The notes under the pieces: generated by a model
The model's database searches: none
What the model was told of the DNA's origin: nothing
Seen by the model: the letters and a program-made list of their open reading frames with translations, nothing else
Source: Microvirga splendida
GTDB taxonomy: Bacteria > Pseudomonadota > Alphaproteobacteria > Rhizobiales > Beijerinckiaceae
NCBI RefSeq assembly: GCF_016427565.1
Contig: NZ_JAELXT010000012.1
Location: 1-64,000, forward strand
Direction: 5' to 3'
DNA: 64,000 nucleotides
Shown here: piece after piece, positions 1 to 64,000 of the stretch
Layout: each line of letters opens with the position of its first letter
Position numbering within the stretch: the stretch's first letter is position 1
Program-made: the position numbers and the translations under genes

Positions 1-47
1 CCCATGGAGAACTTGGCCCATAGCGCGTCCCTCCATCCTGAGGATAA

Positions 48-491
48 TATCGCACCATCAAACCCTGGGATCAAACATCTCTAGCTCAAGTCAAGAAAAC
101 AGCGGAGATATGCCAAGCCTACGAGCCGCAATTAGCTGCAAAGCTAAAAGCCGATGTCAGTGCCGGTCTGGAAGCGCTCGATTCATCCAACAATACCTGC
201 AACGCGAAATCGAGGGCCGATCTTCTGGCTGAGAAACGTTGCATGGACTCACAAAAGGCAACCAAAGCCAAGAATGAAATGTTTCAGAGGGCACAGGTCA
301 ATTATAACACTAATAAAAATAATCATACGTTATGCTCATGGTTGAAAGTATCTCTTGAATACTTCAATGATGCCGAAAGAACACAGAAGCTCTGTGAAGC
401 CGCCTCGGGGACTGGCGAACCCTCCAAGGCGCCCGAGATTCGGAGCTGGATTCAGCAAACAAAAACAAAGCAGAAAGAATTGTGTAAATAA
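48..491 (+). pseudogene. AT-rich Cys-containing hypothetical, N-terminus lost
   Basis: An open frame runs from just after an in-frame TAA (45-47) to the stop at 489-491. The first ATG is only at 243, which would give an 82-aa protein. The translated stretch before that ATG looks equally protein-like. The whole frame carries six spaced cysteines (motifs EIC, NTC, KRC, TLC, KLC, ELC) in a hydrophilic, helix-prone, Lys/Gln-rich context, as in small exported disulfide proteins, yet no signal peptide precedes it. Base composition is visibly more AT-rich than the neighbouring genes. I read it as the remnant of a horizontally acquired secreted protein whose 5' end was lost or frameshifted. A short real protein from 243 is the alternative. 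No family recognised. Confidence 0.3.
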
Positions 492-656
492 TCTACATAA
501 TTAATGCCGAAATCCGTTCATTATCTACTACAGCCCTTTGCAACACTCCAAGCCATTGACGGCCCCGCAACTTTAGATCAGTCTTCCATAGATCGTATGG
601 AGGCTCTCCGGCGGTCGGTCGAGGGAGTCTTCCCGTTCTCGCGTGGAAGATTGTTC

Positions 657-1919
<1,263 letters not shown>

Positions 1920-2060
1920 CGCGACGAGCCATGACGCGGGTGCCGGCTTGCCGCCGGTGCCCGCTTCGTTTTTAACCTTATCCCGAACCGCCCTGCCCAG
2001 GGTTGATGTGTTGCCTGAAGACTGTGCTATCGCATCCCCACCGAGACGCCGGAGCCCTGA

Positions 2061-3314
2061 GTGACCGACCAGCCTGACCTGTCGCCCGACACCAAAGCCG
2101 CCCGCAGCCTGCTCTCCGCCGCCGCGGTGCGGGACCGCTCGCACCAGCTTCTGCAGGCGGGTCTCGAAGGCCGCCTCCAGCACTTCACGGTCGATCTCGA
2201 GCGGCTCGAGCCTTGCGCCGACGAGGTCGTGAGGACGATCCGCGAGGCCTATCCTTCCCTCGACATTCCCTTCCATGCCCGCTGGCGCCACTTCGCCGCC
2301 GGAGGGCATGAGCGCTGGGGCGCGGTGATGCATGGCGCAGCATGGGAGTCGGCGGCCGAGATGGGCCGCGCCGCCTTCGACCTCGCCATCGTGTCGGTGC
2401 TGCTCGATGCCGGCGCCGGCGCGCAATGGCGCTACGAGGAGGGCCGCACGGGGGAGACTTATATCCGCTCCGAAGGGCTTGCGGTGGCAAGCTTCGACAT
2501 GTTCGTGAGCGGCGCCTTTTCCAGCCGGCCCGAGGATCCGTTCCGCGTCGATGCGGACGTGCTGATGACGCTGACGCCCGAAGATCTGGCCGAAGGCTTC
2601 CAGGTCTCGGGCGACAACCCGCTCGTCGGGCTGGAGGGTCGCGCCGCGCTGCTCAACCGCCTCGGGCGCACGGTTGCGACCAACCCCGACATTTTCGGCC
2701 AGGGCGACGATCCACGCCCCGGCGGCCTGTTCGACGTCATCGCTGCAACCGCCACGGACGACCGCATCAAGGCGACGGCGATCCTGGAGGCGCTGCTCAC
2801 CTATCTGGGCCCGATCTGGCCGGGCCGCATCACGCTTGGCGGTGTCGACCTCGGCGACACATGGCGCCATCCGCTCGTCCAGACGCCGGATGCCACGAAC
2901 GGGCTCATCCCGTTCCACAAGCTCTCGCAGTGGCTCTCCTATTCGCTCATCGAGCCGCTCGAATGGGCGGGCTTCTCCGTGATCGAGATCGACGGCCTCA
3001 CGGGCCTGCCGGAATACCGCAACGGCGGCCTGTTTCTCGACACCGGCGTGATCGCCCTGAAGGATGCGGCCGATGCAGGCCGCGCCCATGCGGTGGATTC
3101 ACCGCTCGTCGTGGAATGGCGGGCCTTGACGGTGGCCCTTCTCGACCGCATTGCCGAACCGATCCGCGCGAAGCTGGGATTCGCAGCAGCAGACTTCCCC
3201 CTGGCCAAGGCGCTCGAAGGCGGCACCTGGGCGACGGGGCGGCGGCTGGCGAAGGAGAAGCGCGGCGACGGCTCGCCCCCTCTCAGCGTGATCAGCGACG
3301 GGACGGTGTTTTAG
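2061..3314 (+). CDS. DUF1688 / URC4 family protein
   Basis: 417 aa from a GTG start with GGAG ten bases upstream; the stop at 3314 directly precedes the upp reading frame. The protein is soluble, with no signal peptide or membrane segment, and I see no classical catalytic motif. It is full length for DUF1688. Fungal URC4 belongs to this family and is required, with URC1 and a uracil phosphoribosyltransferase, for growth on uracil as nitrogen source; bacterial homologues sit in the same three-gene cluster. Here all three lie in order on one strand, so a role in opening or hydrolysing a uracil-derived intermediate is inferred from context. The biochemical activity remains unassigned. Confidence 0.85.
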   Translation: MTDQPDLSPDTKAARSLLSAAAVRDRSHQLLQAGLEGRLQHFTVDLERLEPCADEVVRTIREAYPSLDIPFHARWRHFAAGGHERWGAVMHGAAWESAAEMGRAAFDLAIVSVLLDAGAGAQWRYEEGRTGETYIRSEGLAVASFDMFVSGAFSSRPEDPFRVDADVLMTLTPEDLAEGFQVSGDNPLVGLEGRAALLNRLGRTVATNPDIFGQGDDPRPGGLFDVIAATATDDRIKATAILEALLTYLGPIWPGRITLGGVDLGDTWRHPLVQTPDATNGLIPFHKLSQWLSYSLIEPLEWAGFSVIEIDGLTGLPEYRNGGLFLDTGVIALKDAADAGRAHAVDSPLVVEWRALTVALLDRIAEPIRAKLGFAAADFPLAKALEGGTWATGRRLAKEKRGDGSPPLSVISDGTVF

Positions 3315-3350
3315 ATGAATCAGCATACGACGATCAAAGAGGGAAAAAAC

Positions 3351-3980
3351 ATGCAGGGCGTCACGGTGGTCGATCATCCGCTGGTTCAGCACAAGCTGAC
3401 CCTGATGCGGGACAAGCAGCGTTCGACGAAGGGCTTCCGCCAGCTCCTCAACGAGATCGGCATGCTGCTCTGCTACGAGGTCACCCGCGACCTGCCTATG
3501 GAGCGCATCGAAATCGAGACGCCGATGACCACCATGGAAGGCGCGCAGATCGCCGGCAAGAAGCTGGTTCTCGCCCCGATCCTGCGCGCCGGCGTGGGCT
3601 TTCTCGACGGCATGCTCACCCTCGTGCCGGCCGCGCGTGTGGCGCATATCGGCCTCTACCGCGATCCGGAATCGCTCCAGGCGGTGGAATACTACTTCAA
3701 GGCGCCGTCCGATCTCGCCGACCGCATGGTGCTGGTGCTCGACCCGATGCTCGCCACCGCCAACTCGGCCGTGGCCGCCATCGAGCGCCTGAAGGAGCGC
3801 GGCGCCAAGGATCTGCGCTTCGTCTGCCTTCTTGCCGCCCCCGAGGGCATCGAGCGGCTGCGCAGCGCCCATCCGGACGTGCATATCTGGACGGCCGCCA
3901 TCGACGAGCGCCTAAACGACCACGGCTATATCGTGCCGGGTCTGGGCGATGCCGGCGACCGTATGTACGGAACGCGCTAG
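3351..3980 (+). CDS. upp: Uracil phosphoribosyltransferase
   Basis: 209 aa from the ATG at 3351, preceded by AGAGGG at good spacing; this matches the usual 208-209 aa. An in-frame ATG at 3315 would add 12 residues and has no clear ribosome site. It makes UMP from uracil and PRPP. The PRPP loop starts at residue 131 as DPMLATANS, where typical Upp has DPMLATGGS. The uracil-binding C-terminus [17 protein letters not shown] is intact. It lies directly after the URC4 gene, so it probably primes uracil for the URC degradation route as well as for salvage. The altered loop fits a specialised paralogue, but that is inference. Confidence 0.93.
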
Positions 3981-4022
3981 AGCCCGCGCGACTTATCCCG
4001 TCATCTCTCGCAACGGGGATTA

Positions 4023-4931
4023 TTGGCCTTGCGCTTCATCGTCGCTGACTGGGGAACCACCCGTTTTCGCGGCTATCTGATCGAGAACGAGACAGTTCTC
4101 GATCAGGTCTCGTCGGACGAGGGTGTTTCGGCCTTGCAAAAGGGCCAGCACCGTGACGTGTTCCTGCGCCAGTGCGGGCGCTGGCTGCAGGCTGAGCCCG
4201 ATGCGCCGGTGCTGCTCGTCGGCATGGTTGGCAGCCGCGAGGGCTGGGTCGAGGCGCCTTACGCCACCTGCCCCGCCGGTCCTGCGGAGATCGCCCGGGC
4301 GCTCGTGCCGGTGGATTTGGGAGAAGGCCGCAAGGGCTACATCATTCCGGGCCTGTTCTGCGAGCCGGCTCCCGGCGCCGCCGACGTGATGCGCGGCGAG
4401 GAAACGCTGGTTCTGGGCGCAGGCATCGAAGACGGGCTGATCTGCTCGGCCGGCACGCATCCCAAATGGATTCTGATGCGGGGCGGCCGCATCGAACGCT
4501 TTGCCACCTACATGACCGGCGAAATGTACGCCATCTTACGTGAGCATTCCATGATCGGCCGCCCGGCCACCGAGCCGGAAGATCCCAAAGGCTTCGATCT
4601 CGGCCTCGAGGCCGCCGAGCGCAATGCCGGCGAGGCCCGCGTCGGCCTGCTGCACCTTCTCTTCAGCGCCCGCGCATCGGTGGTGTCCAACCGCATGCAC
4701 AGCAGCCTGCTCGCGCCCTACCTGTCGGGCCTGCTCACCGGCGACGAGATCAACGGGGCGCTGGCCCAGTTCGGCCGCCCGGACTCCGTGACGATTCTCG
4801 CCGCGCCGGAGCGTGCGGAACTCTACGTCCACGCGCTCAAGCGCCACGGCATCAAGGCCGAGATCAAGGATACGCAGCAGGCCCTGATCGCGGGTCTCGC
4901 GCGGATTGTGCGCCAGCATGCGCTGGGCTGA
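4023..4931 (+). CDS. dgoK: 2-dehydro-3-deoxygalactonokinase
   Basis: 302 aa from a TTG start with GGGGAT just upstream. The N-terminus ADWGTTRFRGYLI is the phosphate-binding motif of the DgoK kinase family, and the full length matches. DgoK phosphorylates 2-keto-3-deoxygalactonate in the De Ley-Doudoroff galactonate pathway. Its usual partner, the KDPGal aldolase dgoA, is not adjacent; the neighbours are upp and an M17 aminopeptidase. It is either an orphan kinase serving a pathway encoded elsewhere or has drifted to a related keto-deoxy sugar acid. The family call is firm, the substrate less so. Confidence 0.85.
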   Translation: MALRFIVADWGTTRFRGYLIENETVLDQVSSDEGVSALQKGQHRDVFLRQCGRWLQAEPDAPVLLVGMVGSREGWVEAPYATCPAGPAEIARALVPVDLGEGRKGYIIPGLFCEPAPGAADVMRGEETLVLGAGIEDGLICSAGTHPKWILMRGGRIERFATYMTGEMYAILREHSMIGRPATEPEDPKGFDLGLEAAERNAGEARVGLLHLLFSARASVVSNRMHSSLLAPYLSGLLTGDEINGALAQFGRPDSVTILAAPERAELYVHALKRHGIKAEIKDTQQALIAGLARIVRQHALG

Positions 4932-4996
4932 CATACACTCCATTCGCCCTTAAGACTCACCCGAACACTCGTCCTTGAACGCTAAGGTCAAGCCTC

Positions 4997-6379
4997 ATGC
5001 CTCACCCCCTCCTCGCCTCCGCGAATGAATCCTCGAAGCCCATCTGGCTCGTGACCGAGCAGACATGGCCGGACATTGCGGGGCAGCTTCCGCAGTTGGC
5101 GCAGGGCTTTGCGAAGGCGCAGGGGTTTGCGGGCAAGGCCGGGAGCCACTGCCTGCTGCCGGATGCGGACGGCAATCTCCTGGGCGTCGCGTTCGGTCTC
5201 GGCGGCTCCGATGCAAAGAGCAACGATCCGTTCCTCCCTGGCAAGCTCCCGACCCTGCTGCCAGAAGACATCTACCGTTTCGAGACCGAAGCCCCGAACC
5301 CGACGCTCGCCACGCTTGCCTGGCTGCTCGGCGCCTACAGCTTCAACCGCTACCGCAAGCGCGGCGAGAAGGCCGTTCGCCTGGTGGTGCCGAACGGCGT
5401 GGATGCGGAGGATGCGGCGCGCATTGCCGATGCCGTGGTGGCAAGCCGCGATCTCGTCAACACGCCCACCAGCGATCTCGGCCCCGACGGCATTGAGGCG
5501 GCGGCGCGCCAGCTGGCGGAGCGCCATGGCGCTGCCTTCACCAGCATCGTCGGCGACGACCTGCTGGAGCGGAACTTTCCGATGATTCATGCGGTCGGCC
5601 GCGCGTCGATCACCCCGCCGCGCCTCATCGACTTCACCTGGGGCGACGCGAGCGCTCCGCGAATTACCCTCGTGGGTAAGGGCGTCGCCTTCGACACCGG
5701 CGGCCTCGACATCAAGCCCGCCTCCTCCATGCTGCTGATGCGCAAGGACATGGGCGGCGCGGCAGCCACGCTGGCGCTGGCCGACATGATTATGGGCGCC
5801 AAGCTCCCCGTGCGCCTGCGCGTGCTGATCCCCGCTGTCGAGAACGCGATTTCGAGCAATGCCTTCCGCCCCGGCGACATCCTGCCGAGCCGCAAGGGCA
5901 TCTCGGTGGAGATCGGCAACACGGATGCGGAAGGGCGCCTCATCCTGGCCGATGCCCTCGCGCTCGCCGACGAGGAGAGCCCCGATCTCATCGTCGATTT
6001 CGCAACCCTCACGGGCGCCGCCCGGGTAGCCCTCGGCCCCGAGCTGCCGCCCTTCTACACCGACGACGACACGCTCGCCGCCGACATCGCCCGCCACGGC
6101 AGCGCCGTGAACGATCCCGTCTGGCGCCTGCCGCTCTGGTATCCCTACCAAGCCCAGCTCGATTCCAAGTTCGCCGACATGAACAACACCGGCGGACCCA
6201 TGGGCGGCTCGATCACCGCGGCCCTGTTCCTGCGCCGCTTCGTGGAAGCCGCGAAGGCGCATGTGCATTTCGATATCTTCGCCTGGAACAACTCCACCCG
6301 GCCCGGACGGCCTGAGGGCGGCGAAGTGCAGGCAGCGCGCCTGATGTATGCTCTCCTAAGGGAACGTTACGCTTCCTAA
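4997..6379 (+). CDS. M17 leucyl aminopeptidase family protein
   Basis: 460 aa, a cytosolic two-zinc aminopeptidase. The catalytic lysine lies in VGKGVAFDTGGLDIK (Lys228), and the metal-binding signature NTDAEGRLILADAL covers residues 308-321. The N-terminal 160 residues are variable, as usual for the family. The next gene is an SH3-NlpC/P60 endopeptidase on the same strand 235 bp away; the two together suggest breakdown of short peptides, perhaps released murein peptides. It is shorter than E. coli PepA (503 aa), and I do not assign pepA or pepB. Confidence 0.92.
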   Translation: MPHPLLASANESSKPIWLVTEQTWPDIAGQLPQLAQGFAKAQGFAGKAGSHCLLPDADGNLLGVAFGLGGSDAKSNDPFLPGKLPTLLPEDIYRFETEAPNPTLATLAWLLGAYSFNRYRKRGEKAVRLVVPNGVDAEDAARIADAVVASRDLVNTPTSDLGPDGIEAAARQLAERHGAAFTSIVGDDLLERNFPMIHAVGRASITPPRLIDFTWGDASAPRITLVGKGVAFDTGGLDIKPASSMLLMRKDMGGAAATLALADMIMGAKLPVRLRVLIPAVENAISSNAFRPGDILPSRKGISVEIGNTDAEGRLILADALALADEESPDLIVDFATLTGAARVALGPELPPFYTDDDTLAADIARHGSAVNDPVWRLPLWYPYQAQLDSKFADMNNTGGPMGGSITAALFLRRFVEAAKAHVHFDIFAWNNSTRPGRPEGGEVQAARLMYALLRERYAS

Positions 6380-6614
6380 AGCATGGCAACAGGCCCTGCT
6401 TGCACTGGTCGTTCGAACCTTCAACTATGCGGTTCCGAACGAACGGTGGATCCGGCATCACCCCGGCCCCGAACCTCGGCAGGATCGCCCATGTGTCGTG
6501 TTGCAGGGGCCATTCAAGCATATGTGACGCTATCGAGAGTTATACAGTAGCTGGCGCTTTGGCTGTGGAGATGCTAGGAAACTCGATCATTGCTCGCGCC
6601 AAGGAGCCGACTCG

Positions 6615-7463
6615 ATGAGCTTTGAACGCCGTATTACCCCCGTCCGCGCCGATCTGGCTGATGAGCGCCTGCGTGGGCAGGTCGAGGCCGAGCGCTTCAC
6701 GTCGGGTACGGTCAAGCGCACCATAGCTTCCTTCTGCCCCCTGCATCGCCACCCCTCGCAAGAGGCGCGCATGGATACGCAGGCGATCTTCGGCGAGAGC
6801 GTGACCGTCTATGACGAGCACGAGGGCTATGCCTGGGTGCAACTGCACGATGACGGCTATGTGGGCTATGTGCCGAGCGCGGCCCTCGGCCAAGTTGGGC
6901 CGGAGCCGACCCACAAGGTCAGCGCAATCCGTACCTTCATCTATCCGGGTCCCAACCTGAAGCTGCCCTATCAAGATTACCTGACCTTGAACTCCAGGGT
7001 CACTGTTACGGAAACTCAGGGAGAGTACGCGCAACTTGCCACGGGAGGCTGGGTCTTCGCGGCGCACTTGAGCGACCTTGATGCGTATCAGGCGGATTAT
7101 GTCGGGATGGCCGAACGGTTCCTGCACACCCCTTACCTCTGGGGCGGCAAGACGAGCCTCGGTCTCGATTGCTCGGGATTGGTCCAGAGCGTGCTGACGG
7201 CAGCCGGCATCAAGGCTCCTCGCGACAGCGACATGCAGGAGCGCGATCTCGGCACGCCTGTCGAGGTGAAGCCGGACCTGAGCGGCCTGCAACGCGGAGA
7301 CCTCGTGTTCTGGGACGGTCACGTGGGCCTGATGATGGACGAAGCGAACCTCATCCACGCCACCGGCTACAGCATGACCGTGATGATCGAACCGCTCGCG
7401 GTGGCCGAAGAGCGCATCCGTCTGAGGAGCTACGGCCCGATCAGCGCGATCAAGCGGCTGTAA
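6615..7463 (+). CDS. SH3-domain NlpC/P60 endopeptidase
   Basis: 282 aa. Residues about 40-150 form one or two bacterial SH3-like domains, and the C-terminal half is an NlpC/P60 papain-like domain. The catalytic residues are visible: Cys186 in LDCSGLVQ, His236 in DGHVGLM and His248 in LIHATGYS. The architecture is that of YkfC-type gamma-D-glutamyl-L-diamino acid endopeptidases, which cut murein peptides. No signal peptide is evident, which fits a cytosolic recycling role. The start at 6615 follows AAGGAG; the first 30 residues (RRITPVRADLAD) are typical of the alphaproteobacterial family. It is convergent with the next gene. Confidence 0.9.
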   Translation: MSFERRITPVRADLADERLRGQVEAERFTSGTVKRTIASFCPLHRHPSQEARMDTQAIFGESVTVYDEHEGYAWVQLHDDGYVGYVPSAALGQVGPEPTHKVSAIRTFIYPGPNLKLPYQDYLTLNSRVTVTETQGEYAQLATGGWVFAAHLSDLDAYQADYVGMAERFLHTPYLWGGKTSLGLDCSGLVQSVLTAAGIKAPRDSDMQERDLGTPVEVKPDLSGLQRGDLVFWDGHVGLMMDEANLIHATGYSMTVMIEPLAVAEERIRLRSYGPISAIKRL

Positions 7464-7481
7464 GCGGACAGGTGCACGCCA

Positions 7482-7898
7482 TTAATCGCGCTGACCGAAA
7501 GGTATGCCTTCGGGCTCCTGGGGCAGCGCGTCCGTAATCTCCACCCAGGGGGCCTTGGAGCCGACATGATAATGCATGCCGGCTTTCATGCATGGATCAG
7601 AGTCGAGTGTGCCGAGCCGAAACCCGAGCACATTCGGATCCGCCTCATCGCGCTTGTAGATGGGCGAACCGCAGCAGCCGGCGAAGAAGCGCTGAACACC
7701 TGGACTCGATTGCCAACTGCGCAGCAAATCCTCACCGGCGGTGAAAGTAAGCGCGGCGGCATCCAGGCCTGCGGTTGTCCCGAAGCTTGATCCTGAATGC
7801 TTACGGCACCGCCAGCAATGGCAATACGTGATGGGACCTGAGAGCTGACCTTTGATCTCGTAGCGGATTTGCCCGCAGGCGCATGAGCCTTTCAGCAT
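7482..7898 (-). CDS. GFA family protein (CENP-V/GFA domain)
   Basis: 138 aa from the ATG at 7896-7898, preceded by GAAGGA. The zinc-ligand pattern of the GFA fold is clear: GSCACG near residues 4-9, CHCWRCRK around residue 26, then FAGCCGSP. The family is named after glutathione-dependent formaldehyde activation, but most members have no proven reaction, so I give only the fold. The conserved GSSFG segment and a C-terminal tail with HYHVGSKAPWVEI complete the domain. The gene is convergent with the NlpC/P60 gene (18 bp apart) and follows ghrA with a 28-bp gap, so it may be the last gene of the nucleoside/deo operon. Confidence 0.85.
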   Translation of the reverse strand: MLKGSCACGQIRYEIKGQLSGPITYCHCWRCRKHSGSSFGTTAGLDAAALTFTAGEDLLRSWQSSPGVQRFFAGCCGSPIYKRDEADPNVLGFRLGTLDSDPCMKAGMHYHVGSKAPWVEITDALPQEPEGIPFGQRD

Positions 7899-7926
7899 CG
7901 ACAGATCCTTCTCACAAGATCGCGTC

Positions 7927-8868
7927 TCAATATCCCCGCACCCGATCCACCACGGCGTCGAACGGCTCGCCCGCCTCATGGCGGCGGATCTGCTCGGCGA
8001 TGTAGCGCGCCGTCGCCTCGGGCTCGCTCGTCGCCGAGTTGTGCGGCGTGACCGTGACGCGCGGATGCGTCCAGAGCGGCGATTCCTCCGGCAGCGGCTC
8101 CGTCTCGAATACGTCGAGGGTTGCGGCCCGCAAGGTTCCGTCTTCGAGGCAGGAGAGGATGTCGGCCTCCACCTGCAGCTTGCCGCGCCCCGCATTGATC
8201 AGGATCGGCCCGCCGAGCCTGCCGTCGCGGGCGAGCTTCTCGAACAGGGAGCGGTCGAGGATGCCCTGCGTATCGGGCGTGAGCGGCATGAGGGCAATCA
8301 GGATATCCGTGCGGTTCAGGAACGGCACCAGCCCCTCCTCGCCCGCATAGACCTGGAAGCCTTCCACATCCTTTGCCGTGCGGCTCCAGCCGGCCACATC
8401 GAAGCCCATCATCTTCAGCTTGCGGGCGGAGTCCTGCCCCAGCACGCCGAAGCCCATGATGCCGACGCGCACATCGCCTGCAATCGGCGGGGCGCGATCC
8501 GGCTTCCAGCGCTTCGCTTTCTGGTCCTCGTCGAAGCGGCGCTGATCGCGCAGGTACATGAGGCAGTGCAGCACCATGTACTCGCTCATGCGGTGGGTGA
8601 GATCGTCCTGCGCCACGCGCACGATGGGCACGTCCGGCAGGTCGGGATAGCTCATCAGGTGATCGACGCCGGCGCCGAGCGAGAAGATCGCCTCGAGGTT
8701 CGGCAGGCCCGAGAGGCTTCCAGGCTTTGGCCCCCAGGTCGCCACGTAGCGGATTGCGTCCCTATCGAATTCCTCGCCGAGCACGACAATGTCGCGATCC
8801 GGCAGGTACCGCTTGAAGCGCTCGACCCAGGGCTGCGTCTGCCAGGTGACGGCAACGAGAAGGCTCAT
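7927..8868 (-). CDS. ghrA: Glyoxylate/hydroxypyruvate reductase A
   Basis: 313 aa D-2-hydroxyacid dehydrogenase of the GhrA branch. The NAD(P)-binding site is VGIMGFGVLGQDSARKL, the catalytic Arg lies in INAGRGK, and the catalytic His is in the C-terminal PHNSA motif. It reduces glyoxylate to glycolate and hydroxypyruvate to D-glycerate. It overlaps the end of the start codon region of deoA by 4 nt (8865-8868), so it is probably co-transcribed with the deo genes, although its substrate is not obviously a product of nucleoside breakdown. Malate synthase G, another glyoxylate enzyme, lies elsewhere in the window. Confidence 0.9.
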   Translation of the reverse strand: MSLLVAVTWQTQPWVERFKRYLPDRDIVVLGEEFDRDAIRYVATWGPKPGSLSGLPNLEAIFSLGAGVDHLMSYPDLPDVPIVRVAQDDLTHRMSEYMVLHCLMYLRDQRRFDEDQKAKRWKPDRAPPIAGDVRVGIMGFGVLGQDSARKLKMMGFDVAGWSRTAKDVEGFQVYAGEEGLVPFLNRTDILIALMPLTPDTQGILDRSLFEKLARDGRLGGPILINAGRGKLQVEADILSCLEDGTLRAATLDVFETEPLPEESPLWTHPRVTVTPHNSATSEPEATARYIAEQIRRHEAGEPFDAVVDRVRGY

Positions 8869-10187
8869 GCCGTGGCTCCTATGCGCTCGAGAATGCTCGG
8901 GCCTGAAGCGGCTTGTGCATCACCAATGCGATAAGCAGCACGCACAGCGCGCGCCGCCGCTTCGGCCGCGTCTTCGCTGCGGGCATGCACGATCGCGAGC
9001 GGACGCGAGGCATCGACTCTCTCGCCGACGGCAGCGAGCTCTGTGAGCCCGACCGCATGATCGATGGGATCCTGCGGACGCGTACGCCCCCCGCCGAGTG
9101 CCACCACGGCCACACCGACGTCGCGCGTGGCGATGCTCTGCACGATGCCGGAGCCCTCCGGGTGAATGGAACGAACGATGGGCGCTGCCTGCAGATGCTT
9201 CTCGTGATTGTCGAGGAAGTCGGCGGGGCCGCCGAGGGCGGACACCATGCGCTGGAAGACCTCGGCGGCCTTGCCCGATGCAATCGCATGCTCGATCTTC
9301 GCACGCGCCTCATCGATATCGGCAGCGAGCTTGCCGAGCACGAGCATCTCGGCGGAGAGTTCCACCGTCACCTCGTGGAAGCGCTTCTCACGGCGACGGC
9401 CGGTCAGGTAATCGACCGCATAAGCCATCTCGACCGCGTTGCCGGCAGCCGATGCGAGCGGTTCGTTCATGTCGGTCAGCAGCGCGCTCGTGGGCAGACC
9501 TGCGCCGTTGGCGACGAGCACGAGGCTCTGGGCGAGCTTTCTCGCATCGTCCGCATTGTCCATGAAGGCGCCGGAGCCGAACTTCACGTCCATCACGAGG
9601 CCCTGGAGGCCGGCAGACAGCTTCTTCGACAGGATGGAGGCGGTGATGAGGTCGATGGATTCCACCGTCGCCGTCACGTCGCGGATGGCATAGAGGCGCT
9701 TGTCGGCCGGCGCGAGATCGGCCGTCTGGCCGATGATGGCGCAGCCCACGTCGCGCGTGACACGGCGGAACGTGTCGAGATCGGGTTGCGTGACATAGCC
9801 CGGAATGGAATCGAACTTGTCCAGCGTGCCGCCCGTGTGGCCGAGGCCGCGCCCGGAGATCATCGGCACGTAGCCGCCGCAGGCGGCGACCGCCGGTCCG
9901 AGCGCAAGGCTCACCGTGTCGCCGACGCCGCCGGTGGAATGCTTGTCGAGCACCGGGCCGGGCAGGTCCCAGGTCAGCACCGTGCCCGAATTCATCATGG
10001 CGCGGGTGAGCGCCACGCGCTCCGGCACGGAGAGGCCGCGAAAGAAGATCGCCATGGCGAAGGACGCCGCCTGGCCCTCAGTCACACGGCCTGCGGTCAT
10101 TCCCTCGATGAACTGCTCGATGTGCTCCGCCTCGAGCGTGCCGCCGTCGCGCTTGCGGCGGATGATTTCCTGCGGAAGAAGGCTCAT
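8865..10187 (-). CDS. deoA: Thymidine phosphorylase
   Basis: 440 aa, the standard length for DeoA. The signature segment SGRGLGHTGGTLDKFDSIPG is present around residue 110 and the phosphate/base-binding KHSTGGVGDT near residue 82. It splits thymidine or deoxyuridine into free base plus deoxyribose-1-phosphate. It is the third of three catabolic genes (punA, deoC, deoA) that follow each other with overlaps or a 1-bp gap. Product uracil could be taken by the upp/URC set on the plus strand of this window. The start ATG at 10185-10187 sits just after the deoC stop with a GAAGAAG-like ribosome site. Confidence 0.96.
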   Translation of the reverse strand: MSLLPQEIIRRKRDGGTLEAEHIEQFIEGMTAGRVTEGQAASFAMAIFFRGLSVPERVALTRAMMNSGTVLTWDLPGPVLDKHSTGGVGDTVSLALGPAVAACGGYVPMISGRGLGHTGGTLDKFDSIPGYVTQPDLDTFRRVTRDVGCAIIGQTADLAPADKRLYAIRDVTATVESIDLITASILSKKLSAGLQGLVMDVKFGSGAFMDNADDARKLAQSLVLVANGAGLPTSALLTDMNEPLASAAGNAVEMAYAVDYLTGRRREKRFHEVTVELSAEMLVLGKLAADIDEARAKIEHAIASGKAAEVFQRMVSALGGPADFLDNHEKHLQAAPIVRSIHPEGSGIVQSIATRDVGVAVVALGGGRTRPQDPIDHAVGLTELAAVGERVDASRPLAIVHARSEDAAEAAARAVRAAYRIGDAQAASGPSILERIGATA

Positions 10188-10188
10188 G

Positions 10189-10950
10189 CTAGTAGGCTCC
10201 GGTAGCGGCCGCGCCGGCCCGTCCTTCGATGGCGGCGATCAAGGTGTCGTAGACGCTGCTCGCGCCGATGCGGAATGTCTGGGGCGTAGCCCAGCCCTCT
10301 CCCATGATGCGCTCAGTGAGATCGAGATAGATCTTCGCATCGGCCAGGGTGCGGATGCCGCCGGAGGGCTTGAGGCCGACGGAACGCCCCGAAGCCTTGA
10401 TGGCGTTGAGCATGATCTCGGCCGCTTCCGGCGTGGCGGAAACCGGCGTCTTGCCCGTGGATGTCTTGATGAAGTCGGCACCGGCCTCGATGGCGATGCG
10501 GCTTGCGGTTTCGATGAGCTTCGGATCCCTCAGCTCGCCCGTTTCGAGAATGACCTTCAGCAAAAGATCGCCATTGATGCGTTCGCGCACGGCCTCCACC
10601 ATCTCACGCGCGGCTGCGAGATCGCCACGGCGCACGGCCTCGTAGGGCAGCACGAGATCGATCTCGTTGGCGCCGTCGGAGAGCGCCTCCTGCGTGTCGT
10701 CGGTGACGCGGCTCACATCCTCGCCGCCGGCGGGGAAATTCACCACCGTGGCGATGCGCACGGAAGAACCTTTGAGATTGGCCTGTGCGCGCTTGACGAA
10801 TTGCGGCCACACGCACACGGCCGCCACCGGCCCGCGCGGATCGAGCGCCTTCTGGCACAGCGCGTCGATGGCCTGGTCGGTGCAGGTATCCGTCAGGTCC
10901 GTGAGATCGAGGCTGCGCAGGGCGCGCACGGCAATAGCCGCATCAGACAT
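10189..10950 (-). CDS. deoC: Deoxyribose-phosphate aldolase
   Basis: 253 aa from the ATG at 10948-10950 with GGAG upstream; a start 15 bases further out is possible but poorer. The Schiff-base lysine lies in the FIKTSTGK motif, and the class I aldolase barrel motifs (VNFPAGG, EIDLVLP, GLKPSGGIR) are intact. It cleaves deoxyribose-5-phosphate to acetaldehyde and glyceraldehyde-3-phosphate. The start overlaps the end of punA by 8 nt. No deoB phosphopentomutase, needed to make its substrate from deoxyribose-1-phosphate, is present in this window. Confidence 0.96.
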   Translation of the reverse strand: MSDAAIAVRALRSLDLTDLTDTCTDQAIDALCQKALDPRGPVAAVCVWPQFVKRAQANLKGSSVRIATVVNFPAGGEDVSRVTDDTQEALSDGANEIDLVLPYEAVRRGDLAAAREMVEAVRERINGDLLLKVILETGELRDPKLIETASRIAIEAGADFIKTSTGKTPVSATPEAAEIMLNAIKASGRSVGLKPSGGIRTLADAKIYLDLTERIMGEGWATPQTFRIGASSVYDTLIAAIEGRAGAAATGAY

Positions 10951-11764
10951 GGGGCAGCTCCGCAATGAAGGACCGAACGAGACGCTTGAACTTCTCGGAG
11001 GCTTCCGCCGCCGTGTCCTTGGTCTCCTGGTGCGAGGGCGATGCGCCCTCGATGCCGGCCGCCAGGTTGGTGACCACGGAAATGGCCGCGACCTTCAAGC
11101 CGTAATAGCGGGCGAGGATCACCTCCGGCACGGTCGACATGCCGACGAGATCGCCGCCGAGGATCTGCACCATCTTGATCTCCGCCGGCGTCTCGAAGCT
11201 CGGCCCCGACAGCCAGGCATAGACGCCTTCCGGCAGTTCGATCCCGGTCTTCTGCGCAGCACGCTGCAGCGTCCGTCGCAGGCCCTCGTCATAGGCGCCC
11301 GTGAGCGACACGAAGCGGCCTTCCGTGTGATCGCGCAGCAGCGGATTGGCGCCCGACAGGTTGAGGTGATCGCTGATCGCCACAAGGCTGCCGGGGCGGA
11401 TGTCGGCCCGCACTGAACCCGCCGCGTTGGTGGCGACGAGAACCGGGATGCCGAGTTCCTTCACGAAGGCCACGGGCACGCGCATCGCGCCCGCATCACC
11501 CGTCTCGTAGTAGTGCGCGCGGCCTTGGAAGAGCAAAACGCGCTTGCCCTCGAGGGTGCCGGCCACGAGCTTGCCCGCATGCCCGGAGACGCCGCTTCTC
11601 GGGAAATGCGGGATCTCCGCGTAAGGCAGGCTCACCGCGTCGCTGACCTCGTCCACCAGAGTGCCGAGGCCCGTGCCGAGCACGAAGGCTGCATCGAAAT
11701 GGCCGTCGAAGCCGCGGCTGCGCACGAAGGCGGCCGCTTCCTGAATCATCTGCTGCATCGTCAT
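10943..11764 (-). CDS. punA: Purine-nucleoside phosphorylase (trimeric PNP family)
   Basis: 273 aa, typical of the trimeric PNP/MTAP family (about 270-280 aa) and not the hexameric DeoD type. Visible motifs are the phosphate loop VLGTGLG near residue 30, HFPRSGVSGHAG, ATNAAGSV, and GMSTVPEVILARYYG with VVTNLAAG near the C-terminus. It releases purine base and (deoxy)ribose-1-phosphate. An in-frame ATG six bases later (11756-11758) is an equal start candidate. It lies between cdd and deoC in the nucleoside operon. Confidence 0.93.
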   Translation of the reverse strand: MTMQQMIQEAAAFVRSRGFDGHFDAAFVLGTGLGTLVDEVSDAVSLPYAEIPHFPRSGVSGHAGKLVAGTLEGKRVLLFQGRAHYYETGDAGAMRVPVAFVKELGIPVLVATNAAGSVRADIRPGSLVAISDHLNLSGANPLLRDHTEGRFVSLTGAYDEGLRRTLQRAAQKTGIELPEGVYAWLSGPSFETPAEIKMVQILGGDLVGMSTVPEVILARYYGLKVAAISVVTNLAAGIEGASPSHQETKDTAAEASEKFKRLVRSFIAELPHV

Positions 11765-11809
11765 CTCAGGCCTGCCGGGCAGGCCTTCCTCTTATCAAAG
11801 CAAAACGCT

Positions 11810-12214
11810 TTACCGATCCGTCAAATTGTCGGGGCCGAAGGAGAACGGCAGCAGCTCGTCGAGCGTGAAGCTCCTGCGGATGCCCTCGGGTCCGGCAACG
11901 TGAACGGGCGTGTCGGGCGCGGCGAATTCGCGGATGCGCTGGCGGCATCCGCCGCAGGGCGTGCACAGAACATCGCCCTCCCCCATCACGACGATCTGCG
12001 CGATGCGGTTGCCGCCGGCGGCGATCATCGCCGAGACGGCGCCGGCCTCCGCGCAGGAGCCCACCGGGTAGGCGGCGTTCTCCACGTTGCAGCCGGTGAA
12101 GATCCGGCCGTCCGGCGTGGCGATCGCCGCACCGACCTTGAACCGGGAATAGGGCGCATAGGCCTTGGCCTGGATCGCCCTGGCCGCCTCGAACAGCGTG
12201 TCCAACGATACCAT
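11810..12214 (-). CDS. cdd: Cytidine deaminase
   Basis: 134 aa, the length of the homotetrameric zinc enzyme. The ATG at 12212-12214 opens MVSLDTLFEAARAIQAKAY; upstream is TGAGC only 2-6 nt away, so initiation probably relies on coupling to the permease stop at 12217. Motifs are PYSRFKVGAA, NVENAAYP, SCAEAGA (zinc Cys and catalytic Glu) and PCGGCRQ (two zinc Cys). It deaminates cytidine and deoxycytidine to uridine forms. Placed after the importer genes and before punA, it feeds the phosphorylase steps. Confidence 0.95.
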   Translation of the reverse strand: MVSLDTLFEAARAIQAKAYAPYSRFKVGAAIATPDGRIFTGCNVENAAYPVGSCAEAGAVSAMIAAGGNRIAQIVVMGEGDVLCTPCGGCRQRIREFAAPDTPVHVAGPEGIRRSFTLDELLPFSFGPDNLTDR

Positions 12215-12216
12215 GC

Positions 12217-13122
12217 TCAGCGCTCCTTCACATAAGGAATGCCGGCCGCACGGGGCGGAATGGCCCTGCCGATGACGCCGGCGAGCAGGATGACCGTCAT
12301 GAGATAGGGCAGCGCCTGGATGGCCTGCACCGGCACCTCGCCGATGCCCGGCAGCGACAGCCCTTGCAGCTGGTTGGCGCTGGCATCGAGCAGGCCGAAC
12401 AGGAAGCAGGCGCCGAGCGCCGGCCATGCACGCCACTTGGCGAAGATGAGGGCGGCGAGCGCGATGAACCCGCGGCCTGCTGTCATGTTGGGCAGGAAGC
12501 CCGCTGCCTGCCCGACCGACAGATAGGCGCCCGCAAACCCGCACAGAACGCCCGCGATGACGACGGCGGTGTAGCGCAGCCCCGTCACGGAGATGCCCGC
12601 GGTATCGACCGCAGCCGGGTTCTCGCCGACAGCGCGCAGGCGCAGGCCGAAGCGGGTGCGGCCGAGCACGAACCATGTGACCGGCACGGCGAGCAGGACG
12701 ATGTAGACAAGCGCCGAATGGCCGAAGAGAACGCTGCCGAAACGCTGATCGCCTTCGAGCGGCGGCGTGCGCCCGCCCTGGCTATACCAGGCATTGCCGA
12801 TGATCGCCGTGAGGCCCGCAGCCAGCATGTTGATGGCGACGCCGGAGACGATCTGGTTGCCGCGCTGGCTGATGGACGCGAAGCCGTGAACGAGCCCGAT
12901 GGCCACGGAGGCCGCGATGCCGATCAGCAGACCGGCCCAGGCGGAGCCGAGCGCATAGGCACCGGCCGCGCTCGCGAAAGCCGCCACCAGCATCTTGCCC
13001 TCGAGGCCGATATCCACCACGCCGGAGCGCTCGGACCAGAGGCCGGCGAGACAGGCGGCGAGAAGCGGGATCGAGAGCCGGAGGGCCGAGTCGAAGATCG
13101 TGACGAGAAGACCGAGATCCAT
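12217..13122 (-). CDS. Nucleoside ABC transporter permease (second)
   Basis: 301 aa from the ATG at 13120-13122, with GAGGG upstream. Belongs to the BPD_transp_2 family (YufQ/NupC-like). The core motif WSERSGVVDIGLEGKM near residue 30-45 and the GFxFGLL-like C-terminal segments identify it; eight or so hydrophobic segments are visible. It forms the membrane channel with the preceding permease. The gene starts 4 bp after the first permease stops, and ends 2 bp before cdd starts. Confidence 0.92.
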   Translation of the reverse strand: MDLGLLVTIFDSALRLSIPLLAACLAGLWSERSGVVDIGLEGKMLVAAFASAAGAYALGSAWAGLLIGIAASVAIGLVHGFASISQRGNQIVSGVAINMLAAGLTAIIGNAWYSQGGRTPPLEGDQRFGSVLFGHSALVYIVLLAVPVTWFVLGRTRFGLRLRAVGENPAAVDTAGISVTGLRYTAVVIAGVLCGFAGAYLSVGQAAGFLPNMTAGRGFIALAALIFAKWRAWPALGACFLFGLLDASANQLQGLSLPGIGEVPVQAIQALPYLMTVILLAGVIGRAIPPRAAGIPYVKER

Positions 13123-13126
13123 GATC

Positions 13127-14230
13127 TTATGCCCTCGCCAGCTTCTGGCGCGTGAAGAGATGCGCCACCAGGCGCCGGAACAATCCGTCGAGCGCGCCCG
13201 CAAACAGGATGATGATGCCGCCGATCACCACCACCATGTCGCGGGTGATGGCCGGCTGCTCGAAGGCGAGCTCCGCGCCGCCCTGATAGAGAATGCCGAA
13301 CAGCAGCGAAGCCAGGATGATGCCCACCGGATGCGCGCGCCCCATGAGCGCCACCGCGATGCCGACGAAGCCGTAGCCGGAGGTGAACTCCAGCAGCAGG
13401 CGATGCTGGTAGCCCATCAGCTCGTTGACCGCGAGGCCGCCGGCGAGCGCCCCGGACAGCACCATGGCGATGATGATGATGCGCGCCGGCGAGATGCCGG
13501 CATAGACCGCGGCGCTCGGGTTCGAGCCGACGACACGGATCGCAAAGCCGAGGCGCGAGCGGTAGATGAGTAGCCAGACGAAATAGGCCGCAGCCAGCGC
13601 CAGCACCAGCGTGAGGTTGAGCTGCGAGTTCGGGATCTCGACGCCGAAGGCGGCGAACACGTCGTGCATGAACGGGATGTACGACTGCTCGGGAAAGGCC
13701 CGCGTCTCCGGGTTCATGGATTGCGGCTCGCGCAGCACGTTCACGAGCAGGTAGACGATCAGCACGCTGGCGAGCCAGTTGAACATGATCGTCGTGATGA
13801 CGATGTGGCTGCCGCGCTTGGCCTGCAGATAGCCCGGAATGGCGGCCCACATGGCCCCGAAGGCCGCAGCGCCCAGGATGCCGAGCGGGATGAGCAGGAA
13901 GCCCGGCAGGAAGGTGAAGTTGTTCAGCACCAGCGCGATGCCGAGGCCCGCGAGCGTCGCCTGTCCCTCGCCGCCGATGTTGAACAGCCCCGCATGGAAG
14001 GCGACCGCCACGGCGAGGCCGACGAAGATGAAGTCGGTCATGTAGAACAGGGTGAAGCCGAGTCCCTCCCCGGTGCCGAGGCTGCCCTGGAGCAGCCAGC
14101 GGGTGGCCGTCAGCGGGTTTTCGCCGATGGCGAGCACGACGAGGCCGGCAACGAGGAAAGCCGCCGTCACGGAGATGGCGGGCACGAGAACCGTATCGGC
14201 CCATCTGGGCAGGTCGAGGGGAGCACTCAC
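13127..14230 (-). CDS. Nucleoside ABC transporter permease (first)
   Basis: 367 aa, BPD_transp_2 family (YufP/NupB-like). Long hydrophobic segments begin at residue 15, and the family motif NIGGEGQATLAGLG lies about residue 85-98. Its ATG overlaps the stop of the VOC gene (ATGA at 14227-14230), which indicates tight translational coupling. The partners are the ATPase, the second permease and the BMP-type binding protein; together they make a nucleoside importer of the type found in Gram-positive Nup/Yuf systems and rhizobia. Confidence 0.92.
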   Translation of the reverse strand: MSAPLDLPRWADTVLVPAISVTAAFLVAGLVVLAIGENPLTATRWLLQGSLGTGEGLGFTLFYMTDFIFVGLAVAVAFHAGLFNIGGEGQATLAGLGIALVLNNFTFLPGFLLIPLGILGAAAFGAMWAAIPGYLQAKRGSHIVITTIMFNWLASVLIVYLLVNVLREPQSMNPETRAFPEQSYIPFMHDVFAAFGVEIPNSQLNLTLVLALAAAYFVWLLIYRSRLGFAIRVVGSNPSAAVYAGISPARIIIIAMVLSGALAGGLAVNELMGYQHRLLLEFTSGYGFVGIAVALMGRAHPVGIILASLLFGILYQGGAELAFEQPAITRDMVVVIGGIIILFAGALDGLFRRLVAHLFTRQKLARA

Positions 14231-14661
14231 GTCTGAGAATCCGGCAGGAACAGGTGGCCCTGTTCGTCGAGAGGGAAGGACGGGTTCCAGGCCACCTCCC
14301 AGAGGTGCCCGTCGGGATCGGCGAAATAGCCCGAATAGCCGCCCCAGAACACATCCTGCAGCGGCTTGACCGGGCGTGCGCCGGCCTTCACGGCCAGGGC
14401 GAAGACTGCGTCGGCCTCCTCCCTGGAGTGAGCGTTGTAGGCCAGCGTGATGGCGGCAAAGCCGGTGGGCCTGTCCTCGACGCCGGCATCCTTGGCGAGA
14501 TCGGCGCGCCCGAAGAGGGCGAGCGCCAGACCGTTCGCCTGATAGAAGGCGACGCTGGGCTGGCTGGCGGAGGACGCCTTCCAGCCCCAGGCTTCGTAGA
14601 AGGCGCGGGACTTCGCAAGGTCGGCAACGCCGAGGGTGACGAGGGTCAGTCGCGGCTGCAT
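14227..14661 (-). CDS. VOC (glyoxalase-fold) family protein inside importer operon
   Basis: 144 aa from the ATG at 14659-14661. The N-terminal segment LTLVTLGVADLAKSRAFYEAWGW and the C-terminal GYFADPDGHLWEVAWNP are the two characteristic VOC half-motifs; the metal-ligand Glu is in LWEV. It overlaps the ATPase gene by one base at its start and the permease ATG by four at its stop, so it is expressed with the importer. The sequence resembles bleomycin-resistance/lactoylglutathione-lyase-type proteins without a substrate I can name. No usual role for such a protein in nucleoside uptake is known to me. Confidence 0.85.
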   Translation of the reverse strand: MQPRLTLVTLGVADLAKSRAFYEAWGWKASSASQPSVAFYQANGLALALFGRADLAKDAGVEDRPTGFAAITLAYNAHSREEADAVFALAVKAGARPVKPLQDVFWGGYSGYFADPDGHLWEVAWNPSFPLDEQGHLFLPDSQT

Positions 14662-16184
14662 CAGGCGGCCTCGTCCACGACGCCGGCCATGAGCAGGCCG
14701 AGCTCCTGCTCGTTGGTCTGGGAAGCCTTGCGCTCGCCCGTGATCTTGCCGCCGCACATGGTGAGGATGCGGTCGGACAGGTTCATGATCTCGTCCAGCT
14801 CCACCGAGACGAGCAGGATGGCGACGCCCGCGTCGCGCAGGGCGATCAGGCGGCTGTGGATGAACTCGATGGCCCCGATATCGACGCCGCGGGTCGGCTG
14901 ACCGACGAGCAGCACCTTCGGGTTGCGCTCGATCTCGCGGGCGAGCACGATCTTCTGCTGGTTGCCGCCGGAGAATTTCGACGATGTCAGCCGCGGCGCC
15001 GGCGGGCGCACGTCGTACTGCTCCATCTTCTGCGCCAGATCCGCAATGAGGCGGTCGTGATCGAGGATGGGGCCGCGGCCGAGATGCGGCTCGTGGCTGA
15101 AGCCGAGGATGGCGCTCTCGAAAGCCGGGAAAGCCGGCACGAGCCCCATGCGCAGCCGGTCTTCCGGCACATGGAGCAGGCCGAGCTGGCGCATGCGGTG
15201 CGGATTGTGCCCCCTGGAACGGATCGCCTGGCCTTCAAGCCTGATCGAGCCCAGCACGGGCTGGCGCATGCCGGCGATGGCCTCGAGCAGCTCGCTCTGG
15301 CCGTTGCCCGCGACACCGGCGATGCCGACGATTTCGCCCGCCCGGACGGTGAAGGAGGCGTTGGCCACGCGCAGCACGCCGCGCGGATCGACGACGGAGA
15401 GGTTCTCGACCTCCAGCAGCGGCGCGCCGGGCGTCTTCTCCGCCTTCTCGACGCGCAGGAGCACGCGCCGGCCCACCATCAGCTCGGCGAGTTCCGGCGG
15501 CGAGGTTTCGGCGGTCTCGACGGTCGCCACCATCTCGCCGCGGCGCATGACCGAGACGCGATCCGTGATGGCCATGATCTCGCGCAGCTTGTGGGTGATG
15601 AGGATGACGGTCTTGCCCTGCTCCTTCAGGGAGCGCAGCAGGCCGAACAGCGCATCGGCCTCCGGCGGCGTGAGCACGGCGGTGGGCTCGTCGAGAATGA
15701 GGATATCCGCGCCGCGATAGAGCGCCTTCAGAATTTCAACACGCTGCTGCAGGCCCACGGAGAGGTCACCCACGGTGGCGTCCACGTCGATCTCGAGGCC
15801 GTAATCCTGGGCGAGCCGGGCCAGCTCCGCACGCACCTTGGCCTCGCCGGCCCGCAGCATGGCGCCGCCTTCGGCGCCGAGCATCACGTTCTCGACCACG
15901 CTCAGGGGCTCCACCAGCATGAAGTGCTGGTGCACCATGCCGATGCCGGCCTGGATGGCGTCGTCGGGAGAGCGGATGGCAATGGGCTTGCCGTTGACCC
16001 GGACCTCGCCGGAATCCGCCTCGTAGAAGCCGTACAGGATCGACATGAGCGTCGACTTGCCTGCGCCGTTCTCGCCGACGATGCCGTGGATCGTGCCGCG
16101 CGCGACGGAGAGGTTCACGTCCTTGTTGGCGTGAACGGCACCGAAGCTCTTGTTGATGGCAATGAGTTCAATGGCGGGGGACAT
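14661..16184 (-). CDS. Nucleoside ABC transporter ATP-binding protein (tandem NBD)
   Basis: 507 aa from the ATG at 16182-16184. A TTG three codons upstream is also open but has no ribosome site. Two fused nucleotide-binding domains: the first has Walker A GENGAGKST near residue 37, a Q-loop (VHQHFML) and Walker B LILDEPTAVL; the second has a degenerate Walker A (GVAGNGQSE near 285) and signature SGGNQQK. This asymmetric pair is standard for BMP/ribose-type importers (YufO, NupA, RbsA). It is separated from the binding-protein gene by a strong hairpin terminator, so its expression is probably partial read-through from that gene or from its own weak promoter. Confidence 0.93.
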   Translation of the reverse strand: MSPAIELIAINKSFGAVHANKDVNLSVARGTIHGIVGENGAGKSTLMSILYGFYEADSGEVRVNGKPIAIRSPDDAIQAGIGMVHQHFMLVEPLSVVENVMLGAEGGAMLRAGEAKVRAELARLAQDYGLEIDVDATVGDLSVGLQQRVEILKALYRGADILILDEPTAVLTPPEADALFGLLRSLKEQGKTVILITHKLREIMAITDRVSVMRRGEMVATVETAETSPPELAELMVGRRVLLRVEKAEKTPGAPLLEVENLSVVDPRGVLRVANASFTVRAGEIVGIAGVAGNGQSELLEAIAGMRQPVLGSIRLEGQAIRSRGHNPHRMRQLGLLHVPEDRLRMGLVPAFPAFESAILGFSHEPHLGRGPILDHDRLIADLAQKMEQYDVRPPAPRLTSSKFSGGNQQKIVLAREIERNPKVLLVGQPTRGVDIGAIEFIHSRLIALRDAGVAILLVSVELDEIMNLSDRILTMCGGKITGERKASQTNEQELGLLMAGVVDEAA

Positions 16185-16249
16185 CGGCCTCAAGGTGGGT
16201 TGTCCGGCAACGGAAAAATCGGGCGGGATCTTATCGGAAAATCCGCCGA

Positions 16250-16298
16250 CCCCAAAAAGGAAACGGCCGCAGGCCCTCTCTCGAGGAGCCTGCGGCCG
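16250..16298 (-). terminator. Intrinsic terminator/attenuator after the binding-protein gene
   Basis: Perfect 11-bp arms (16264-16274 and 16288-16298, CGGCCGCAGGC) with a 13-nt loop. On the minus strand they are followed by TTTCCTTTTT. It lies 15 bp past the BMP gene stop and about 65 bp before the ATPase start, within one apparent operon, a usual way to make binding protein in excess over membrane parts. Confidence 0.8.
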
Positions 16299-16313
16299 GA
16301 GCGATGCGTCAGA

Positions 16314-17318
16314 TTACACCGGGCACTTGGAGTCCGACATGTAGTCGTGGACCTTGATGGCGCCGGACTTGATGTCGGCGGCGGCCTTGTCGGCGGCGGC
16401 CTTCATCTCGGGGGTGATGAGCGGCTTGTTGTGCTCGTCGAGCGCCCAGGCCACGCCGTCCTCCTTGAGGCCGAGCACGGACACGCCCGGCTTGAAGGTG
16501 CCCTTCTTGGCCTGGTCGAAGGCGTTGTAGGTGGCGACATCCACGCGCTTGACCATGGAGGTCAGCACCTTGCCCGGGTGCATGCCGTTCTGGTTCGAGT
16601 CGACACCGATGCCGAGCTTGCCCGCGTCGGCGGCCGCGCGCAGCACGCCCACGCCGGTGCCGCCGGCCGCATGGTAGATCACGTCGGCGCCGCGATCGAT
16701 CTGGCCCTTGGCGAGCTCGCCGCCCTTCACCGGATCGTTCCAGGCCGCACCCGTGGTGCCGGTCATGTTCTGGAACACTTCGGTCTTCGGATCGGCGTGC
16801 TTGGCGCCCTGCACGTAGCCGCAGGCGAACTTGCGGATGAGCGGGATGTCCATGCCGCCCACGAAGCCGACCTTGTCGGTCTTGGAGGCCATGGCGGCCA
16901 GGAGGCCGACCAGGAACGAGCCCTCATGCTCCTTGAACACGACGGACTGCACGTTCGGCTTCTCGACCACGGCGTCGATGATGGCGAACTGGGTCTTCGG
17001 GAACTCCTCGGCGACCTTCTTCAGCGCGGTCTCCTGGGAGAAGCCCACGGCCAGGATCGGCGAGAAGCCGTCGCGGGCGAAGCGGCGCAGGGCCTGCTCA
17101 CGCTGCGCGTCGTTCTGCGGCTCGAAATCGCGGTAATCGGTGCCGGTGTCCTTCTTGTACTTCTCGGCGCCGGTGTGGACGCCCTCGTTGAAGGACTTGT
17201 CGAACTTGCCGCCGAGATCGTAGACGATCGCGGGCTTGAAGGCCGGAGCCTGAGCGAAGGCAAAGGAAGCGGAAAAGGCGAGGCCCGCGAGCGCGAGGCC
17301 GAACTTGGTTACTGTCAT
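16314..17318 (-). CDS. BMP-family ABC substrate-binding protein (nucleoside type)
   Basis: 334 aa. The signal peptide is clear: MTVTKFGLALAGLAFSASFA with cleavage around FAFAQA, and no lipobox cysteine. The mature protein has the BMP/Med motif VYDLGGKFDKSFNEG near residue 34 and later segments GFVGGMDIPLIRKF and VIYHAAGGTGVGVL typical of the PnrA/BmpA fold. It acts in the periplasm and delivers ligand to the tandem-ATPase importer encoded downstream. Nucleoside specificity is inferred from the cdd-punA-deoC-deoA neighbours. Confidence 0.93.
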   Translation of the reverse strand: MTVTKFGLALAGLAFSASFAFAQAPAFKPAIVYDLGGKFDKSFNEGVHTGAEKYKKDTGTDYRDFEPQNDAQREQALRRFARDGFSPILAVGFSQETALKKVAEEFPKTQFAIIDAVVEKPNVQSVVFKEHEGSFLVGLLAAMASKTDKVGFVGGMDIPLIRKFACGYVQGAKHADPKTEVFQNMTGTTGAAWNDPVKGGELAKGQIDRGADVIYHAAGGTGVGVLRAAADAGKLGIGVDSNQNGMHPGKVLTSMVKRVDVATYNAFDQAKKGTFKPGVSVLGLKEDGVAWALDEHNKPLITPEMKAAADKAAADIKSGAIKVHDYMSDSKCPV

Positions 17319-17379
17319 CGGCTTTGTTCCCTGTTAGACGCCGGCTTATCGGCCGGTTGCCCCATGACGATGGCACGGC

Positions 17380-17408
17380 AAGGGTCACAACGCCAAGGCC
17401 TCTGTCAA
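17380..17408 (-). promoter_or_regulatory. Candidate promoter of the nucleoside operon
   Basis: On the minus strand a perfect -35 TTGACA (17403-17408) lies about 85 bp upstream of the binding-protein ATG. At 17-bp spacing the -10 would be ACCCTT (17380-17385), which is poor, as is common in alphaproteobacteria. Position in the divergent bmp/moeB-like gap supports it. Confidence 0.35.
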
Positions 17409-17471
17409 GGCGGCATGTTATTTCCTTCACGGAAAGGTTGATAGCCTGCTCCGTTCCCGTAAGGTCACAGG

Positions 17472-18251
17472 ATGTCCTTGAGCCCTGACGAAATCGACCG
17501 CTATGCCCGCCACCTCGTTCTGAGAGACGTCGGCGGGCCGGGGCAGCAGAAGCTGAAAGCCGCTCGCGTTCTCGTGATCGGCGCCGGCGGCCTGGGCGCG
17601 CCGCTGATCCAGTACCTCGCCGCAGCCGGGATCGGCACCCTCGGGATCGTGGACGACGACGCGGTGAGCCTCTCCAACCTGCAGCGGCAGGTGATCCACG
17701 GAACCCCGGATCTCGGCCGTCCCAAGGTGGAGAGCGCGGCGGAGGCGGTCCGGCGGCTCAACCCGCATGTGGCGGTGGAGGCCCATGCCACGCGCCTGAC
17801 GCCAGGGAATGTCCGGGAGCTGGTCGGCCGCTACGACATCGTGGCCGACGGCTCGGATAATTTCGACACCCGCTATGCGGTGTCGGATGCCTGCTTCTTC
17901 GAGAAGAAGCCTCTGGTGACGGCTGCCTTGGGGCAGTTCGACGCCTCGCTCACCACGATCCGGGCGCACGAGACCGGCCCGGACGGCCGTCCGAACCCCA
18001 CCTATCGCTGCCTCTTCCCCTCCCCGCCCCCGCTCGGCGCGATCCCGGCCTGCGCCGAGGCCGGCGTCCTGGGGGCGCTCGCCGGCGTCATGGGCAGCCT
18101 GATGGCCATGGAGGTGATCCGGGAAATCGTGGGCTTCGGCGAGAGCCTCGTCGGGCGGCTGCTCATGGTCGATGCCCGCTCCATGCGGTTCGACACATTC
18201 CGCTACGGATGGGACGAGGGGAACCCGTTGAGCGGCACAGGCGCGCCTTAA
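17472..18251 (+). CDS. moeB: MoeB/ThiF/HesA family adenylyltransferase-like protein
   Basis: 259 aa E1-like protein. The ATP-binding GAGGLGAPLIQYLAAAG lies near residues 37-53, the Asp in GIVDDD follows, and the catalytic cysteine is Cys194 in PACAEAGVLGA. In typical MoeB four cysteines (two CxxC pairs) bind zinc; here the first pair is reduced to a single Cys180 (TYRC) and the second pair is missing from the C-terminus (FRYGWDEGNP). It should still adenylate the C-terminal Gly of a MoaD/ThiS-like carrier. Whether molybdopterin or thiamine is its pathway cannot be told, as no partner gene is nearby. Confidence 0.85.
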   Translation: MSLSPDEIDRYARHLVLRDVGGPGQQKLKAARVLVIGAGGLGAPLIQYLAAAGIGTLGIVDDDAVSLSNLQRQVIHGTPDLGRPKVESAAEAVRRLNPHVAVEAHATRLTPGNVRELVGRYDIVADGSDNFDTRYAVSDACFFEKKPLVTAALGQFDASLTTIRAHETGPDGRPNPTYRCLFPSPPPLGAIPACAEAGVLGALAGVMGSLMAMEVIREIVGFGESLVGRLLMVDARSMRFDTFRYGWDEGNPLSGTGAP

Positions 18252-18438
18252 CCCTCTCCCCTCTGCGGGAGAGGGTGACCTGCAAAGCAGGTCAGGAGAG
18301 GGGGGCGTGCCTATCACCGACGCCCCCTCTCCCGGCTCACTCCGTTCGCCACCCTCCCCCGCACCCAAGTCGGAAATTTCCGACTTGGGCACAAGGAATG
18401 TCCAGATCGGGAACACCCGATCTGGATGGGGGGAGGGT
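18251..18438. repeat. Composite palindromic repeat between moeB-like gene and pheT
   Basis: A chain of stems fills the convergent gap. (a) 18251-18260/18267-18276, arms ACCCTCTCCC. (b) 18277-18283/18287-18293, arms GACCTGC with loop AAA. (c) about 18295-18307/18319-18332, GGAGAG-G-rich arms with one bulge. (d) A perfect 26-bp palindrome 18364-18389, half-site CCCAAGTCGGAAA. (e) 18402-18411/18416-18425, arms CCAGATCGGG. Stems d and e sit inside an outer pair ACCCTCCCCC (18351-18360) / 18429-18438, giving a cloverleaf. It resembles mosaic REP elements of rhizobia and may also end transcription from both sides. Confidence 0.8.
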
Positions 18439-18446
18439 CACGCGTT

Positions 18447-20870
18447 CTACGAGCGCAGCACCGCGCCGGTCTTCTTCGACACCTCGCCGACGATCTTGGC
18501 GGACACCGCCTCGATCTCCACGTCGGTGAGCGTCTTCTCCGTGGGCTGGAGCGTAACAGCGATGGCCACGGACTTCTTGTCCGGGTCGATGCCGGTGCCC
18601 TCGTAGATGTCGAACACGTCGACGCCCACGATGAGCTGGCGCTCCGCTCCTTGCGCCGCCTTCACGATGTCGCCGGCCGCCACGTCGCGGCCGACCACGA
18701 AGGCGAAGTCGCGGGTGAGCGGCTGGAAGTCGGGCAGATTCAGCTTCGGCTTCATCTTGGTCGGCTTCGCCTTGGGCGGCGGCAGCGCGTCGAGATTGAG
18801 CTCGAAGGCCACCAGCGGACCCTTCAGGTCGAGGGCTTTCAGCACCTTCGGGTGAACCTCGCCGAAAGCGCCGACCACGTTCTTGGGCCCGAACTGCAGG
18901 GTGCCCGAACGACCGGGATGGAACCAGGCCGGCCCGCCGGCCACGATCTGGAGACCGCCCGAGGGGATGCCGAGCGCCGCCAGCAGCGCCAGCACGTCGG
19001 CCTTGGCGTCGAAGGCGTCGACGCTCTGCGCGCCGCCGTCCCAGTGACGGCCCACGCCTTCGGCCCGTGCCGTGCCACGGCGCACGGCCGCTGCCTTGAT
19101 CGACTGGCCCTCAGGCTCGTCCGACGCGAAGGTCTGGCCGACCTCGAACAGAGCCACGTCGCCGAGGCCGCGATCCGCGTTGCGCTGCGCCGCCTTCAGG
19201 AGGCCGGGCAGCAGGGATGGGCGCATGTCGGAGAGCTCGGCCGCGATGGGATTGGCGAGCGCCAGCCGCTCATCGCCGCCGCCGAACAGCTCCGCCTCGC
19301 TCTTGGCGATGAAGGACCAGGTGACGGCCTCCACCAGACCGCGCACCGCGAGCGACCGGCGGGCTAGCCGCGTGCGCTTCTGGATCAGGGTCAGGATAGG
19401 CTTGGCAACCACGTCTTCGAGGCGGGGCAAGGGCTTGGGCTCGATGCGGTCGACGCCGGCGATGCGGATGACTTCCTCGACGAGATCGGCCTTGCCCTCG
19501 ATGTCCGGGCGCCAGGACGGAGCCGTGACGCTGACGCGCTCGCCCGAGCCCTGCACCTGGAAGCCGAGCTTCTTCAGGATCTGCTCGGACTCGGAAGGCT
19601 GCACGTCGAGACCCGACAGGCGCGGCACCTCGCTCCAGGGGAACTCGATCACGCGCGTCGCCTCCGGCACCTTGCCGGCAATCACGGCCTCGGTCGGCTC
19701 ACCGCCGCACAGGTCGATGACCAACTGCGTGGCGAGATCGAGCCCCGGCACGGTGAAGGCCGGATCGACGCCACGCTCGAAGCGGTAGCGCGCATCGGTG
19801 ATGATGCCGAGCTTGCGGCCCGACTGCGCGATGTTCAGCGGATCCCACAGGGCGGATTCGATCAGCACGTCGGTGGTGGTCTCGTCCGATCCGGAATGCT
19901 CGCCGCCCATGATGCCGGCGATGGATTCCACGCCGCTCTCGTCGGCGATCACCACGTTGCCGGAATCGAGCTTGTAGGTGCGCCCGTCGAGGGCCAGCAC
20001 CTCCTCGCCCTCCTTTGCCCGGCGAATGGTGAGATTGCCCTTCACCTTCTTGAGGTCGAAGACGTGCAGCGGACGGCCGCGATCGAAGGTGAAGTAGTTG
20101 GTGATGTCCACCAGGGCGTTGATCGGGCGAAGGCCGATGGCGAGCAGGCGGCGCTGCATCCAGTCCGGCGACGGGCCGTTCTTCACGCCGCGCACGAGGC
20201 GCAGCGCGAAGGCCGGGCAGAGCTTCGCGTCCTCGCCCGAGAAATCGAGCGTCACGGAGACCGGGCAGGCGCCCTTGCCCTGGACGGGCGTAACAGTGTC
20301 ATTCTTGAGGGTGCCGAGGCCGGCGGCCGCGAGATCGCGGGCGATGCCGTGGATCGACGTGCAATCCGGGCGGTTCGGCGTCAGGTTGATCTCGATCACC
20401 GGATCGTCGAGCCCGGCATAGGCCGCGTAGGGCTGCCCCACCGGCGCATCCTCGGGCAGGTCGATAATGCCGTCGTGATCGTCGGAGATCTCAAGCTCGG
20501 AGCCCGAGCACAGCATGCCCTTGCTCTCGACGCCGCGGATGGTGCCGACGCCCAGCGTAATGTTCTTGCCCGGAATGTAGGTGCCGGGCGGCGCGAACAC
20601 GCTCTTCATGCCGGTGCGGGCGTTGGGCGCGCCGCAGACGACCTGGATCGGGTCCCCCTCGCCCGTATCGACCATGCACACGCGCAGGCGGTCGGCATTG
20701 GGGTGCTGCACGGCGGAGACCACATAGGCGACCTTGTATGGCGCCAGCGCCTTCGCCTTGTCCTCCACACCCTCGACCTCGAGGCCGATGCGGGTGAGCG
20801 TCTCGACGATCTCGTCGAAGGAGGCCGAGGTCTCGAGGTGATCCTTGAGCCAGGAGAGAGTGAATTTCAT
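18447..20870 (-). CDS. pheT: Phenylalanine-tRNA ligase beta subunit
   Basis: 807 aa, the standard bacterial length. Domains in order: an N-terminal tRNA-binding (OB) domain with [17 protein letters not shown] near residue 50, B3/B4 editing domain, B5 domain (about 400-475), catalytic-like core and C-terminal FDX-ACB anticodon-binding domain ([15 protein letters not shown] near 710). It works as an alpha2-beta2 complex with PheS. It is preceded by a composite repeat separating it from pheS by about 120 bp, so coupling is looser than in many genomes. Confidence 0.97.
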
Positions 20871-20880
20871 GACACTGTTC

Positions 20881-20995
20881 CTTGAGTGTCATCCCGGACT
20901 GGCGGGGCCAGATCCGGGATCGTGATCAGAATGGGGTGCCTTCTCGTCTTGCGATCCCGGCTCTTCGCGATGCTTCGGCCGGGATGACGCTCAAG
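20881..20995. repeat. Nested palindromic repeat between pheS and pheT
   Basis: Outer arms 20881-20899 and 20977-20995 pair at 17 of 19 positions (CTTGAG-GTCATCCCGG core). An inner pair CCGGGATCG 20914-20922 / 20952-20960 is perfect. It shares the GTCATCCCGGA core with the repeat at 40127-40162. It overlaps the last codon of pheS and could act as an RNA processing or attenuation point between pheS and pheT. Confidence 0.7.
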
Positions 20996-22073
20996 ACGTG
21001 AGGCCGCTGACGAGGCTCGGGATGTCGAGCGGGCGGAAGCCGTAATGGTTCAGCCAGCGCACATCGGCCTCGAAGAAGGGGCGCAGGTCCGGCATGCCGT
21101 ATTTGAGCATGGCGATGCGGTCGATCCCCATGCCCCAGGCGAAGCCCTGGTACTCGTCCGGGTCGAGCCCGCAATTGCGCAGCACGTTCGGATGGACCAT
21201 GCCGCAGCCCAGGATCTCGAGCCAGTCGGTGCCCTCGCCGAAGCGGATCTCGCCGCCCTTGCGCGAGCACTGGATGTCGACCTCGGCGGACGGCTCCGTG
21301 AAGGGGAAGAAGGACGGGCGGAACCGCATCTTCACCTGATCGACCTCGAAGAAGGCCTTGCAGAACTCCTCCAGGATCCACTTCATGTGCGCGATGTTGG
21401 CCTGCTTGTCGATGACGAGGCCTTCCACCTGGTGGAACATCGGCGTGTGGGTCTGGTCGGAGTCGTGCCGGTAGGTCCGGCCCGGGATGATCACCCGGAT
21501 CGGCGGTGCCTTGGAGGTCATGGTGCGGATCTGGACCGGCGAGGTGTGCGTGCGCAGCACCTTGCGCTCGCCCTTCTCATCGGGGGCAAGGAAGAAGGTG
21601 TCGTGCATCTCGCGGGCCGGATGGCCCTCGGGGAAGTTCAGCGCCGTGAAGTTGAGATAGTCGGTCTCGATATCCGGCCCCTCGGCCACGGAGAAGCCCA
21701 TGTCGGCGAAGATCGCCGTCAGCTCCTCGATCACCTGGCTGATCGGGTGGATGCGGCCGCGGGATTCGGGAGCCTCGGGCGCCTGCAGCGTCACGTCGAT
21801 GCGCTCGGCGGCAAGCCGGGCTTCGAGCGCTGCTCCGGCCAGCGTCTCCTTCTTGGCTGCGATGGCGCCCTGCACGGTGTCGCGCAGGCCGTTGATGAGC
21901 GGGCCACGTTCTTTCCGTTCCTCGGGCGTCATGGCCCCGAGGGTCTTCAGCAATTCGGAGACGGAGCCCTTCTTGCCGAGCGCGGACACGCGCACGGTTT
22001 CCAGGGCCGCTTCGTCGCCGGCGGCCTCGACCTGGGTGAGCAGGTCACGTTCGAGTTGGTTGAGATCGGTCAT
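20991..22073 (-). CDS. pheS: Phenylalanine-tRNA ligase alpha subunit
   Basis: 360 aa from the ATG at 22071-22073, preceded by AGGGA. N-terminal coiled-coil arm (residues 1-90), then class II aminoacyl-tRNA synthetase core with motif 2 ([17 protein letters not shown]) and motif 3 ([18 protein letters not shown]). It activates phenylalanine and pairs with PheT. It follows rplT with a 190-bp gap that holds a strong hairpin at 22218-22246, in the conserved order infC-rpmI-rplT-pheS-pheT. Confidence 0.97.
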
Positions 22074-22217
22074 CGGTCCCTGGCCAGATGCAAGCGCCAC
22101 ATGAGAGGCGCCCTGAGTGAGGCGCGGCGCGGGAACCGTCAAGTCGTCCGAGCCGCGAAATGGCAACCGACAGCGCGGGGCCGTCAGCGCGGGTGGTCTC
22201 GGAGAAGGGGGAGAAGG

Positions 22218-22246
22218 CGGTGCGGCTGAACGAGCCAGCCGCACCG
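22218..22246 (-). terminator. Hairpin after rplT, possible terminator or pheS leader element
   Basis: Perfect 11-bp arms CGGTGCGGCTG (22218-22228 / 22236-22246), loop 7 nt, 20 bp past the rplT stop on the minus strand. The tail is CCTTCTCCCCCTTCT, pyrimidine-rich but not a clean T-run. It could reduce read-through into pheS or be an attenuator; I see no Phe-rich leader peptide. Confidence 0.5.
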
Positions 22247-22266
22247 AAAGCTAGTCTATCCGGCTT

Positions 22267-22635
22267 TTAGGCGGCCTGCTGCGGCAGGGCGGCCTTGGCG
22301 CGCTCCACGTAGGCGGCGAAAGCCGCCGGCTCGTGGATGGCCAGCTCGGACAGGACCTTGCGATCGACCTCGATCCCAGCCTTGCCGAGACCGTCGATAA
22401 ATCGGGAATAGGTCATGTCATGCATGCGGACAGCGGCATTGAGGCGCTGGATCCACAGAGCGCGGAAGGTGCGCTTCTTGTTGCGACGGTCGCGCGTCGC
22501 ATACTGCATGCTCTTCTCGACCGCCTGCTTGGCAATGCGGATCGTATTCTTGCGGCGGCCGTAGAAGCCCTTGGCTGCCTTGAAAACCTTCTTGTGCTTG
22601 GCGTGAGATGTTACGCCACGTTTGACGCGGGCCAT
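22267..22635 (-). CDS. rplT: 50S ribosomal protein L20
   Basis: 122 aa, highly basic, with the family N-terminus [20 protein letters not shown] and the [22 protein letters not shown]-terminal segment. L20 binds 23S rRNA during early 50S assembly and in several bacteria represses its own operon. It starts 42 bp after rpmI and has GAAGGAG just upstream. Full length. Confidence 0.98.
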
Positions 22636-22677
22636 TTAAAAAACTCCTTCAAAATCCGGGATGTGGGAAGAAACGCC

Positions 22678-22878
22678 TCAGCCGTTGGGCAGGAAGTACT
22701 TCTTCACGTTGTACGCATCACCCTCGAACATGGTCGTGGTGCCGCGCAGGTTGCGGATCTGCTTGTTGGTCCGCTTGATCATCCCGTGGCGCTTGCCGGC
22801 CTGGGCGTAAACGACCTTGCCGGTGCCAGTGATCTTGAAGCGCTTTTTCGCGCCAGACTTCGTCTTCAGCTTGGGCAT
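22678..22878 (-). CDS. rpmI: 50S ribosomal protein L35
   Basis: 66 aa from the ATG at 22876-22878, preceded by AAAGGAG. The sequence [20 protein letters not shown] is diagnostic. An upstream in-frame ATG exists but would add an unrelated 24 residues. The 200-bp spacer before it contains several hairpins that may control it. Confidence 0.98.
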
Positions 22879-22939
22879 TTGGCTCTCCTTTGGACAGGCC
22901 TCGGGAGCGGTAGAACCGCCCCTCGGCCTTTTCATTGCT

Positions 22940-23055
22940 GCATTGAGCAAAACAAACCGCCACGGCAGCCCTAACGGCCGGGCGGTTCGATGAAGGCGGC
23001 CTTATGACAGAAGGCCGCCCAAAAAGCAATGGCCGCCGGTGCCCCGACGGCCATG
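22940..23055 (-). promoter_or_regulatory. Hairpin cluster in the infC-rpmI spacer (attenuator candidate)
   Basis: Three stems on the minus strand after infC. (1) 23031-23039/23044-23052, GC-rich arms with one G-U pair, followed by ATTGCTTTTT: a terminator-like unit. (2) 22995-23003/23011-23019, perfect arms GGCGGCCTT. (3) 22955-22961/22981-22987, arms AACCGCC followed by TGTTTTG, again terminator-like. In E. coli and Bacillus this operon is controlled by L20 acting on mRNA in this region, so a leader regulating rpmI-rplT is plausible here; this is inference from position and structure. Confidence 0.55.
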
Positions 23056-23078
23056 AATTTCTCTGTTCAAGGAGCGCT

Positions 23079-23621
23079 TTAGCGCGGCGCCAGGACCATG
23101 ACGACCTGACGGCCCTCGAAGTTCGGCTCCATCTCGACCTTGGCGATATCGCCCACATCGGCCTTGACCCGGTCCAGGACCTTCAGGCCCAGGGACTGGT
23201 GGGCCATTTCGCGACCGCGGAAGCGCAGGGTGATCTTCACCTTGTTGCCTTCCTCGAAGAAGCCCTTCATGGCCTTCATCTTGACCTCGTAATCGTGGTC
23301 ATCGATGCCGGGACGCAGCTTGATTTCCTTGACCTCGACCGTCTTCTGCTTCTTGCGCGCCTCAGCGGCCTTCTTCTGCTCCAGAAAGCGGAATTTGCCG
23401 TAATCGAGGATCTTGCAGACGGGGGGGGTTGCGTTCGGCGAGATCTCCACGAGATCGAGGCCCGCGTCTTCAGCAACCTTCAGGGCATCGAAGAAGGGAA
23501 CCACGCCCCGGTTCTGCCCTGCATCGTCGATCAGCTGCACTTCGCGGACACCGCGAATGTCTCGGTTGGCGCGCGGTCCGTCCTTTTGCGGCACCGGCAT
23601 GGCTCTCATTGGTCTGCGAAT
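23079..23621 (-). CDS. infC: Translation initiation factor IF-3, likely AUU start
   Basis: 180 aa if it starts at the ATT at 23619-23621, which has AGGAG nine bases upstream. ATG codons at 23607-23609 and 23598-23600 follow within the leader (IRRPMRAM) but have no ribosome site. The open frame continues upstream without an ATG near a ribosome site. AUU is the classical infC start, used for autoregulation because IF-3 rejects it. The protein has the N-domain ([20 protein letters not shown]), Lys-rich linker and C-domain ([13 protein letters not shown]), and ends in MVLAPR. It is first in infC-rpmI-rplT-pheS-pheT. Confidence 0.93.
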
Positions 23622-23712
23622 GGCTCGTATCTCCTGTTGAGGGCTTAAGCTGAGGATTGGAGATCCCGGGGGATCCCTGCTGTGCATGCTCAGCCTTGCC
23701 ACGAATGATTCG

Positions 23713-23741
23713 ACATTTCGCGCAAACGCGCGGGAAGTCAA
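23713..23741 (-). promoter_or_regulatory. Candidate infC operon promoter
   Basis: On the minus strand TTGACT (23736-23741) and AAATGT (23713-23718) are spaced exactly 17 bp, about 92 bp upstream of the ATT start. The -35 overlaps the stop codon of the glycosyltransferase gene. The -35 is good, the -10 weak, as usual in this class. Confidence 0.5.
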
Positions 23742-24982
23742 CTTGTTCTATGGGTAAATCGGCCCTCCAGGAGGGCGGAATAGACATCCAGCGTGCCGGC
23801 CACCATGCGTTCGAGGGAGAAATGCCGCTCCACATGCGCCCTGGCTCTCGCAGCCAAGGCGATTCTCGCGCTGGCTCCGAGGCCGAGCGCAGCGCCGACC
23901 GCCTCGGCCAGCGCATCCGCATCGCCGGCCGGGATGCGCCAACCCGTCCGCTCGTGCGGCTGGACCGCCGGCGGGGCCAGCACCGTCTCCGGCACGGCCC
24001 CGAGATCGGAGACCACCACGGGCGTGCCCATGGCCTGCGCCTCCACGGCCGAGCGCCCGAAGGCCTCCGGCTCGGTGGACGGCACGGTCACGACGGAGGC
24101 CGCCAGGAAAGCCGCCGGCATATCGGTGCAATGGCCGACCCGGCGCACGACGCCCTTGAGCTTCTTCGCGTCGATCAGGCTGTCGAGATCCTTCACATAG
24201 GAGCCCCGCCCCTGCGGATCGCCGGCCAGGATATAGGCGACATCGGCGAGGCCTGCATCGCGCAGTTTGGCAGCGGCCTCGATCAGCAGCTTCTGGCCCT
24301 TCCACCCAGTCAGGCGGGCGGCGAGCAGCACGACCCGCTCATGGGGCGCCACCTCCCAGGCCTTGCGCAGGGCCTCGACCCGCTCCGGCGCCACAGCGCG
24401 GGGCGAGAAGACGGAGAAGTCCGTGCCCCGGTGGAGCACCCGGATCCGCTCGCCGGCCTGGGGATAGACCGAGCGGATCAGCTCGCCCGTGTAGTGTGAA
24501 TTGGCGATGACCGCATCGCCTCGGGCCATCACGGAATTGTAGAGGACCTTCACCGAGGAGCGGCCGGAATAGCTGCCGTGATAGGTGGTCACGAACGGGA
24601 TGTTGAGGGAGCGCGCCGCCCCCAGACCGACCCAGGCCGGGGCCCGCGAGCGGGCATGCACCAGGGAGACCCGCTCGTCATGGCAGATCCGCGCGAGCTT
24701 TCGCACGTTGAGAAGCATGGAAAATGGGTTCTTCGTCGCGGCCGGAAAGGGAATCCAGATGCCGCCCTTGGTCTGGAGCTCTCCGACAAGGCGACCGCCT
24801 TCCGTCGCCACCAGCGCCCTGGCACCGGCATGAACCAGCCCCTCGGCGATGTCCACGGTGGTGCGCTCCGCCCCTCCCGCCTCGAGTTCGGGGACGATCT
24901 GAAGAATGGTCCGGCCCGCCAGCGGGTGCAGGTGGGAGGACGGAAATGCCATCCCTCCGCCGGGTCGCGATGAAAAACTCAC
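23738..24982 (-). CDS. Glycosyltransferase family 4 (GT-B) protein
   Basis: 414 aa from a GTG at 24980-24982; an ATG at 24950-24952 is the alternative (404 aa) but GGAGGG directly abuts it with no spacing. The N-domain has [14 protein letters not shown] near residue 36. The C-domain has the donor-binding ExxxxxxxE element in [18 protein letters not shown] near residue 320. It probably transfers a sugar from a nucleotide donor onto a lipid or polysaccharide. No other cell-surface sugar genes are adjacent. It is divergent from the alpha/beta hydrolase with an 82-bp gap. Confidence 0.88.
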
Positions 24983-25064
24983 GGAAGTCAGAGCCTTCTC
25001 AAAAGAATCGTCCCAAAGAATCGTCTATGACGCTTGCTTCAAAGCAGTTGAGGATGAGTTAACC

Positions 25065-25820
25065 ATGCCGCAAAGCGTCACGGTCGGCCAGGATGCCCGC
25101 CCTATCGCCGTTCTCGCCCGGGAGGGCAAGGGCCCGCCCGTGGTCTGGCTCGGAGGCTTCATGTCGGACATGCGGGCCACCAAGGCCACCGCCCTCGACG
25201 AATGGGCCGAACGGAACGGCCGCGCCTTCGTGCGCTTCGATTACAGCGGCCATGGCGAATCGGGCGGCGCCTTCGAGGAAGGCACGATCTCCCGCTGGCT
25301 CGAGGATGCGCTCGCGGTCATCGAGCGCTTCGTCCGGGAGCGGCCGGTTCTCGTCGGCTCGTCGATGGGCGGCTGGATCAGCCTTCTGGCGGCCCGCCAT
25401 CTCATGGACAGAGGGCCGGACCTCGCCCCCGCCGGCATGGTGCTGATCGCGCCTGCCGTGGACATGACCGAGCGGCTGATGTGGGAGCGCTTTCCCGAAG
25501 ACCTGAAGCGGAGCATCCAGGAGACGGGCGTCTTTCACCGCCCTTCCGCCTATTCCGACGATCCCTACCCCATCACCTTGGGGTTGATCGAGGACGGCCG
25601 CGATCACCTGTTGCTCGACCGGCCGATCCAGACCGGCTGCCCGGTGCATATCCTGCAGGGGATGGAGGATCCCGACGTGCCCTGGAGCCATGCGATGGAA
25701 CTGGTGGAGCACCTGCCGGGAGACAGCGTATCGCTCACGCTGATCAAAGACGGAGACCACCGGCTCTCGCGACCGGAGGACATAGAGCGGTTGATCGCAG
25801 CCGTCGCGGCCATTGCTTGA
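25065..25820 (+). CDS. Alpha/beta hydrolase
   Basis: 251 aa from the ATG at 25065 with AGGA ten bases upstream. The oxyanion turn WLGGF is near residue 28, the nucleophile elbow GSSMGGW near residue 100 (Ser), a late Asp in EDPDVPW and the catalytic His in DGDHRLS. It is a soluble esterase of the ABHD10/carboxylesterase-like type; substrate unknown. It is convergent with the DUF1150 gene and a 9-bp-stem hairpin covers the junction. Confidence 0.88.
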   Translation: MPQSVTVGQDARPIAVLAREGKGPPVVWLGGFMSDMRATKATALDEWAERNGRAFVRFDYSGHGESGGAFEEGTISRWLEDALAVIERFVRERPVLVGSSMGGWISLLAARHLMDRGPDLAPAGMVLIAPAVDMTERLMWERFPEDLKRSIQETGVFHRPSAYSDDPYPITLGLIEDGRDHLLLDRPIQTGCPVHILQGMEDPDVPWSHAMELVEHLPGDSVSLTLIKDGDHRLSRPEDIERLIAAVAAIA

Positions 25821-25832
25821 GAGTGATTAGGT

Positions 25833-25855
25833 GGTGAGCCTAGTGCAGGCTCACC
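25833..25855. terminator. Hairpin at the convergent hydrolase/DUF1150 junction
   Basis: Perfect 9-bp arms GGTGAGCCT (25833-25841) and AGGCTCACC (25847-25855), loop AGTGC. It includes the stop codon and last codons of the DUF1150 gene. There is no T-run, so it may be a weak bidirectional or Rho-assisted terminator. Confidence 0.4.
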
Positions 25856-26112
25856 ATCGTCAGGTCATGCGCCCAGGCGTTGGCCACGGCCGCATCGTGG
25901 TTGTCGGTCAGCAGGATGGGTTCGCCGCTGGCGGACAGGAGCGCGAAGAGGCGCATGCCGGGCTCGAGCTTGGGAGCCTGGGGAAACAGCCGGGCGACCT
26001 CGTCGGACTCGATGGGCTTCACATAGGCCATCTGCCCCAGGCCCAGAGCGGCGAGCTCGGCCATATCGAGGACCGGCTCGTGATGGTTCTTGATCTCGAA
26101 GTTCATGGACAT
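25840..26112 (-). CDS. DUF1150 family protein
   Basis: 90 aa with a strong AAAGGAG ribosome site. The motif LGLGQMAYVKPI and the region LFALLSASGEPILLTDN match DUF1150, a short alphaproteobacterial family of unknown function. It begins 19 bp after the Hsp20 gene, as in many Hyphomicrobiales, so a link to heat-shock or chaperone function is inferred. Confidence 0.92.
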   Translation of the reverse strand: MSMNFEIKNHHEPVLDMAELAALGLGQMAYVKPIESDEVARLFPQAPKLEPGMRLFALLSASGEPILLTDNHDAAVANAWAHDLTMVSLH

Positions 26113-26131
26113 CTCCTTTCAGTCGATGCCG

Positions 26132-26566
26132 TCACACATTGTCCGGAGCGCTGATGTCGATCTTGCGGACGATCCGCTCCGGCTCGGGCCGGACGAGATC
26201 GATCGACAGCAATCCGTTGGACAAGTCCGCGCCCATGACCTCCATGCCGTCGACGAGGAGGAAGGTACGCTGGAACTGACGCGCGGCGATGCCGCGATGA
26301 AGGAAGTGCCTTGTCTTGTCGTCGGACTGGCGCCCCCGGATGACGAGCTGGTTTTCCTCCAGGGTCACCTCCAGCTGATCGCGGGTGAAACCGGCCACGG
26401 CCAGGGTGATGCGGAGGCGCTCGGGGGCGCTTTCCGTGCGAGCCAGACGCTCGATGTTGTAGGGCGGGTAGCCGTCCCCTGCCGCCTTGGCGACCCGATC
26501 GAGCGCCTGCTCGATCTCGTCGAAGCCTAACAGAAACGGATGCCCGAAGGGCGACTGACGCGACAT
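26132..26566 (-). CDS. Hsp20 / IbpA-type small heat-shock protein
   Basis: 144 aa. The alpha-crystallin domain starts at YPPYNIERL near residue 38 and runs to VRPEPERIV near 133. The motif LVIRGRQ and ARQFQRTF are typical of the IbpA class. The short tail after the domain holds an IDI sequence that can serve as the IxI anchor. It holds unfolded proteins for refolding. It has no obvious ribosome site next to the ATG (26564-26566) and a 181-bp upstream region, which might hide the site in structured RNA, but I cannot recognise a ROSE element. Confidence 0.92.
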   Translation of the reverse strand: MSRQSPFGHPFLLGFDEIEQALDRVAKAAGDGYPPYNIERLARTESAPERLRITLAVAGFTRDQLEVTLEENQLVIRGRQSDDKTRHFLHRGIAARQFQRTFLLVDGMEVMGADLSNGLLSIDLVRPEPERIVRKIDISAPDNV

Positions 26567-26747
26567 GTTCGAAGCCCAAGGTTAGAGGCACTTCGGTTGG
26601 TTCTGAGCCCGCCGATGCGGCACTCAAGTGGCTCGCAAACGAGCCGCTGTCAGCAATATGGATACGGCGTCCCGGCCGATCAAGACCCTGGCCAAGCCGC
26701 CCGGACAAGGGCCGGCTGTCACGGTAAACAGAGCGTGAGGAGCGGGC

Positions 26748-28148
26748 TTAGACCCGCCCGCGCCACCAGGCAACCTGCTCGGCCACCCGCACGGGTGACG
26801 TGCCGCCGAAGCTCGTCCGGGAGCGGACGGAGTTCTCGACGCCCAGCACGTCGTAGATGCCCTGGTGGATCTTGGGCTCGACCGCCTGCATGGCTTCGAG
26901 CGGCAGCTCCTCCAGGGTGCAGCCGCGGCTCTCCGCCTCGGACACGATGCGCCCGGTAATGTGGTGGGCGTCGCGGAAGGGGATGTTGAGGCTGCGCACG
27001 AGCCAGTCGGCAAGATCCGTCGCCGTGGAGAAGCCGGCGCCGGCCACGGCGGCCATGCGCTCGGGCACCGGCTCCAGGTCTCGGATCATGCCGGTCGTGG
27101 CGGCGAGCACGATCTCGAGGGTGTCGGCCGCATCGAAGACCTGCTCCTTGTCCTCCTGCATGTCCTTGGAATAGGCGAGCGGCAGGCCCTTCATGACGGT
27201 GAGCAGCGACACCAGAGAGCCGATGACCCGCCCGGACTTGCCGCGCACCAGTTCGGCGGCGTCCGGGTTGCGCTTCTGCGGCATCATGCTGGAGCCGGTG
27301 GTCCAGCGGTCTGGCAGGCGCACGAAGCCGAAGGGCGCTGACATCCAGATGATGATTTCTTCCGCAAGACGTGACAGATGCATGGCGCAGATGGAAGCCG
27401 CCGCCATGAACTCGATCAGGCTGTCCCGGTCGGACACGGTGTCGAGCGAATTGCGGGTCGGCCCGTCGAAGCCCAGCGCCTTAGCGGTCATATGCCGGTC
27501 GATGGGGAAGGACGTCCCGGCGAGCGCGCCGGCGCCGAGCGGGCACTCGTTCAGGCGCCCGCGGGAATCCCGGATGCGGCTGCGGTCGCGGCCGAACATC
27601 TCCACATAGGCCATAAGGTGGTGCCCGAAGGTCACCGGCTGGGCGCTCTGGAGATGGGTGAAGCCCGGCATCACGGTGGCGGCATGGGCCTCGGCCTTGT
27701 CGAGGAGGGCCTTGATCAGACTGGTGAGCTGCTCGTCCGTCCGGTCATGGGCCTCGCGCACCCAGAGGCGGATGTCGGTGGCCACCTGGTCGTTGCGGCT
27801 GCGGGCCGTATGGAGGCGGGCTGCCGGATCGCCGACGATCTCGCGAAGCCTGCTCTCCACGTTCATGTGGATGTCCTCCAGCGCCGTGGAGAAGCTGAAG
27901 GAGCCGGACTCGATCTCGCCCAGCACACGCTGGAGCCCCTGGTGGATGGCGTCCCGGTCGCTCTCGGCGATGATGCCCTGCCTGGCCAGCATGGTGCTGT
28001 GGGCGATGGAGCCCTGGACGTCCTGGGAGGCCAGCCGCTTGTCGAAATCGATGGAGGCGTTGATGGCTTCCATGAGCGCGCTGGGCGAGGACGAGAACCG
28101 CCCGCCCCACATGGAGTTGGCACCCGGTTTCTTGGCTTCTTCAGACAC
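26748..28148 (-). CDS. argH: Argininosuccinate lyase
   Basis: 466 aa. The fumarase/aspartase superfamily signature [13 protein letters not shown] lies near residue 284, with [12 protein letters not shown] near 114 and the catalytic-Ser loop intact. It makes arginine and fumarate from argininosuccinate in the last step of arginine synthesis. It stands alone here, divergent from a peptide importer with a 213-bp gap. In alphaproteobacteria argH often stands apart from other arg genes. Confidence 0.97.
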
Positions 28149-28299
28149 TGTGCTTCATCCGATCGAGAGGGTCCAGGAGCCTTTGCCACACTTTACCTCT
28201 TCAGGCCAAGCCGGATCGCTGCCCGGCCGCTGGGCAGGCTGAACAAAGGCCTTGCACACTTTGCCAGTTTAAAACCAGTTACTAGACTCGACATCGCTT

Positions 28300-28318
28300 G
28301 TATGATTTGCATTCATAC
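28300..28318. promoter_or_regulatory. Inverted repeat upstream of the peptide importer operon
   Basis: GTATGA (28300-28305) and TCATAC (28313-28318) pair perfectly around a 7-nt centre, 44 bp before the first importer gene. This is the size and symmetry of a dimeric repressor site. It is a candidate operator for the importer or for divergent argH control; no regulator gene is nearby. Confidence 0.35.
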
Positions 28319-28361
28319 TGGCGCAACAAAAAGCGCTCAGAGCGCTCCAAGGGAATGGCCA

Positions 28362-29957
28362 ATGAAACGACTTCCGAAAATTCTCCTATCCGCTGCCCTG
28401 GTTGCCACCATGGCAACCTCTTTTACTGCCGTTAAGGCAGCCACCCCGCCGGACACCCTGGTCCAGGCCTGGCAGATCGACGATATCATCACGCTCGATC
28501 CGGCCGAGGTGTTCGAGTTCACTGCCGCCGAACTCATGGGCAACACCTATGAGCGCCTGATCAACTACGATCCCAAGGACGTGTCGAAGATCTACGGCGA
28601 GGTAGCCGAGTCCTGGACCGTCTCTCCCGACGGCAAGACCTTCACCTTCAAGATCAAGCCCGGCAAGAAGTTCGCCTCGGGCAACCCGCTGACTGCCGAG
28701 GATGTCGTGTTCTCGCTCCAGCGCGCAGTTCTGCTCGACAAGTCCCCAGCCTTCATTCTCGGCCAGTTCGGCCTGACGAAGGACAACGTGAAGGACAAGA
28801 TCAAGCAGACCGGCCCCATGGAACTCACCATGGAAGTAGACAAGGCCTATGCCCCCACCTTTGTTCTCTATGCGCTGACGTCCACGGTTGCCTCCGTGGT
28901 CGACAAGAAGCTCGTGATGCAGAACGAGAAGGACGGCGACCTGGGTTATAATTGGCTCAAGACGCATTATGCCGGCTCCGGCCCGTTCTCGATCCGCGAC
29001 TGGAAGGCGAACGAGGTCGTCGTTCTCGAGCGCAACCCGAACTACGTGAAGCCGACTCCGCTCGCCCGCGTGATCGTCCGTCACATCAAGGAGACGGCCA
29101 CACAGCGCATCCTTCTCGAGAAGGGCGACGTCGACATGGCTCGCAACCTGAACCCTGAAGAACTCACGGCCGTTGCGAAGAATCCCGACATCGAGGTCGA
29201 GTCCGGTGCGAAGGGTGGCGTCTGGTATCTCGGCCTCAACCAGAAGAACCCGAACCTGGCGAAGCCCGAGGTCCGCAAGGCGCTCAAATATCTCGTGGAT
29301 TATTCGGCGATTGCCGACACGATCATGAAGAACAAGGGCGAGGTTCACCAGTCCTTCCTGCCGAAGGGCTTCCTCGGCTCGGTGTCCGACACGCCCTATA
29401 AGCTCGACGTAGCGAAGGCCAAGGAGCTTCTGGCCAAGGCCGGTCTGAAGGACGGCTTCACGGTCACCATGGACACCCGATCGACCGCCGAGGTGACAGG
29501 CATCGCGCAGGCACTGCAGCAGACTTTCGCTCAGGCCGGCGTGAAGCTCGAAATCATCCCGGGCGACGGCAAGCAGACCCTGACCAAGTACCGCGCCCGC
29601 CAGCACGACATCTATATCGGCCGCTGGGGCGCGGACTATCAGGACCCGAACACCAATGCCGATACCTTCGCGGCGAACGAGGACAACTCGGACGACGCCA
29701 AGGCGAAGCCGCTGGCCTGGCGCAATGCCTGGGATCCGGGCCCGCTGACGGCCAAGACCCGCGCCGCCGTGCTGGAGCGTGACAGCGAGAAGCGCGCTCA
29801 GATGTACAAGGAACTGCAGCAGTCGGTTCTCGATGACGGTCCGTTCGTGGTGTTCCTGCAGGAAATCGAGAACGTGGCCATGCGCAAGAATGTCGACGGC
29901 TTCATTCTCGGCCCGTCCTTCGACACCAACAGCTACGCTCAAGTCACGAAGAAATAA
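28362..29957 (+). CDS. Peptide ABC substrate-binding protein (SBP_5 family)
   Basis: 531 aa from the ATG at 28362 with AAGGGA upstream. A Sec signal peptide (MKRLPKILLSAALVATMATS to VKAA) precedes a mature SBP_5 fold, with LTAEDVVFSLQRA near residue 110 and WGADYQDPNTNADTF near 420. It works in the periplasm and starts a complete five-gene importer followed by a dipeptidase, so di-/oligopeptides are the likely ligand. The family also includes opine and nickel binders, so specificity is inferred. Confidence 0.93.
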   Translation: MKRLPKILLSAALVATMATSFTAVKAATPPDTLVQAWQIDDIITLDPAEVFEFTAAELMGNTYERLINYDPKDVSKIYGEVAESWTVSPDGKTFTFKIKPGKKFASGNPLTAEDVVFSLQRAVLLDKSPAFILGQFGLTKDNVKDKIKQTGPMELTMEVDKAYAPTFVLYALTSTVASVVDKKLVMQNEKDGDLGYNWLKTHYAGSGPFSIRDWKANEVVVLERNPNYVKPTPLARVIVRHIKETATQRILLEKGDVDMARNLNPEELTAVAKNPDIEVESGAKGGVWYLGLNQKNPNLAKPEVRKALKYLVDYSAIADTIMKNKGEVHQSFLPKGFLGSVSDTPYKLDVAKAKELLAKAGLKDGFTVTMDTRSTAEVTGIAQALQQTFAQAGVKLEIIPGDGKQTLTKYRARQHDIYIGRWGADYQDPNTNADTFAANEDNSDDAKAKPLAWRNAWDPGPLTAKTRAAVLERDSEKRAQMYKELQQSVLDDGPFVVFLQEIENVAMRKNVDGFILGPSFDTNSYAQVTKK

Positions 29958-29964
29958 TCTCTCG

Positions 29965-31020
29965 ATGACATCTTCAACCGCGATCGGAAGCGGAGGGCAC
30001 GATGCCCTCCGCTTCTACCTTACAAAGACCGTTCAGTTCATTGCCGTGCTGGCGACGACCCTCTTCGGGCTGGTTGCCGTCACCTTCTTCATCGGGCGCG
30101 TGGTCCCCATCGACCCCGTTATCGCCATCGTCGGCGACCGGGCCTCGCCGCAGGTTTATGAGCGCGTGCGCCAGGAACTCGGCCTCGACCTGCCGCTCCT
30201 GCAGCAATTCTGGATCTACCTGAAGAAGGCTGCGACAGGGGATTTTGGCAACTCGGTCCTCACCACCAATCCGGTGATGACGGACATTGCCAACGTCTTT
30301 CCCGCCACGCTGGAACTGGCGACGCTCGGCACCCTGATCGGTGTGGTGTTCGGCATTCCTCTTGGCATTCTCGCTGCGGTCAAGCGCGGCAGCCTGATCG
30401 ACCAGTTCGTGCGCCTGCTCGGCCTCGTCGGCTATTCGGTGCCGATCTTCTGGCTTGGCCTCATGGGCCTGCTGCTTTTCTACGCCAAGCTCGACTGGGT
30501 GGCGGGACCGGGCCGCCTCGACGTGACCTATTCCTATCTCTACACGCCAGTCACGAACATCGTGCTCCTCGACACGGCCATGCAGGGCCAGTGGGACGCG
30601 TTCTGGGACGCGCTCTGGCACATCATCCTGCCCGCCTCCCTGCTGGGCTATTTCTCGCTGGCCTATATCAGCCGCATGACGCGCTCGTTCATGCTCAACG
30701 AGCTGGCGCAGGAATACGTGATCGCAGCCCGCGTGAAGGGCCTGTCCGAGATGCGCGTGATCTGGCGCCATGCCTTGCGCAATGCCGCCGTACCCCTCGT
30801 GACCGTGATCGCGCTCTCCTACGCGAATCTGCTCGAAGGCTCCGTGCTCACCGAGACGGTCTTCGCATGGCCGGGGCTCGGCCAGTACATCACCAATTCC
30901 CTTCAGAATGCGGACATGAACGCAGTGCTCGGCGGAACCCTCGTGATCGGCGCCACCTTCGTGGTGCTCAATCTCGTGTCCGACCTGCTCTACCGCCTGC
31001 TCGATCCGAGGACCCGCTGA
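29965..31020 (+). CDS. Peptide ABC transporter permease, DppB type
   Basis: 351 aa from the ATG at 29965, 7 bp after the binding-protein stop. Six membrane segments, and the EAA-like loop NELAQEYVIAARVKGLSEMRVIWRHALRNA near residue 250, which contacts the ATPases. It forms the heteromeric channel with the next permease. The stop TGA overlaps the next ATG by one base (31020). Confidence 0.93.
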   Translation: MTSSTAIGSGGHDALRFYLTKTVQFIAVLATTLFGLVAVTFFIGRVVPIDPVIAIVGDRASPQVYERVRQELGLDLPLLQQFWIYLKKAATGDFGNSVLTTNPVMTDIANVFPATLELATLGTLIGVVFGIPLGILAAVKRGSLIDQFVRLLGLVGYSVPIFWLGLMGLLLFYAKLDWVAGPGRLDVTYSYLYTPVTNIVLLDTAMQGQWDAFWDALWHIILPASLLGYFSLAYISRMTRSFMLNELAQEYVIAARVKGLSEMRVIWRHALRNAAVPLVTVIALSYANLLEGSVLTETVFAWPGLGQYITNSLQNADMNAVLGGTLVIGATFVVLNLVSDLLYRLLDPRTR

Positions 31021-31952
31021 TGGCCGGAGCCCCTCCCTTCCCTCAACCGTCGGGCCTGCAGGCCTGGCTCCTTTCGGCTGAGCCGAATTCCCGCTGGCAG
31101 GCCCGCCTCGGCCGCGGCTATCTCGGCTGGCGTTCCTTCACGAAGAACCCGCTGGCGGTGCTGGGGCTTGCCATCGTCATCCTGCTGGTGCTCGTGGCCG
31201 CCTTCGCCGATTTCATCGCGCCCTACTCGCCCATCGTCGGCGGCGACCTGCGCACGGAACGCCTGCTGCCACCGAGCGAAACCTACTGGCTCGGCACGGA
31301 TGACCAGGCGCGCGATATCTTCTCGCGCATCATCTACGGCTCGCGCATCACGCTCTTCGTGGTGATCCTGGTGTCGATCATCGCAACGCCCGTCGGGCTT
31401 CTGGTCGGCACCGTCTCTGGCTATCTCGGCGGCTGGGTCGACACGGTCCTGATGCGGATCACGGACATCTTCCTGGCATTCCCGCGCCTCGTTCTGGCGC
31501 TTGCCTTCGTGGCAGCCTTGGGACCGGGCATCGAGAACGCCGTCATCGCCATCGCCATCACCTCCTGGCCGCCTTATGCGCGCATCGCCCGGGCCGAGAC
31601 CCTGATGATCCGCAACAGCGACTTCATCGCCGCCGTGAAGCTGCAGGGCGCATCGACACCCCGCATCATCATGGGTCATGTGGTGCCGCTCTGCGTCTCC
31701 TCGCTGATCGTGCGCGTGACCCTCGACATGGCGGGCATCATCCTGACCGCAGCGGGCCTCGGCTTCCTCGGCCTCGGCGCGCAGCCGCCGATGCCGGAAT
31801 GGGGCGCCATGGTGGCCACGGGCCGCAACTACCTCATCGATCAATGGTGGGTCGCCGCCATGCCGGGCATCGCCATCTTCGTGGTGAGCCTCGGCTTCAA
31901 CCTGCTCGGCGACGGCCTGCGCGACGTTCTCGATCCGAAGGCCGCCAAATGA
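31020..31952 (+). CDS. Peptide ABC transporter permease, DppC type
   Basis: 310 aa. The N-terminal OppC_N segment (WRSFTKNPLAVLGLAIVILLVL, near residue 40) and the EAA loop FIAAVKLQGASTPRIIMGHVVP near 205 are present. It ends in an ATGA overlap with the first ATPase. It pairs with the DppB-type permease. Confidence 0.93.
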   Translation: MAGAPPFPQPSGLQAWLLSAEPNSRWQARLGRGYLGWRSFTKNPLAVLGLAIVILLVLVAAFADFIAPYSPIVGGDLRTERLLPPSETYWLGTDDQARDIFSRIIYGSRITLFVVILVSIIATPVGLLVGTVSGYLGGWVDTVLMRITDIFLAFPRLVLALAFVAALGPGIENAVIAIAITSWPPYARIARAETLMIRNSDFIAAVKLQGASTPRIIMGHVVPLCVSSLIVRVTLDMAGIILTAAGLGFLGLGAQPPMPEWGAMVATGRNYLIDQWWVAAMPGIAIFVVSLGFNLLGDGLRDVLDPKAAK

Positions 31953-32785
31953 CGAAGCCGCTTCTCGACGTCGAAGACCTGCGCGTCCGCTTCCACCTGC
32001 GCACCGGGACGGTGGAAGCCGTGCGGGGCGTGTCGTTCCAGCTCGGCCGCGAGCGCCTCGGCATCGTGGGCGAGTCGGGCTCCGGCAAGTCGCAGACGGG
32101 CCGCGCCATCCTCGGCCTCACCCCGCCTCCCGGCGAGGTGACGGCGAAGCGCCTCGCCTTCGACGGCATCGACCTGCAGAAGGCCTCGAAGCGAACCCTG
32201 CGCGACCTTCGCGGCGGGCGGATCAGCATGGTGATGCAGGATCCGAAATACTCGCTGAACCCGGTCATGACCATCGGCGAGCAGATCATCGAGGCCTATC
32301 AGGCGCACAGGAAGGCCAGCAAGGCCGAGGCGCGCGACAGGGCCCTCGCCATGCTGGAAGCCGTGAAGATGCGCGATCCGACCCGCGTGTTCTCCCTCTA
32401 TCCGCACGAGGTTTCCGGCGGCATGGGGCAGCGCGCCATGATCGCCATGATGCTGGTCACCGATCCGGACCTTCTGATTGCCGACGAGCCGACCTCGGCG
32501 CTCGACGTGACGGTTTCGATGGAGGTGCTGCGCATCCTCGACGAGCTCGTCACCGAGCGCGGCATGGGCCTCATCTTCATCTCGCACGATCTCAAGCTCG
32601 TGTCCTCCTTCTGCGACCGGGTGCTGGTGATGTATGCCGGCCGCGTGGTCGAGGAGCTGGAGGCGAAGAACCTTCGCGACGCGCAGCATCCCTACACGCA
32701 GGGCCTCATGCGCTGCCTGCCGACGCTGGCGGACGACGTTCGCCCGCTCCCCACCCTGAACCGCGATCCCGCATGGGCATTGTGA
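31949..32785 (+). CDS. Peptide ABC transporter ATPase, DppD type
   Basis: 278 aa. Walker A GESGSGKSQTG near residue 40, signature SGGMGQR near 155 and Walker B LLIADEPTSALD near 173. The C-terminal oligopeptide tail is short (HPYTQGLMRCLPTL), about 50 residues less than E. coli DppD, so the Fe-S-type C-terminal extension found in some family members is absent. It starts inside the permease stop (ATGA) and stops 16 bp before the next ATPase. Confidence 0.93.
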   Translation: MTKPLLDVEDLRVRFHLRTGTVEAVRGVSFQLGRERLGIVGESGSGKSQTGRAILGLTPPPGEVTAKRLAFDGIDLQKASKRTLRDLRGGRISMVMQDPKYSLNPVMTIGEQIIEAYQAHRKASKAEARDRALAMLEAVKMRDPTRVFSLYPHEVSGGMGQRAMIAMMLVTDPDLLIADEPTSALDVTVSMEVLRILDELVTERGMGLIFISHDLKLVSSFCDRVLVMYAGRVVEELEAKNLRDAQHPYTQGLMRCLPTLADDVRPLPTLNRDPAWAL

Positions 32786-32801
32786 CCTGGGCGATGTAAC
32801 G

Positions 32802-33581
32802 ATGCTCGATATTCAAAACCTCAAAGTCGTGTTCGGCACCGGCCGCCTTCGGGTCGAGGCCGTCAAGAACGTCAGCTTTCACGTTGAGCAGGGCGCGGCC
32901 TACGGCCTCGTGGGCGAATCCGGCTCCGGCAAGTCGACGGTGCTGCGCGCCATCTGCGGCCTTGCGCCGATCACCGGCGGGCGCGTCACTGTGAATGGAG
33001 AGGCCGTCACGTCGCCGCGCAGCAAGGCGTTCTATCGCACGGTGCAGATGGTGTTCCAGGACCCCTACGCCTCACTGCATCCGCGCCACACGGTGGACAG
33101 CACCCTCTCCGAGCCGCTCGCGATCCATGGCGAGAAGGATGCGGAATCGCGCATCCTGCAGGCCCTGCGCGAGGTGGGCCTCGGCCCGTCCTTCCGCTTC
33201 CGCTACCCGCACCAGCTCTCGGGCGGCCAGCGCCAGCGCATCGCCATTGCCCGCGCGCTGATCCTGCGCCCGAAGGTGCTGCTCCTCGACGAGCCGACCT
33301 CGGCGCTCGATGCCTCAGTGCAGGCCGAGATCCTGAACCTGCTCGACGACCTTCGCCGTCGCCTGGGGCTCACCTATATTCTGGTCAGCCACGATCTCGC
33401 GGTCGTGGCGCATCTGTGCGAGCGTTTGCTTGTGATGCAGCACGGCGAAGCCGTGGAGGAGACCACGGCCGCTGCCCTGCGCTCCGGTGCGGCCTCGAAC
33501 GAGTACACGCAGTCCCTGATTCAGGCGAGCCAGGGCTTCACGCGCGCTGCGCCGCAACCGGCCCAGGCTCCCGCCGCTTAA
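32802..33581 (+). CDS. Peptide ABC transporter ATPase, DppF type
   Basis: 259 aa. Walker A GESGSGKST near residue 38, signature LSGGQRQR near 142, Walker B VLLLDEPTSALD near 162 and the H-loop LVSHDLAVVAHL. It is the second ATPase of the heterodimeric motor. The tail (ANEYTQSLIQA) is short. The gene ends 37 bp before the dipeptidase gene. Confidence 0.93.
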   Translation: MLDIQNLKVVFGTGRLRVEAVKNVSFHVEQGAAYGLVGESGSGKSTVLRAICGLAPITGGRVTVNGEAVTSPRSKAFYRTVQMVFQDPYASLHPRHTVDSTLSEPLAIHGEKDAESRILQALREVGLGPSFRFRYPHQLSGGQRQRIAIARALILRPKVLLLDEPTSALDASVQAEILNLLDDLRRRLGLTYILVSHDLAVVAHLCERLLVMQHGEAVEETTAAALRSGAASNEYTQSLIQASQGFTRAAPQPAQAPAA

Positions 33582-33618
33582 GCACGTTTCTTCCACCAAC
33601 CCTTTTTGATGTGAACCG

Positions 33619-34686
33619 ATGTCCCGCTCTTCTCTGATGCCTGTCTTCGATGGTCACAACGACGTGCTGCTCCGCCTGATGCGCGGCAAGATCCAGCCCG
33701 AGCAGGCTTTTCTCGAGGGAGACAATATCGGCCACCTCGACTGGCCACGCATGAGGGAAGGCGGCTTCGTCGGCGGCTTCTTCGCCGTCTACGTGCCGTC
33801 CGAGAGCGTCGGCATTGATGTGGATGAGCTGATGACTCATGCGCAATACGACGTGCCCCTCCCCTCGCAGCTCGCGCTCCCGACAAGCCAGCAGGTAACG
33901 GTGCACATGGCCTCGCTGCTGATACGCATCGAGCGCGCCTCGAAAGGCGAGGTGAAGATCTGCCGCACGGCCGCCGACATCCGCCACTGCATCGATGCGG
34001 GCAAGCTCGCGGCAATCCTGCATATCGAGGGCGCGGAAGGGATCGACCCCGACCTGTACATGCTCGATGTGCTCTACGAGAGCGGCCTGCGCTCCATCGG
34101 ACCGGTCTGGAGCCGCCCGAATATTTTCGGCCACGGCGTGCCGTTCCGCTATCCCTCGACGCCCGATACGGGCCCCGGCCTCACGGATCGCGGCATCGAG
34201 CTGGTGCGCGCCTGCAACCGCCTGAGGATCATGATCGATCTCTCCCACCTGAACGAGAAGGGCTTCTGGGACGTGGCGCGGCTATCCGACGCGCCGCTCG
34301 TGGCTACCCACTCCAATGCCTGGGAGATCTGCCGGCATTCGCGCAACCTCACGGACAAGCAGCTCGGCGCCATCCGCGAGAGCCGCGGCATGGTGGGTGT
34401 GAACTTCGCCACCTCGTTCATCCGCCCCGATGGCATGCGCAGCGAAGATACGCCCCTTGAGGAGATGATCCGCCACATGGATCACCTGATCGAGCATGTT
34501 GGCGTGGACGGCGTGGGCCTGGGCTCCGACTTCGACGGCGCGACGATTCCTGCCGAGATCGGCGACGTGCGCGGCCTGCCCCGCCTCGTCGACGCCATGC
34601 GCCGCCACGGCTACGACGAAGCGACCCTGCGCAAGCTCTGCTACGAGAACTGGATCAACGTCCTGGAGCGCACCTGGGGGCGGTGA
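33619..34686 (+). CDS. Membrane dipeptidase (M19 renal dipeptidase family)
   Basis: 355 aa. The zinc ligands are visible: His-x-Asp in VFDGHND near residue 10, Glu in HIEGAEG near 137, and the later His residues in IDLSHLN and ATHSNAW. The C-terminal GLGSDFDGA is typical. No signal peptide, so it is cytosolic in this bacterium. It would hydrolyse dipeptides brought in by the five upstream genes, a common arrangement in rhizobia. The stop overlaps the next start (GTGA). Confidence 0.93.
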   Translation: MSRSSLMPVFDGHNDVLLRLMRGKIQPEQAFLEGDNIGHLDWPRMREGGFVGGFFAVYVPSESVGIDVDELMTHAQYDVPLPSQLALPTSQQVTVHMASLLIRIERASKGEVKICRTAADIRHCIDAGKLAAILHIEGAEGIDPDLYMLDVLYESGLRSIGPVWSRPNIFGHGVPFRYPSTPDTGPGLTDRGIELVRACNRLRIMIDLSHLNEKGFWDVARLSDAPLVATHSNAWEICRHSRNLTDKQLGAIRESRGMVGVNFATSFIRPDGMRSEDTPLEEMIRHMDHLIEHVGVDGVGLGSDFDGATIPAEIGDVRGLPRLVDAMRRHGYDEATLRKLCYENWINVLERTWGR

Positions 34687-35021
34687 GTCCGGCAGCTCAA
34701 ATGGGAACAATCAGCTACCTTCTGAGCACCCATCCCCTGATCGGGCGCTGGCGGTCGGATGAGGATGACGCTCGTTCCGAATACGTGATCTCGGCAGTAC
34801 CTGAAGGCCTCAAAGTCACCGGCCGCGACTTTATCGATGACGAGGAGTTTCACATTTCAAATGTGAAATGGACCGACGATAGTGTTGATTTTGATACTTA
34901 TATGCCATCGACAGGCCGGCGAGGACATCTTGCTCTAAAGATCACTGGGTCTTCTCATGGAGCGACACTGACCTACACGTTCATAGATACGTGCCCTGCA
35001 TACAGACTTAATGAAGGGTGA
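34683..35021 (+). CDS. Hypothetical small protein, lipocalin-like strand pattern
   Basis: 112 aa from a GTG overlapping the dipeptidase stop (GTGA); an ATG at 34701 is also possible (106 aa). No ribosome site is obvious for either. The sequence starts LIGRWRSDEDDARSEY and alternates short strands and turns, as in the small beta-barrel family of lipocalin-like domains; I cannot assign a family. The base composition of the second half is lower in GC than neighbours. A 21-bp near-perfect palindrome (34848-34868) lies inside. It might be an accessory of the dipeptide operon or a recent arrival. Confidence 0.55.
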   Translation: MSPAAQMGTISYLLSTHPLIGRWRSDEDDARSEYVISAVPEGLKVTGRDFIDDEEFHISNVKWTDDSVDFDTYMPSTGRRGHLALKITGSSHGATLTYTFIDTCPAYRLNEG

Positions 35022-35063
35022 TCCTTAGCGCCTCAACCCTTCATCAAGTGTGTCACCTTTCCT

Positions 35064-35903
35064 CTACCGCTCCGCCTTCGAGGTCAGCGCGAACACGCTC
35101 GCGATGCCGCCGACACCGAGCATGAGCAGCAGGCTCACCGCATTGATCGCCGGCGATGCGCCCTCGCGCATCTGGCCGTACATGGTGATCGGCAGCGGCG
35201 ACTCGGAGCCCACGAGCATCAGGGTCGTGTTGAAGTTCTCGAAGGACATCAACAGCGCCACGAGGCCGGCGCCGATGAGCGCGGGGCTTAAGAAAGGCAG
35301 CGTGACGGTTCTCAAGACTCTTGCGCGGCTGGCACCGAGATCGAAGGCGGCTTCCTCCAGCGAACGATCGAACTTGCGCAGGCGCGCGGCGATGATGAGC
35401 GTCGCGATGGTGAGGATGAACGAGAGTTGGCCCAGCACCACCAGCGGCAGGCCGGGGCGCAGGAAATCGAGATCGGTCTGAAGCCAGTCCTCGAGCCCGT
35501 TCGCCATGCGTGAGAAGAAGGCTAGGATCGAGATGCCGAGCACCACGCCGGGAATGACCAGGGGCCAGAGCATCATCATGGCCACGAACGTCTTGCCGCG
35601 AAACTCGGCGCGCTCCAGCACCCAGGCGTTGACCGTGCCGAGCAGCACGGCCAGCAGCGCCACCGGAATGGCGACCCTGAAGCTGTTGCCGATGCTATCG
35701 AGCCAGATCGGGTCCACCAGCACGCCGGGTTTGCCGGTGACCGCGCCGGAGCCGGTGAACCATTCCAGCGTGAAGCCGCGCCAGGGCGGCGACGGGAACG
35801 GGCTCGCGTTGAAGGCGAAGATCGCCACGACGAGAAGCGGCGCGAACAGGAAGAGGTAGAACGCCGCGATATAGAGCTTCCAGGCAAGGGACAGACGGTT
35901 CAT
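35064..35903 (-). CDS. Polyamine-type ABC transporter permease, PotC type
   Basis: 279 aa from the ATG at 35901-35903. Six predicted membrane segments; the EAA loop is SLEEAAFDLGASRARVLRTVTLPFLSPAL near residue 175. It starts 5 bp after the PotB-type permease. The ABC set (binding protein, ATPase, two permeases) is in the usual gene order, so putrescine/spermidine or a related ligand is inferred. Confidence 0.92.
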   Translation of the reverse strand: MNRLSLAWKLYIAAFYLFLFAPLLVVAIFAFNASPFPSPPWRGFTLEWFTGSGAVTGKPGVLVDPIWLDSIGNSFRVAIPVALLAVLLGTVNAWVLERAEFRGKTFVAMMMLWPLVIPGVVLGISILAFFSRMANGLEDWLQTDLDFLRPGLPLVVLGQLSFILTIATLIIAARLRKFDRSLEEAAFDLGASRARVLRTVTLPFLSPALIGAGLVALLMSFENFNTTLMLVGSESPLPITMYGQMREGASPAINAVSLLLMLGVGGIASVFALTSKAER

Positions 35904-35908
35904 GGCGC

Positions 35909-36778
35909 CTAAGCCTGTTTCAGGGTGGTGCCGAGGCTCTGGCCGGTGAGGCGCAGGCCCAGCCACACGATGGCGGAGGACAAGAGCAGGAGCAGCATGC
36001 CGAAGGCCGCACCCTGGGGCCAGTTGAAGCGCGTGATGAACTGCGCGTAGATTTGCTCGGTGAACCACAGGCCGTTCTTTCCGCCAAGGAGCACCGGCGT
36101 CGCGAAGTTGCCGATGGTGAGCATGAACACGATGATCGAGCCTGCCACGATGCCGGGCATGGCGTGGGGAATGACGATGCGGCGCAGAACGGTCCAGCGG
36201 CTGCCGCCGAGATCGTAGCCGGCCTCGACGATGGCGGGCTCCAGGCTCTCCAGGGCATTGGCGAGCGGCACGATCATGAACAGCAATCCGCCATAGACGA
36301 GGCCGAGGATGACCGCGCCGTCGTTGTAGAGGAACTCGACCCGCTGCTCGGTGAGTCCTGTCGCCAGGAGCACGTAGGAGATCACGCCGGTCTCGCGCAG
36401 CAGGATCATCCAACCGAGCGTGCGCACCAGTTCCGACACCCAGAACGGCAGCAGGCAGAGCAGGAGCAGCATGGCCTTGAGGCGGCCCTGCGCCACGCGG
36501 GCGATGTAAAGCGCGATGGGAAAGGCGAGCACCAGGGTGAGCGCCGTCACCAGGATCGACATGAATGCCGTGCGCGCGAAGGTGCGCCAGTAGAGCGGCT
36601 CGGTGAAGAACTCGAGGTAGTTGCCGAGCCCGAAGGCATAGACCCGCGGCGCTACGCGCTCGCTGAAGGAGAGGACGAGGATCTCCACATGCGGCAGCAC
36701 GATGAGCAGCCCGAGCCATAGAACGGCAGGGGCGAGCAACAGGAAGAGCGTGAGGCGCTGCGCCGGCTTTGCGGTCAT
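35909..36778 (-). CDS. Polyamine-type ABC transporter permease, PotB type
   Basis: 289 aa. Six hydrophobic segments with the EAA loop ESLEPAIVEAGYDLGGSRWTVLRRIVIPH around residue 190. It overlaps the ATPase stop by 4 nt (ATGA at 36775-36778). It is the first of two permeases. Confidence 0.92.
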   Translation of the reverse strand: MTAKPAQRLTLFLLLAPAVLWLGLLIVLPHVEILVLSFSERVAPRVYAFGLGNYLEFFTEPLYWRTFARTAFMSILVTALTLVLAFPIALYIARVAQGRLKAMLLLLCLLPFWVSELVRTLGWMILLRETGVISYVLLATGLTEQRVEFLYNDGAVILGLVYGGLLFMIVPLANALESLEPAIVEAGYDLGGSRWTVLRRIVIPHAMPGIVAGSIIVFMLTIGNFATPVLLGGKNGLWFTEQIYAQFITRFNWPQGAAFGMLLLLLSSAIVWLGLRLTGQSLGTTLKQA

Positions 36779-37857
36779 GCGGCGAAGACCTTCATGGCAT
36801 CCGCCGTCCAGCCCAGATGCACCGGCGCGCCGACATGGATGCCGGCGAGCGGGCCTGCCTGGGGCAGCACGGCCCGTACCGGCTGCTCGAAACCGGCGGT
36901 GTCGATCAGCAGGCTCGAAGCGGCCCCGTCGAAGAGCACGGCCGAGACCCGGCCCTCGAAGCGGTTGGGCAGGGTGCTCAAGGATGCGGGATCCTGCGCC
37001 AGCGCCACGGCCTCGGGACGCACGAAGGCGAGCGCCCCACTGGCGGCCCTGCCCTGCCCCTGCACCACCGCACCGGAAGGCAGCCGCACCGCGATGGCGC
37101 CACCGGAGGCGGGCGCCGCCTCGCCCTGCCAGCGGTTCGTCTCGCCGACGAAGCTCGCCACGAAGGGCGTTTCGGGATTGTGATAAAGCTCGCGCGGGCT
37201 TCCCACCTGCTCGAACCGGCCCTGGTTCATCACGGCGATGCGGTCGGACATGACGAGGGCCTCGGACTGGTCATGCGTGATGTAGGCGAAGGTAGTGTTG
37301 AACGTGCCCTGCAGCTGCTTCAACTCGATCTTCATGTGCTCGCGCAGCTTGAGATCGAGCGCGCCGAGGGGCTCGTCGAGCAGCACGAGGGTGGGCTCCA
37401 GCACGAGGCAGCGGGCAATCGCCACGCGCTGGCGCTGACCGCCGGAGAGCGCCGTCACACGGCGCTCTCCGAACCCTTTGAGACCCACGCGATCCAGCAT
37501 GCGGCTCGCGCGCTCCTCGGCTTCCGCGCGGGAGACGCCGCGGCAGGTGAGCCCATAGGCCACGTTCTCGCCGACGCTCATCATGGGGAAGAGCGCGAGG
37601 CTCTGGAACACCATGTTGACCGGGCGCTTGTTGGCCGGAACGCCGAGCATCGACTGACCGCGGATGCGGATGTCTCCGCTCGTCGGATGCTCGAAGCCCG
37701 CGATCATGCGCATCAGGGTGGTCTTGCCGCAGCCGGAGGGGCCGAGGATCGAGAAGAACTCGCCGGGAGCCACGCTGAAGCTCACGTCATCGACGGCGGC
37801 GTGAGCACCGAAGCGCTTGGTGACGTTGACGATGTCGAGATCGGTCGAAGAGGCCAT
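36775..37857 (-). CDS. Polyamine-type ABC transporter ATPase, PotA type
   Basis: 360 aa from the ATG at 37855-37857; an upstream in-frame ATG would add a Pro/His-rich stretch that overlaps the binding-protein region and is unlikely. Walker A GPSGCGKTT near residue 40, signature LSGGQRQR, Walker B LVLLDEPLGALD near 162. The C-terminal 120 residues form a TOBE domain (EGRVSAVLFDGAASSLLI). It is typical for PotA/CysA-type ATPases. Confidence 0.93.
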   Translation of the reverse strand: MASSTDLDIVNVTKRFGAHAAVDDVSFSVAPGEFFSILGPSGCGKTTLMRMIAGFEHPTSGDIRIRGQSMLGVPANKRPVNMVFQSLALFPMMSVGENVAYGLTCRGVSRAEAEERASRMLDRVGLKGFGERRVTALSGGQRQRVAIARCLVLEPTLVLLDEPLGALDLKLREHMKIELKQLQGTFNTTFAYITHDQSEALVMSDRIAVMNQGRFEQVGSPRELYHNPETPFVASFVGETNRWQGEAAPASGGAIAVRLPSGAVVQGQGRAASGALAFVRPEAVALAQDPASLSTLPNRFEGRVSAVLFDGAASSLLIDTAGFEQPVRAVLPQAGPLAGIHVGAPVHLGWTADAMKVFAA

Positions 37858-37926
37858 GACGCTGCCGATACAAAAGTGTCGTCCCCCGGCGTGAGCCGGG
37901 GGACGGTGAGACATGACGATGGGTTC

Positions 37927-39000
37927 TTACGAACCGGCCTTCAGGCGGTCGAGAACCTTGCCCTCGATCTCCTCGAGGCCGGCCGGCACGGCCGGGTACC
38001 AGCGGATGTTGTCGATGGCGGCCTTCGGGAAGCTCTCGGCGAACTGATCCTTCAGCTTGCCCTGCATGAGCTTGTCGGCGCCGTTCGAGGCCGTGAAGTT
38101 GCCGGCAGCGGCGGCGACCTTTGCGGCGATCTCAGGACGCATGTTGAAGTTGATCCACTTGTAGGCGGCATCGTCGTTGCGGCCCTTGGAGGGGATCGCG
38201 AAGGTGTCGACCCAGCCCAGCGCGCCGGACTTCGGAGCGATGAACTTCATGTCCGGGTTCTCGGCGTTGAGCTTCCAGCCGCCCGTATCCCAGGCCATGG
38301 CGGCGACGATCTCGCCGGACCGCACGGCGTTGAGGAGTTGATCGGAGCCCTCCCAGAAGAACTTCACGTTCTTCTTGCACTCGGCGAGCTTGGCGCCGAC
38401 CTTGTCCATCATGGCCGCATAGGCCTTCGGGTCGCTGTAGGCCGCGAAGGGATCCATGCCGTTGGCGAACGCGAAGGCGATCAGCGCCGGGCGCTTGGCG
38501 CGGAAGCTGGTCTTGCCGGCGAGAGCGGGATCGCAGAGATCGTTGTAGTCAGCGACCTTGGGAGCAGCCTTGGTGTTCACCACGAGGCCGTCCGTGCCCC
38601 AGATATGGGGAACGCCGTAGACCTTGCCGTCCACGGTGGTGTTCTTCTTGGTCGCTTCCAGCATCGAGCCGATGAACTGGTCCGACTTGAGCTTCGACAT
38701 GTCGAGCGGCTTGTAGATGCCGAACTCCGCCTGCGGACCGGCGATGCGGTCCTGGCTCGGCTGGGCGAGATCGAAGCCAGCTCCCTGCGTGGCGCGCAGC
38801 TTGGAGATCATCTCCTCGTTGTTCGAGGTCGTCACCTCGACCTCGATGCCGGTTTCCTTCGTGAACTGGTCGATGACCTCCTGCGGCGCATAGCCCGACC
38901 AAGTCAGGAGCCGCAGCTTCTCGGCGGCGTGAGCCGATCCGGCGACCATGAGAGCGGCAAGAGCCGTAGCCAGCTTCAGGCTGGCGCGTTTCGTCAACAT
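37927..39000 (-). CDS. Polyamine-type ABC substrate-binding protein, PotD/PotF type
   Basis: 357 aa. A signal peptide runs through MLTKRASLKLATALAALMVA to SAHAA. The mature protein opens EKLRLLTWSGYAPQEVIDQF, a PotD/F signature, and ends with the DNIRWYPAVP segment. Aspartate/glutamate positions that bind amines cannot be checked by eye. It is first in the operon. Its upstream region carries a duplicated octamer, CAGTTGCA. Confidence 0.9.
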   Translation of the reverse strand: MLTKRASLKLATALAALMVAGSAHAAEKLRLLTWSGYAPQEVIDQFTKETGIEVEVTTSNNEEMISKLRATQGAGFDLAQPSQDRIAGPQAEFGIYKPLDMSKLKSDQFIGSMLEATKKNTTVDGKVYGVPHIWGTDGLVVNTKAAPKVADYNDLCDPALAGKTSFRAKRPALIAFAFANGMDPFAAYSDPKAYAAMMDKVGAKLAECKKNVKFFWEGSDQLLNAVRSGEIVAAMAWDTGGWKLNAENPDMKFIAPKSGALGWVDTFAIPSKGRNDDAAYKWINFNMRPEIAAKVAAAAGNFTASNGADKLMQGKLKDQFAESFPKAAIDNIRWYPAVPAGLEEIEGKVLDRLKAGS

Positions 39001-39039
39001 TCTCGTCCTCCAATGTGGTTGGGCTTTGCCCTTGTTCCC

Positions 39040-39066
39040 CAGTTGCAAAACTATATGACAGTTGCA
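39040..39066 (-). promoter_or_regulatory. Direct repeat CAGTTGCA upstream of the polyamine operon
   Basis: Two identical octamers at 39040-39047 and 39059-39066, 19 bp apart, lie 40-66 bp before the binding-protein ATG (minus strand). On the minus strand TATAGT (39050-39055) between them could be a -10. It may be an operator, but there is no matching regulator gene close by. Confidence 0.35.
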
Positions 39067-39102
39067 CGACGCGCTAGGGGTCTGAAGCCGGCTCATGAAT
39101 GA

Positions 39103-40110
<1,008 letters not shown>

Positions 40111-40126
40111 CAGCGCCTGACCAAAT

Positions 40127-40162
40127 CGTCATCCCGGACGGCGCAGCCGATCCGGGATGACG
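40127..40162. terminator. REP-like hairpin between convergent genes
   Basis: Perfect 12-bp arms CGTCATCCCGGA (40127-40138) and TCCGGGATGACG (40151-40162) with a 12-nt loop, between pip (+) and bdhA (-), which end on either side. Same GTCATCCCGGA core as the pheS-pheT repeat. It probably functions as a bidirectional terminator or processing signal. Confidence 0.65.
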
Positions 40163-40172
40163 GGAGAGCAGG

Positions 40173-40958
40173 TTACTTCGCGGTCCAGCCGCCATCCATC
40201 GACAGGTTGGCGCCCGACATCTGGCTTGCTGCATCGGAACACAGGAATACGGCGAGCGCCGCCACCTGGTCGACGGTGACGAACTGCTTGGTGGGCTGGG
40301 CTTCGAGAAGCACGTCGTTGATCACCTGCTCCTTTGTGAGCCCGCGCGCCTTCATGGTGTCGGGAATCTGCCTTTCCACGAGGGGCGTCCATACATAGCC
40401 GGGGCTGATGCAGTTCACGGTGATGCCGTGCGTGGCGACTTCCAGCGCCACCGTCTTGGTGAGGCCTGCGATGCCGTGCTTGGCCGCCACATAGGCCGAC
40501 TTGAACGGGGATGCCACAAGGGAGTGAGCCGAGGCCGTGTTGATGATGCGGCCCCACTTGCGCGCCTTCATGCCGGGAACGGCGGCCCGGATGGCATGGA
40601 ACGCGGAAGTCAGGTTGATGGCGATGATCTGATCCCATTTCTCGACCGGGAACTCCTCCACCGGCGAGACGAACTGGATGCCTGCGTTGTTGACCAGGAT
40701 ATCCACGCTGCCGAAGGTGCGCTCGCCGAGACGCACCATCTCCTCGATCTCGTCGCTTTTCAGCATGTTGGCCGGCGAATAGACCGCCTTCACGCCGAAC
40801 TCGCTCTCGATGCCCGCGCGGGTCTTTTCGATCTCGGCCTCGTCGCCCAGCCCGTTGAGGACGATGTTGGCGCCTTCCTTGGCAAGTGCCCGGGCAATGG
40901 CCAGGCCGATGCCGCTGGTCGAGCCGGTGACGACGGCAGTCTTCGATGTCAAGGTCAT
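40173..40958 (-). CDS. bdhA: 3-hydroxybutyrate dehydrogenase
   Basis: 261 aa short-chain dehydrogenase. NAD-binding TGSTSGIGLAIA near residue 12, NNAG near 90, and catalytic YVAAK in FKSAYVAAKHGIAGLTKTV near 155. The segment NTASAHSLVASPFKSAYVAAK is specific to the BDH branch. It oxidises D-3-hydroxybutyrate to acetoacetate, from polyhydroxybutyrate turnover. It is convergent with pip and divergent from pxpB. Confidence 0.94.
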   Translation of the reverse strand: MTLTSKTAVVTGSTSGIGLAIARALAKEGANIVLNGLGDEAEIEKTRAGIESEFGVKAVYSPANMLKSDEIEEMVRLGERTFGSVDILVNNAGIQFVSPVEEFPVEKWDQIIAINLTSAFHAIRAAVPGMKARKWGRIINTASAHSLVASPFKSAYVAAKHGIAGLTKTVALEVATHGITVNCISPGYVWTPLVERQIPDTMKARGLTKEQVINDVLLEAQPTKQFVTVDQVAALAVFLCSDAASQMSGANLSMDGGWTAK

Positions 40959-41151
40959 GGTCTTCTCCGCATGGGCCTGGGCTCAGGCATCAGATGAGGC
41001 GTGGAATAGCACGAAGGACAAGGCTAAGGTGAGCCTAGCAAAAAGGAGCATGGAAGACCGACCTCCTGCGCCGCTTTGCCCATGTGCCGGGCGCATGTCC
41101 ACCGCCCCTCACCGGCCGTTGTCTGTCTCGCCTCGATATGAGATGGATCGA

Positions 41152-41901
41152 ATGCCGTTTCGACAACGCAATGGGGGCGTGGTGCCAACACCCAAGATTC
41201 TTCCCTGTGGCGACAGCGCCCTGACCGTCGAGTTCGGGAGCACGATCGATCCGGACATCAACGGCATGGTCCTGGCCCTCGACGAGATCGTCCGCGCCCG
41301 GGCGCCGGCCGGCCTGATCGAGACCGTCCCGACCTATCGTTCGCTGACGATCCAGTTCGACCCGGTGGCGACCGACTACGACGCCCTGATTCGGCTCCTG
41401 AACGATGAAACGAAGGGTATCGCCCCTCGCAACGCGGTTGGCCGCCGCTGGCGCGTGCCGGTGGTGTATGGCGGCGAGTACGGGAGCGACCTGGAGGAGG
41501 TGGCGGAGATCCACGGACTGACACCCGCCCGGGTGATCGACATCCATTCCTCGGCCGTCTACCGCATCTACATGATCGGCTTCCTGCCGGGCTTCACCTA
41601 TCTCGGCGGCCTCGACAAGCGGATCGCCACGTCCCGCAGGCTTCATCCCCGGGCCAAGATCCCTGCCGGCACGATCATGATCGGCGGCGAGCAGGCCGGC
41701 ATCGCCCCTATGGACATGCCGAGCGGCTGGCACAATCTCGGCCTCACCCCCGTGCGGCCCTACGCACCGGAGCGGGATCCGGTGTTCCTGTTCGCGGCCG
41801 GCGACGAGATCGTCTTCGAGCCCGTCGATGCCTCGCGCTGGGAGGCGATGGAGAAAGCCGTTAAGGCCGGCGAGCCGGTGGCCGAGGAGGTGCGCGCATG
41901 A
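41152..41901 (+). CDS. pxpB: 5-oxoprolinase subunit PxpB (KipI-like)
   Basis: 249 aa from the ATG at 41152; a GTG at 41179 or 41182, just before VPTPKILPCGDSAL, could be the true start and gives about 240 aa. Family motifs: LPCGDSALTVEFG, IHSSAVYRIYMIGFLPGFTYLGGL and GGEQAGIAPMDMPSGWHNLG. With PxpA and PxpC it hydrolyses pyroglutamate to glutamate using ATP. It overlaps pxpC by 4 nt (ATGA at 41898-41901). pxpA is not adjacent in this window. Confidence 0.92.
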   Translation: MPFRQRNGGVVPTPKILPCGDSALTVEFGSTIDPDINGMVLALDEIVRARAPAGLIETVPTYRSLTIQFDPVATDYDALIRLLNDETKGIAPRNAVGRRWRVPVVYGGEYGSDLEEVAEIHGLTPARVIDIHSSAVYRIYMIGFLPGFTYLGGLDKRIATSRRLHPRAKIPAGTIMIGGEQAGIAPMDMPSGWHNLGLTPVRPYAPERDPVFLFAAGDEIVFEPVDASRWEAMEKAVKAGEPVAEEVRA

Positions 41902-42923
41902 CCGACCTCGTGGTGAAATCCTGCGGGCCCATGACCGCCCTGCAGGATCGCGGCCGCATCGGCTATCAGGGCTTCGGCGTCTCCCCCTCCGGCGCCATGG
42001 ACCGCCGCGCCCTGGCGATGGCGAATGCGCTCGTCGGCAATCCTGCCGACACAGCGGCCATCGAGTTCGTCAATCTCGGCGGTGCTTTCATGGCCGCGGG
42101 CGGCGACCTGCACCTTGCAGTCGCGGGTGCGGGCGCGTCCGCCAGCGTCGACGGCACGCCCGTCCCACCCCTGACATCGTTCGTGCTGAAGGAGGGCCAG
42201 ACTCTGGAAGTGGGGCATCCGCGCACCGGCACCTTTGCGTATCTGGCGGTGGCCGGCGGCCTCGCGGTCGAGCCGCAGCTGGGAAGCCTCTCGTTCCATC
42301 TGCGCTCCCGTCTCGGCGGCCTCAAAGGATCGCCGCTCCAGGCGGGAAACCACCTGCCCTGCCGGCCGGAGCATCAGGCGGGCGAGCCGATGCAGCTCAC
42401 AATCGACATCGTCGAGGAGACCGGCCCGCTGCGCGTCATGCTGGGGCCGCAGGACGATTACTTCACGCCGGAAAGCATTTCCTTGCTTCTGGAAAGCGAA
42501 TTCACCATCAGCCCCCAGGCTGACCGGATGGGCTTTCAGCTCACCGGCCCCAAGCTCGAGCATGCCAAGGGCTTCAACATCGTGTCCGACGGGATCGTCG
42601 ACGGCCATATCCAGGTGCCGGGCAGCGGCCAGCCCATCGTGCTGATGCGCGACCGGCAGACGGCGGGCGGCTATCCGAAGATCGCCACGGTGATCAGCGC
42701 CGATCTCGGCCGCTTCGCGCAGATGCGCCCGGGCGCAAAGGTGCGCTTCAGGGCCGTGGAGCGGGACGAGGCCGTGGCGGCGGCGCGGCAGCTCAAGGAC
42801 TGGATCGCCTCATTGCCGGCACACCTCATCCCCGTGCGCTACGCCCTGACCACGGAGCATCTTCTCAGCCGCAACCTGATCGGCGGCACGGTCGACGCGC
42901 TCTCCACGGCATCGCACGATTGA
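41898..42923 (+). CDS. pxpC: 5-oxoprolinase subunit PxpC (KipA-like)
   Basis: 341 aa. The opening MTDLVVKSCGPMTALQDRGR and GVSPSGAMDRRALAMAN are diagnostic of the biotin-dependent carboxylase-like PxpC/KipA family. Central DYFTPESISLLLES segment and DRMGFQLTGPKL are intact. It acts with PxpB. The stop at 42921-42923 leads straight into a strong hairpin that ends the operon. Confidence 0.93.
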   Translation: MTDLVVKSCGPMTALQDRGRIGYQGFGVSPSGAMDRRALAMANALVGNPADTAAIEFVNLGGAFMAAGGDLHLAVAGAGASASVDGTPVPPLTSFVLKEGQTLEVGHPRTGTFAYLAVAGGLAVEPQLGSLSFHLRSRLGGLKGSPLQAGNHLPCRPEHQAGEPMQLTIDIVEETGPLRVMLGPQDDYFTPESISLLLESEFTISPQADRMGFQLTGPKLEHAKGFNIVSDGIVDGHIQVPGSGQPIVLMRDRQTAGGYPKIATVISADLGRFAQMRPGAKVRFRAVERDEAVAAARQLKDWIASLPAHLIPVRYALTTEHLLSRNLIGGTVDALSTASHD

Positions 42924-42949
42924 AAAGGGCGCCTCAGGGCGCCCTTCTC
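42922..42949. terminator. Bidirectional terminator between pxpC and glcB
   Basis: 12-bp arms GAAAAGGGCGCC (42922-42933) and GGCGCCCTTCTC (42938-42949), one G-U pair, loop TCAG. On the plus strand it is followed by GTTTC; on the minus strand by CAATCG. It sits exactly between the convergent pxpC and glcB stops. Confidence 0.7.
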
Positions 42950-42952
42950 GTT

Positions 42953-45154
42953 TCACACCGTCCTGACGCCGCTCTCACCCTGGCTGTCCGGCGCACCGGA
43001 CGCCTTCGCCTCGCGGCGCCGCTCGTGCAGCACGTATTCCGTATAGCCGTTGGGCTGCTCGGCGCCCTTGAAGACCAGATCGCAGGCGGCGCGGAAGGCG
43101 GGACCGTCGAAGTCCGGCGCCATCGGCTGGTAGAGCGGATCGCCGGCATTCTGCCGGTCCACCACATCGGCCATGCGGCGCAGGGTCTGCATCACCTGAT
43201 CCTCGCTGACGATGCCGTGACGCAGCCAGTTGGCGAGGTGCTGGCTCGAGATGCGTAAGGTGGCGCGGTCTTCCATGAGGCCGACATCGTGAATGTCCGG
43301 CACCTTCGAGCAGCCGACGCCCTGGTCGACCCAGCGCACCACGTAGCCCAGGATGCCCTGGCAGTTGTTGTCGAGTTCCTGCTGCACGGCGTCGGGCGCC
43401 CAGTTGGACTGCGACACCGGAATGGTCAAGATGTCGGAGAGGTTCGCGCGCGGACGCGTCTTGAGCTCTTCCTGGCGGGCCGGCACGCTCACCTGATGGT
43501 AGTGCAGCGCGTGCAGCGTGGCGGCCGTCGGCGACGGCACCCAGGCGGTGGTGGCACCCGACTGCGGGTGGCCGATCTTTTGGGCCAGCATGTCGGCCAT
43601 CTTGTCCGGCGCGGCCCACATGCCCTTGCCGATCTGCGCCTTGCCGGGCAGGCCGCAGGCGAGGCCCACATCCACGTTGTTGTCCTCGTAGGCCTTGATC
43701 CACGCGGTCGACTTCATGTCGTTCTTGCGGATCATGGGGCCTGCTTCCATCGAGGTGTGGATCTCGTCGCCCGTGCGGTCGAGGAAGCCCGTGTTGATGA
43801 ACACGATGCGCTCGGAAGCCGCCCTGATGCAGGCCTTGAGGTTGACGGTGGTGCGCCGTTCCTCGTCCATGATGCCCATCTTCAGGGTGTTGCGGGAGAG
43901 ACCCAGCATGCTCTCCACGGCGGCGAAGAGGTCGTTGGCGAATGCCACCTCGTCCGGCCCGTGCATCTTGGGCTTCACGATGTAGACCGAGCCCGCGCGG
44001 CTGTTGCGCAGGGAGCCCGCGCCCTTGAGATCGTGAATCGCGATGAGCGACGTGATGGCGGCGTCGAGGATGGTCTCGGGGATCTCCTCGCCGGCCTCGT
44101 CGAGCACCGCATCGGTGAACATGTGGTGGCCCACATTGCGCACCAGCATGAGGCTGCGCCCGTGCAGGCGAAGCTCGCCGCCGTTCACGGCCGTATAGAC
44201 CCGGTCCGGATTGAGGCGGCGCTCGACGGTGCGTCCGCTCTTCTCGAAGCTCTCGACAAGGTCGCCTTTCATCAGCCCGAGCCAGGTGCGGTAGACCTGC
44301 ACCTTGTCCTCGGCATCCACCGCCGCGACCGAGTCTTCCAGGTCCATGATGGTCGAGACGGCCGATTCCATCACCACATCGGCGATGCCCGCCGGGTCCT
44401 CGGACCCGATGGGGTGCGAGCGGTCGATGCGGATGTCGAGATGCAGGTTGTTGTGGCGCAGCAGCACCGACGAGGGGCTTCCCGCCTCGCCCTGGTAGCC
44501 GACGAACTGGGCCGGATCGGCGAGCCCGGTCTCGGTGCCGTCCTTAAGCGTTACGATGAGGGCGCTGCCCTGGATGGTGTACGAGACCGCATCCCCGTGG
44601 CTGCCGCCGGCGAGCGGCGCCGCCTTGTCGAGCACCTCGCGGGCGCGGGCCACGACCTTGGCGCCGCGGGCCTTGTTGTAGCCCCCGGAGCGGGTCGCGC
44701 CGTCCTCCTCCGGGATCGCATCGGTGCCGTAGAGGGCATCGTAGAGGCTGCCCCAGCGGGCGTTGGCGGCGTTCAGCGCATAGCGGGCATTCGACACCGG
44801 CACCACGAGCTGCGGCCCGGCGATGCGGGCGATCTCGTCGTCCACGTTCTGCGTGCCGACCGCAAAATCCTCGGGCTCCGGCAGCACGTAGCCGATCTCG
44901 CGCAGGAACCGCTCGTACGCGGCCTGGTCGAAGGCTTGGCCTTTCCGGGTGCGGTGGTACTCGTCGATCCGCGCCTGGAGCCTGTCGCGGACGGCGAGCA
45001 GCTCGCGGTCGCGCGGGGCGAATTCCTTCACGAGGCCCGCCAGCCCCTTCCAGAAGGCCTCGGCCGATACGCCGGTATAGGGCAGCGCCTCCCGTTCGAT
45101 GAAATCGTGAAGAACCGGGGCGACCTGGAGGCCGTTCGTCTGGATGCGCGTCAT
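42953..45154 (-). CDS. glcB: Malate synthase G
   Basis: 733 aa, the length of the monomeric G isoform (E. coli GlcB 723). The catalytic segment [22 protein letters not shown] near residue 450-470 and the TIM-barrel strand motifs are present. The N-terminal block [20 protein letters not shown] also fits. It condenses glyoxylate and acetyl-CoA to malate. It stands alone, without isocitrate lyase nearby. Confidence 0.96.
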
Positions 45155-45268
45155 CGTTCCCGCTTTCGGTGGATGTGGAGATCCTGCCCTTAGCTTAAGG
45201 CGGGGAGACTAAAAATGAAGATGAGCGCCCTTTCCATGAGACAAAGGGCTGATAACGGACTTGCCCAA

Positions 45269-45297
45269 CAAAAAAGCCGCCCGAGGCGGCTTTTTGG
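45269..45297 (-). terminator. Intrinsic terminator of tRNA-Ala
   Basis: Stem AAAAAGCCGCC (45271-45281) / GGCGGCTTTTT (45285-45295), loop CGA. On the minus strand the stem is followed by a T-run and TTGTTGG. It lies 9 bp past the tRNA 3' end and is symmetrical enough to act on the plus strand as well. Confidence 0.8.
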
Positions 45298-45304
45298 AAG
45301 GATT

Positions 45305-45380
<76 letters not shown>

Positions 45381-45414
45381 TTTGAAATCCGCGGCGTTGG
45401 GGCGCCGCGGCGTC

Positions 45415-45443
45415 TCTATAGTCGTGTCTCTTGCGAGGTTCAA
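45415..45443 (-). promoter_or_regulatory. Promoter of tRNA-Ala
   Basis: On the minus strand TTGAAC (45438-45443), 17 bp spacing, TATAGA (45415-45420), 34 bp upstream of the tRNA 5' end. The leader between promoter and tRNA contains a perfect 8-bp-arm hairpin CCGCGGCG (45389-45396/45403-45410), likely part of 5' processing. The -35 overlaps the stop codon of the preceding gene. Confidence 0.7.
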
Positions 45444-45826
45444 GCCTCTTCGTCGTCTTCCAGATCGCTGTCGATCAGGTCGGACACGTCGTCGTCGCCT
45501 TCTTCCTCGTCCTCGAGGAAGGTGTCGTCATCGGCAACGTCGTCGGCCACGTCGATGTCGTCATCGACCGGGATGTCCTTCTCGTTCTCGTCGGCTTCGA
45601 CCTCGTCGAGGGACACCATCTCCGGACCGGCGGCCTCGAGCTCGGTCTCATCGTCGTCGGCCACGGCGGCGGCACGGGCGGCCACGGGAGCGGCCACGCG
45701 GGTCAGGGCGGTTGCCTGGAACACGGTGCCGCATTTCGGGCAGACGGCCGGGTCCTTGTTGAGATCGTAGAATTTCGCGCCGCAGCTCATGCACTGGCGC
45801 TTCAAGCCGAGTTCCGGTTTGGCCAC
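45440..45826 (-). CDS. TIGR02300 / FYDLN-acid family zinc ribbon protein
   Basis: 128 aa from a GTG at 45824-45826 with AAGG at 9-nt spacing. The N-terminus is a zinc ribbon (MAKPELGLKRQCMSCGAKFYDLN, then CPKCG), so four cysteines. The second half is extremely acidic (VDDDIDVADDVADDDTFLE and so on). This conserved alphaproteobacterial family has no proven role; the ribbon plus acidic tail suggests nucleic-acid or ribosome association. It is located upstream and divergent from aroA, as in many Hyphomicrobiales. Confidence 0.9.
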   Translation of the reverse strand: MAKPELGLKRQCMSCGAKFYDLNKDPAVCPKCGTVFQATALTRVAAPVAARAAAVADDDETELEAAGPEMVSLDEVEADENEKDIPVDDDIDVADDVADDDTFLEDEEEGDDDVSDLIDSDLEDDEEA

Positions 45827-45979
45827 GGGTGATTGCCTTGGATAAGTGTGAATGGTTGGGAAGGCTCCGTTAGTCGGCAGGGCATGGCTTGTCAAATAGG
45901 AAATTGCAGCAACCGGAGCCGAGCCCGACCCAGCTTGCGCGTGACGGCGGGAAAACCCCGTGTTAGGAGCCCGCCCTGA

Positions 45980-47356
<1,377 letters not shown>

Positions 47357-47364
47357 GCCCGCCC

Positions 47365-47991
47365 ATGATCATCGCCATCGACGGCCCCGCCGCTTCCGGC
47401 AAGGGCACCCTGGGCAAGCGCCTCGCCGAGCATTACGGCTTCGCCCATCTCGATACCGGCCTGCTCTACCGGGCGGTCGCCCGCGTCCTCATGGACCGGA
47501 ACGTCCCCCTGGCGGACCGGGATGCGGCTGCGGAAGTGGCGCAGAACCTGGATGTCTCGCACCTGGAGGACGATTCCCGTCTTCGGGGCGCCGCCATGGG
47601 CGAGGCCGCCTCCGTGGTCTCCGCCTATCAGCCGGTGCGCGACGCGCTGTTGGCCTTCCAGCGCGGGTTCGGGGCCGGGCAACCTGGGGCCGTGCTCGAC
47701 GGACGGGATATCGGGACGGTGGTCTGCCCGGATGCGGACGTGAAGCTCTTCATCACCGCCGCCCCCGAGGAGCGGGCGCGCCGGCGCCACCTCGAACTCC
47801 TGCGGCGCGGCGAGCAGGCGGAATACGAGACCATTCTCGACGACATCCGCCGCCGGGACGAGCGCGACATGAACCGCAGCACGGCCCCGCTCAAAGCCGC
47901 CACTGACGCGGTGACTCTCGACACAACGCATCTCGATGCCGACGCGGCCTTCCAGGCCGCCCTCAAGATTGTGGAAGGCAAGCATTCTTAA
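47365..47991 (+). CDS. cmk: (d)CMP kinase
   Basis: 208 aa from the ATG at 47365. The P-loop [15 protein letters not shown] begins at residue 8, with the NMP-binding and LID elements ([28 protein letters not shown]) in place. It phosphorylates CMP and dCMP. No strong ribosome site is seen, so coupling to aroA is likely. In most Hyphomicrobiales the next gene is rpsA; here it is a DUF1194 gene. Confidence 0.95.
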
Positions 47992-48080
47992 GCTCCCCTC
48001 TGGACCAGGAGCAGCCTTGCCTTACTTCCAGAAGCTGGCACCCCTTTCCGACCAATCCGGCTCCCGCACAGGAGATTCCG

Positions 48081-48884
48081 ATGGTTCGCTCCAGCTTCAT
48101 CCGCTTTGCCGCAGCATTTGCCTGCCTGTGGGGACTTCTCGCCCTCCCGGCTCAGGCCCAGACCGAGACCGAAGTCGATCTCGCTCTCGTGGTCGCGGTC
48201 GACATCTCCTTTTCCATGGACACGGACGAGCAGGCCCTGCAGCGGGAAGGCTTCGCCCAGGCCTTTCGCTCCAAGCTGGTTCATGACGCGATCCGCGGCG
48301 GAATGCTGGGGCGCATCGCCGTGACCTATATGGAATGGGCGGGCTCGCCGGATCAGAAGGTGATCATTCCCTGGACGGTGCTCGACAATTCCGAGAGCCT
48401 GATGGCCTTTGCCGACAGGATCGCCTCCACGCCCCTGCGGCGGGCGCAGCGGACCTCGATTTCCGGCGCCATCGACTTCAGCGTGAAGCTCCTGGACGAA
48501 AGCGGCCTCAACGCCACCCGGCGCGTGATCGACGTATCGGGCGACGGCCCGAACAACCAGGGCCGGCTCGTGCTGGAGGCCCGGGAAGCGGCGCTCGCCA
48601 AGGGCATCACCATCAACGGTCTGCCGATCATGCTGCGCCAGGCCGGCTACCTCGACATCCCGGATCTCGACGTCTATTACAAGGATTGCGTGATCGGCGG
48701 CCAGGGTTCGTTCACCGTTCCGGTGCGGGAGCGCGACCAGTTCATCGAGGCGATCAAAACGAAGATCCTGCTTGAGATTGCCAATCTGATGCCCGACCAG
48801 CCCCTGATCAGCCGCATCCAGTCCCCTCCGCGCACCAACTGCATGGCCGGCGAGATGCAGTGGCGTGACCGCTGGAGCAATTGA
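48081..48884 (+). CDS. DUF1194 domain protein, von Willebrand A-like, exported
   Basis: 267 aa. A clear signal peptide ends around LPAQAQ (residue 26). The mature part starts TEVDLALVVAVDISFSMDTDEQ; DISFS matches the DxSxS metal-ion-dependent adhesion motif of VWA folds. It has the family segment VTYMEWAGSPDQKVIIPW and VIDVSGDGPNN. Periplasmic protein of unknown function; a role in protein-protein contact is inferred only from the fold. Confidence 0.9.
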   Translation: MVRSSFIRFAAAFACLWGLLALPAQAQTETEVDLALVVAVDISFSMDTDEQALQREGFAQAFRSKLVHDAIRGGMLGRIAVTYMEWAGSPDQKVIIPWTVLDNSESLMAFADRIASTPLRRAQRTSISGAIDFSVKLLDESGLNATRRVIDVSGDGPNNQGRLVLEAREAALAKGITINGLPIMLRQAGYLDIPDLDVYYKDCVIGGQGSFTVPVRERDQFIEAIKTKILLEIANLMPDQPLISRIQSPPRTNCMAGEMQWRDRWSN

Positions 48885-48896
48885 GCTGTCTCTCCC

Positions 48897-49274
48897 ATGA
48901 AGCAATTGACGCTGGCGCTCGTGGCCCACGACGCCAAGAAGGACGACATGGCCGCGTTCGTGGCCCTGTACGAGGAGGATCTTCGCCCCTTCTCCCTCTT
49001 TTCCACCGGCACAACGGGTGCTCGGGTGATGGAGCGCTGCCCTGCCCTGTCGGTCACCCGGCTCAAGAGCGGTCCGCTGGGCGGCGACCAGCAGATCGGC
49101 GCTATGATCGCCGAGGGAAGGATCGATGCCCTGTTCTTCTTCGTCGATCCGCTCTCGCCGCATCCGCATGACGTCGACGTGAAGGCGCTGATGCGCCTTG
49201 CCCTCGTGTACGACATTCCGATGGCGCTGAACCGCGCCACGGCGGGACGGCTGATCGAGTCGTTCCGAGACTGA
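48897..49274 (+). CDS. mgsA: Methylglyoxal synthase
   Basis: 125 aa, slightly shorter than E. coli MgsA (152), as usual in this class. Motifs are complete: [13 protein letters not shown], the phosphate-binding [18 protein letters not shown] with catalytic Asp, and [19 protein letters not shown]. It converts dihydroxyacetone phosphate to methylglyoxal. It begins 13 bp after the DUF1194 gene and runs on the same strand as a possible third partner, the small membrane protein. Confidence 0.95.
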
Positions 49275-49338
49275 GTCAGTGCGGCTTCGCGCGCTGCGTC
49301 GGCGGATCCGGCTTCCCGCATTCCTCGATCGATTGGAA

Positions 49339-49638
49339 ATGAACGAGATGGCCCGACTTTCAGCAGAAGAGCGCAAGCGGCAGGCGCAGGCCCGCAGGGA
49401 GGCGTACGAGAAGGAACGTCGCGACTACTGGGAGATCCTGATCGAGGGCACGCGGGACGGGCATGAGAAGACACGGCTGCTGTTCGATCAGCGGCAGGAG
49501 AACCTCTACCGGCGGCTCGACGACCTTGAACTGAACCTGAGGGACGAAATCCGCGAGCACGCGCGCACCACCCGGGTCTGGCTCGTCTCGCTCAATGCGC
49601 TGGTCGTGATCCTGATCCTCGTGTTCCTCTGGCTTTGA
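49339..49638 (+). CDS. Small tail-anchored coiled-coil membrane protein, unknown
   Basis: 99 aa from the ATG at 49339; a GTG at 49279 would add 20 basic residues and a second ATG lies at 49348. Charged, helix-forming residues (SAEERKRQAQARREAYEKER) lead to a coiled coil, and a single C-terminal membrane segment (WLVSLNALVVILILVFLWL) ends the protein. I recognise no family. It may be a tail-anchored regulatory or structural peptide. Confidence 0.6.
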   Translation: MNEMARLSAEERKRQAQARREAYEKERRDYWEILIEGTRDGHEKTRLLFDQRQENLYRRLDDLELNLRDEIREHARTTRVWLVSLNALVVILILVFLWL

Positions 49639-49668
49639 GAAAGCAGAGCCGGGCCTCCAAGTCGAACG

Positions 49669-52134
49669 CTACGTTCCCCGCGGCTTCGCGCGGCGCGTCG
49701 GCGGCGCGGTCAGCGGATCTTCGGGCCAGGGATGCTTCGGGTACTGCCCGCGCATGTCGGCGCGCACGGCAGCCCAGGATCCGCGCCAGAATCCCGGCAG
49801 GTCGCGGGTGATCTGGATCGGGCGCTGCGCCGGCGAGAGCAGGTGCAGGATGAGCGGCACGCGTCCGGCCGCGAGGGTCGGGTGCTTGTCGAGACCGAAC
49901 AGCTCCTGCACCCGCACGGCGAGAACAGGCCCCTCCTCGACTCCATAGTCAATCGGGATCTGCGAGCCGGTCGGCACCTCGATGTGGGTCGGCGCCTCCG
50001 TGTCGAGACGCCGCTGCAGGTTCCATGGCAGGAGACCGCGCAGGGCTTCGCTCAGCAGGTCGGGCCCGATCTCGTTAAGGCCGCTCCTGCCGACAAGATG
50101 CGGCGCAAGCCACGCATCCGCCGTGCCGGTCAGCGCCTCGTCGGACAGGTCAGGCCATTCCTCGCCCTCGGCCTTGCGCAGGAACATGACGCGCTCGCGC
50201 CATTGCGCCAGGGCCTTGGACCAGGGCAGCGCGTCGAGGCCCAGCGACACGAGACCTTCGGCGAGCGCACGCGCCGCCTCTTCGGTTTGCGGAACTTTCA
50301 AAGGTCGCTCGTTCAGGAGAAGAGCACCCAGGCGTCGGACGCCGCGCGCCCGCAGGGCCCGTGCCTGCCGGTCGAACGTGACCTCATCGCGCTGCTCGAT
50401 GGCATCGCCGAAATGTTTCTCGATCTCTTCCGGCGTGATGGCCGCCGCTGCGAGGATGCGCGCCGAGGCCGCGCCGCCGGCGATCTCAGCCACGGCCAGA
50501 TAAGGCTCCTTGGCCAATCGCTCGTGGGCTTCAAGCGACGCGCCGCGTCCGTTGGCCATCAGATACTCGCCCGGTTTGCCGCGGGCCTTGGCGACGCGGT
50601 CCGGATAGGCCAGCGTCAGCAGCGCCCCGATGGAGCGTGGCTCGCCCTTTGCCGGGCCGTTGCTGCCCCTTGCCCAACCCTCCGCCATGCGCCGCATGTC
50701 CTCGGCCCGCTTGGAGCGGTCGCGGCGGAAGCGCTCGACGCGGTCCGTGAGATCAACCGCATCACCGCCGAGGCCGCGCTCGACGAGAACAGCCGCCACA
50801 TCCGCTGCATCGCGTGCCTGCCCGCTCTCACCGGCGATCAGCACCATGCGGGCCAGGCGCGGCGGCAGGGGCAGGTCGCGCAGGCGGCGCCCGACTTCCG
50901 TGATGCGGCCTTCGCCATCGAGAGCGCCGAGCTGCTGCAGCAGCGTTCTCGCTTCCTTCAAGGCGGGCGCGGCCGGCGGATCGAGGAAGGCGAGCGACGT
51001 GGGATTGGCGACGCCCCAGGCAGCGCAATCGAGCAGCAGGGGCGCGAGGTCTGCGGAGAGAATTTCCGGCCGGCCGAAGGGCTCCAGCGCACCCGTTGCC
51101 GCTTCCTCCCACAGGCGGTAGCAGACCCCTGGCTCGGTGCGGCCCGCGCGGCCCCGGCGCTGATCGGCGGCGGCGCGGGAGACGCGCACCGTCTCCAGGC
51201 GCGTGAGGCCGATATTCGGCTCGTAGACCGGCACGCGGGCGAGCCCCGAATCGATCACCACGCGCACGCCCTCGATGGTAAGCGAGGTTTCCGCGATGGA
51301 GGTGGCGAGCACCACCTTGCGCCGTCCGGGTTTGGCGGGGCTCACCGCGAGGTCCTGCTCGCCGCGCTCCAGGGCGCCATAGAGCGGCGCGATATCGACC
51401 ACAGGGTCGGCGACGCGCTCGCTTAAGATGGTCTCGACCCGGCGGATCTCCCCCTGCCCCGGCAGAAACACCAGGATGGAGCCACTCTCGGCGCGCAGCG
51501 CACGCGTGACCGCATCCGCAGCCTGCTCTTCGATGCGGCGGTTGGGATCGCGCCCGAGATAGCGGGTCTCGACCGGATAGGCACGGCCCTCGGATTCGAC
51601 GACGGGGGCTTCGCTCAGGAGCTTCGCCACCCGGGCGCCGTCCAGGGTCGCGGACATGACGAGAAGGCGAAGGTCCTCGCGCAGGCCGCTCTGTGCGTCG
51701 AGCGCCAGCGCGAGGCCGAGATCCGCATCGAGGGAGCGTTCGTGGAACTCGTCGAACAGAACGGCCGCGATACCCTCCAGGGACGGATCGTCGAGGATCA
51801 TGCGGGCGAAGACGCCCTCCGTCACCACCTCGATGCGCGTCCTGCGGCTGACCTTGGAGCCGAGGCGCACGCGAAGGCCCACCGTGTCGCCCACCGCTTC
51901 GCCCAGGGTCTGCGCCATACGGGCCGCAGCAGCGCGGGCGGCGAGGCGCCGGGGCTCCAGCACAATGATCTTGCCCCCGTTCACCCAGGGCTCGTCGAGC
52001 AGCACCAGCGGCACGCGCGTGGTCTTGCCCGCGCCGGGCGGCGCGACGAGAACAGCATTGGGCCGCGCGCGCAGGCTCGCCGTCAGGTCGCCGAGAACGG
52101 CATCGATGGGCAGGGAGGTGTCGAAAGCACGCAT
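49669..52134 (-). CDS. hrpB: ATP-dependent helicase HrpB
   Basis: 821 aa from the ATG at 52132-52134. Walker A PPGAGKTTRVP near residue 30, DEFHERS box (DExH), SAT motif (VMSATLDGA), and motif VI QRRGRAGRTEPG. The C-terminal HrpB_C domain follows the helicase-associated domain. It matches E. coli HrpB length (about 809-824 aa). RNA substrate is unknown. Confidence 0.95.
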   Translation of the reverse strand: MRAFDTSLPIDAVLGDLTASLRARPNAVLVAPPGAGKTTRVPLVLLDEPWVNGGKIIVLEPRRLAARAAAARMAQTLGEAVGDTVGLRVRLGSKVSRRTRIEVVTEGVFARMILDDPSLEGIAAVLFDEFHERSLDADLGLALALDAQSGLREDLRLLVMSATLDGARVAKLLSEAPVVESEGRAYPVETRYLGRDPNRRIEEQAADAVTRALRAESGSILVFLPGQGEIRRVETILSERVADPVVDIAPLYGALERGEQDLAVSPAKPGRRKVVLATSIAETSLTIEGVRVVIDSGLARVPVYEPNIGLTRLETVRVSRAAADQRRGRAGRTEPGVCYRLWEEAATGALEPFGRPEILSADLAPLLLDCAAWGVANPTSLAFLDPPAAPALKEARTLLQQLGALDGEGRITEVGRRLRDLPLPPRLARMVLIAGESGQARDAADVAAVLVERGLGGDAVDLTDRVERFRRDRSKRAEDMRRMAEGWARGSNGPAKGEPRSIGALLTLAYPDRVAKARGKPGEYLMANGRGASLEAHERLAKEPYLAVAEIAGGAASARILAAAAITPEEIEKHFGDAIEQRDEVTFDRQARALRARGVRRLGALLLNERPLKVPQTEEAARALAEGLVSLGLDALPWSKALAQWRERVMFLRKAEGEEWPDLSDEALTGTADAWLAPHLVGRSGLNEIGPDLLSEALRGLLPWNLQRRLDTEAPTHIEVPTGSQIPIDYGVEEGPVLAVRVQELFGLDKHPTLAAGRVPLILHLLSPAQRPIQITRDLPGFWRGSWAAVRADMRGQYPKHPWPEDPLTAPPTRRAKPRGT

Positions 52135-52172
52135 GACGCCTGATGGCTCAAGCTGCCGGAGAGAGCAAGCGG

Positions 52173-52784
52173 TCAGACCGGAAAGCCATAGTTCCGAAGC
52201 TCTGCCGCCAGATCGATCCCTTCGACGCAGTGGATCGCGTGCATGCCCACATTGCGGGCCGCGTCCACATTGGGCCCGGAATCGTCGATGAACACGCAAT
52301 CCTGCGCCACGAGCCCATAGCGGTCGAGCAGGAGGTGGTAGATGGCGGGGTCGGGCTTCAGCAGGCGCTCGTCGCCCGACACGATCACGCCGTCGAAGCC
52401 GGCGAGGAACGGAAAGCGCTCCTTCGCCAGGATGAATTTGGGGCCGGAGAAATTCGTGATGCAGTAATTCGGCACGCCCGCCTCGCGCAGGCGGAGCAGC
52501 AGGGCCACATGGTCCTCGAACACGCCGGAGACGGTCTCGCTCCAGCGGTCGTGGAAGGCGCGGATATGCGGCTCGTGCTTCGGATGATCCTTGACGAGCA
52601 GGGCCACCGCCTCGTCCCAGTCGCGCCCCCGGTCCTGCTCCACGTTCCAATCATGGGTGCAGACGTTCGACAGGAACCACTCCATCTCCGCCTCGTCGTC
52701 GAAGATGGTGCGGTAGAGATTGCGCGGGTCCCAGCGCAGCAGGACATTGCCGATATCGAACACGACTGTGGTCGGCTTGCTCAT
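52173..52784 (-). CDS. HAD-family hydrolase
   Basis: 203 aa from the ATG at 52782-52784 with GGGG a few bases upstream. Motif I is FDIGNVLLRWD near residue 8 (nucleophile Asp), motif II CITNFSG near residue 115, motif III Lys in LLKPDPAIYH, motif IV FIDDSGPN near residue 170. It resembles YihX/haloacid-dehalogenase-like phosphatases of subfamily IA. Substrate unknown. Confidence 0.9.
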   Translation of the reverse strand: MSKPTTVVFDIGNVLLRWDPRNLYRTIFDDEAEMEWFLSNVCTHDWNVEQDRGRDWDEAVALLVKDHPKHEPHIRAFHDRWSETVSGVFEDHVALLLRLREAGVPNYCITNFSGPKFILAKERFPFLAGFDGVIVSGDERLLKPDPAIYHLLLDRYGLVAQDCVFIDDSGPNVDAARNVGMHAIHCVEGIDLAAELRNYGFPV

Positions 52785-52888
52785 GATGGGGCGTTTTCCT
52801 TCACGGTTTCCGCCCAAGCGTTTAGCGCGCGGGACGCCACCGCGCTACTCTCAAGAACAGGAGGTCCCAGGTTTGAGGCGCGCCGCGC

Positions 52889-55180
52889 CTAGCCCCCGAT
52901 GTTGTAGGCAGCCAGCGCCGCCATGTTGACGATGTCGTTGTCGGTGGCGCCCAGCGACACGATCTGCACCGGCTTGTCGAGGCCCACCACGAGCGGGCCC
53001 AGCACCATGGCGCCGCCGAGTTCCTGCAGCATCTTGGTGGAGATCGACGCTGAGTGGAACGCCGGCATGACGAGCACGTTCGCCGTATCGGTCAGGCGGC
53101 TGAAGGGATACTGCGCCATGACGTCCCGGTTGAGCGCCACATCGGCCGCCATCTCGCCGTCATACTCGAAATCGACCCGCATGCCGTCCAGGATCTTCAC
53201 CGCCTCCTGGATCTTCTCCGCCCGCTCCGCTTTCGGGTGCCCGAAGGTCGAGAACGACAGGAGCGCCACGCGCGGCTCGTAGCCGAGGCGGCGCGCGACG
53301 CCTGCGGACTCGATGGCGATCTCGGCGAGCTCCTGCGCATTCGGCATCTCGTGGATGGCGGTGTCGGCCACCAGCACCGTGCGGCCGCGGGCAAGGCAGA
53401 GCGAGGCGCCGATCACGCGATGGCCGGGCTTGGCATCGATCACGTGCCGGATGTCCGCCAGAGCCGTCGAGTAGTTGCGCGTCGCGCCCGTCACCATGGC
53501 GTCCGCATCGCCGAGCGCCACCATGGAGGCTCCGAAGTGGTTGCGGTCCTGGTTGATCATGCGCTGGCAGTCGCGGAACAGGTAGCCCTTGCGCTGCAGG
53601 CGCTCATAGAGGAACTGCGCATAGGTCGCGTTGCGCGACGAAAGCCGAGCGTTGTGGATCTCGATGCCCTCGCGGCCTCCGAGATCGATGCCGGCCTGCA
53701 CCGCCGTCTCGTGGATGCGGTCCTCACGCCCGACCAGGATGGCCTTGCCGAGGCCCTGGTTGACGAAGGACAGGGCGGCGCGGATCACCTGCTCCTCCTC
53801 GCCCTCGGCGAAGACCACGCGCTTGGGGAACTTGCGCACCCGCTCGAAGATGCGGTTGAGCGTTCCCGCCACCGGATCGCGCCGGGCGGAGAGTTGCGCC
53901 TTGTAGGAGCGCATGTCGACGATGGGACGGCGGGCGACGTCGGTATCCATGGCGGCCCTCGCCACCGCCATCGGGATCGTATGGATCAGACGCGGGTCGA
54001 ACGGCACGGGGATGATGTAATCCCGCCCGAAGCGCGGGCGGGTGCCCTGGTAGGCCGCCGCCACCTCGTCGGGAACGTCCTCGCGGGCGAGTTCCGCCAG
54101 CGCCTGCGCGGCCGCGATCTTCATCTCCATGTTGATCGTGGTCGCCTGCACGTCGAGCGCGCCGCGAAAGATATAGGGAAAGCCCAAGACGTTGTTGACC
54201 TGGTTCGGGTAGTCGGATCGGCCCGTTGCGATGATCACGTCGTCGCGGATGCGCGCCACTTCTTCCGGCGTGATCTCTGGGTCGGGATTGGCCATGGCGA
54301 AGATGATCGGATTGGGCGCCATGGAGCGGATCATGTCGTCCGTGAATGCGCCCTTGGCCGAGAGGCCGAACACCGCATCGGCGCCGTTGAGCGCATCGGC
54401 CAGGGTGCGGGCGTCGGTCTCGGCCGCATGGGCCGACTTCCACTGGTTCATGCCCTCGGTGCGGCCCTTGTAGATCACGCCCTTGGTGTCGCAGAGGATG
54501 ACGTTGTTGGGCGCAAAGCCCATGGCCTTCAGAAGCTCCGTGCAGGCGATGCCGGCAGCGCCCGCGCCGTTCACCACGAGCCGGGTCTTCGCCATGTCGC
54601 GGCCGGTGAGATGCAGGGCGTTGATGAGGCCCGCCGCCGCGATGATCGCCGTGCCGTGCTGGTCGTCATGGAACACGGGAATATCCATGAGCTCCCGCAG
54701 GCGCTCCTCGATGATGAAGCACTCAGGAGCCTTGATGTCCTCGAGATTGATGCCCCCGAAGGAGGGGCCGAGATAGCGCACGCAGTTGATGAAGTTGTCC
54801 GCATCCTCCGTGTCGACCTCGAGGTCGATGGAATCCACATCCGCGAAGCGCTTGAAGAGCACCGACTTGCCCTCCATCACCGGCTTGGAGGCCAGCGCCC
54901 CGAGGTTGCCGAGGCCCAGGATCGCCGTGCCGTTGGAGATCACCGCCACCATGTTGGACCGGGTGGTGTAGTCGAAGGCGAGCGACGGGTTCTCGGCGAT
55001 GGCGAGCACCGGCACCGCAACCCCCGGCGAATAGGCGAGCGACAGGTCGCGCTGGGTCGCCATGGGCTTGGTCGGAACGACCTCGAGCTTGCCGGGGCGA
55101 CCTTGGGCGTGGAACTGCAGCGCCTCCTGGTCCGTGAAGGTGGGGCGTTTGCGGCGGTTCGGGCGCTGATCGTCGGTCAT
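52889..55180 (-). CDS. maeB: NADP-dependent malic enzyme with phosphotransacetylase-like domain
   Basis: 763 aa. The N-terminal 430 residues are malic enzyme (YSPGVAVPVLAI near 50, FHDDQHGTAII near 160, VVNGAGAAGIAC near 190). The C-terminal 330 residues are a phosphate acetyl/butaryltransferase-like domain (VFAEGEEEQVIRAA near 440). This fusion is the usual MaeB/Tme of alphaproteobacteria; the second domain is regulatory and not known to be catalytic. It makes pyruvate from malate with NADPH. Confidence 0.95.
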   Translation of the reverse strand: MTDDQRPNRRKRPTFTDQEALQFHAQGRPGKLEVVPTKPMATQRDLSLAYSPGVAVPVLAIAENPSLAFDYTTRSNMVAVISNGTAILGLGNLGALASKPVMEGKSVLFKRFADVDSIDLEVDTEDADNFINCVRYLGPSFGGINLEDIKAPECFIIEERLRELMDIPVFHDDQHGTAIIAAAGLINALHLTGRDMAKTRLVVNGAGAAGIACTELLKAMGFAPNNVILCDTKGVIYKGRTEGMNQWKSAHAAETDARTLADALNGADAVFGLSAKGAFTDDMIRSMAPNPIIFAMANPDPEITPEEVARIRDDVIIATGRSDYPNQVNNVLGFPYIFRGALDVQATTINMEMKIAAAQALAELAREDVPDEVAAAYQGTRPRFGRDYIIPVPFDPRLIHTIPMAVARAAMDTDVARRPIVDMRSYKAQLSARRDPVAGTLNRIFERVRKFPKRVVFAEGEEEQVIRAALSFVNQGLGKAILVGREDRIHETAVQAGIDLGGREGIEIHNARLSSRNATYAQFLYERLQRKGYLFRDCQRMINQDRNHFGASMVALGDADAMVTGATRNYSTALADIRHVIDAKPGHRVIGASLCLARGRTVLVADTAIHEMPNAQELAEIAIESAGVARRLGYEPRVALLSFSTFGHPKAERAEKIQEAVKILDGMRVDFEYDGEMAADVALNRDVMAQYPFSRLTDTANVLVMPAFHSASISTKMLQELGGAMVLGPLVVGLDKPVQIVSLGATDNDIVNMAALAAYNIGG

Positions 55181-55329
55181 GGGGATCCGATTCTTGTGAT
55201 GCAGGGCGTTTCCTAAGGGGGATGCGACCTTAAGACATAGGATGCGCCCTCCTCAAGACTTGTCCACATTCGTCCTTTGGACCCGAGGTCCCGGATGAAA
55301 GGCGCTCCGGGCTTTGCTAAACAGGGCGG

Positions 55330-58053
55330 ATGTCATCCCAAGCCGCCTACCGCCCCTCCGAAGATCCCGAAGCGACTGCCGCAGCGTCCAAGAGCGCGCA
55401 GGACAGCCGCGTCACCCCCATGATGGCGCAGTACATCGAGATCAAGGCCGCCAACCCGGATAGCCTGCTGTTCTACCGGATGGGCGATTTCTACGAGCTG
55501 TTCTTCGAGGATGCGGAAATCGCCAGCCGGTCGCTGGGCATCGTGCTCACCAAGCGCGGCAAGCATCAGGGGCAGGACATCCCCATGTGCGGCGTGCCGG
55601 CGGAACGGGCGGACGACTACCTCCAGCGCCTCATCGGGCTCGGCCACCGGGTCGCCGTCTGCGAGCAGACCGAGGATCCGGCCGAGGCGAAGAAACGCGG
55701 CTCCAAGTCGGTCGTGCGCCGCGACGTGGTGCGGCTCGTCACCCCCGGGACCATCACCGAGGAGCGCCTGCTGGAGCCCGGCCGGGCCAATTACCTTCTC
55801 GCCATCGCCCGGCGCCGAGCCTCGGACACGCAATGGTGCTACGGCCTCGCCGCCGTCGACATATCCACAGGCCATTTCGTGCTGAGCGAGACGGACGGCA
55901 CCGGCCTCTCGGCCGAGATCGCCCGCTTCGAGCCGCGCGAGATCCTGGTGCCGGACGTGATCCACGACGATCCGGAGCTGAGGGGCTTCTGGCAGGAGAC
56001 GCGGGCCTCGATCACGCCCCTGTCCCGCGACGGGCTCGACCCGGCCTCGGCCGAGCGTCGGCTGAAGGGTTACTTCGGGGTCGCGACGCTCGATGCCTTC
56101 GGAGCTTTCGGCCCGGCCGAGATCACGGCGGCGGGCAGCGCCCTGTTCTATATCGAGAAGACCCAGATCGACAGCCGCCCGGCGCTCAACCCGCCCTCCC
56201 GCGACACCTCCGGCGCGGCGCTCGCCATCGATGCGGCGACCCGCGCCAACCTGGAACTGACCCGCACCCTGTCGGGCGAGCGGGCGGGGAGCCTGCTCGC
56301 CACCATCGACTGCACTGTGACGCCGGGCGGCGCGCGGCTGCTCGCCGAACGGCTGGCGGGTCCCCTCACCCATCCGGACCTGATCCGCGACCGGCAGGAT
56401 TCCGTCACCGCGCTCGTCGAGAACGGCGACTTGCGCGACCGGCTGCGGCGCATCCTCAAGCGCTCCCCGGATCTCGCCCGCGCCCTCTCGCGCCTCAGCC
56501 TGGGGCGCGGCGGACCGCGCGACCTGGCCTGCGTGCGCGACGGCCTGTTCGCCGCGCGGGAGCTTGGCCTGGAACTCGCCATCGCGCCCAACCTGCCGAG
56601 GGAGTTGGCCGAGGCCGCAGGGGTGCTGCAGCGCCTGCGCACCGACGTGGCCGACCGGCTGAGCGCGGCTCTCGCCGATGAGTTGCCCCTGTTGAAGCGC
56701 GACGGCGGCTTCATCCGCGCAGGCTTCGACCCGAACCTCGACGAGTTGCGCGAGTTGCAGCAGGATTCGCGCCGCTTCATCGCGGCCCTCCAGGCGCGCT
56801 ACGCCACCGAGACCGGCTGCCGGACGCTTCGCGTCAAGCACAACCACATGATCGGCTACTTCGTGGAGGTGCCGCAGAATGTGGGCGAGGACCTGTTGAA
56901 GGAGCCGTGGAAGGACACCTTCGTCCACCGCCAGACCATGGCGGGCGCCATGCGCTTCTCGACCATGGAACTGGGCGAACTCGAATCCAAGATCGCTTCC
57001 GCGGCCGACCGGGCGCTGAAGATCGAACTCGCGCTGTTCGACGAGATGGTGCAGGCGCTGCTCGACCTCACGGCGGACATCGCGACGGCTGCGGAATCCA
57101 TGGCCGTGATCGACGTGACGGCGGCGCTCGCCGACCTCGCCATGCGCCTCGACTGGACACGGCCCCTTGTCGACACCGGCCTTGCCTTCACGATCAAGGG
57201 CGGCCGCCATCCGGTGGTCGAGGCGGCCCTCAAGCGCGAGGGCGTTCCGTTCATCGCCAACGATTCGGACCTGTCGGGCAAGGATGCGGGCCATATCCTG
57301 CTGATCACGGGCCCGAACATGGGCGGTAAATCCACCTATCTGCGCCAGAACGCGCTCATCGTCGTGCTCGCCCAGATGGGCTCCTACGTTCCGGCTAAGC
57401 AAGCGCATATTGGCATCGTCGACCGGCTCTTCTCCCGCGTGGGCGCCGCCGACGATCTGGCACGGGGCCGCTCGACCTTCATGGTCGAGATGGTGGAGAC
57501 CGCCGCCATCCTGAACCAGGCCACCGCCCGCTCGCTTGTCATCCTCGACGAGATCGGCCGCGGAACGGCCACCTTCGACGGGTTGTCCATCGCCTGGGCG
57601 GCCATCGAGCACCTGCACGAGACCAACCGCTGCCGGGCGCTGTTCGCCACGCACTTCCACGAACTGACGGCGCTGGCGGAGCGCATGCCGCGCATCTCGA
57701 ACGCGACCCTGAAGGTCACGGAATGGAACGGCGAGGTGGTGTTCCTGCACGAGGTCGTGCCCGGCGCCGCCGACCGCTCCTATGGGCTGCAGGTGGCGCG
57801 TCTCGCCGGCCTGCCCGCAGCCGTGGTCGAGCGGGCGAAGACGATCCTGAGCGAGTTGGAGAGATCCGACCGGGAGGCCCCGAAGCGTGCGCTGCTCGAC
57901 GACCTGCCGCTCTTTGCCGTGCCCGTGCGCAACGAGCCCCCGCCCGCGCCGAAGCAGGATGCCCTGCGGGAGGCGCTCGCGGCTCTTGATCCCGACCAGA
58001 TGACCCCGCGGGAGGCGCTCGACGCGCTCTACAGGCTCAAGTCGCAGGGGTAG
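55330..58053 (+). CDS. mutS: DNA mismatch repair protein MutS
   Basis: 907 aa from the ATG at 55330. The mismatch-binding Phe-x-Glu element appears as [11 protein letters not shown] near residue 50. The ATPase P-loop [10 protein letters not shown] is at residues 661-670, followed by the STFMVEM and [12 protein letters not shown] motifs. The C-terminal tail after about residue 830 carries the short segment needed for tetramers. It is divergent from maeB and stops 12 bp from the response regulator gene, with which it is convergent. Confidence 0.97.
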
Positions 58054-58065
58054 CGAAAAGGCCGG

Positions 58066-58518
58066 TCAGGACATCCGGGAGCTACGCTGGCGGGTCGCCG
58101 GGTCGAAAGGGACGAAGGTGACCGTTCGCGCCTCCTGATCCTCGCGCGGATGACCGGCCATCACGTAGGACAGGGCTTCCCGCACGCCGCGCTCCGTATA
58201 GGGCTTGGCGATGACCCCCCAGGCGCCTGCGAAATCCTCAGGGATACGCTTGGCATTGGCGGTCATGAACAGCACCGTGACCTCATGCTCGTTGCTGAGA
58301 TGGCGCGCCACGTCGACCCCGGTCGGCCCGTCGGAAAGATGAATATCGACGAAGGCAAGATCGGGCTTGAGATCCCGGCCGAGGGACAGGGCGTCCTGGG
58401 ACGAGGCTGCGATCCCCACGACGTCATGCCCTAGATCCTGGAGCAGGCTTTCGAGTTCGAGCGCGATCAGGATTTCATCCTCGATGATGAGGACGCGCAA
58501 AGGCTTCTCGCTACTCAA
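58066..58518 (-). CDS. Single-domain response regulator (receiver only)
   Basis: 150 aa. Receiver domain: IIEDEILIALELE (acidic pocket), phosphorylation Asp in FVDIHLSDGPTG near residue 56, FMTAN with switch Thr near 85 and KPYTERGVREALSYV near 107. No output domain; the last 30 residues are unstructured. Such receivers in alphaproteobacteria work with HWE/HisKA2 kinases or as phosphate sinks. No kinase is adjacent. Confidence 0.88.
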   Translation of the reverse strand: MSSEKPLRVLIIEDEILIALELESLLQDLGHDVVGIAASSQDALSLGRDLKPDLAFVDIHLSDGPTGVDVARHLSNEHEVTVLFMTANAKRIPEDFAGAWGVIAKPYTERGVREALSYVMAGHPREDQEARTVTFVPFDPATRQRSSRMS

Positions 58519-58883
58519 ACTTCGTCTCCTCCGCCGCCGCGGGCACTCCAGTCCCGGCGCGTGTACCTGGCTTCCAATCGCGCCAAGTCAACCGCCCCTT
58601 CAATCGAGAGACCAGCATGGTGATTTCCGAGAACCGTCAACGTTTCATGAGCGGGGCGCGCCTTGCGGCTTCAGCGAAATGGAATCGACCCGCGTCATGA
58701 ATGGCCCCTCTCTGGCAGGCGCTTCGGAAACCCGTTGCCTTCGGCTCACCTGCAGTCGGACTCAACGCTCATCCGGGCGCAGGGTTCCGCAGGAAAGTTC
58801 AAACCCCGCCAATAGATAGAGCAACACTATCGCGTTTCAAAAGACCGCGTTAACATCGGGCTTCTGCGGGAGGTTCAGGCAGG
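58519..58883. other. 365-bp intergenic region with no gene seen
   Basis: Between the response regulator (-) and comM (+). Short open frames here are not protein-like. It is the divergent upstream region of both genes and presumably holds their promoters, but I find no strong -35/-10 pair, hairpin or repeat. The last 60 bp before comM become more AT-rich. Confidence 0.4.
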
Positions 58884-60422
58884 ATGGTGACGCGCGTTTC
58901 CACTGTGGCGTTCGAAGGGATCGAGGCGCGCGCAGTCGATGTCCAGGTGCAGATCTCACCGGGCGCGGTGGTGTTCACCATCGTCGGCCTGCCGGACAAG
59001 GCGGTGGCGGAATCCCGCGAGCGGGTCCGCTCTGCCCTGATCGCCTCCGGACTGGCCCTGCCGGCCAAGCGCATCACGGTCAATCTCGCCCCGGCCGACC
59101 TGCCGAAGGAAGGCAGCCATTACGACCTGCCCATCGCCCTGGGGGTCATGGCGGCCATCGGAGCCATTCCGGCGGACGCCCTGGGCGGGTTCACGGTGCT
59201 GGGCGAGCTGGCGCTCGACGGCTCGATCACCGCCGTGGCGGGCGCTCTTCCAGCCGCCATGGCGGCCCATGAGCGCGGGTATGGCCTGATCTGTCCCGCG
59301 GCCTGCGGCTCGGAAGCCGCCTGGGCCGGCAGCGACATCGAGATCCTGGCGCCGCGCTCGCTCATCCAGCTCGCCAACCACTTCAAGGGTACCCAGGTGC
59401 TGGCACGTCCCGAGCCCGCCATCATGCCCGCCTCCGGCATGCTGCCCGACCTCAGGGACATCAAGGGGCAGGAAAGCGCCAAGCGGACCCTCGAGATCGC
59501 GGCGGCCGGCGCCCATAACCTGTTGATGAACGGCCCGCCCGGCGCCGGCAAGTCCATGCTGGCCCAGCGCCTCCCCTCCATCCTGCCGCCGCTCTCGCCG
59601 CGGGAGCTGCTGGAGGTCTCGATGATCCAGTCCGTGGCCGGGCTGCTGGCGGAGGGCGCCCTGTCGAACCGCCGCCCGTTCCGGGCCCCGCACCACTCGG
59701 CCTCCATGGCCGCGCTGGTCGGCGGCGGCCTCAACGCCCGCCCCGGCGAGGCCTCGCTCGCTCATCACGGGGTGCTCTTTCTCGACGAGCTGCCGGAGTT
59801 CCAGCCGCAGGTGCTCGACTCCCTGCGACAGCCGCTGGAGGCAGGCGAGATCCTGATCGCCAGGGCCAATCACCGGGTCACCTATCCGGCCCGCTTCCAG
59901 CTCGTCGCCGCCATGAACCCGTGCCGCTGCGGACAGGCGATGGAGCCCGGCTATGTCTGCCGCCGCCAGCCGAACGAGCGCTGCATGGCGCAATATCAGG
60001 CCCGTATGTCGGGTCCCCTCCTCGACCGCATCGACCTCGCCATCGACGTGCCGGCCGTCACGGCGGCCGACCTGATCCTGCCGGCGCCCGCCGAGGGCTC
60101 GGCCCAGGTCGCCGCGCGGGTCGCCAAAGCCCGGGAGCTCCAGGCCCGGCGCTATGGCGCCCTCCAGCTCGACGGCGTGACGACCAATGCCGCCTGCCCG
60201 CCGGCGCTCCTGGAAGAGATTGCCCAGCCCGATCCCGAGGGCCTGTCCCTCATCCGCGATGCGGCCAATGCCATGCGGCTCTCCGCCCGCGCCTTCCACC
60301 GGGTGCTGAAGGTGGGACGGACCCTGGCCGATCTCGACGGCGAGGAGCGGGTCCGGCGCATCCATGTGGCCGAGGCGCTCTCCTACCGCGCCCATGCGGA
60401 CCGGCGCCCAGCCGCCGCGTGA
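58884..60422 (+). CDS. comM: ComM/YifB-family Mg-chelatase-like AAA+ protein
   Basis: 512 aa, full length. N-terminal LonC-like fold (VEAFEG to VFTIVGLPDKAVAESRERVR near residue 40), then AAA+ Walker A GPPGAGKSML at about residues 217-226, Walker B LFLDELPEF, and the C-terminal Mg_chelatase_C domain. ComM is a branch-migration helicase that helps integrate transforming DNA. A distinctive MNPCRCG motif is present. Confidence 0.93.
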   Translation: MVTRVSTVAFEGIEARAVDVQVQISPGAVVFTIVGLPDKAVAESRERVRSALIASGLALPAKRITVNLAPADLPKEGSHYDLPIALGVMAAIGAIPADALGGFTVLGELALDGSITAVAGALPAAMAAHERGYGLICPAACGSEAAWAGSDIEILAPRSLIQLANHFKGTQVLARPEPAIMPASGMLPDLRDIKGQESAKRTLEIAAAGAHNLLMNGPPGAGKSMLAQRLPSILPPLSPRELLEVSMIQSVAGLLAEGALSNRRPFRAPHHSASMAALVGGGLNARPGEASLAHHGVLFLDELPEFQPQVLDSLRQPLEAGEILIARANHRVTYPARFQLVAAMNPCRCGQAMEPGYVCRRQPNERCMAQYQARMSGPLLDRIDLAIDVPAVTAADLILPAPAEGSAQVAARVAKARELQARRYGALQLDGVTTNAACPPALLEEIAQPDPEGLSLIRDAANAMRLSARAFHRVLKVGRTLADLDGEERVRRIHVAEALSYRAHADRRPAAA

Positions 60423-60580
60423 CGGCAGGCCGGCCTCTCTCCCCGGACTTGTGAATCCCTGGACCGGCCCCGACATTTTCCACCGGCACAGACATGTTTT
60501 CTGTCACAAAACAGTTTGGAACGGGTTCTATGTCATGGCGGAAGCGGCCGGTGCCGGAGAGACGACCCTGTGAGGCAACG

Positions 60581-61510
60581 ATGAGTCAGTATCCTTCGAA
60601 CCATGCCGCGGCCGGCCTGGCGCCTGTCGGTTCGGGTCCTCTCGGGCTCAACCTTTTGCCCGGCGGCGACAGGATCGTCCGCGACTACGGCAGCCTCGAT
60701 CCCGTACTCGGCCGGATCGGCTCCCTCGAGGTCCGCTTGGCCACCACCGCCAAGGAAATCCGGCGCGCCCAGCGCCTGCGCTTCAAGGTGTTCTACGAGG
60801 AGATGTCGGCCTCCCCCAGCGGCGCAGCCCTGATCTCCCGCCGCGACGTGGACGAATACGACCGCATCTGCGACCATATCCTCGTCCTCGATCATGATGT
60901 GAAGGCCAAGCCCTTCCGTTCGGCGAAGCCGAAGGTGGTGGGCACCTACCGCCTCCTCCGCCAGGACGTCGCCGAGCGACATGGCGGGTTCTACACCAAG
61001 GCTGAGTACGATATCGCGCCGCTCCTGAAGGCCCATCCCGACCTGCGCTTCCTGGAGCTCGGCCGCTCCTGCGTGCTCAAGCCCTACCGCAACAAGCGCA
61101 CGGTCGAACTGTTGTGGCACGGCATCTGGGCCTATGTGCTCCACCATCGTATCGACGTGATGATGGGCTGCGCCAGCCTGGAGGGCACCGACCCGCGGGC
61201 GTTGGCATTGCCCTTGAGCTTCCTGCACCACTACGCCGCCGCCCCGGCCGAGTGGCAGGCCAGCGCCCTGCCGGAACGCTTCACGCCCATGGACATCCTG
61301 CCGAAGGAGTCGATCGACCCGAAGGCCGCCCTGCACGCCCTGCCGCCTCTGATCAAGGGCTACCTGCGTGTCGGCGCCACTTTCGGCACGGGCGCCGTGA
61401 TCGACCGCCAGTTCGGCACTACGGACGTGCTGGTCCTTCTGCCGGTCTCGGCCATCAATCCGCGCTACATCGACCATTTCGGCCCGACGGCGAACCGCCA
61501 CGCGGCGTGA
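60581..61510 (+). CDS. GNAT-fold acyltransferase (Acetyltransf_5, OlsB-like)
   Basis: 309 aa from the ATG at 60581 with GAGG seven bases upstream. The core LGRIGSLEVRLATTAKEIRRAQRLRFKVFYEEM begins near residue 45, and LELGRSCVLKPYR and YLRVGATFG complete the Acetyltransf_5 pattern. The family includes OlsB, which N-acylates ornithine for ornithine lipids, and related hemolysin-type proteins; no olsA is next door, so I leave the symbol blank. Cytosolic, membrane-associated role likely. Confidence 0.82.
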   Translation: MSQYPSNHAAAGLAPVGSGPLGLNLLPGGDRIVRDYGSLDPVLGRIGSLEVRLATTAKEIRRAQRLRFKVFYEEMSASPSGAALISRRDVDEYDRICDHILVLDHDVKAKPFRSAKPKVVGTYRLLRQDVAERHGGFYTKAEYDIAPLLKAHPDLRFLELGRSCVLKPYRNKRTVELLWHGIWAYVLHHRIDVMMGCASLEGTDPRALALPLSFLHHYAAAPAEWQASALPERFTPMDILPKESIDPKAALHALPPLIKGYLRVGATFGTGAVIDRQFGTTDVLVLLPVSAINPRYIDHFGPTANRHAA

Positions 61511-61546
61511 ATCTGGCTCGTCAGCAAAGCCGCACTTCACACCCTC

Positions 61547-61652
61547 AACCCTCATCCTGGGGAGCAGCCGTGAGGCTGCGTCTCGAAGGATCATCCAGTG
61601 CTCTCTGGAGGCTCCTTCGAGACGGCGCTTCGCGCCTCCTCAGGATGAGGTT
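61547..61652. repeat. Composite palindromic repeat between acyltransferase and queG
   Basis: Outer arms 61547-61564 and 61636-61652 (AACC(C)TCATCCTG-GGAG, one extra base and one mismatch). Inside are GCAGCC (61564-61569)/GGCTGC (61574-61579), a perfect 12-bp stem CGTCTCGAAGGA (61579-61590)/TCCTTCGAGACG (61613-61624), a central CCAG (61595-61598)/CTGG (61605-61608), and GGCGC (61624-61628)/GCGCC (61632-61636). It forms a cloverleaf in the convergent gap. It resembles rhizobial REP/RIME-type elements. Confidence 0.8.
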
Positions 61653-61678
61653 GGAGGATGATGGTTCGCTTCTCAGGG

Positions 61679-62923
61679 TTAGGCCAAAGCCTCGATTCGT
61701 GGCTCCATCGCCCGGCGCCACTCCTCGCGCACGTCCGGATCGCTCTCCTGCTCCAGCCGCTCCGCGGCATGGAGCGCCATCGCCTTGGGCGGCAGCAAAC
61801 GTCCGAGCGCCCAGACCGCCATGGCGCGCACCAGCGGGGAGGCGTCGTCCAACAGCCGCTCGGCATTCTCGGCGAGACCCGCATCCCCCGAGTTGCCGAT
61901 GGCGATCAGCACGTTGCGGATGAACCGGTCGCGGCCCGTGCGCTTGATCGGCGTGCCGGCAAAGCGGGCGCGGAAGCTCGGATCGTCGAGACGGGCGAGA
62001 TCCGCCAACGGCAGCAGGGCAAGATCGTCGCGCTGCACGAGCCGCGCCTCGCGTCCGGCCTGGGCGAACTTGTTCCAGGGGCACACCGCCAGGCAGTCGT
62101 CGCAGCCGAAGATGCGGTTGCCGATGCCGGAGCGCAGCTCTTCGGGGATGTGCCCCTTATGCTCGATGGTCAGATACGAGATGCAGCGCCGCGCATCGAG
62201 CTGATAGGGCGCCGGGAACGCGTTGGTCGGACAGATGTCGAGGCAGCGGCGACAGGAGCCGCAATGGTTGCGCTCCGGCGCGTCGGCGGGCAGCTCCGCC
62301 GTGGTGAAGATGGCGCCTAAGAAGAGCCAATTGCCGAACTCCCGCGACACGACGACCGTGTGCTTGCCCTGGAAGCCGAGGCCCGCCGCTTCGGCCAGCG
62401 GCTTTTCCATCACAGGCGCCGTATCGACGAACACCTTCACGTCGGACGAAGCTTTTGAGGCCAGGAAGCCAGCCACCTCCTTGAGCTTGCCCTTGATCAC
62501 GTCATGGTAGTCGCGGTTGCGGGCATAGACCGAGATGTAGCCGCGATCCTTGTGGGCGAGTTCCGCGAGAGGATCGTCGGCCGGGCCGTAGTTCAGCCCG
62601 AGCAGGATGACGCTGCGCACCTCCGGCCAGAGGGTTCGGGGGTCGGCACGGCGGTCCGCCGTGTCCGCCATCCAGTCCATGGAGCCGTGATGCCCGGCCT
62701 CGAGCCAGGCCTGAAGACGCTCCGGCGCGAGCGGGATCGAATCCGGTTGGGCGATGCGAACGATGTCGAAGCCGAGGGCCTTGGCGCGCTCGATGAAGGT
62801 GCGCTTGAGCGCGTCCCCGTCTAGAAATCCAGATTGTCGTAATGGTCCGCCGGCGCCATGCCCGGCACCCGGTCCGCCAGGAGCGTGCGAAAGGACGGCC
62901 GGGACTTGATCCTGGCGTACCAA
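61679..62923 (-). CDS. queG: Epoxyqueuosine reductase
   Basis: Two 4Fe-4S clusters are visible: CGSCRRCLDICPTNAF and CDDCLAVCPWNKF, with the B12-binding region (HGSMDWM, VFVDTAPVMEKPLAE) before them and a HEAT-like tail. It reduces epoxyqueuosine to queuosine in tRNA. The family-like sequence begins only at about 62812 (ALKRTFIERAKALGFD), right after the GST stop, yet no ATG, GTG or TTG occurs between there and a TTG at 62921-62923 inside the GST gene. I give the TTG as the first canonical start (414 aa); the true start may be non-canonical. Confidence 0.9.
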   Translation of the reverse strand: MVRQDQVPAVLSHAPGGPGAGHGAGGPLRQSGFLDGDALKRTFIERAKALGFDIVRIAQPDSIPLAPERLQAWLEAGHHGSMDWMADTADRRADPRTLWPEVRSVILLGLNYGPADDPLAELAHKDRGYISVYARNRDYHDVIKGKLKEVAGFLASKASSDVKVFVDTAPVMEKPLAEAAGLGFQGKHTVVVSREFGNWLFLGAIFTTAELPADAPERNHCGSCRRCLDICPTNAFPAPYQLDARRCISYLTIEHKGHIPEELRSGIGNRIFGCDDCLAVCPWNKFAQAGREARLVQRDDLALLPLADLARLDDPSFRARFAGTPIKRTGRDRFIRNVLIAIGNSGDAGLAENAERLLDDASPLVRAMAVWALGRLLPPKAMALHAAERLEQESDPDVREEWRRAMEPRIEALA

Positions 62924-63513
62924 AGCTTCGCTGTCTCGTCCTCGTTCCATGGCACGTCGCCGAGATAATCCACCACCGACAGATGGGCCGCCGCCGCCAG
63001 ATCCGCATAGGTCATCTGGTCGCCGGCGAGCCAATTCCGTTTTGAGATCAGAAAACCGATATATTTGAGGTGGTATCGCACATTGCTCTGGGCCGCGCGA
63101 ATCGCGCCCATGTCCGGCGGCCCGCCCCCCAGTTCGCCCGGCATGAACCGCTTATAGATCTTTTCTGTGGCAAGGTAGTCCGACACCTCGCCGTGAAACT
63201 TGACCAGAAACCAGTCGAGCAGGCGGCGCACCTCCACCCGCCCGGCGAGATCGCCCGGCAGGAAGCGGCGGTCCCGAAGATCCTCGCCCCGCGTCTCGTC
63301 TAGATATTCCGCAATGCCGACAGGACCGGGCACCGCGAGGCCGTTGTCGTCGACCAGAAGCGGCAGATTGCCGGCCGGATTGATCTCGAGATACGGGATG
63401 CGGCGATCCCACGGCCTTTCCTCGACCACGTGCGGCTCAAGGCCAAGCTCCGCCAGAATAAGGCGCGCGAACCGCGACTGCGGGCAGAAGGGATAGGAAT
63501 GCAGGGTGGCCAT
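62821..63513 (-). CDS. Glutathione S-transferase family protein
   Basis: 230 aa from the ATG at 63511-63513. The N-terminal thioredoxin fold has the glutathione-site SYPFCPQSRFARL near residue 6 and NPAGNLPLLVDD. The C-terminal helical domain is intact (TYADLAAAAHLSVVDYLGD). The 3' 103 bp overlap the open frame assigned to queG. It is divergent from uppP. Substrate unknown. Confidence 0.88.
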   Translation of the reverse strand: MATLHSYPFCPQSRFARLILAELGLEPHVVEERPWDRRIPYLEINPAGNLPLLVDDNGLAVPGPVGIAEYLDETRGEDLRDRRFLPGDLAGRVEVRRLLDWFLVKFHGEVSDYLATEKIYKRFMPGELGGGPPDMGAIRAAQSNVRYHLKYIGFLISKRNWLAGDQMTYADLAAAAHLSVVDYLGDVPWNEDETAKLWYARIKSRPSFRTLLADRVPGMAPADHYDNLDF

Positions 63514-63690
63514 GAATGATGCTGACGCGAAACAGGCGGCAAGAATAAGGCCGTGCTTCGTTAAGGGTTGGTAAGGAATAATGGTGAATCTCATGCCTCT
63601 GACGCAGAAGGGCCGCGCCTGCAGCGCAAACCTTTCTTGACAGAGGTCGAGGCGCCCCCGCATCTGGCGCCGTTCTCAGGATTTCCAACG

Positions 63691-64000
63691 ATGTCGCAAA
63701 TCATCGAGGCGCTCTTTCTCGGCCTCATCGAAGGGCTGACGGAGTTTCTCCCCGTCTCCTCCACCGGCCATCTGCTCCTCGTCGGCCACTTCCTCGGCTT
63801 CGAGTCCACGGGCAAGACCTTCGAGGTGCTGATCCAGCTCGGCGCGATCCTGGCGATCCTGTCGGTCTACTTTAACAAGCTCTGGTCGATCGCCAAGGCC
63901 CTGCCGCACGACCCGATGGCACGCCACTTCGTCATCGGCGTGCTGGTGGCCTTCCTGCCCGCCGCCCTGATCGGCGCGGTGCTGCACGGCTTCATCAAGG
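63691..64000 (+). CDS. uppP: Undecaprenyl-diphosphatase UppP (partial, runs off the window)
   Basis: First 103 residues. The catalytic motif [14 protein letters not shown] is near residues 14-27, and hydrophobic segments follow ([30 protein letters not shown]). UppP recycles the C55 lipid carrier for cell-wall synthesis at the membrane. The gene continues past the window end. Confidence 0.95.

Follow-up and report, generated by a model that had tools for sequence, protein, structure and literature searches.

The window analysed here is a stretch of 64,000 nt from Microvirga splendida (NZ_JAELXT010000012.1, positions 1 to 64,000), and within it an importer operon raises the question of why a gene for a small VOC-fold protein lies between an ABC ATPase gene and a permease gene, and whether that protein serves the importer. 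All genes of the operon are on the − strand, and their order, which is kept in Microvirga loci, is as follows: a BMP/PnrA-like substrate-binding protein (16314..17318; PF02608), an ATPase with two ABC domains (14661..16175; two stretches of PF00005), the VOC gene, permease 1 with a GTG start (13127..14230) and permease 2 (12217..13131), both matching PF02653 (BPD_transp_2), cytidine deaminase (cdd, 11810..12217; TIGR01354), purine nucleoside phosphorylase (pnp, 10943..11764; TIGR01698), deoxyribose-phosphate aldolase DeoC (10189..10950; TIGR00126) and thymidine phosphorylase DeoA (8865..10187; TIGR02643). As it joins a BMP protein and a double ATPase to a pair of BPD_transp_2 permeases, beside nucleoside catabolism genes, this is a BMP-type nucleoside importer operon, in which a nucleoside is the probable import substrate because of the neighbouring catabolism genes.

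The 144-aa ORF in question (ATG start, 14227..14661, −) scores 52.9 bits against the Pfam Glyoxalase profile (PF00903), as compared to a gathering score of 20.6 bits, which places it in the VOC superfamily; within that it belongs to the 3BQX-type subfamily. At its start the sequence reads GCCTGATGCAG, the ATPase TGA (14663-14661) and the VOC ATG having one nucleotide in common as TGATG (14661..14663, −). At its 3′ end the sequence reads ACGTGAGTG, where the VOC TGA (14229-14227) and the permease 1 GTG (14230-14228) overlap over 4 nt as GTGA (14227..14230, −). An earlier note on this DNA, which had the VOC gene overlapping the ATPase and permease genes by 1–4 nt, was thus accurate. Judged from these junctions, the VOC protein is likely to be translated together with the importer; promoter and terminator scans gave no signal above shuffles.

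The arrangement is not peculiar to this strain. Every one of the 33 top-ranking named relatives of the window VOC protein comes from Microvirga, and at all 33 loci the gene occupies the slot between ATPase and permease and retains the 1-nt TGATG overlap, while its junction with the permease is a 4-nt overlap at 23 loci and a 3-nt spacing at 10. In whole genomes, VOC immediately precedes permease 1 in 46 of 48 Microvirga (coordinates compared by eye). Relative to the window, median dN/dS (32–33 loci per gene) is 0.082 for VOC, as compared to 0.098 for the ATPase, 0.089 for permease 1, 0.105 for permease 2, 0.169 for the BMP protein, 0.115 for Cdd and 0.078 for Pnp, so that VOC is under purifying selection as strong as that on the importer genes. 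The outcome that the earlier note had named as fatal to its proposal, an insertion unique to this strain and diverging neutrally, is therefore contradicted by conservation across the genus and by the dN/dS: the VOC gene in this slot is real, conserved, selected and not strain-specific. A diverged VOC copy (36–46% identity; see L269, L299 and L300) is present elsewhere in 19 of the 48 genomes (hand count), in 17 of them besides the slot copy.

Two Microvirga genomes have no intact slot VOC, and both retain the other eight operon genes. In the slot of G547, 47 codons remain in frame and both overlaps persist, whereas the G544 slot is closed, the ATPase and permease genes overlapping as GTGA (junctions read by eye; the loci, L298 5858-5998 and L297 5959-5998, have a short in-frame remnant in one and a closed junction in the other). 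The G547 remnant, with its two overlaps and open frame, is what one would expect of a pure hitchhiker or spacer, for which the slot would have been filled once by chance and VOC kept mainly since its removal disturbs translation of the downstream permease; the overlapping junctions also fit. Yet the low dN/dS and the conservation of the pocket region in 36 of 36 aligned rows show selection on the protein itself, and G544 and most related operons manage without any spacer; we consider this explanation distinctly improbable.

How often this VOC subfamily occupies BMP-importer operons, a frequency that the earlier note had proposed to check, can be stated as all 33 Microvirga loci and 12 of 118 other Hyphomicrobiales loci. 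The 118 comprise 53 loci from Microvirga's own family (of the 60 genomes that have permease 1, these represent 53; six others belong to Microvirga, namely the window and L004-L008, and G107 was left out) and 65 from other families, hand-picked from 190 order genomes with a match so that each genus contributed roughly one to a few. VOC is carried by 8 of the 53 and 4 of the 65, or by 14 of the 59 family genomes examined if the six Microvirga are included; no VOC was found in the stretch retrieved around the remaining 106. Where present at these loci, the gene always sits between ATPase and permease 1 (12 of 12) and nowhere else in the retrieved stretch, although in L147 and L211 the gap holds further sequence besides VOC. 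Such placement is not predicted of a random passenger, save in the case that a single event filled the slot. Junctions wider than 330 nt occur between ATPase and permease 1 in 15 of 113 cases, 12 of them due to VOC and three to another gene. The corresponding counts are 1/117 between the two permeases, 2/106 between permease 2 and cdd, 3/98 for cdd|pnp, 0/59 for pnp|deoC, 0/60 for deoC|deoA and 2/29 for pnp|deoA; the BMP|ATPase junction is loose, being wide in 29 of 108.

Several further features of these loci were recorded. Another slot gene, encoding about 306 aa, is found in two families (L194 9016-9936, −; L195 2688-3608, +; L204 about 9048-9728, −); its product has an apparent signal peptide and GGAHCC and CYACSAP motifs, and the L194 copy lacks a Pfam match. 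Two BMP-type substrate-binding genes stand in tandem at eight importer loci (L127, L128, L142, L167, L168, L176, L180 and L197). The BMP and ATPase genes lie apart from the permease and catabolism genes in four genomes, three from g21 and one from g36 (L114-L117, L301-L304), and in these four no VOC was found within about 1.5 kb of the ATPase gene.

Whether the slot was filled once or several times was addressed with trees of both the operon and the VOC protein. An ATPase+permease tree of 116 rows (five Microvirga and 111 of the 118 loci, seven without a full-length upstream ATPase or permease being left out) requires at least 8 changes in VOC presence, all 8 forced by starred branches, and a single gain would cost 24–25 losses; slot occupancy may therefore have arisen repeatedly. 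Among VOC proteins, the operonic label changes 6 times (3 forced) on a quick tree of 149 rows and 5 times (2 forced; 3–5 over bootstraps) on a careful tree of 65 rows, and in 200 bootstraps of the latter the operonic rows form one clade in 0%. An AU test did not reject a topology that unites all 16 operonic rows in one clade (p 0.311). For 10 tips, the operonic VOC and operon topologies agree on 3 of 7 splits, a level attained in 102 of 20000 shuffles of the labels, while the VOC data marginally reject the exact operon tree in favour of their own best tree (p 0.037). Residue 125 is Trp in 34 of 34 Microvirga proteins and His in all 11 other readable operonic copies (L153 is masked), as compared to 59 Trp, 25 His, 19 Phe, 18 Tyr and 7 unread among 128 non-operonic rows; this split fits either a substitution on the stem of Microvirga or an exchange of the gene in the slot. 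The evidence on origin is mixed, being patchy on the operon tree and clustered, but not as one clade, on the VOC trees, with topologies more alike than shuffled ones.

Many members of the subfamily lie elsewhere, in other company. A VOC match at E ≤ 1e-20 occurs in 238 of 397 order genomes, mostly once per genome. For 86 non-operonic loci whose flanks were long enough, we surveyed up to six neighbours each, using simple gene picking, with 19 neighbours typed by Pfam (one or two per cluster) and the remaining members assigned by BLAST clustering. The genes that recur beside VOC encode a radical SAM protein (13 loci), a rhodanese (8, from Azospirillum and one record named Roseomonas), an enoyl-CoA hydratase accompanied by a CoA-binding protein (7) and ribonucleotide reductase (3), and a theme common to the neighbours at the 86 loci was sought and not found. 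In L281 and L282, VOC overlaps each neighbour by 4 nt (again by simple gene picking), so close packing is not specific to the importer. These many unrelated neighbours make a captured general-purpose binding protein more likely than a dedicated importer part.

Co-occurrence leads in the same direction. In the family, presence of VOC and of the permease is associated (26/34/16/73, p 0.0014; hand counts, with relatedness uncorrected), but without the 14 operonic genomes the association is gone, VOC being found in 12 of 46 genomes with permease 1 and 16 of 89 without (12/34/16/73, p 0.27). Among 250 class-level genomes (VOC at E ≤ 1e-25, a threshold that misses weaker VOC genes, and permease at E ≤ 1e-60), 45 have VOC, 51 have the permease and 18 have both; the two are adjacent in the window's genome only, and in none of the 17 others with both (compared by eye). 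These figures bear on the idea that VOC is a true partner of the importer, handling the imported nucleoside, its base or a reactive by-product of nucleoside catabolism, with the slot securing co-production. Such a role would account for the slot-specific placement in all 12 non-Microvirga cases, the near genus-wide presence in Microvirga, the strength of selection, a slot that was perhaps filled repeatedly (at least 8 changes on the operon tree) and the ribonucleotide reductase gene that precedes three ectopic VOC copies. It is at odds with the 106 of 118 loci at which VOC was not seen, with the lack of a nucleoside theme among the remaining recurrent ectopic neighbours, and with the missing association outside the slot and the unlinked genes in the 17 class-level genomes. 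A partnership specific to BMP-type importers is thus unsupported as far as tested, and we hold it to be possible but rather unlikely.

The protein itself offers clues to its function. An AlphaFold2 model is confident (pLDDT 90.2), and its best 50 structural matches are all VOC chains (Z 9.5–15.6), confirming the fold. Residues that are the same in all 36 aligned rows include N76, W106-G107-G108-Y109, G111-Y112-F113, W121, N126 and P127, and E122 is nearly invariant. What we take to be the FosA-type metal-ligand columns fall at window positions 7, 70 and 122. As placed by sequence alignment over 145 rows, which include some genes twice, column 7 is Leu, Ile, Val, Met or Phe in 144 and column 70 is mostly Gly or Ala, so that two of the three ligand columns are lost and only the glutamate E122 is left, in 144 of 145; nearby H119 is common (118/145). 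The retained glutamate, together with VOC superfamily membership, is shared with the FosA/FosB fosfomycin thiol transferases, and 35 of the 36 rows weakly match NCBIfam FosA models (E 3.1e-9 at best), as would be expected if the protein were a metal-dependent resistance enzyme like FosA or glyoxalase I. However, the scores are far under the NCBIfam cut-offs (30.3 bits against 275 for the FosA3/FosA4 model), and with two ligand columns gone we give an enzyme of this kind hardly any credence.

By sequence, the closest solved relative is 3BQX, a glyoxalase-related protein of Fulvimarina pelagi with no function in its title (8.3e-34 with a profile, 34% identity), which has the TLG..DL, N76 and GG..GY.ADPDGH.WE.A.NP stretches in common with the window protein but a histidine aligned at W106, which is thus not conserved there. 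Foldseek ranks 3BQX first by E-value, yet with an rmsd of 12.9, and it is absent from the best 50 of the other structural comparison; the poor superposition perhaps reflects a domain-swapped arrangement. The best structural match is instead the mitomycin C-binding protein MRD (1KMZ, 1KLL; for 1kmz, Z 15.6, rmsd 2.6, 123 aligned residues, 21% identity), whose W108, which we take to be a clamp residue, aligns with window W106. An MRD/EhpR-type protein would combine this fold with two aromatic clamp residues; beside the fold match, W106 is the one candidate aligned in the window protein. EhpR and MRD grip flat aromatic ligands by pi-stacking, and the EhpR site is without catalytic residues, according to the EhpR report (PMC3175449).

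The loss of metal columns, the MRD match, the W106/W108 alignment and the pi-stacking of EhpR and MRD lead us to propose a metal-free binder of aromatic molecules. We put slightly better than even confidence in the reading that VOC binds a flat aromatic molecule in the cytosol without a metal, has a job of its own, and was captured into the operon, where it is kept by selection for that job rather than for transport. A member of a widespread 3BQX-type subfamily, usually present as one copy per genome, it would hold or neutralise a flat aromatic compound, like mitomycin-binding MRD and phenazine-binding EhpR; in Hyphomicrobiales, one or more capture events would have placed it in the BMP-type nucleoside importer operon, in the slot between ATPase and permease, and there its two overlapping junctions, TGATG and GTGA, may allow it to be made by termination-reinitiation with the importer. 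That importer operons without VOC are the rule, and that Microvirga has lost it twice, was counted in favour of this captured binder; counted against it were the slot-specific placement at the 12 loci, the association with the permease in the family when operonic genomes are included, the common H119 near the retained glutamate and the histidine of 3BQX at W106. Of the two roles that the earlier note had offered, processor of an imported compound or detoxification passenger, the passenger is the nearer.

Among the matches listed from the open-licence PMC literature, no title or abstract opening mentions an operon that combines a BMP importer with a VOC gene. The present case carries a caution for guilt by association: operon membership is tight, overlapping and near genus-wide, yet the wider subfamily has no single stable partner. 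The gene is ordinary in that its subfamily also adjoins many unrelated genes, and a partnership with the importer is unproven. The same VOC subfamily in and out of an importer operon, together with the two Microvirga losses, moreover provides a natural experiment that could reveal the ligands of 3BQX-type proteins. Compared with BMP/PnrA-type nucleoside ABC importer operons, the window operon shares the importer and nucleoside catabolism genes and differs by the VOC gene between ATPase and permease 1, which was not found at most of the related loci. A bolder idea, which we judge improbable, is that VOC acts as a cytosolic acceptor or clean-up clamp, co-produced with the importer, for a planar ligand just emerging from it, whether an imported nucleoside, a base or a base that is modified or reactive. 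If true, this would make it an import-side counterpart of EhpR, for which the same paper proposes a chaperone role in phenazine export (PMC3175449).
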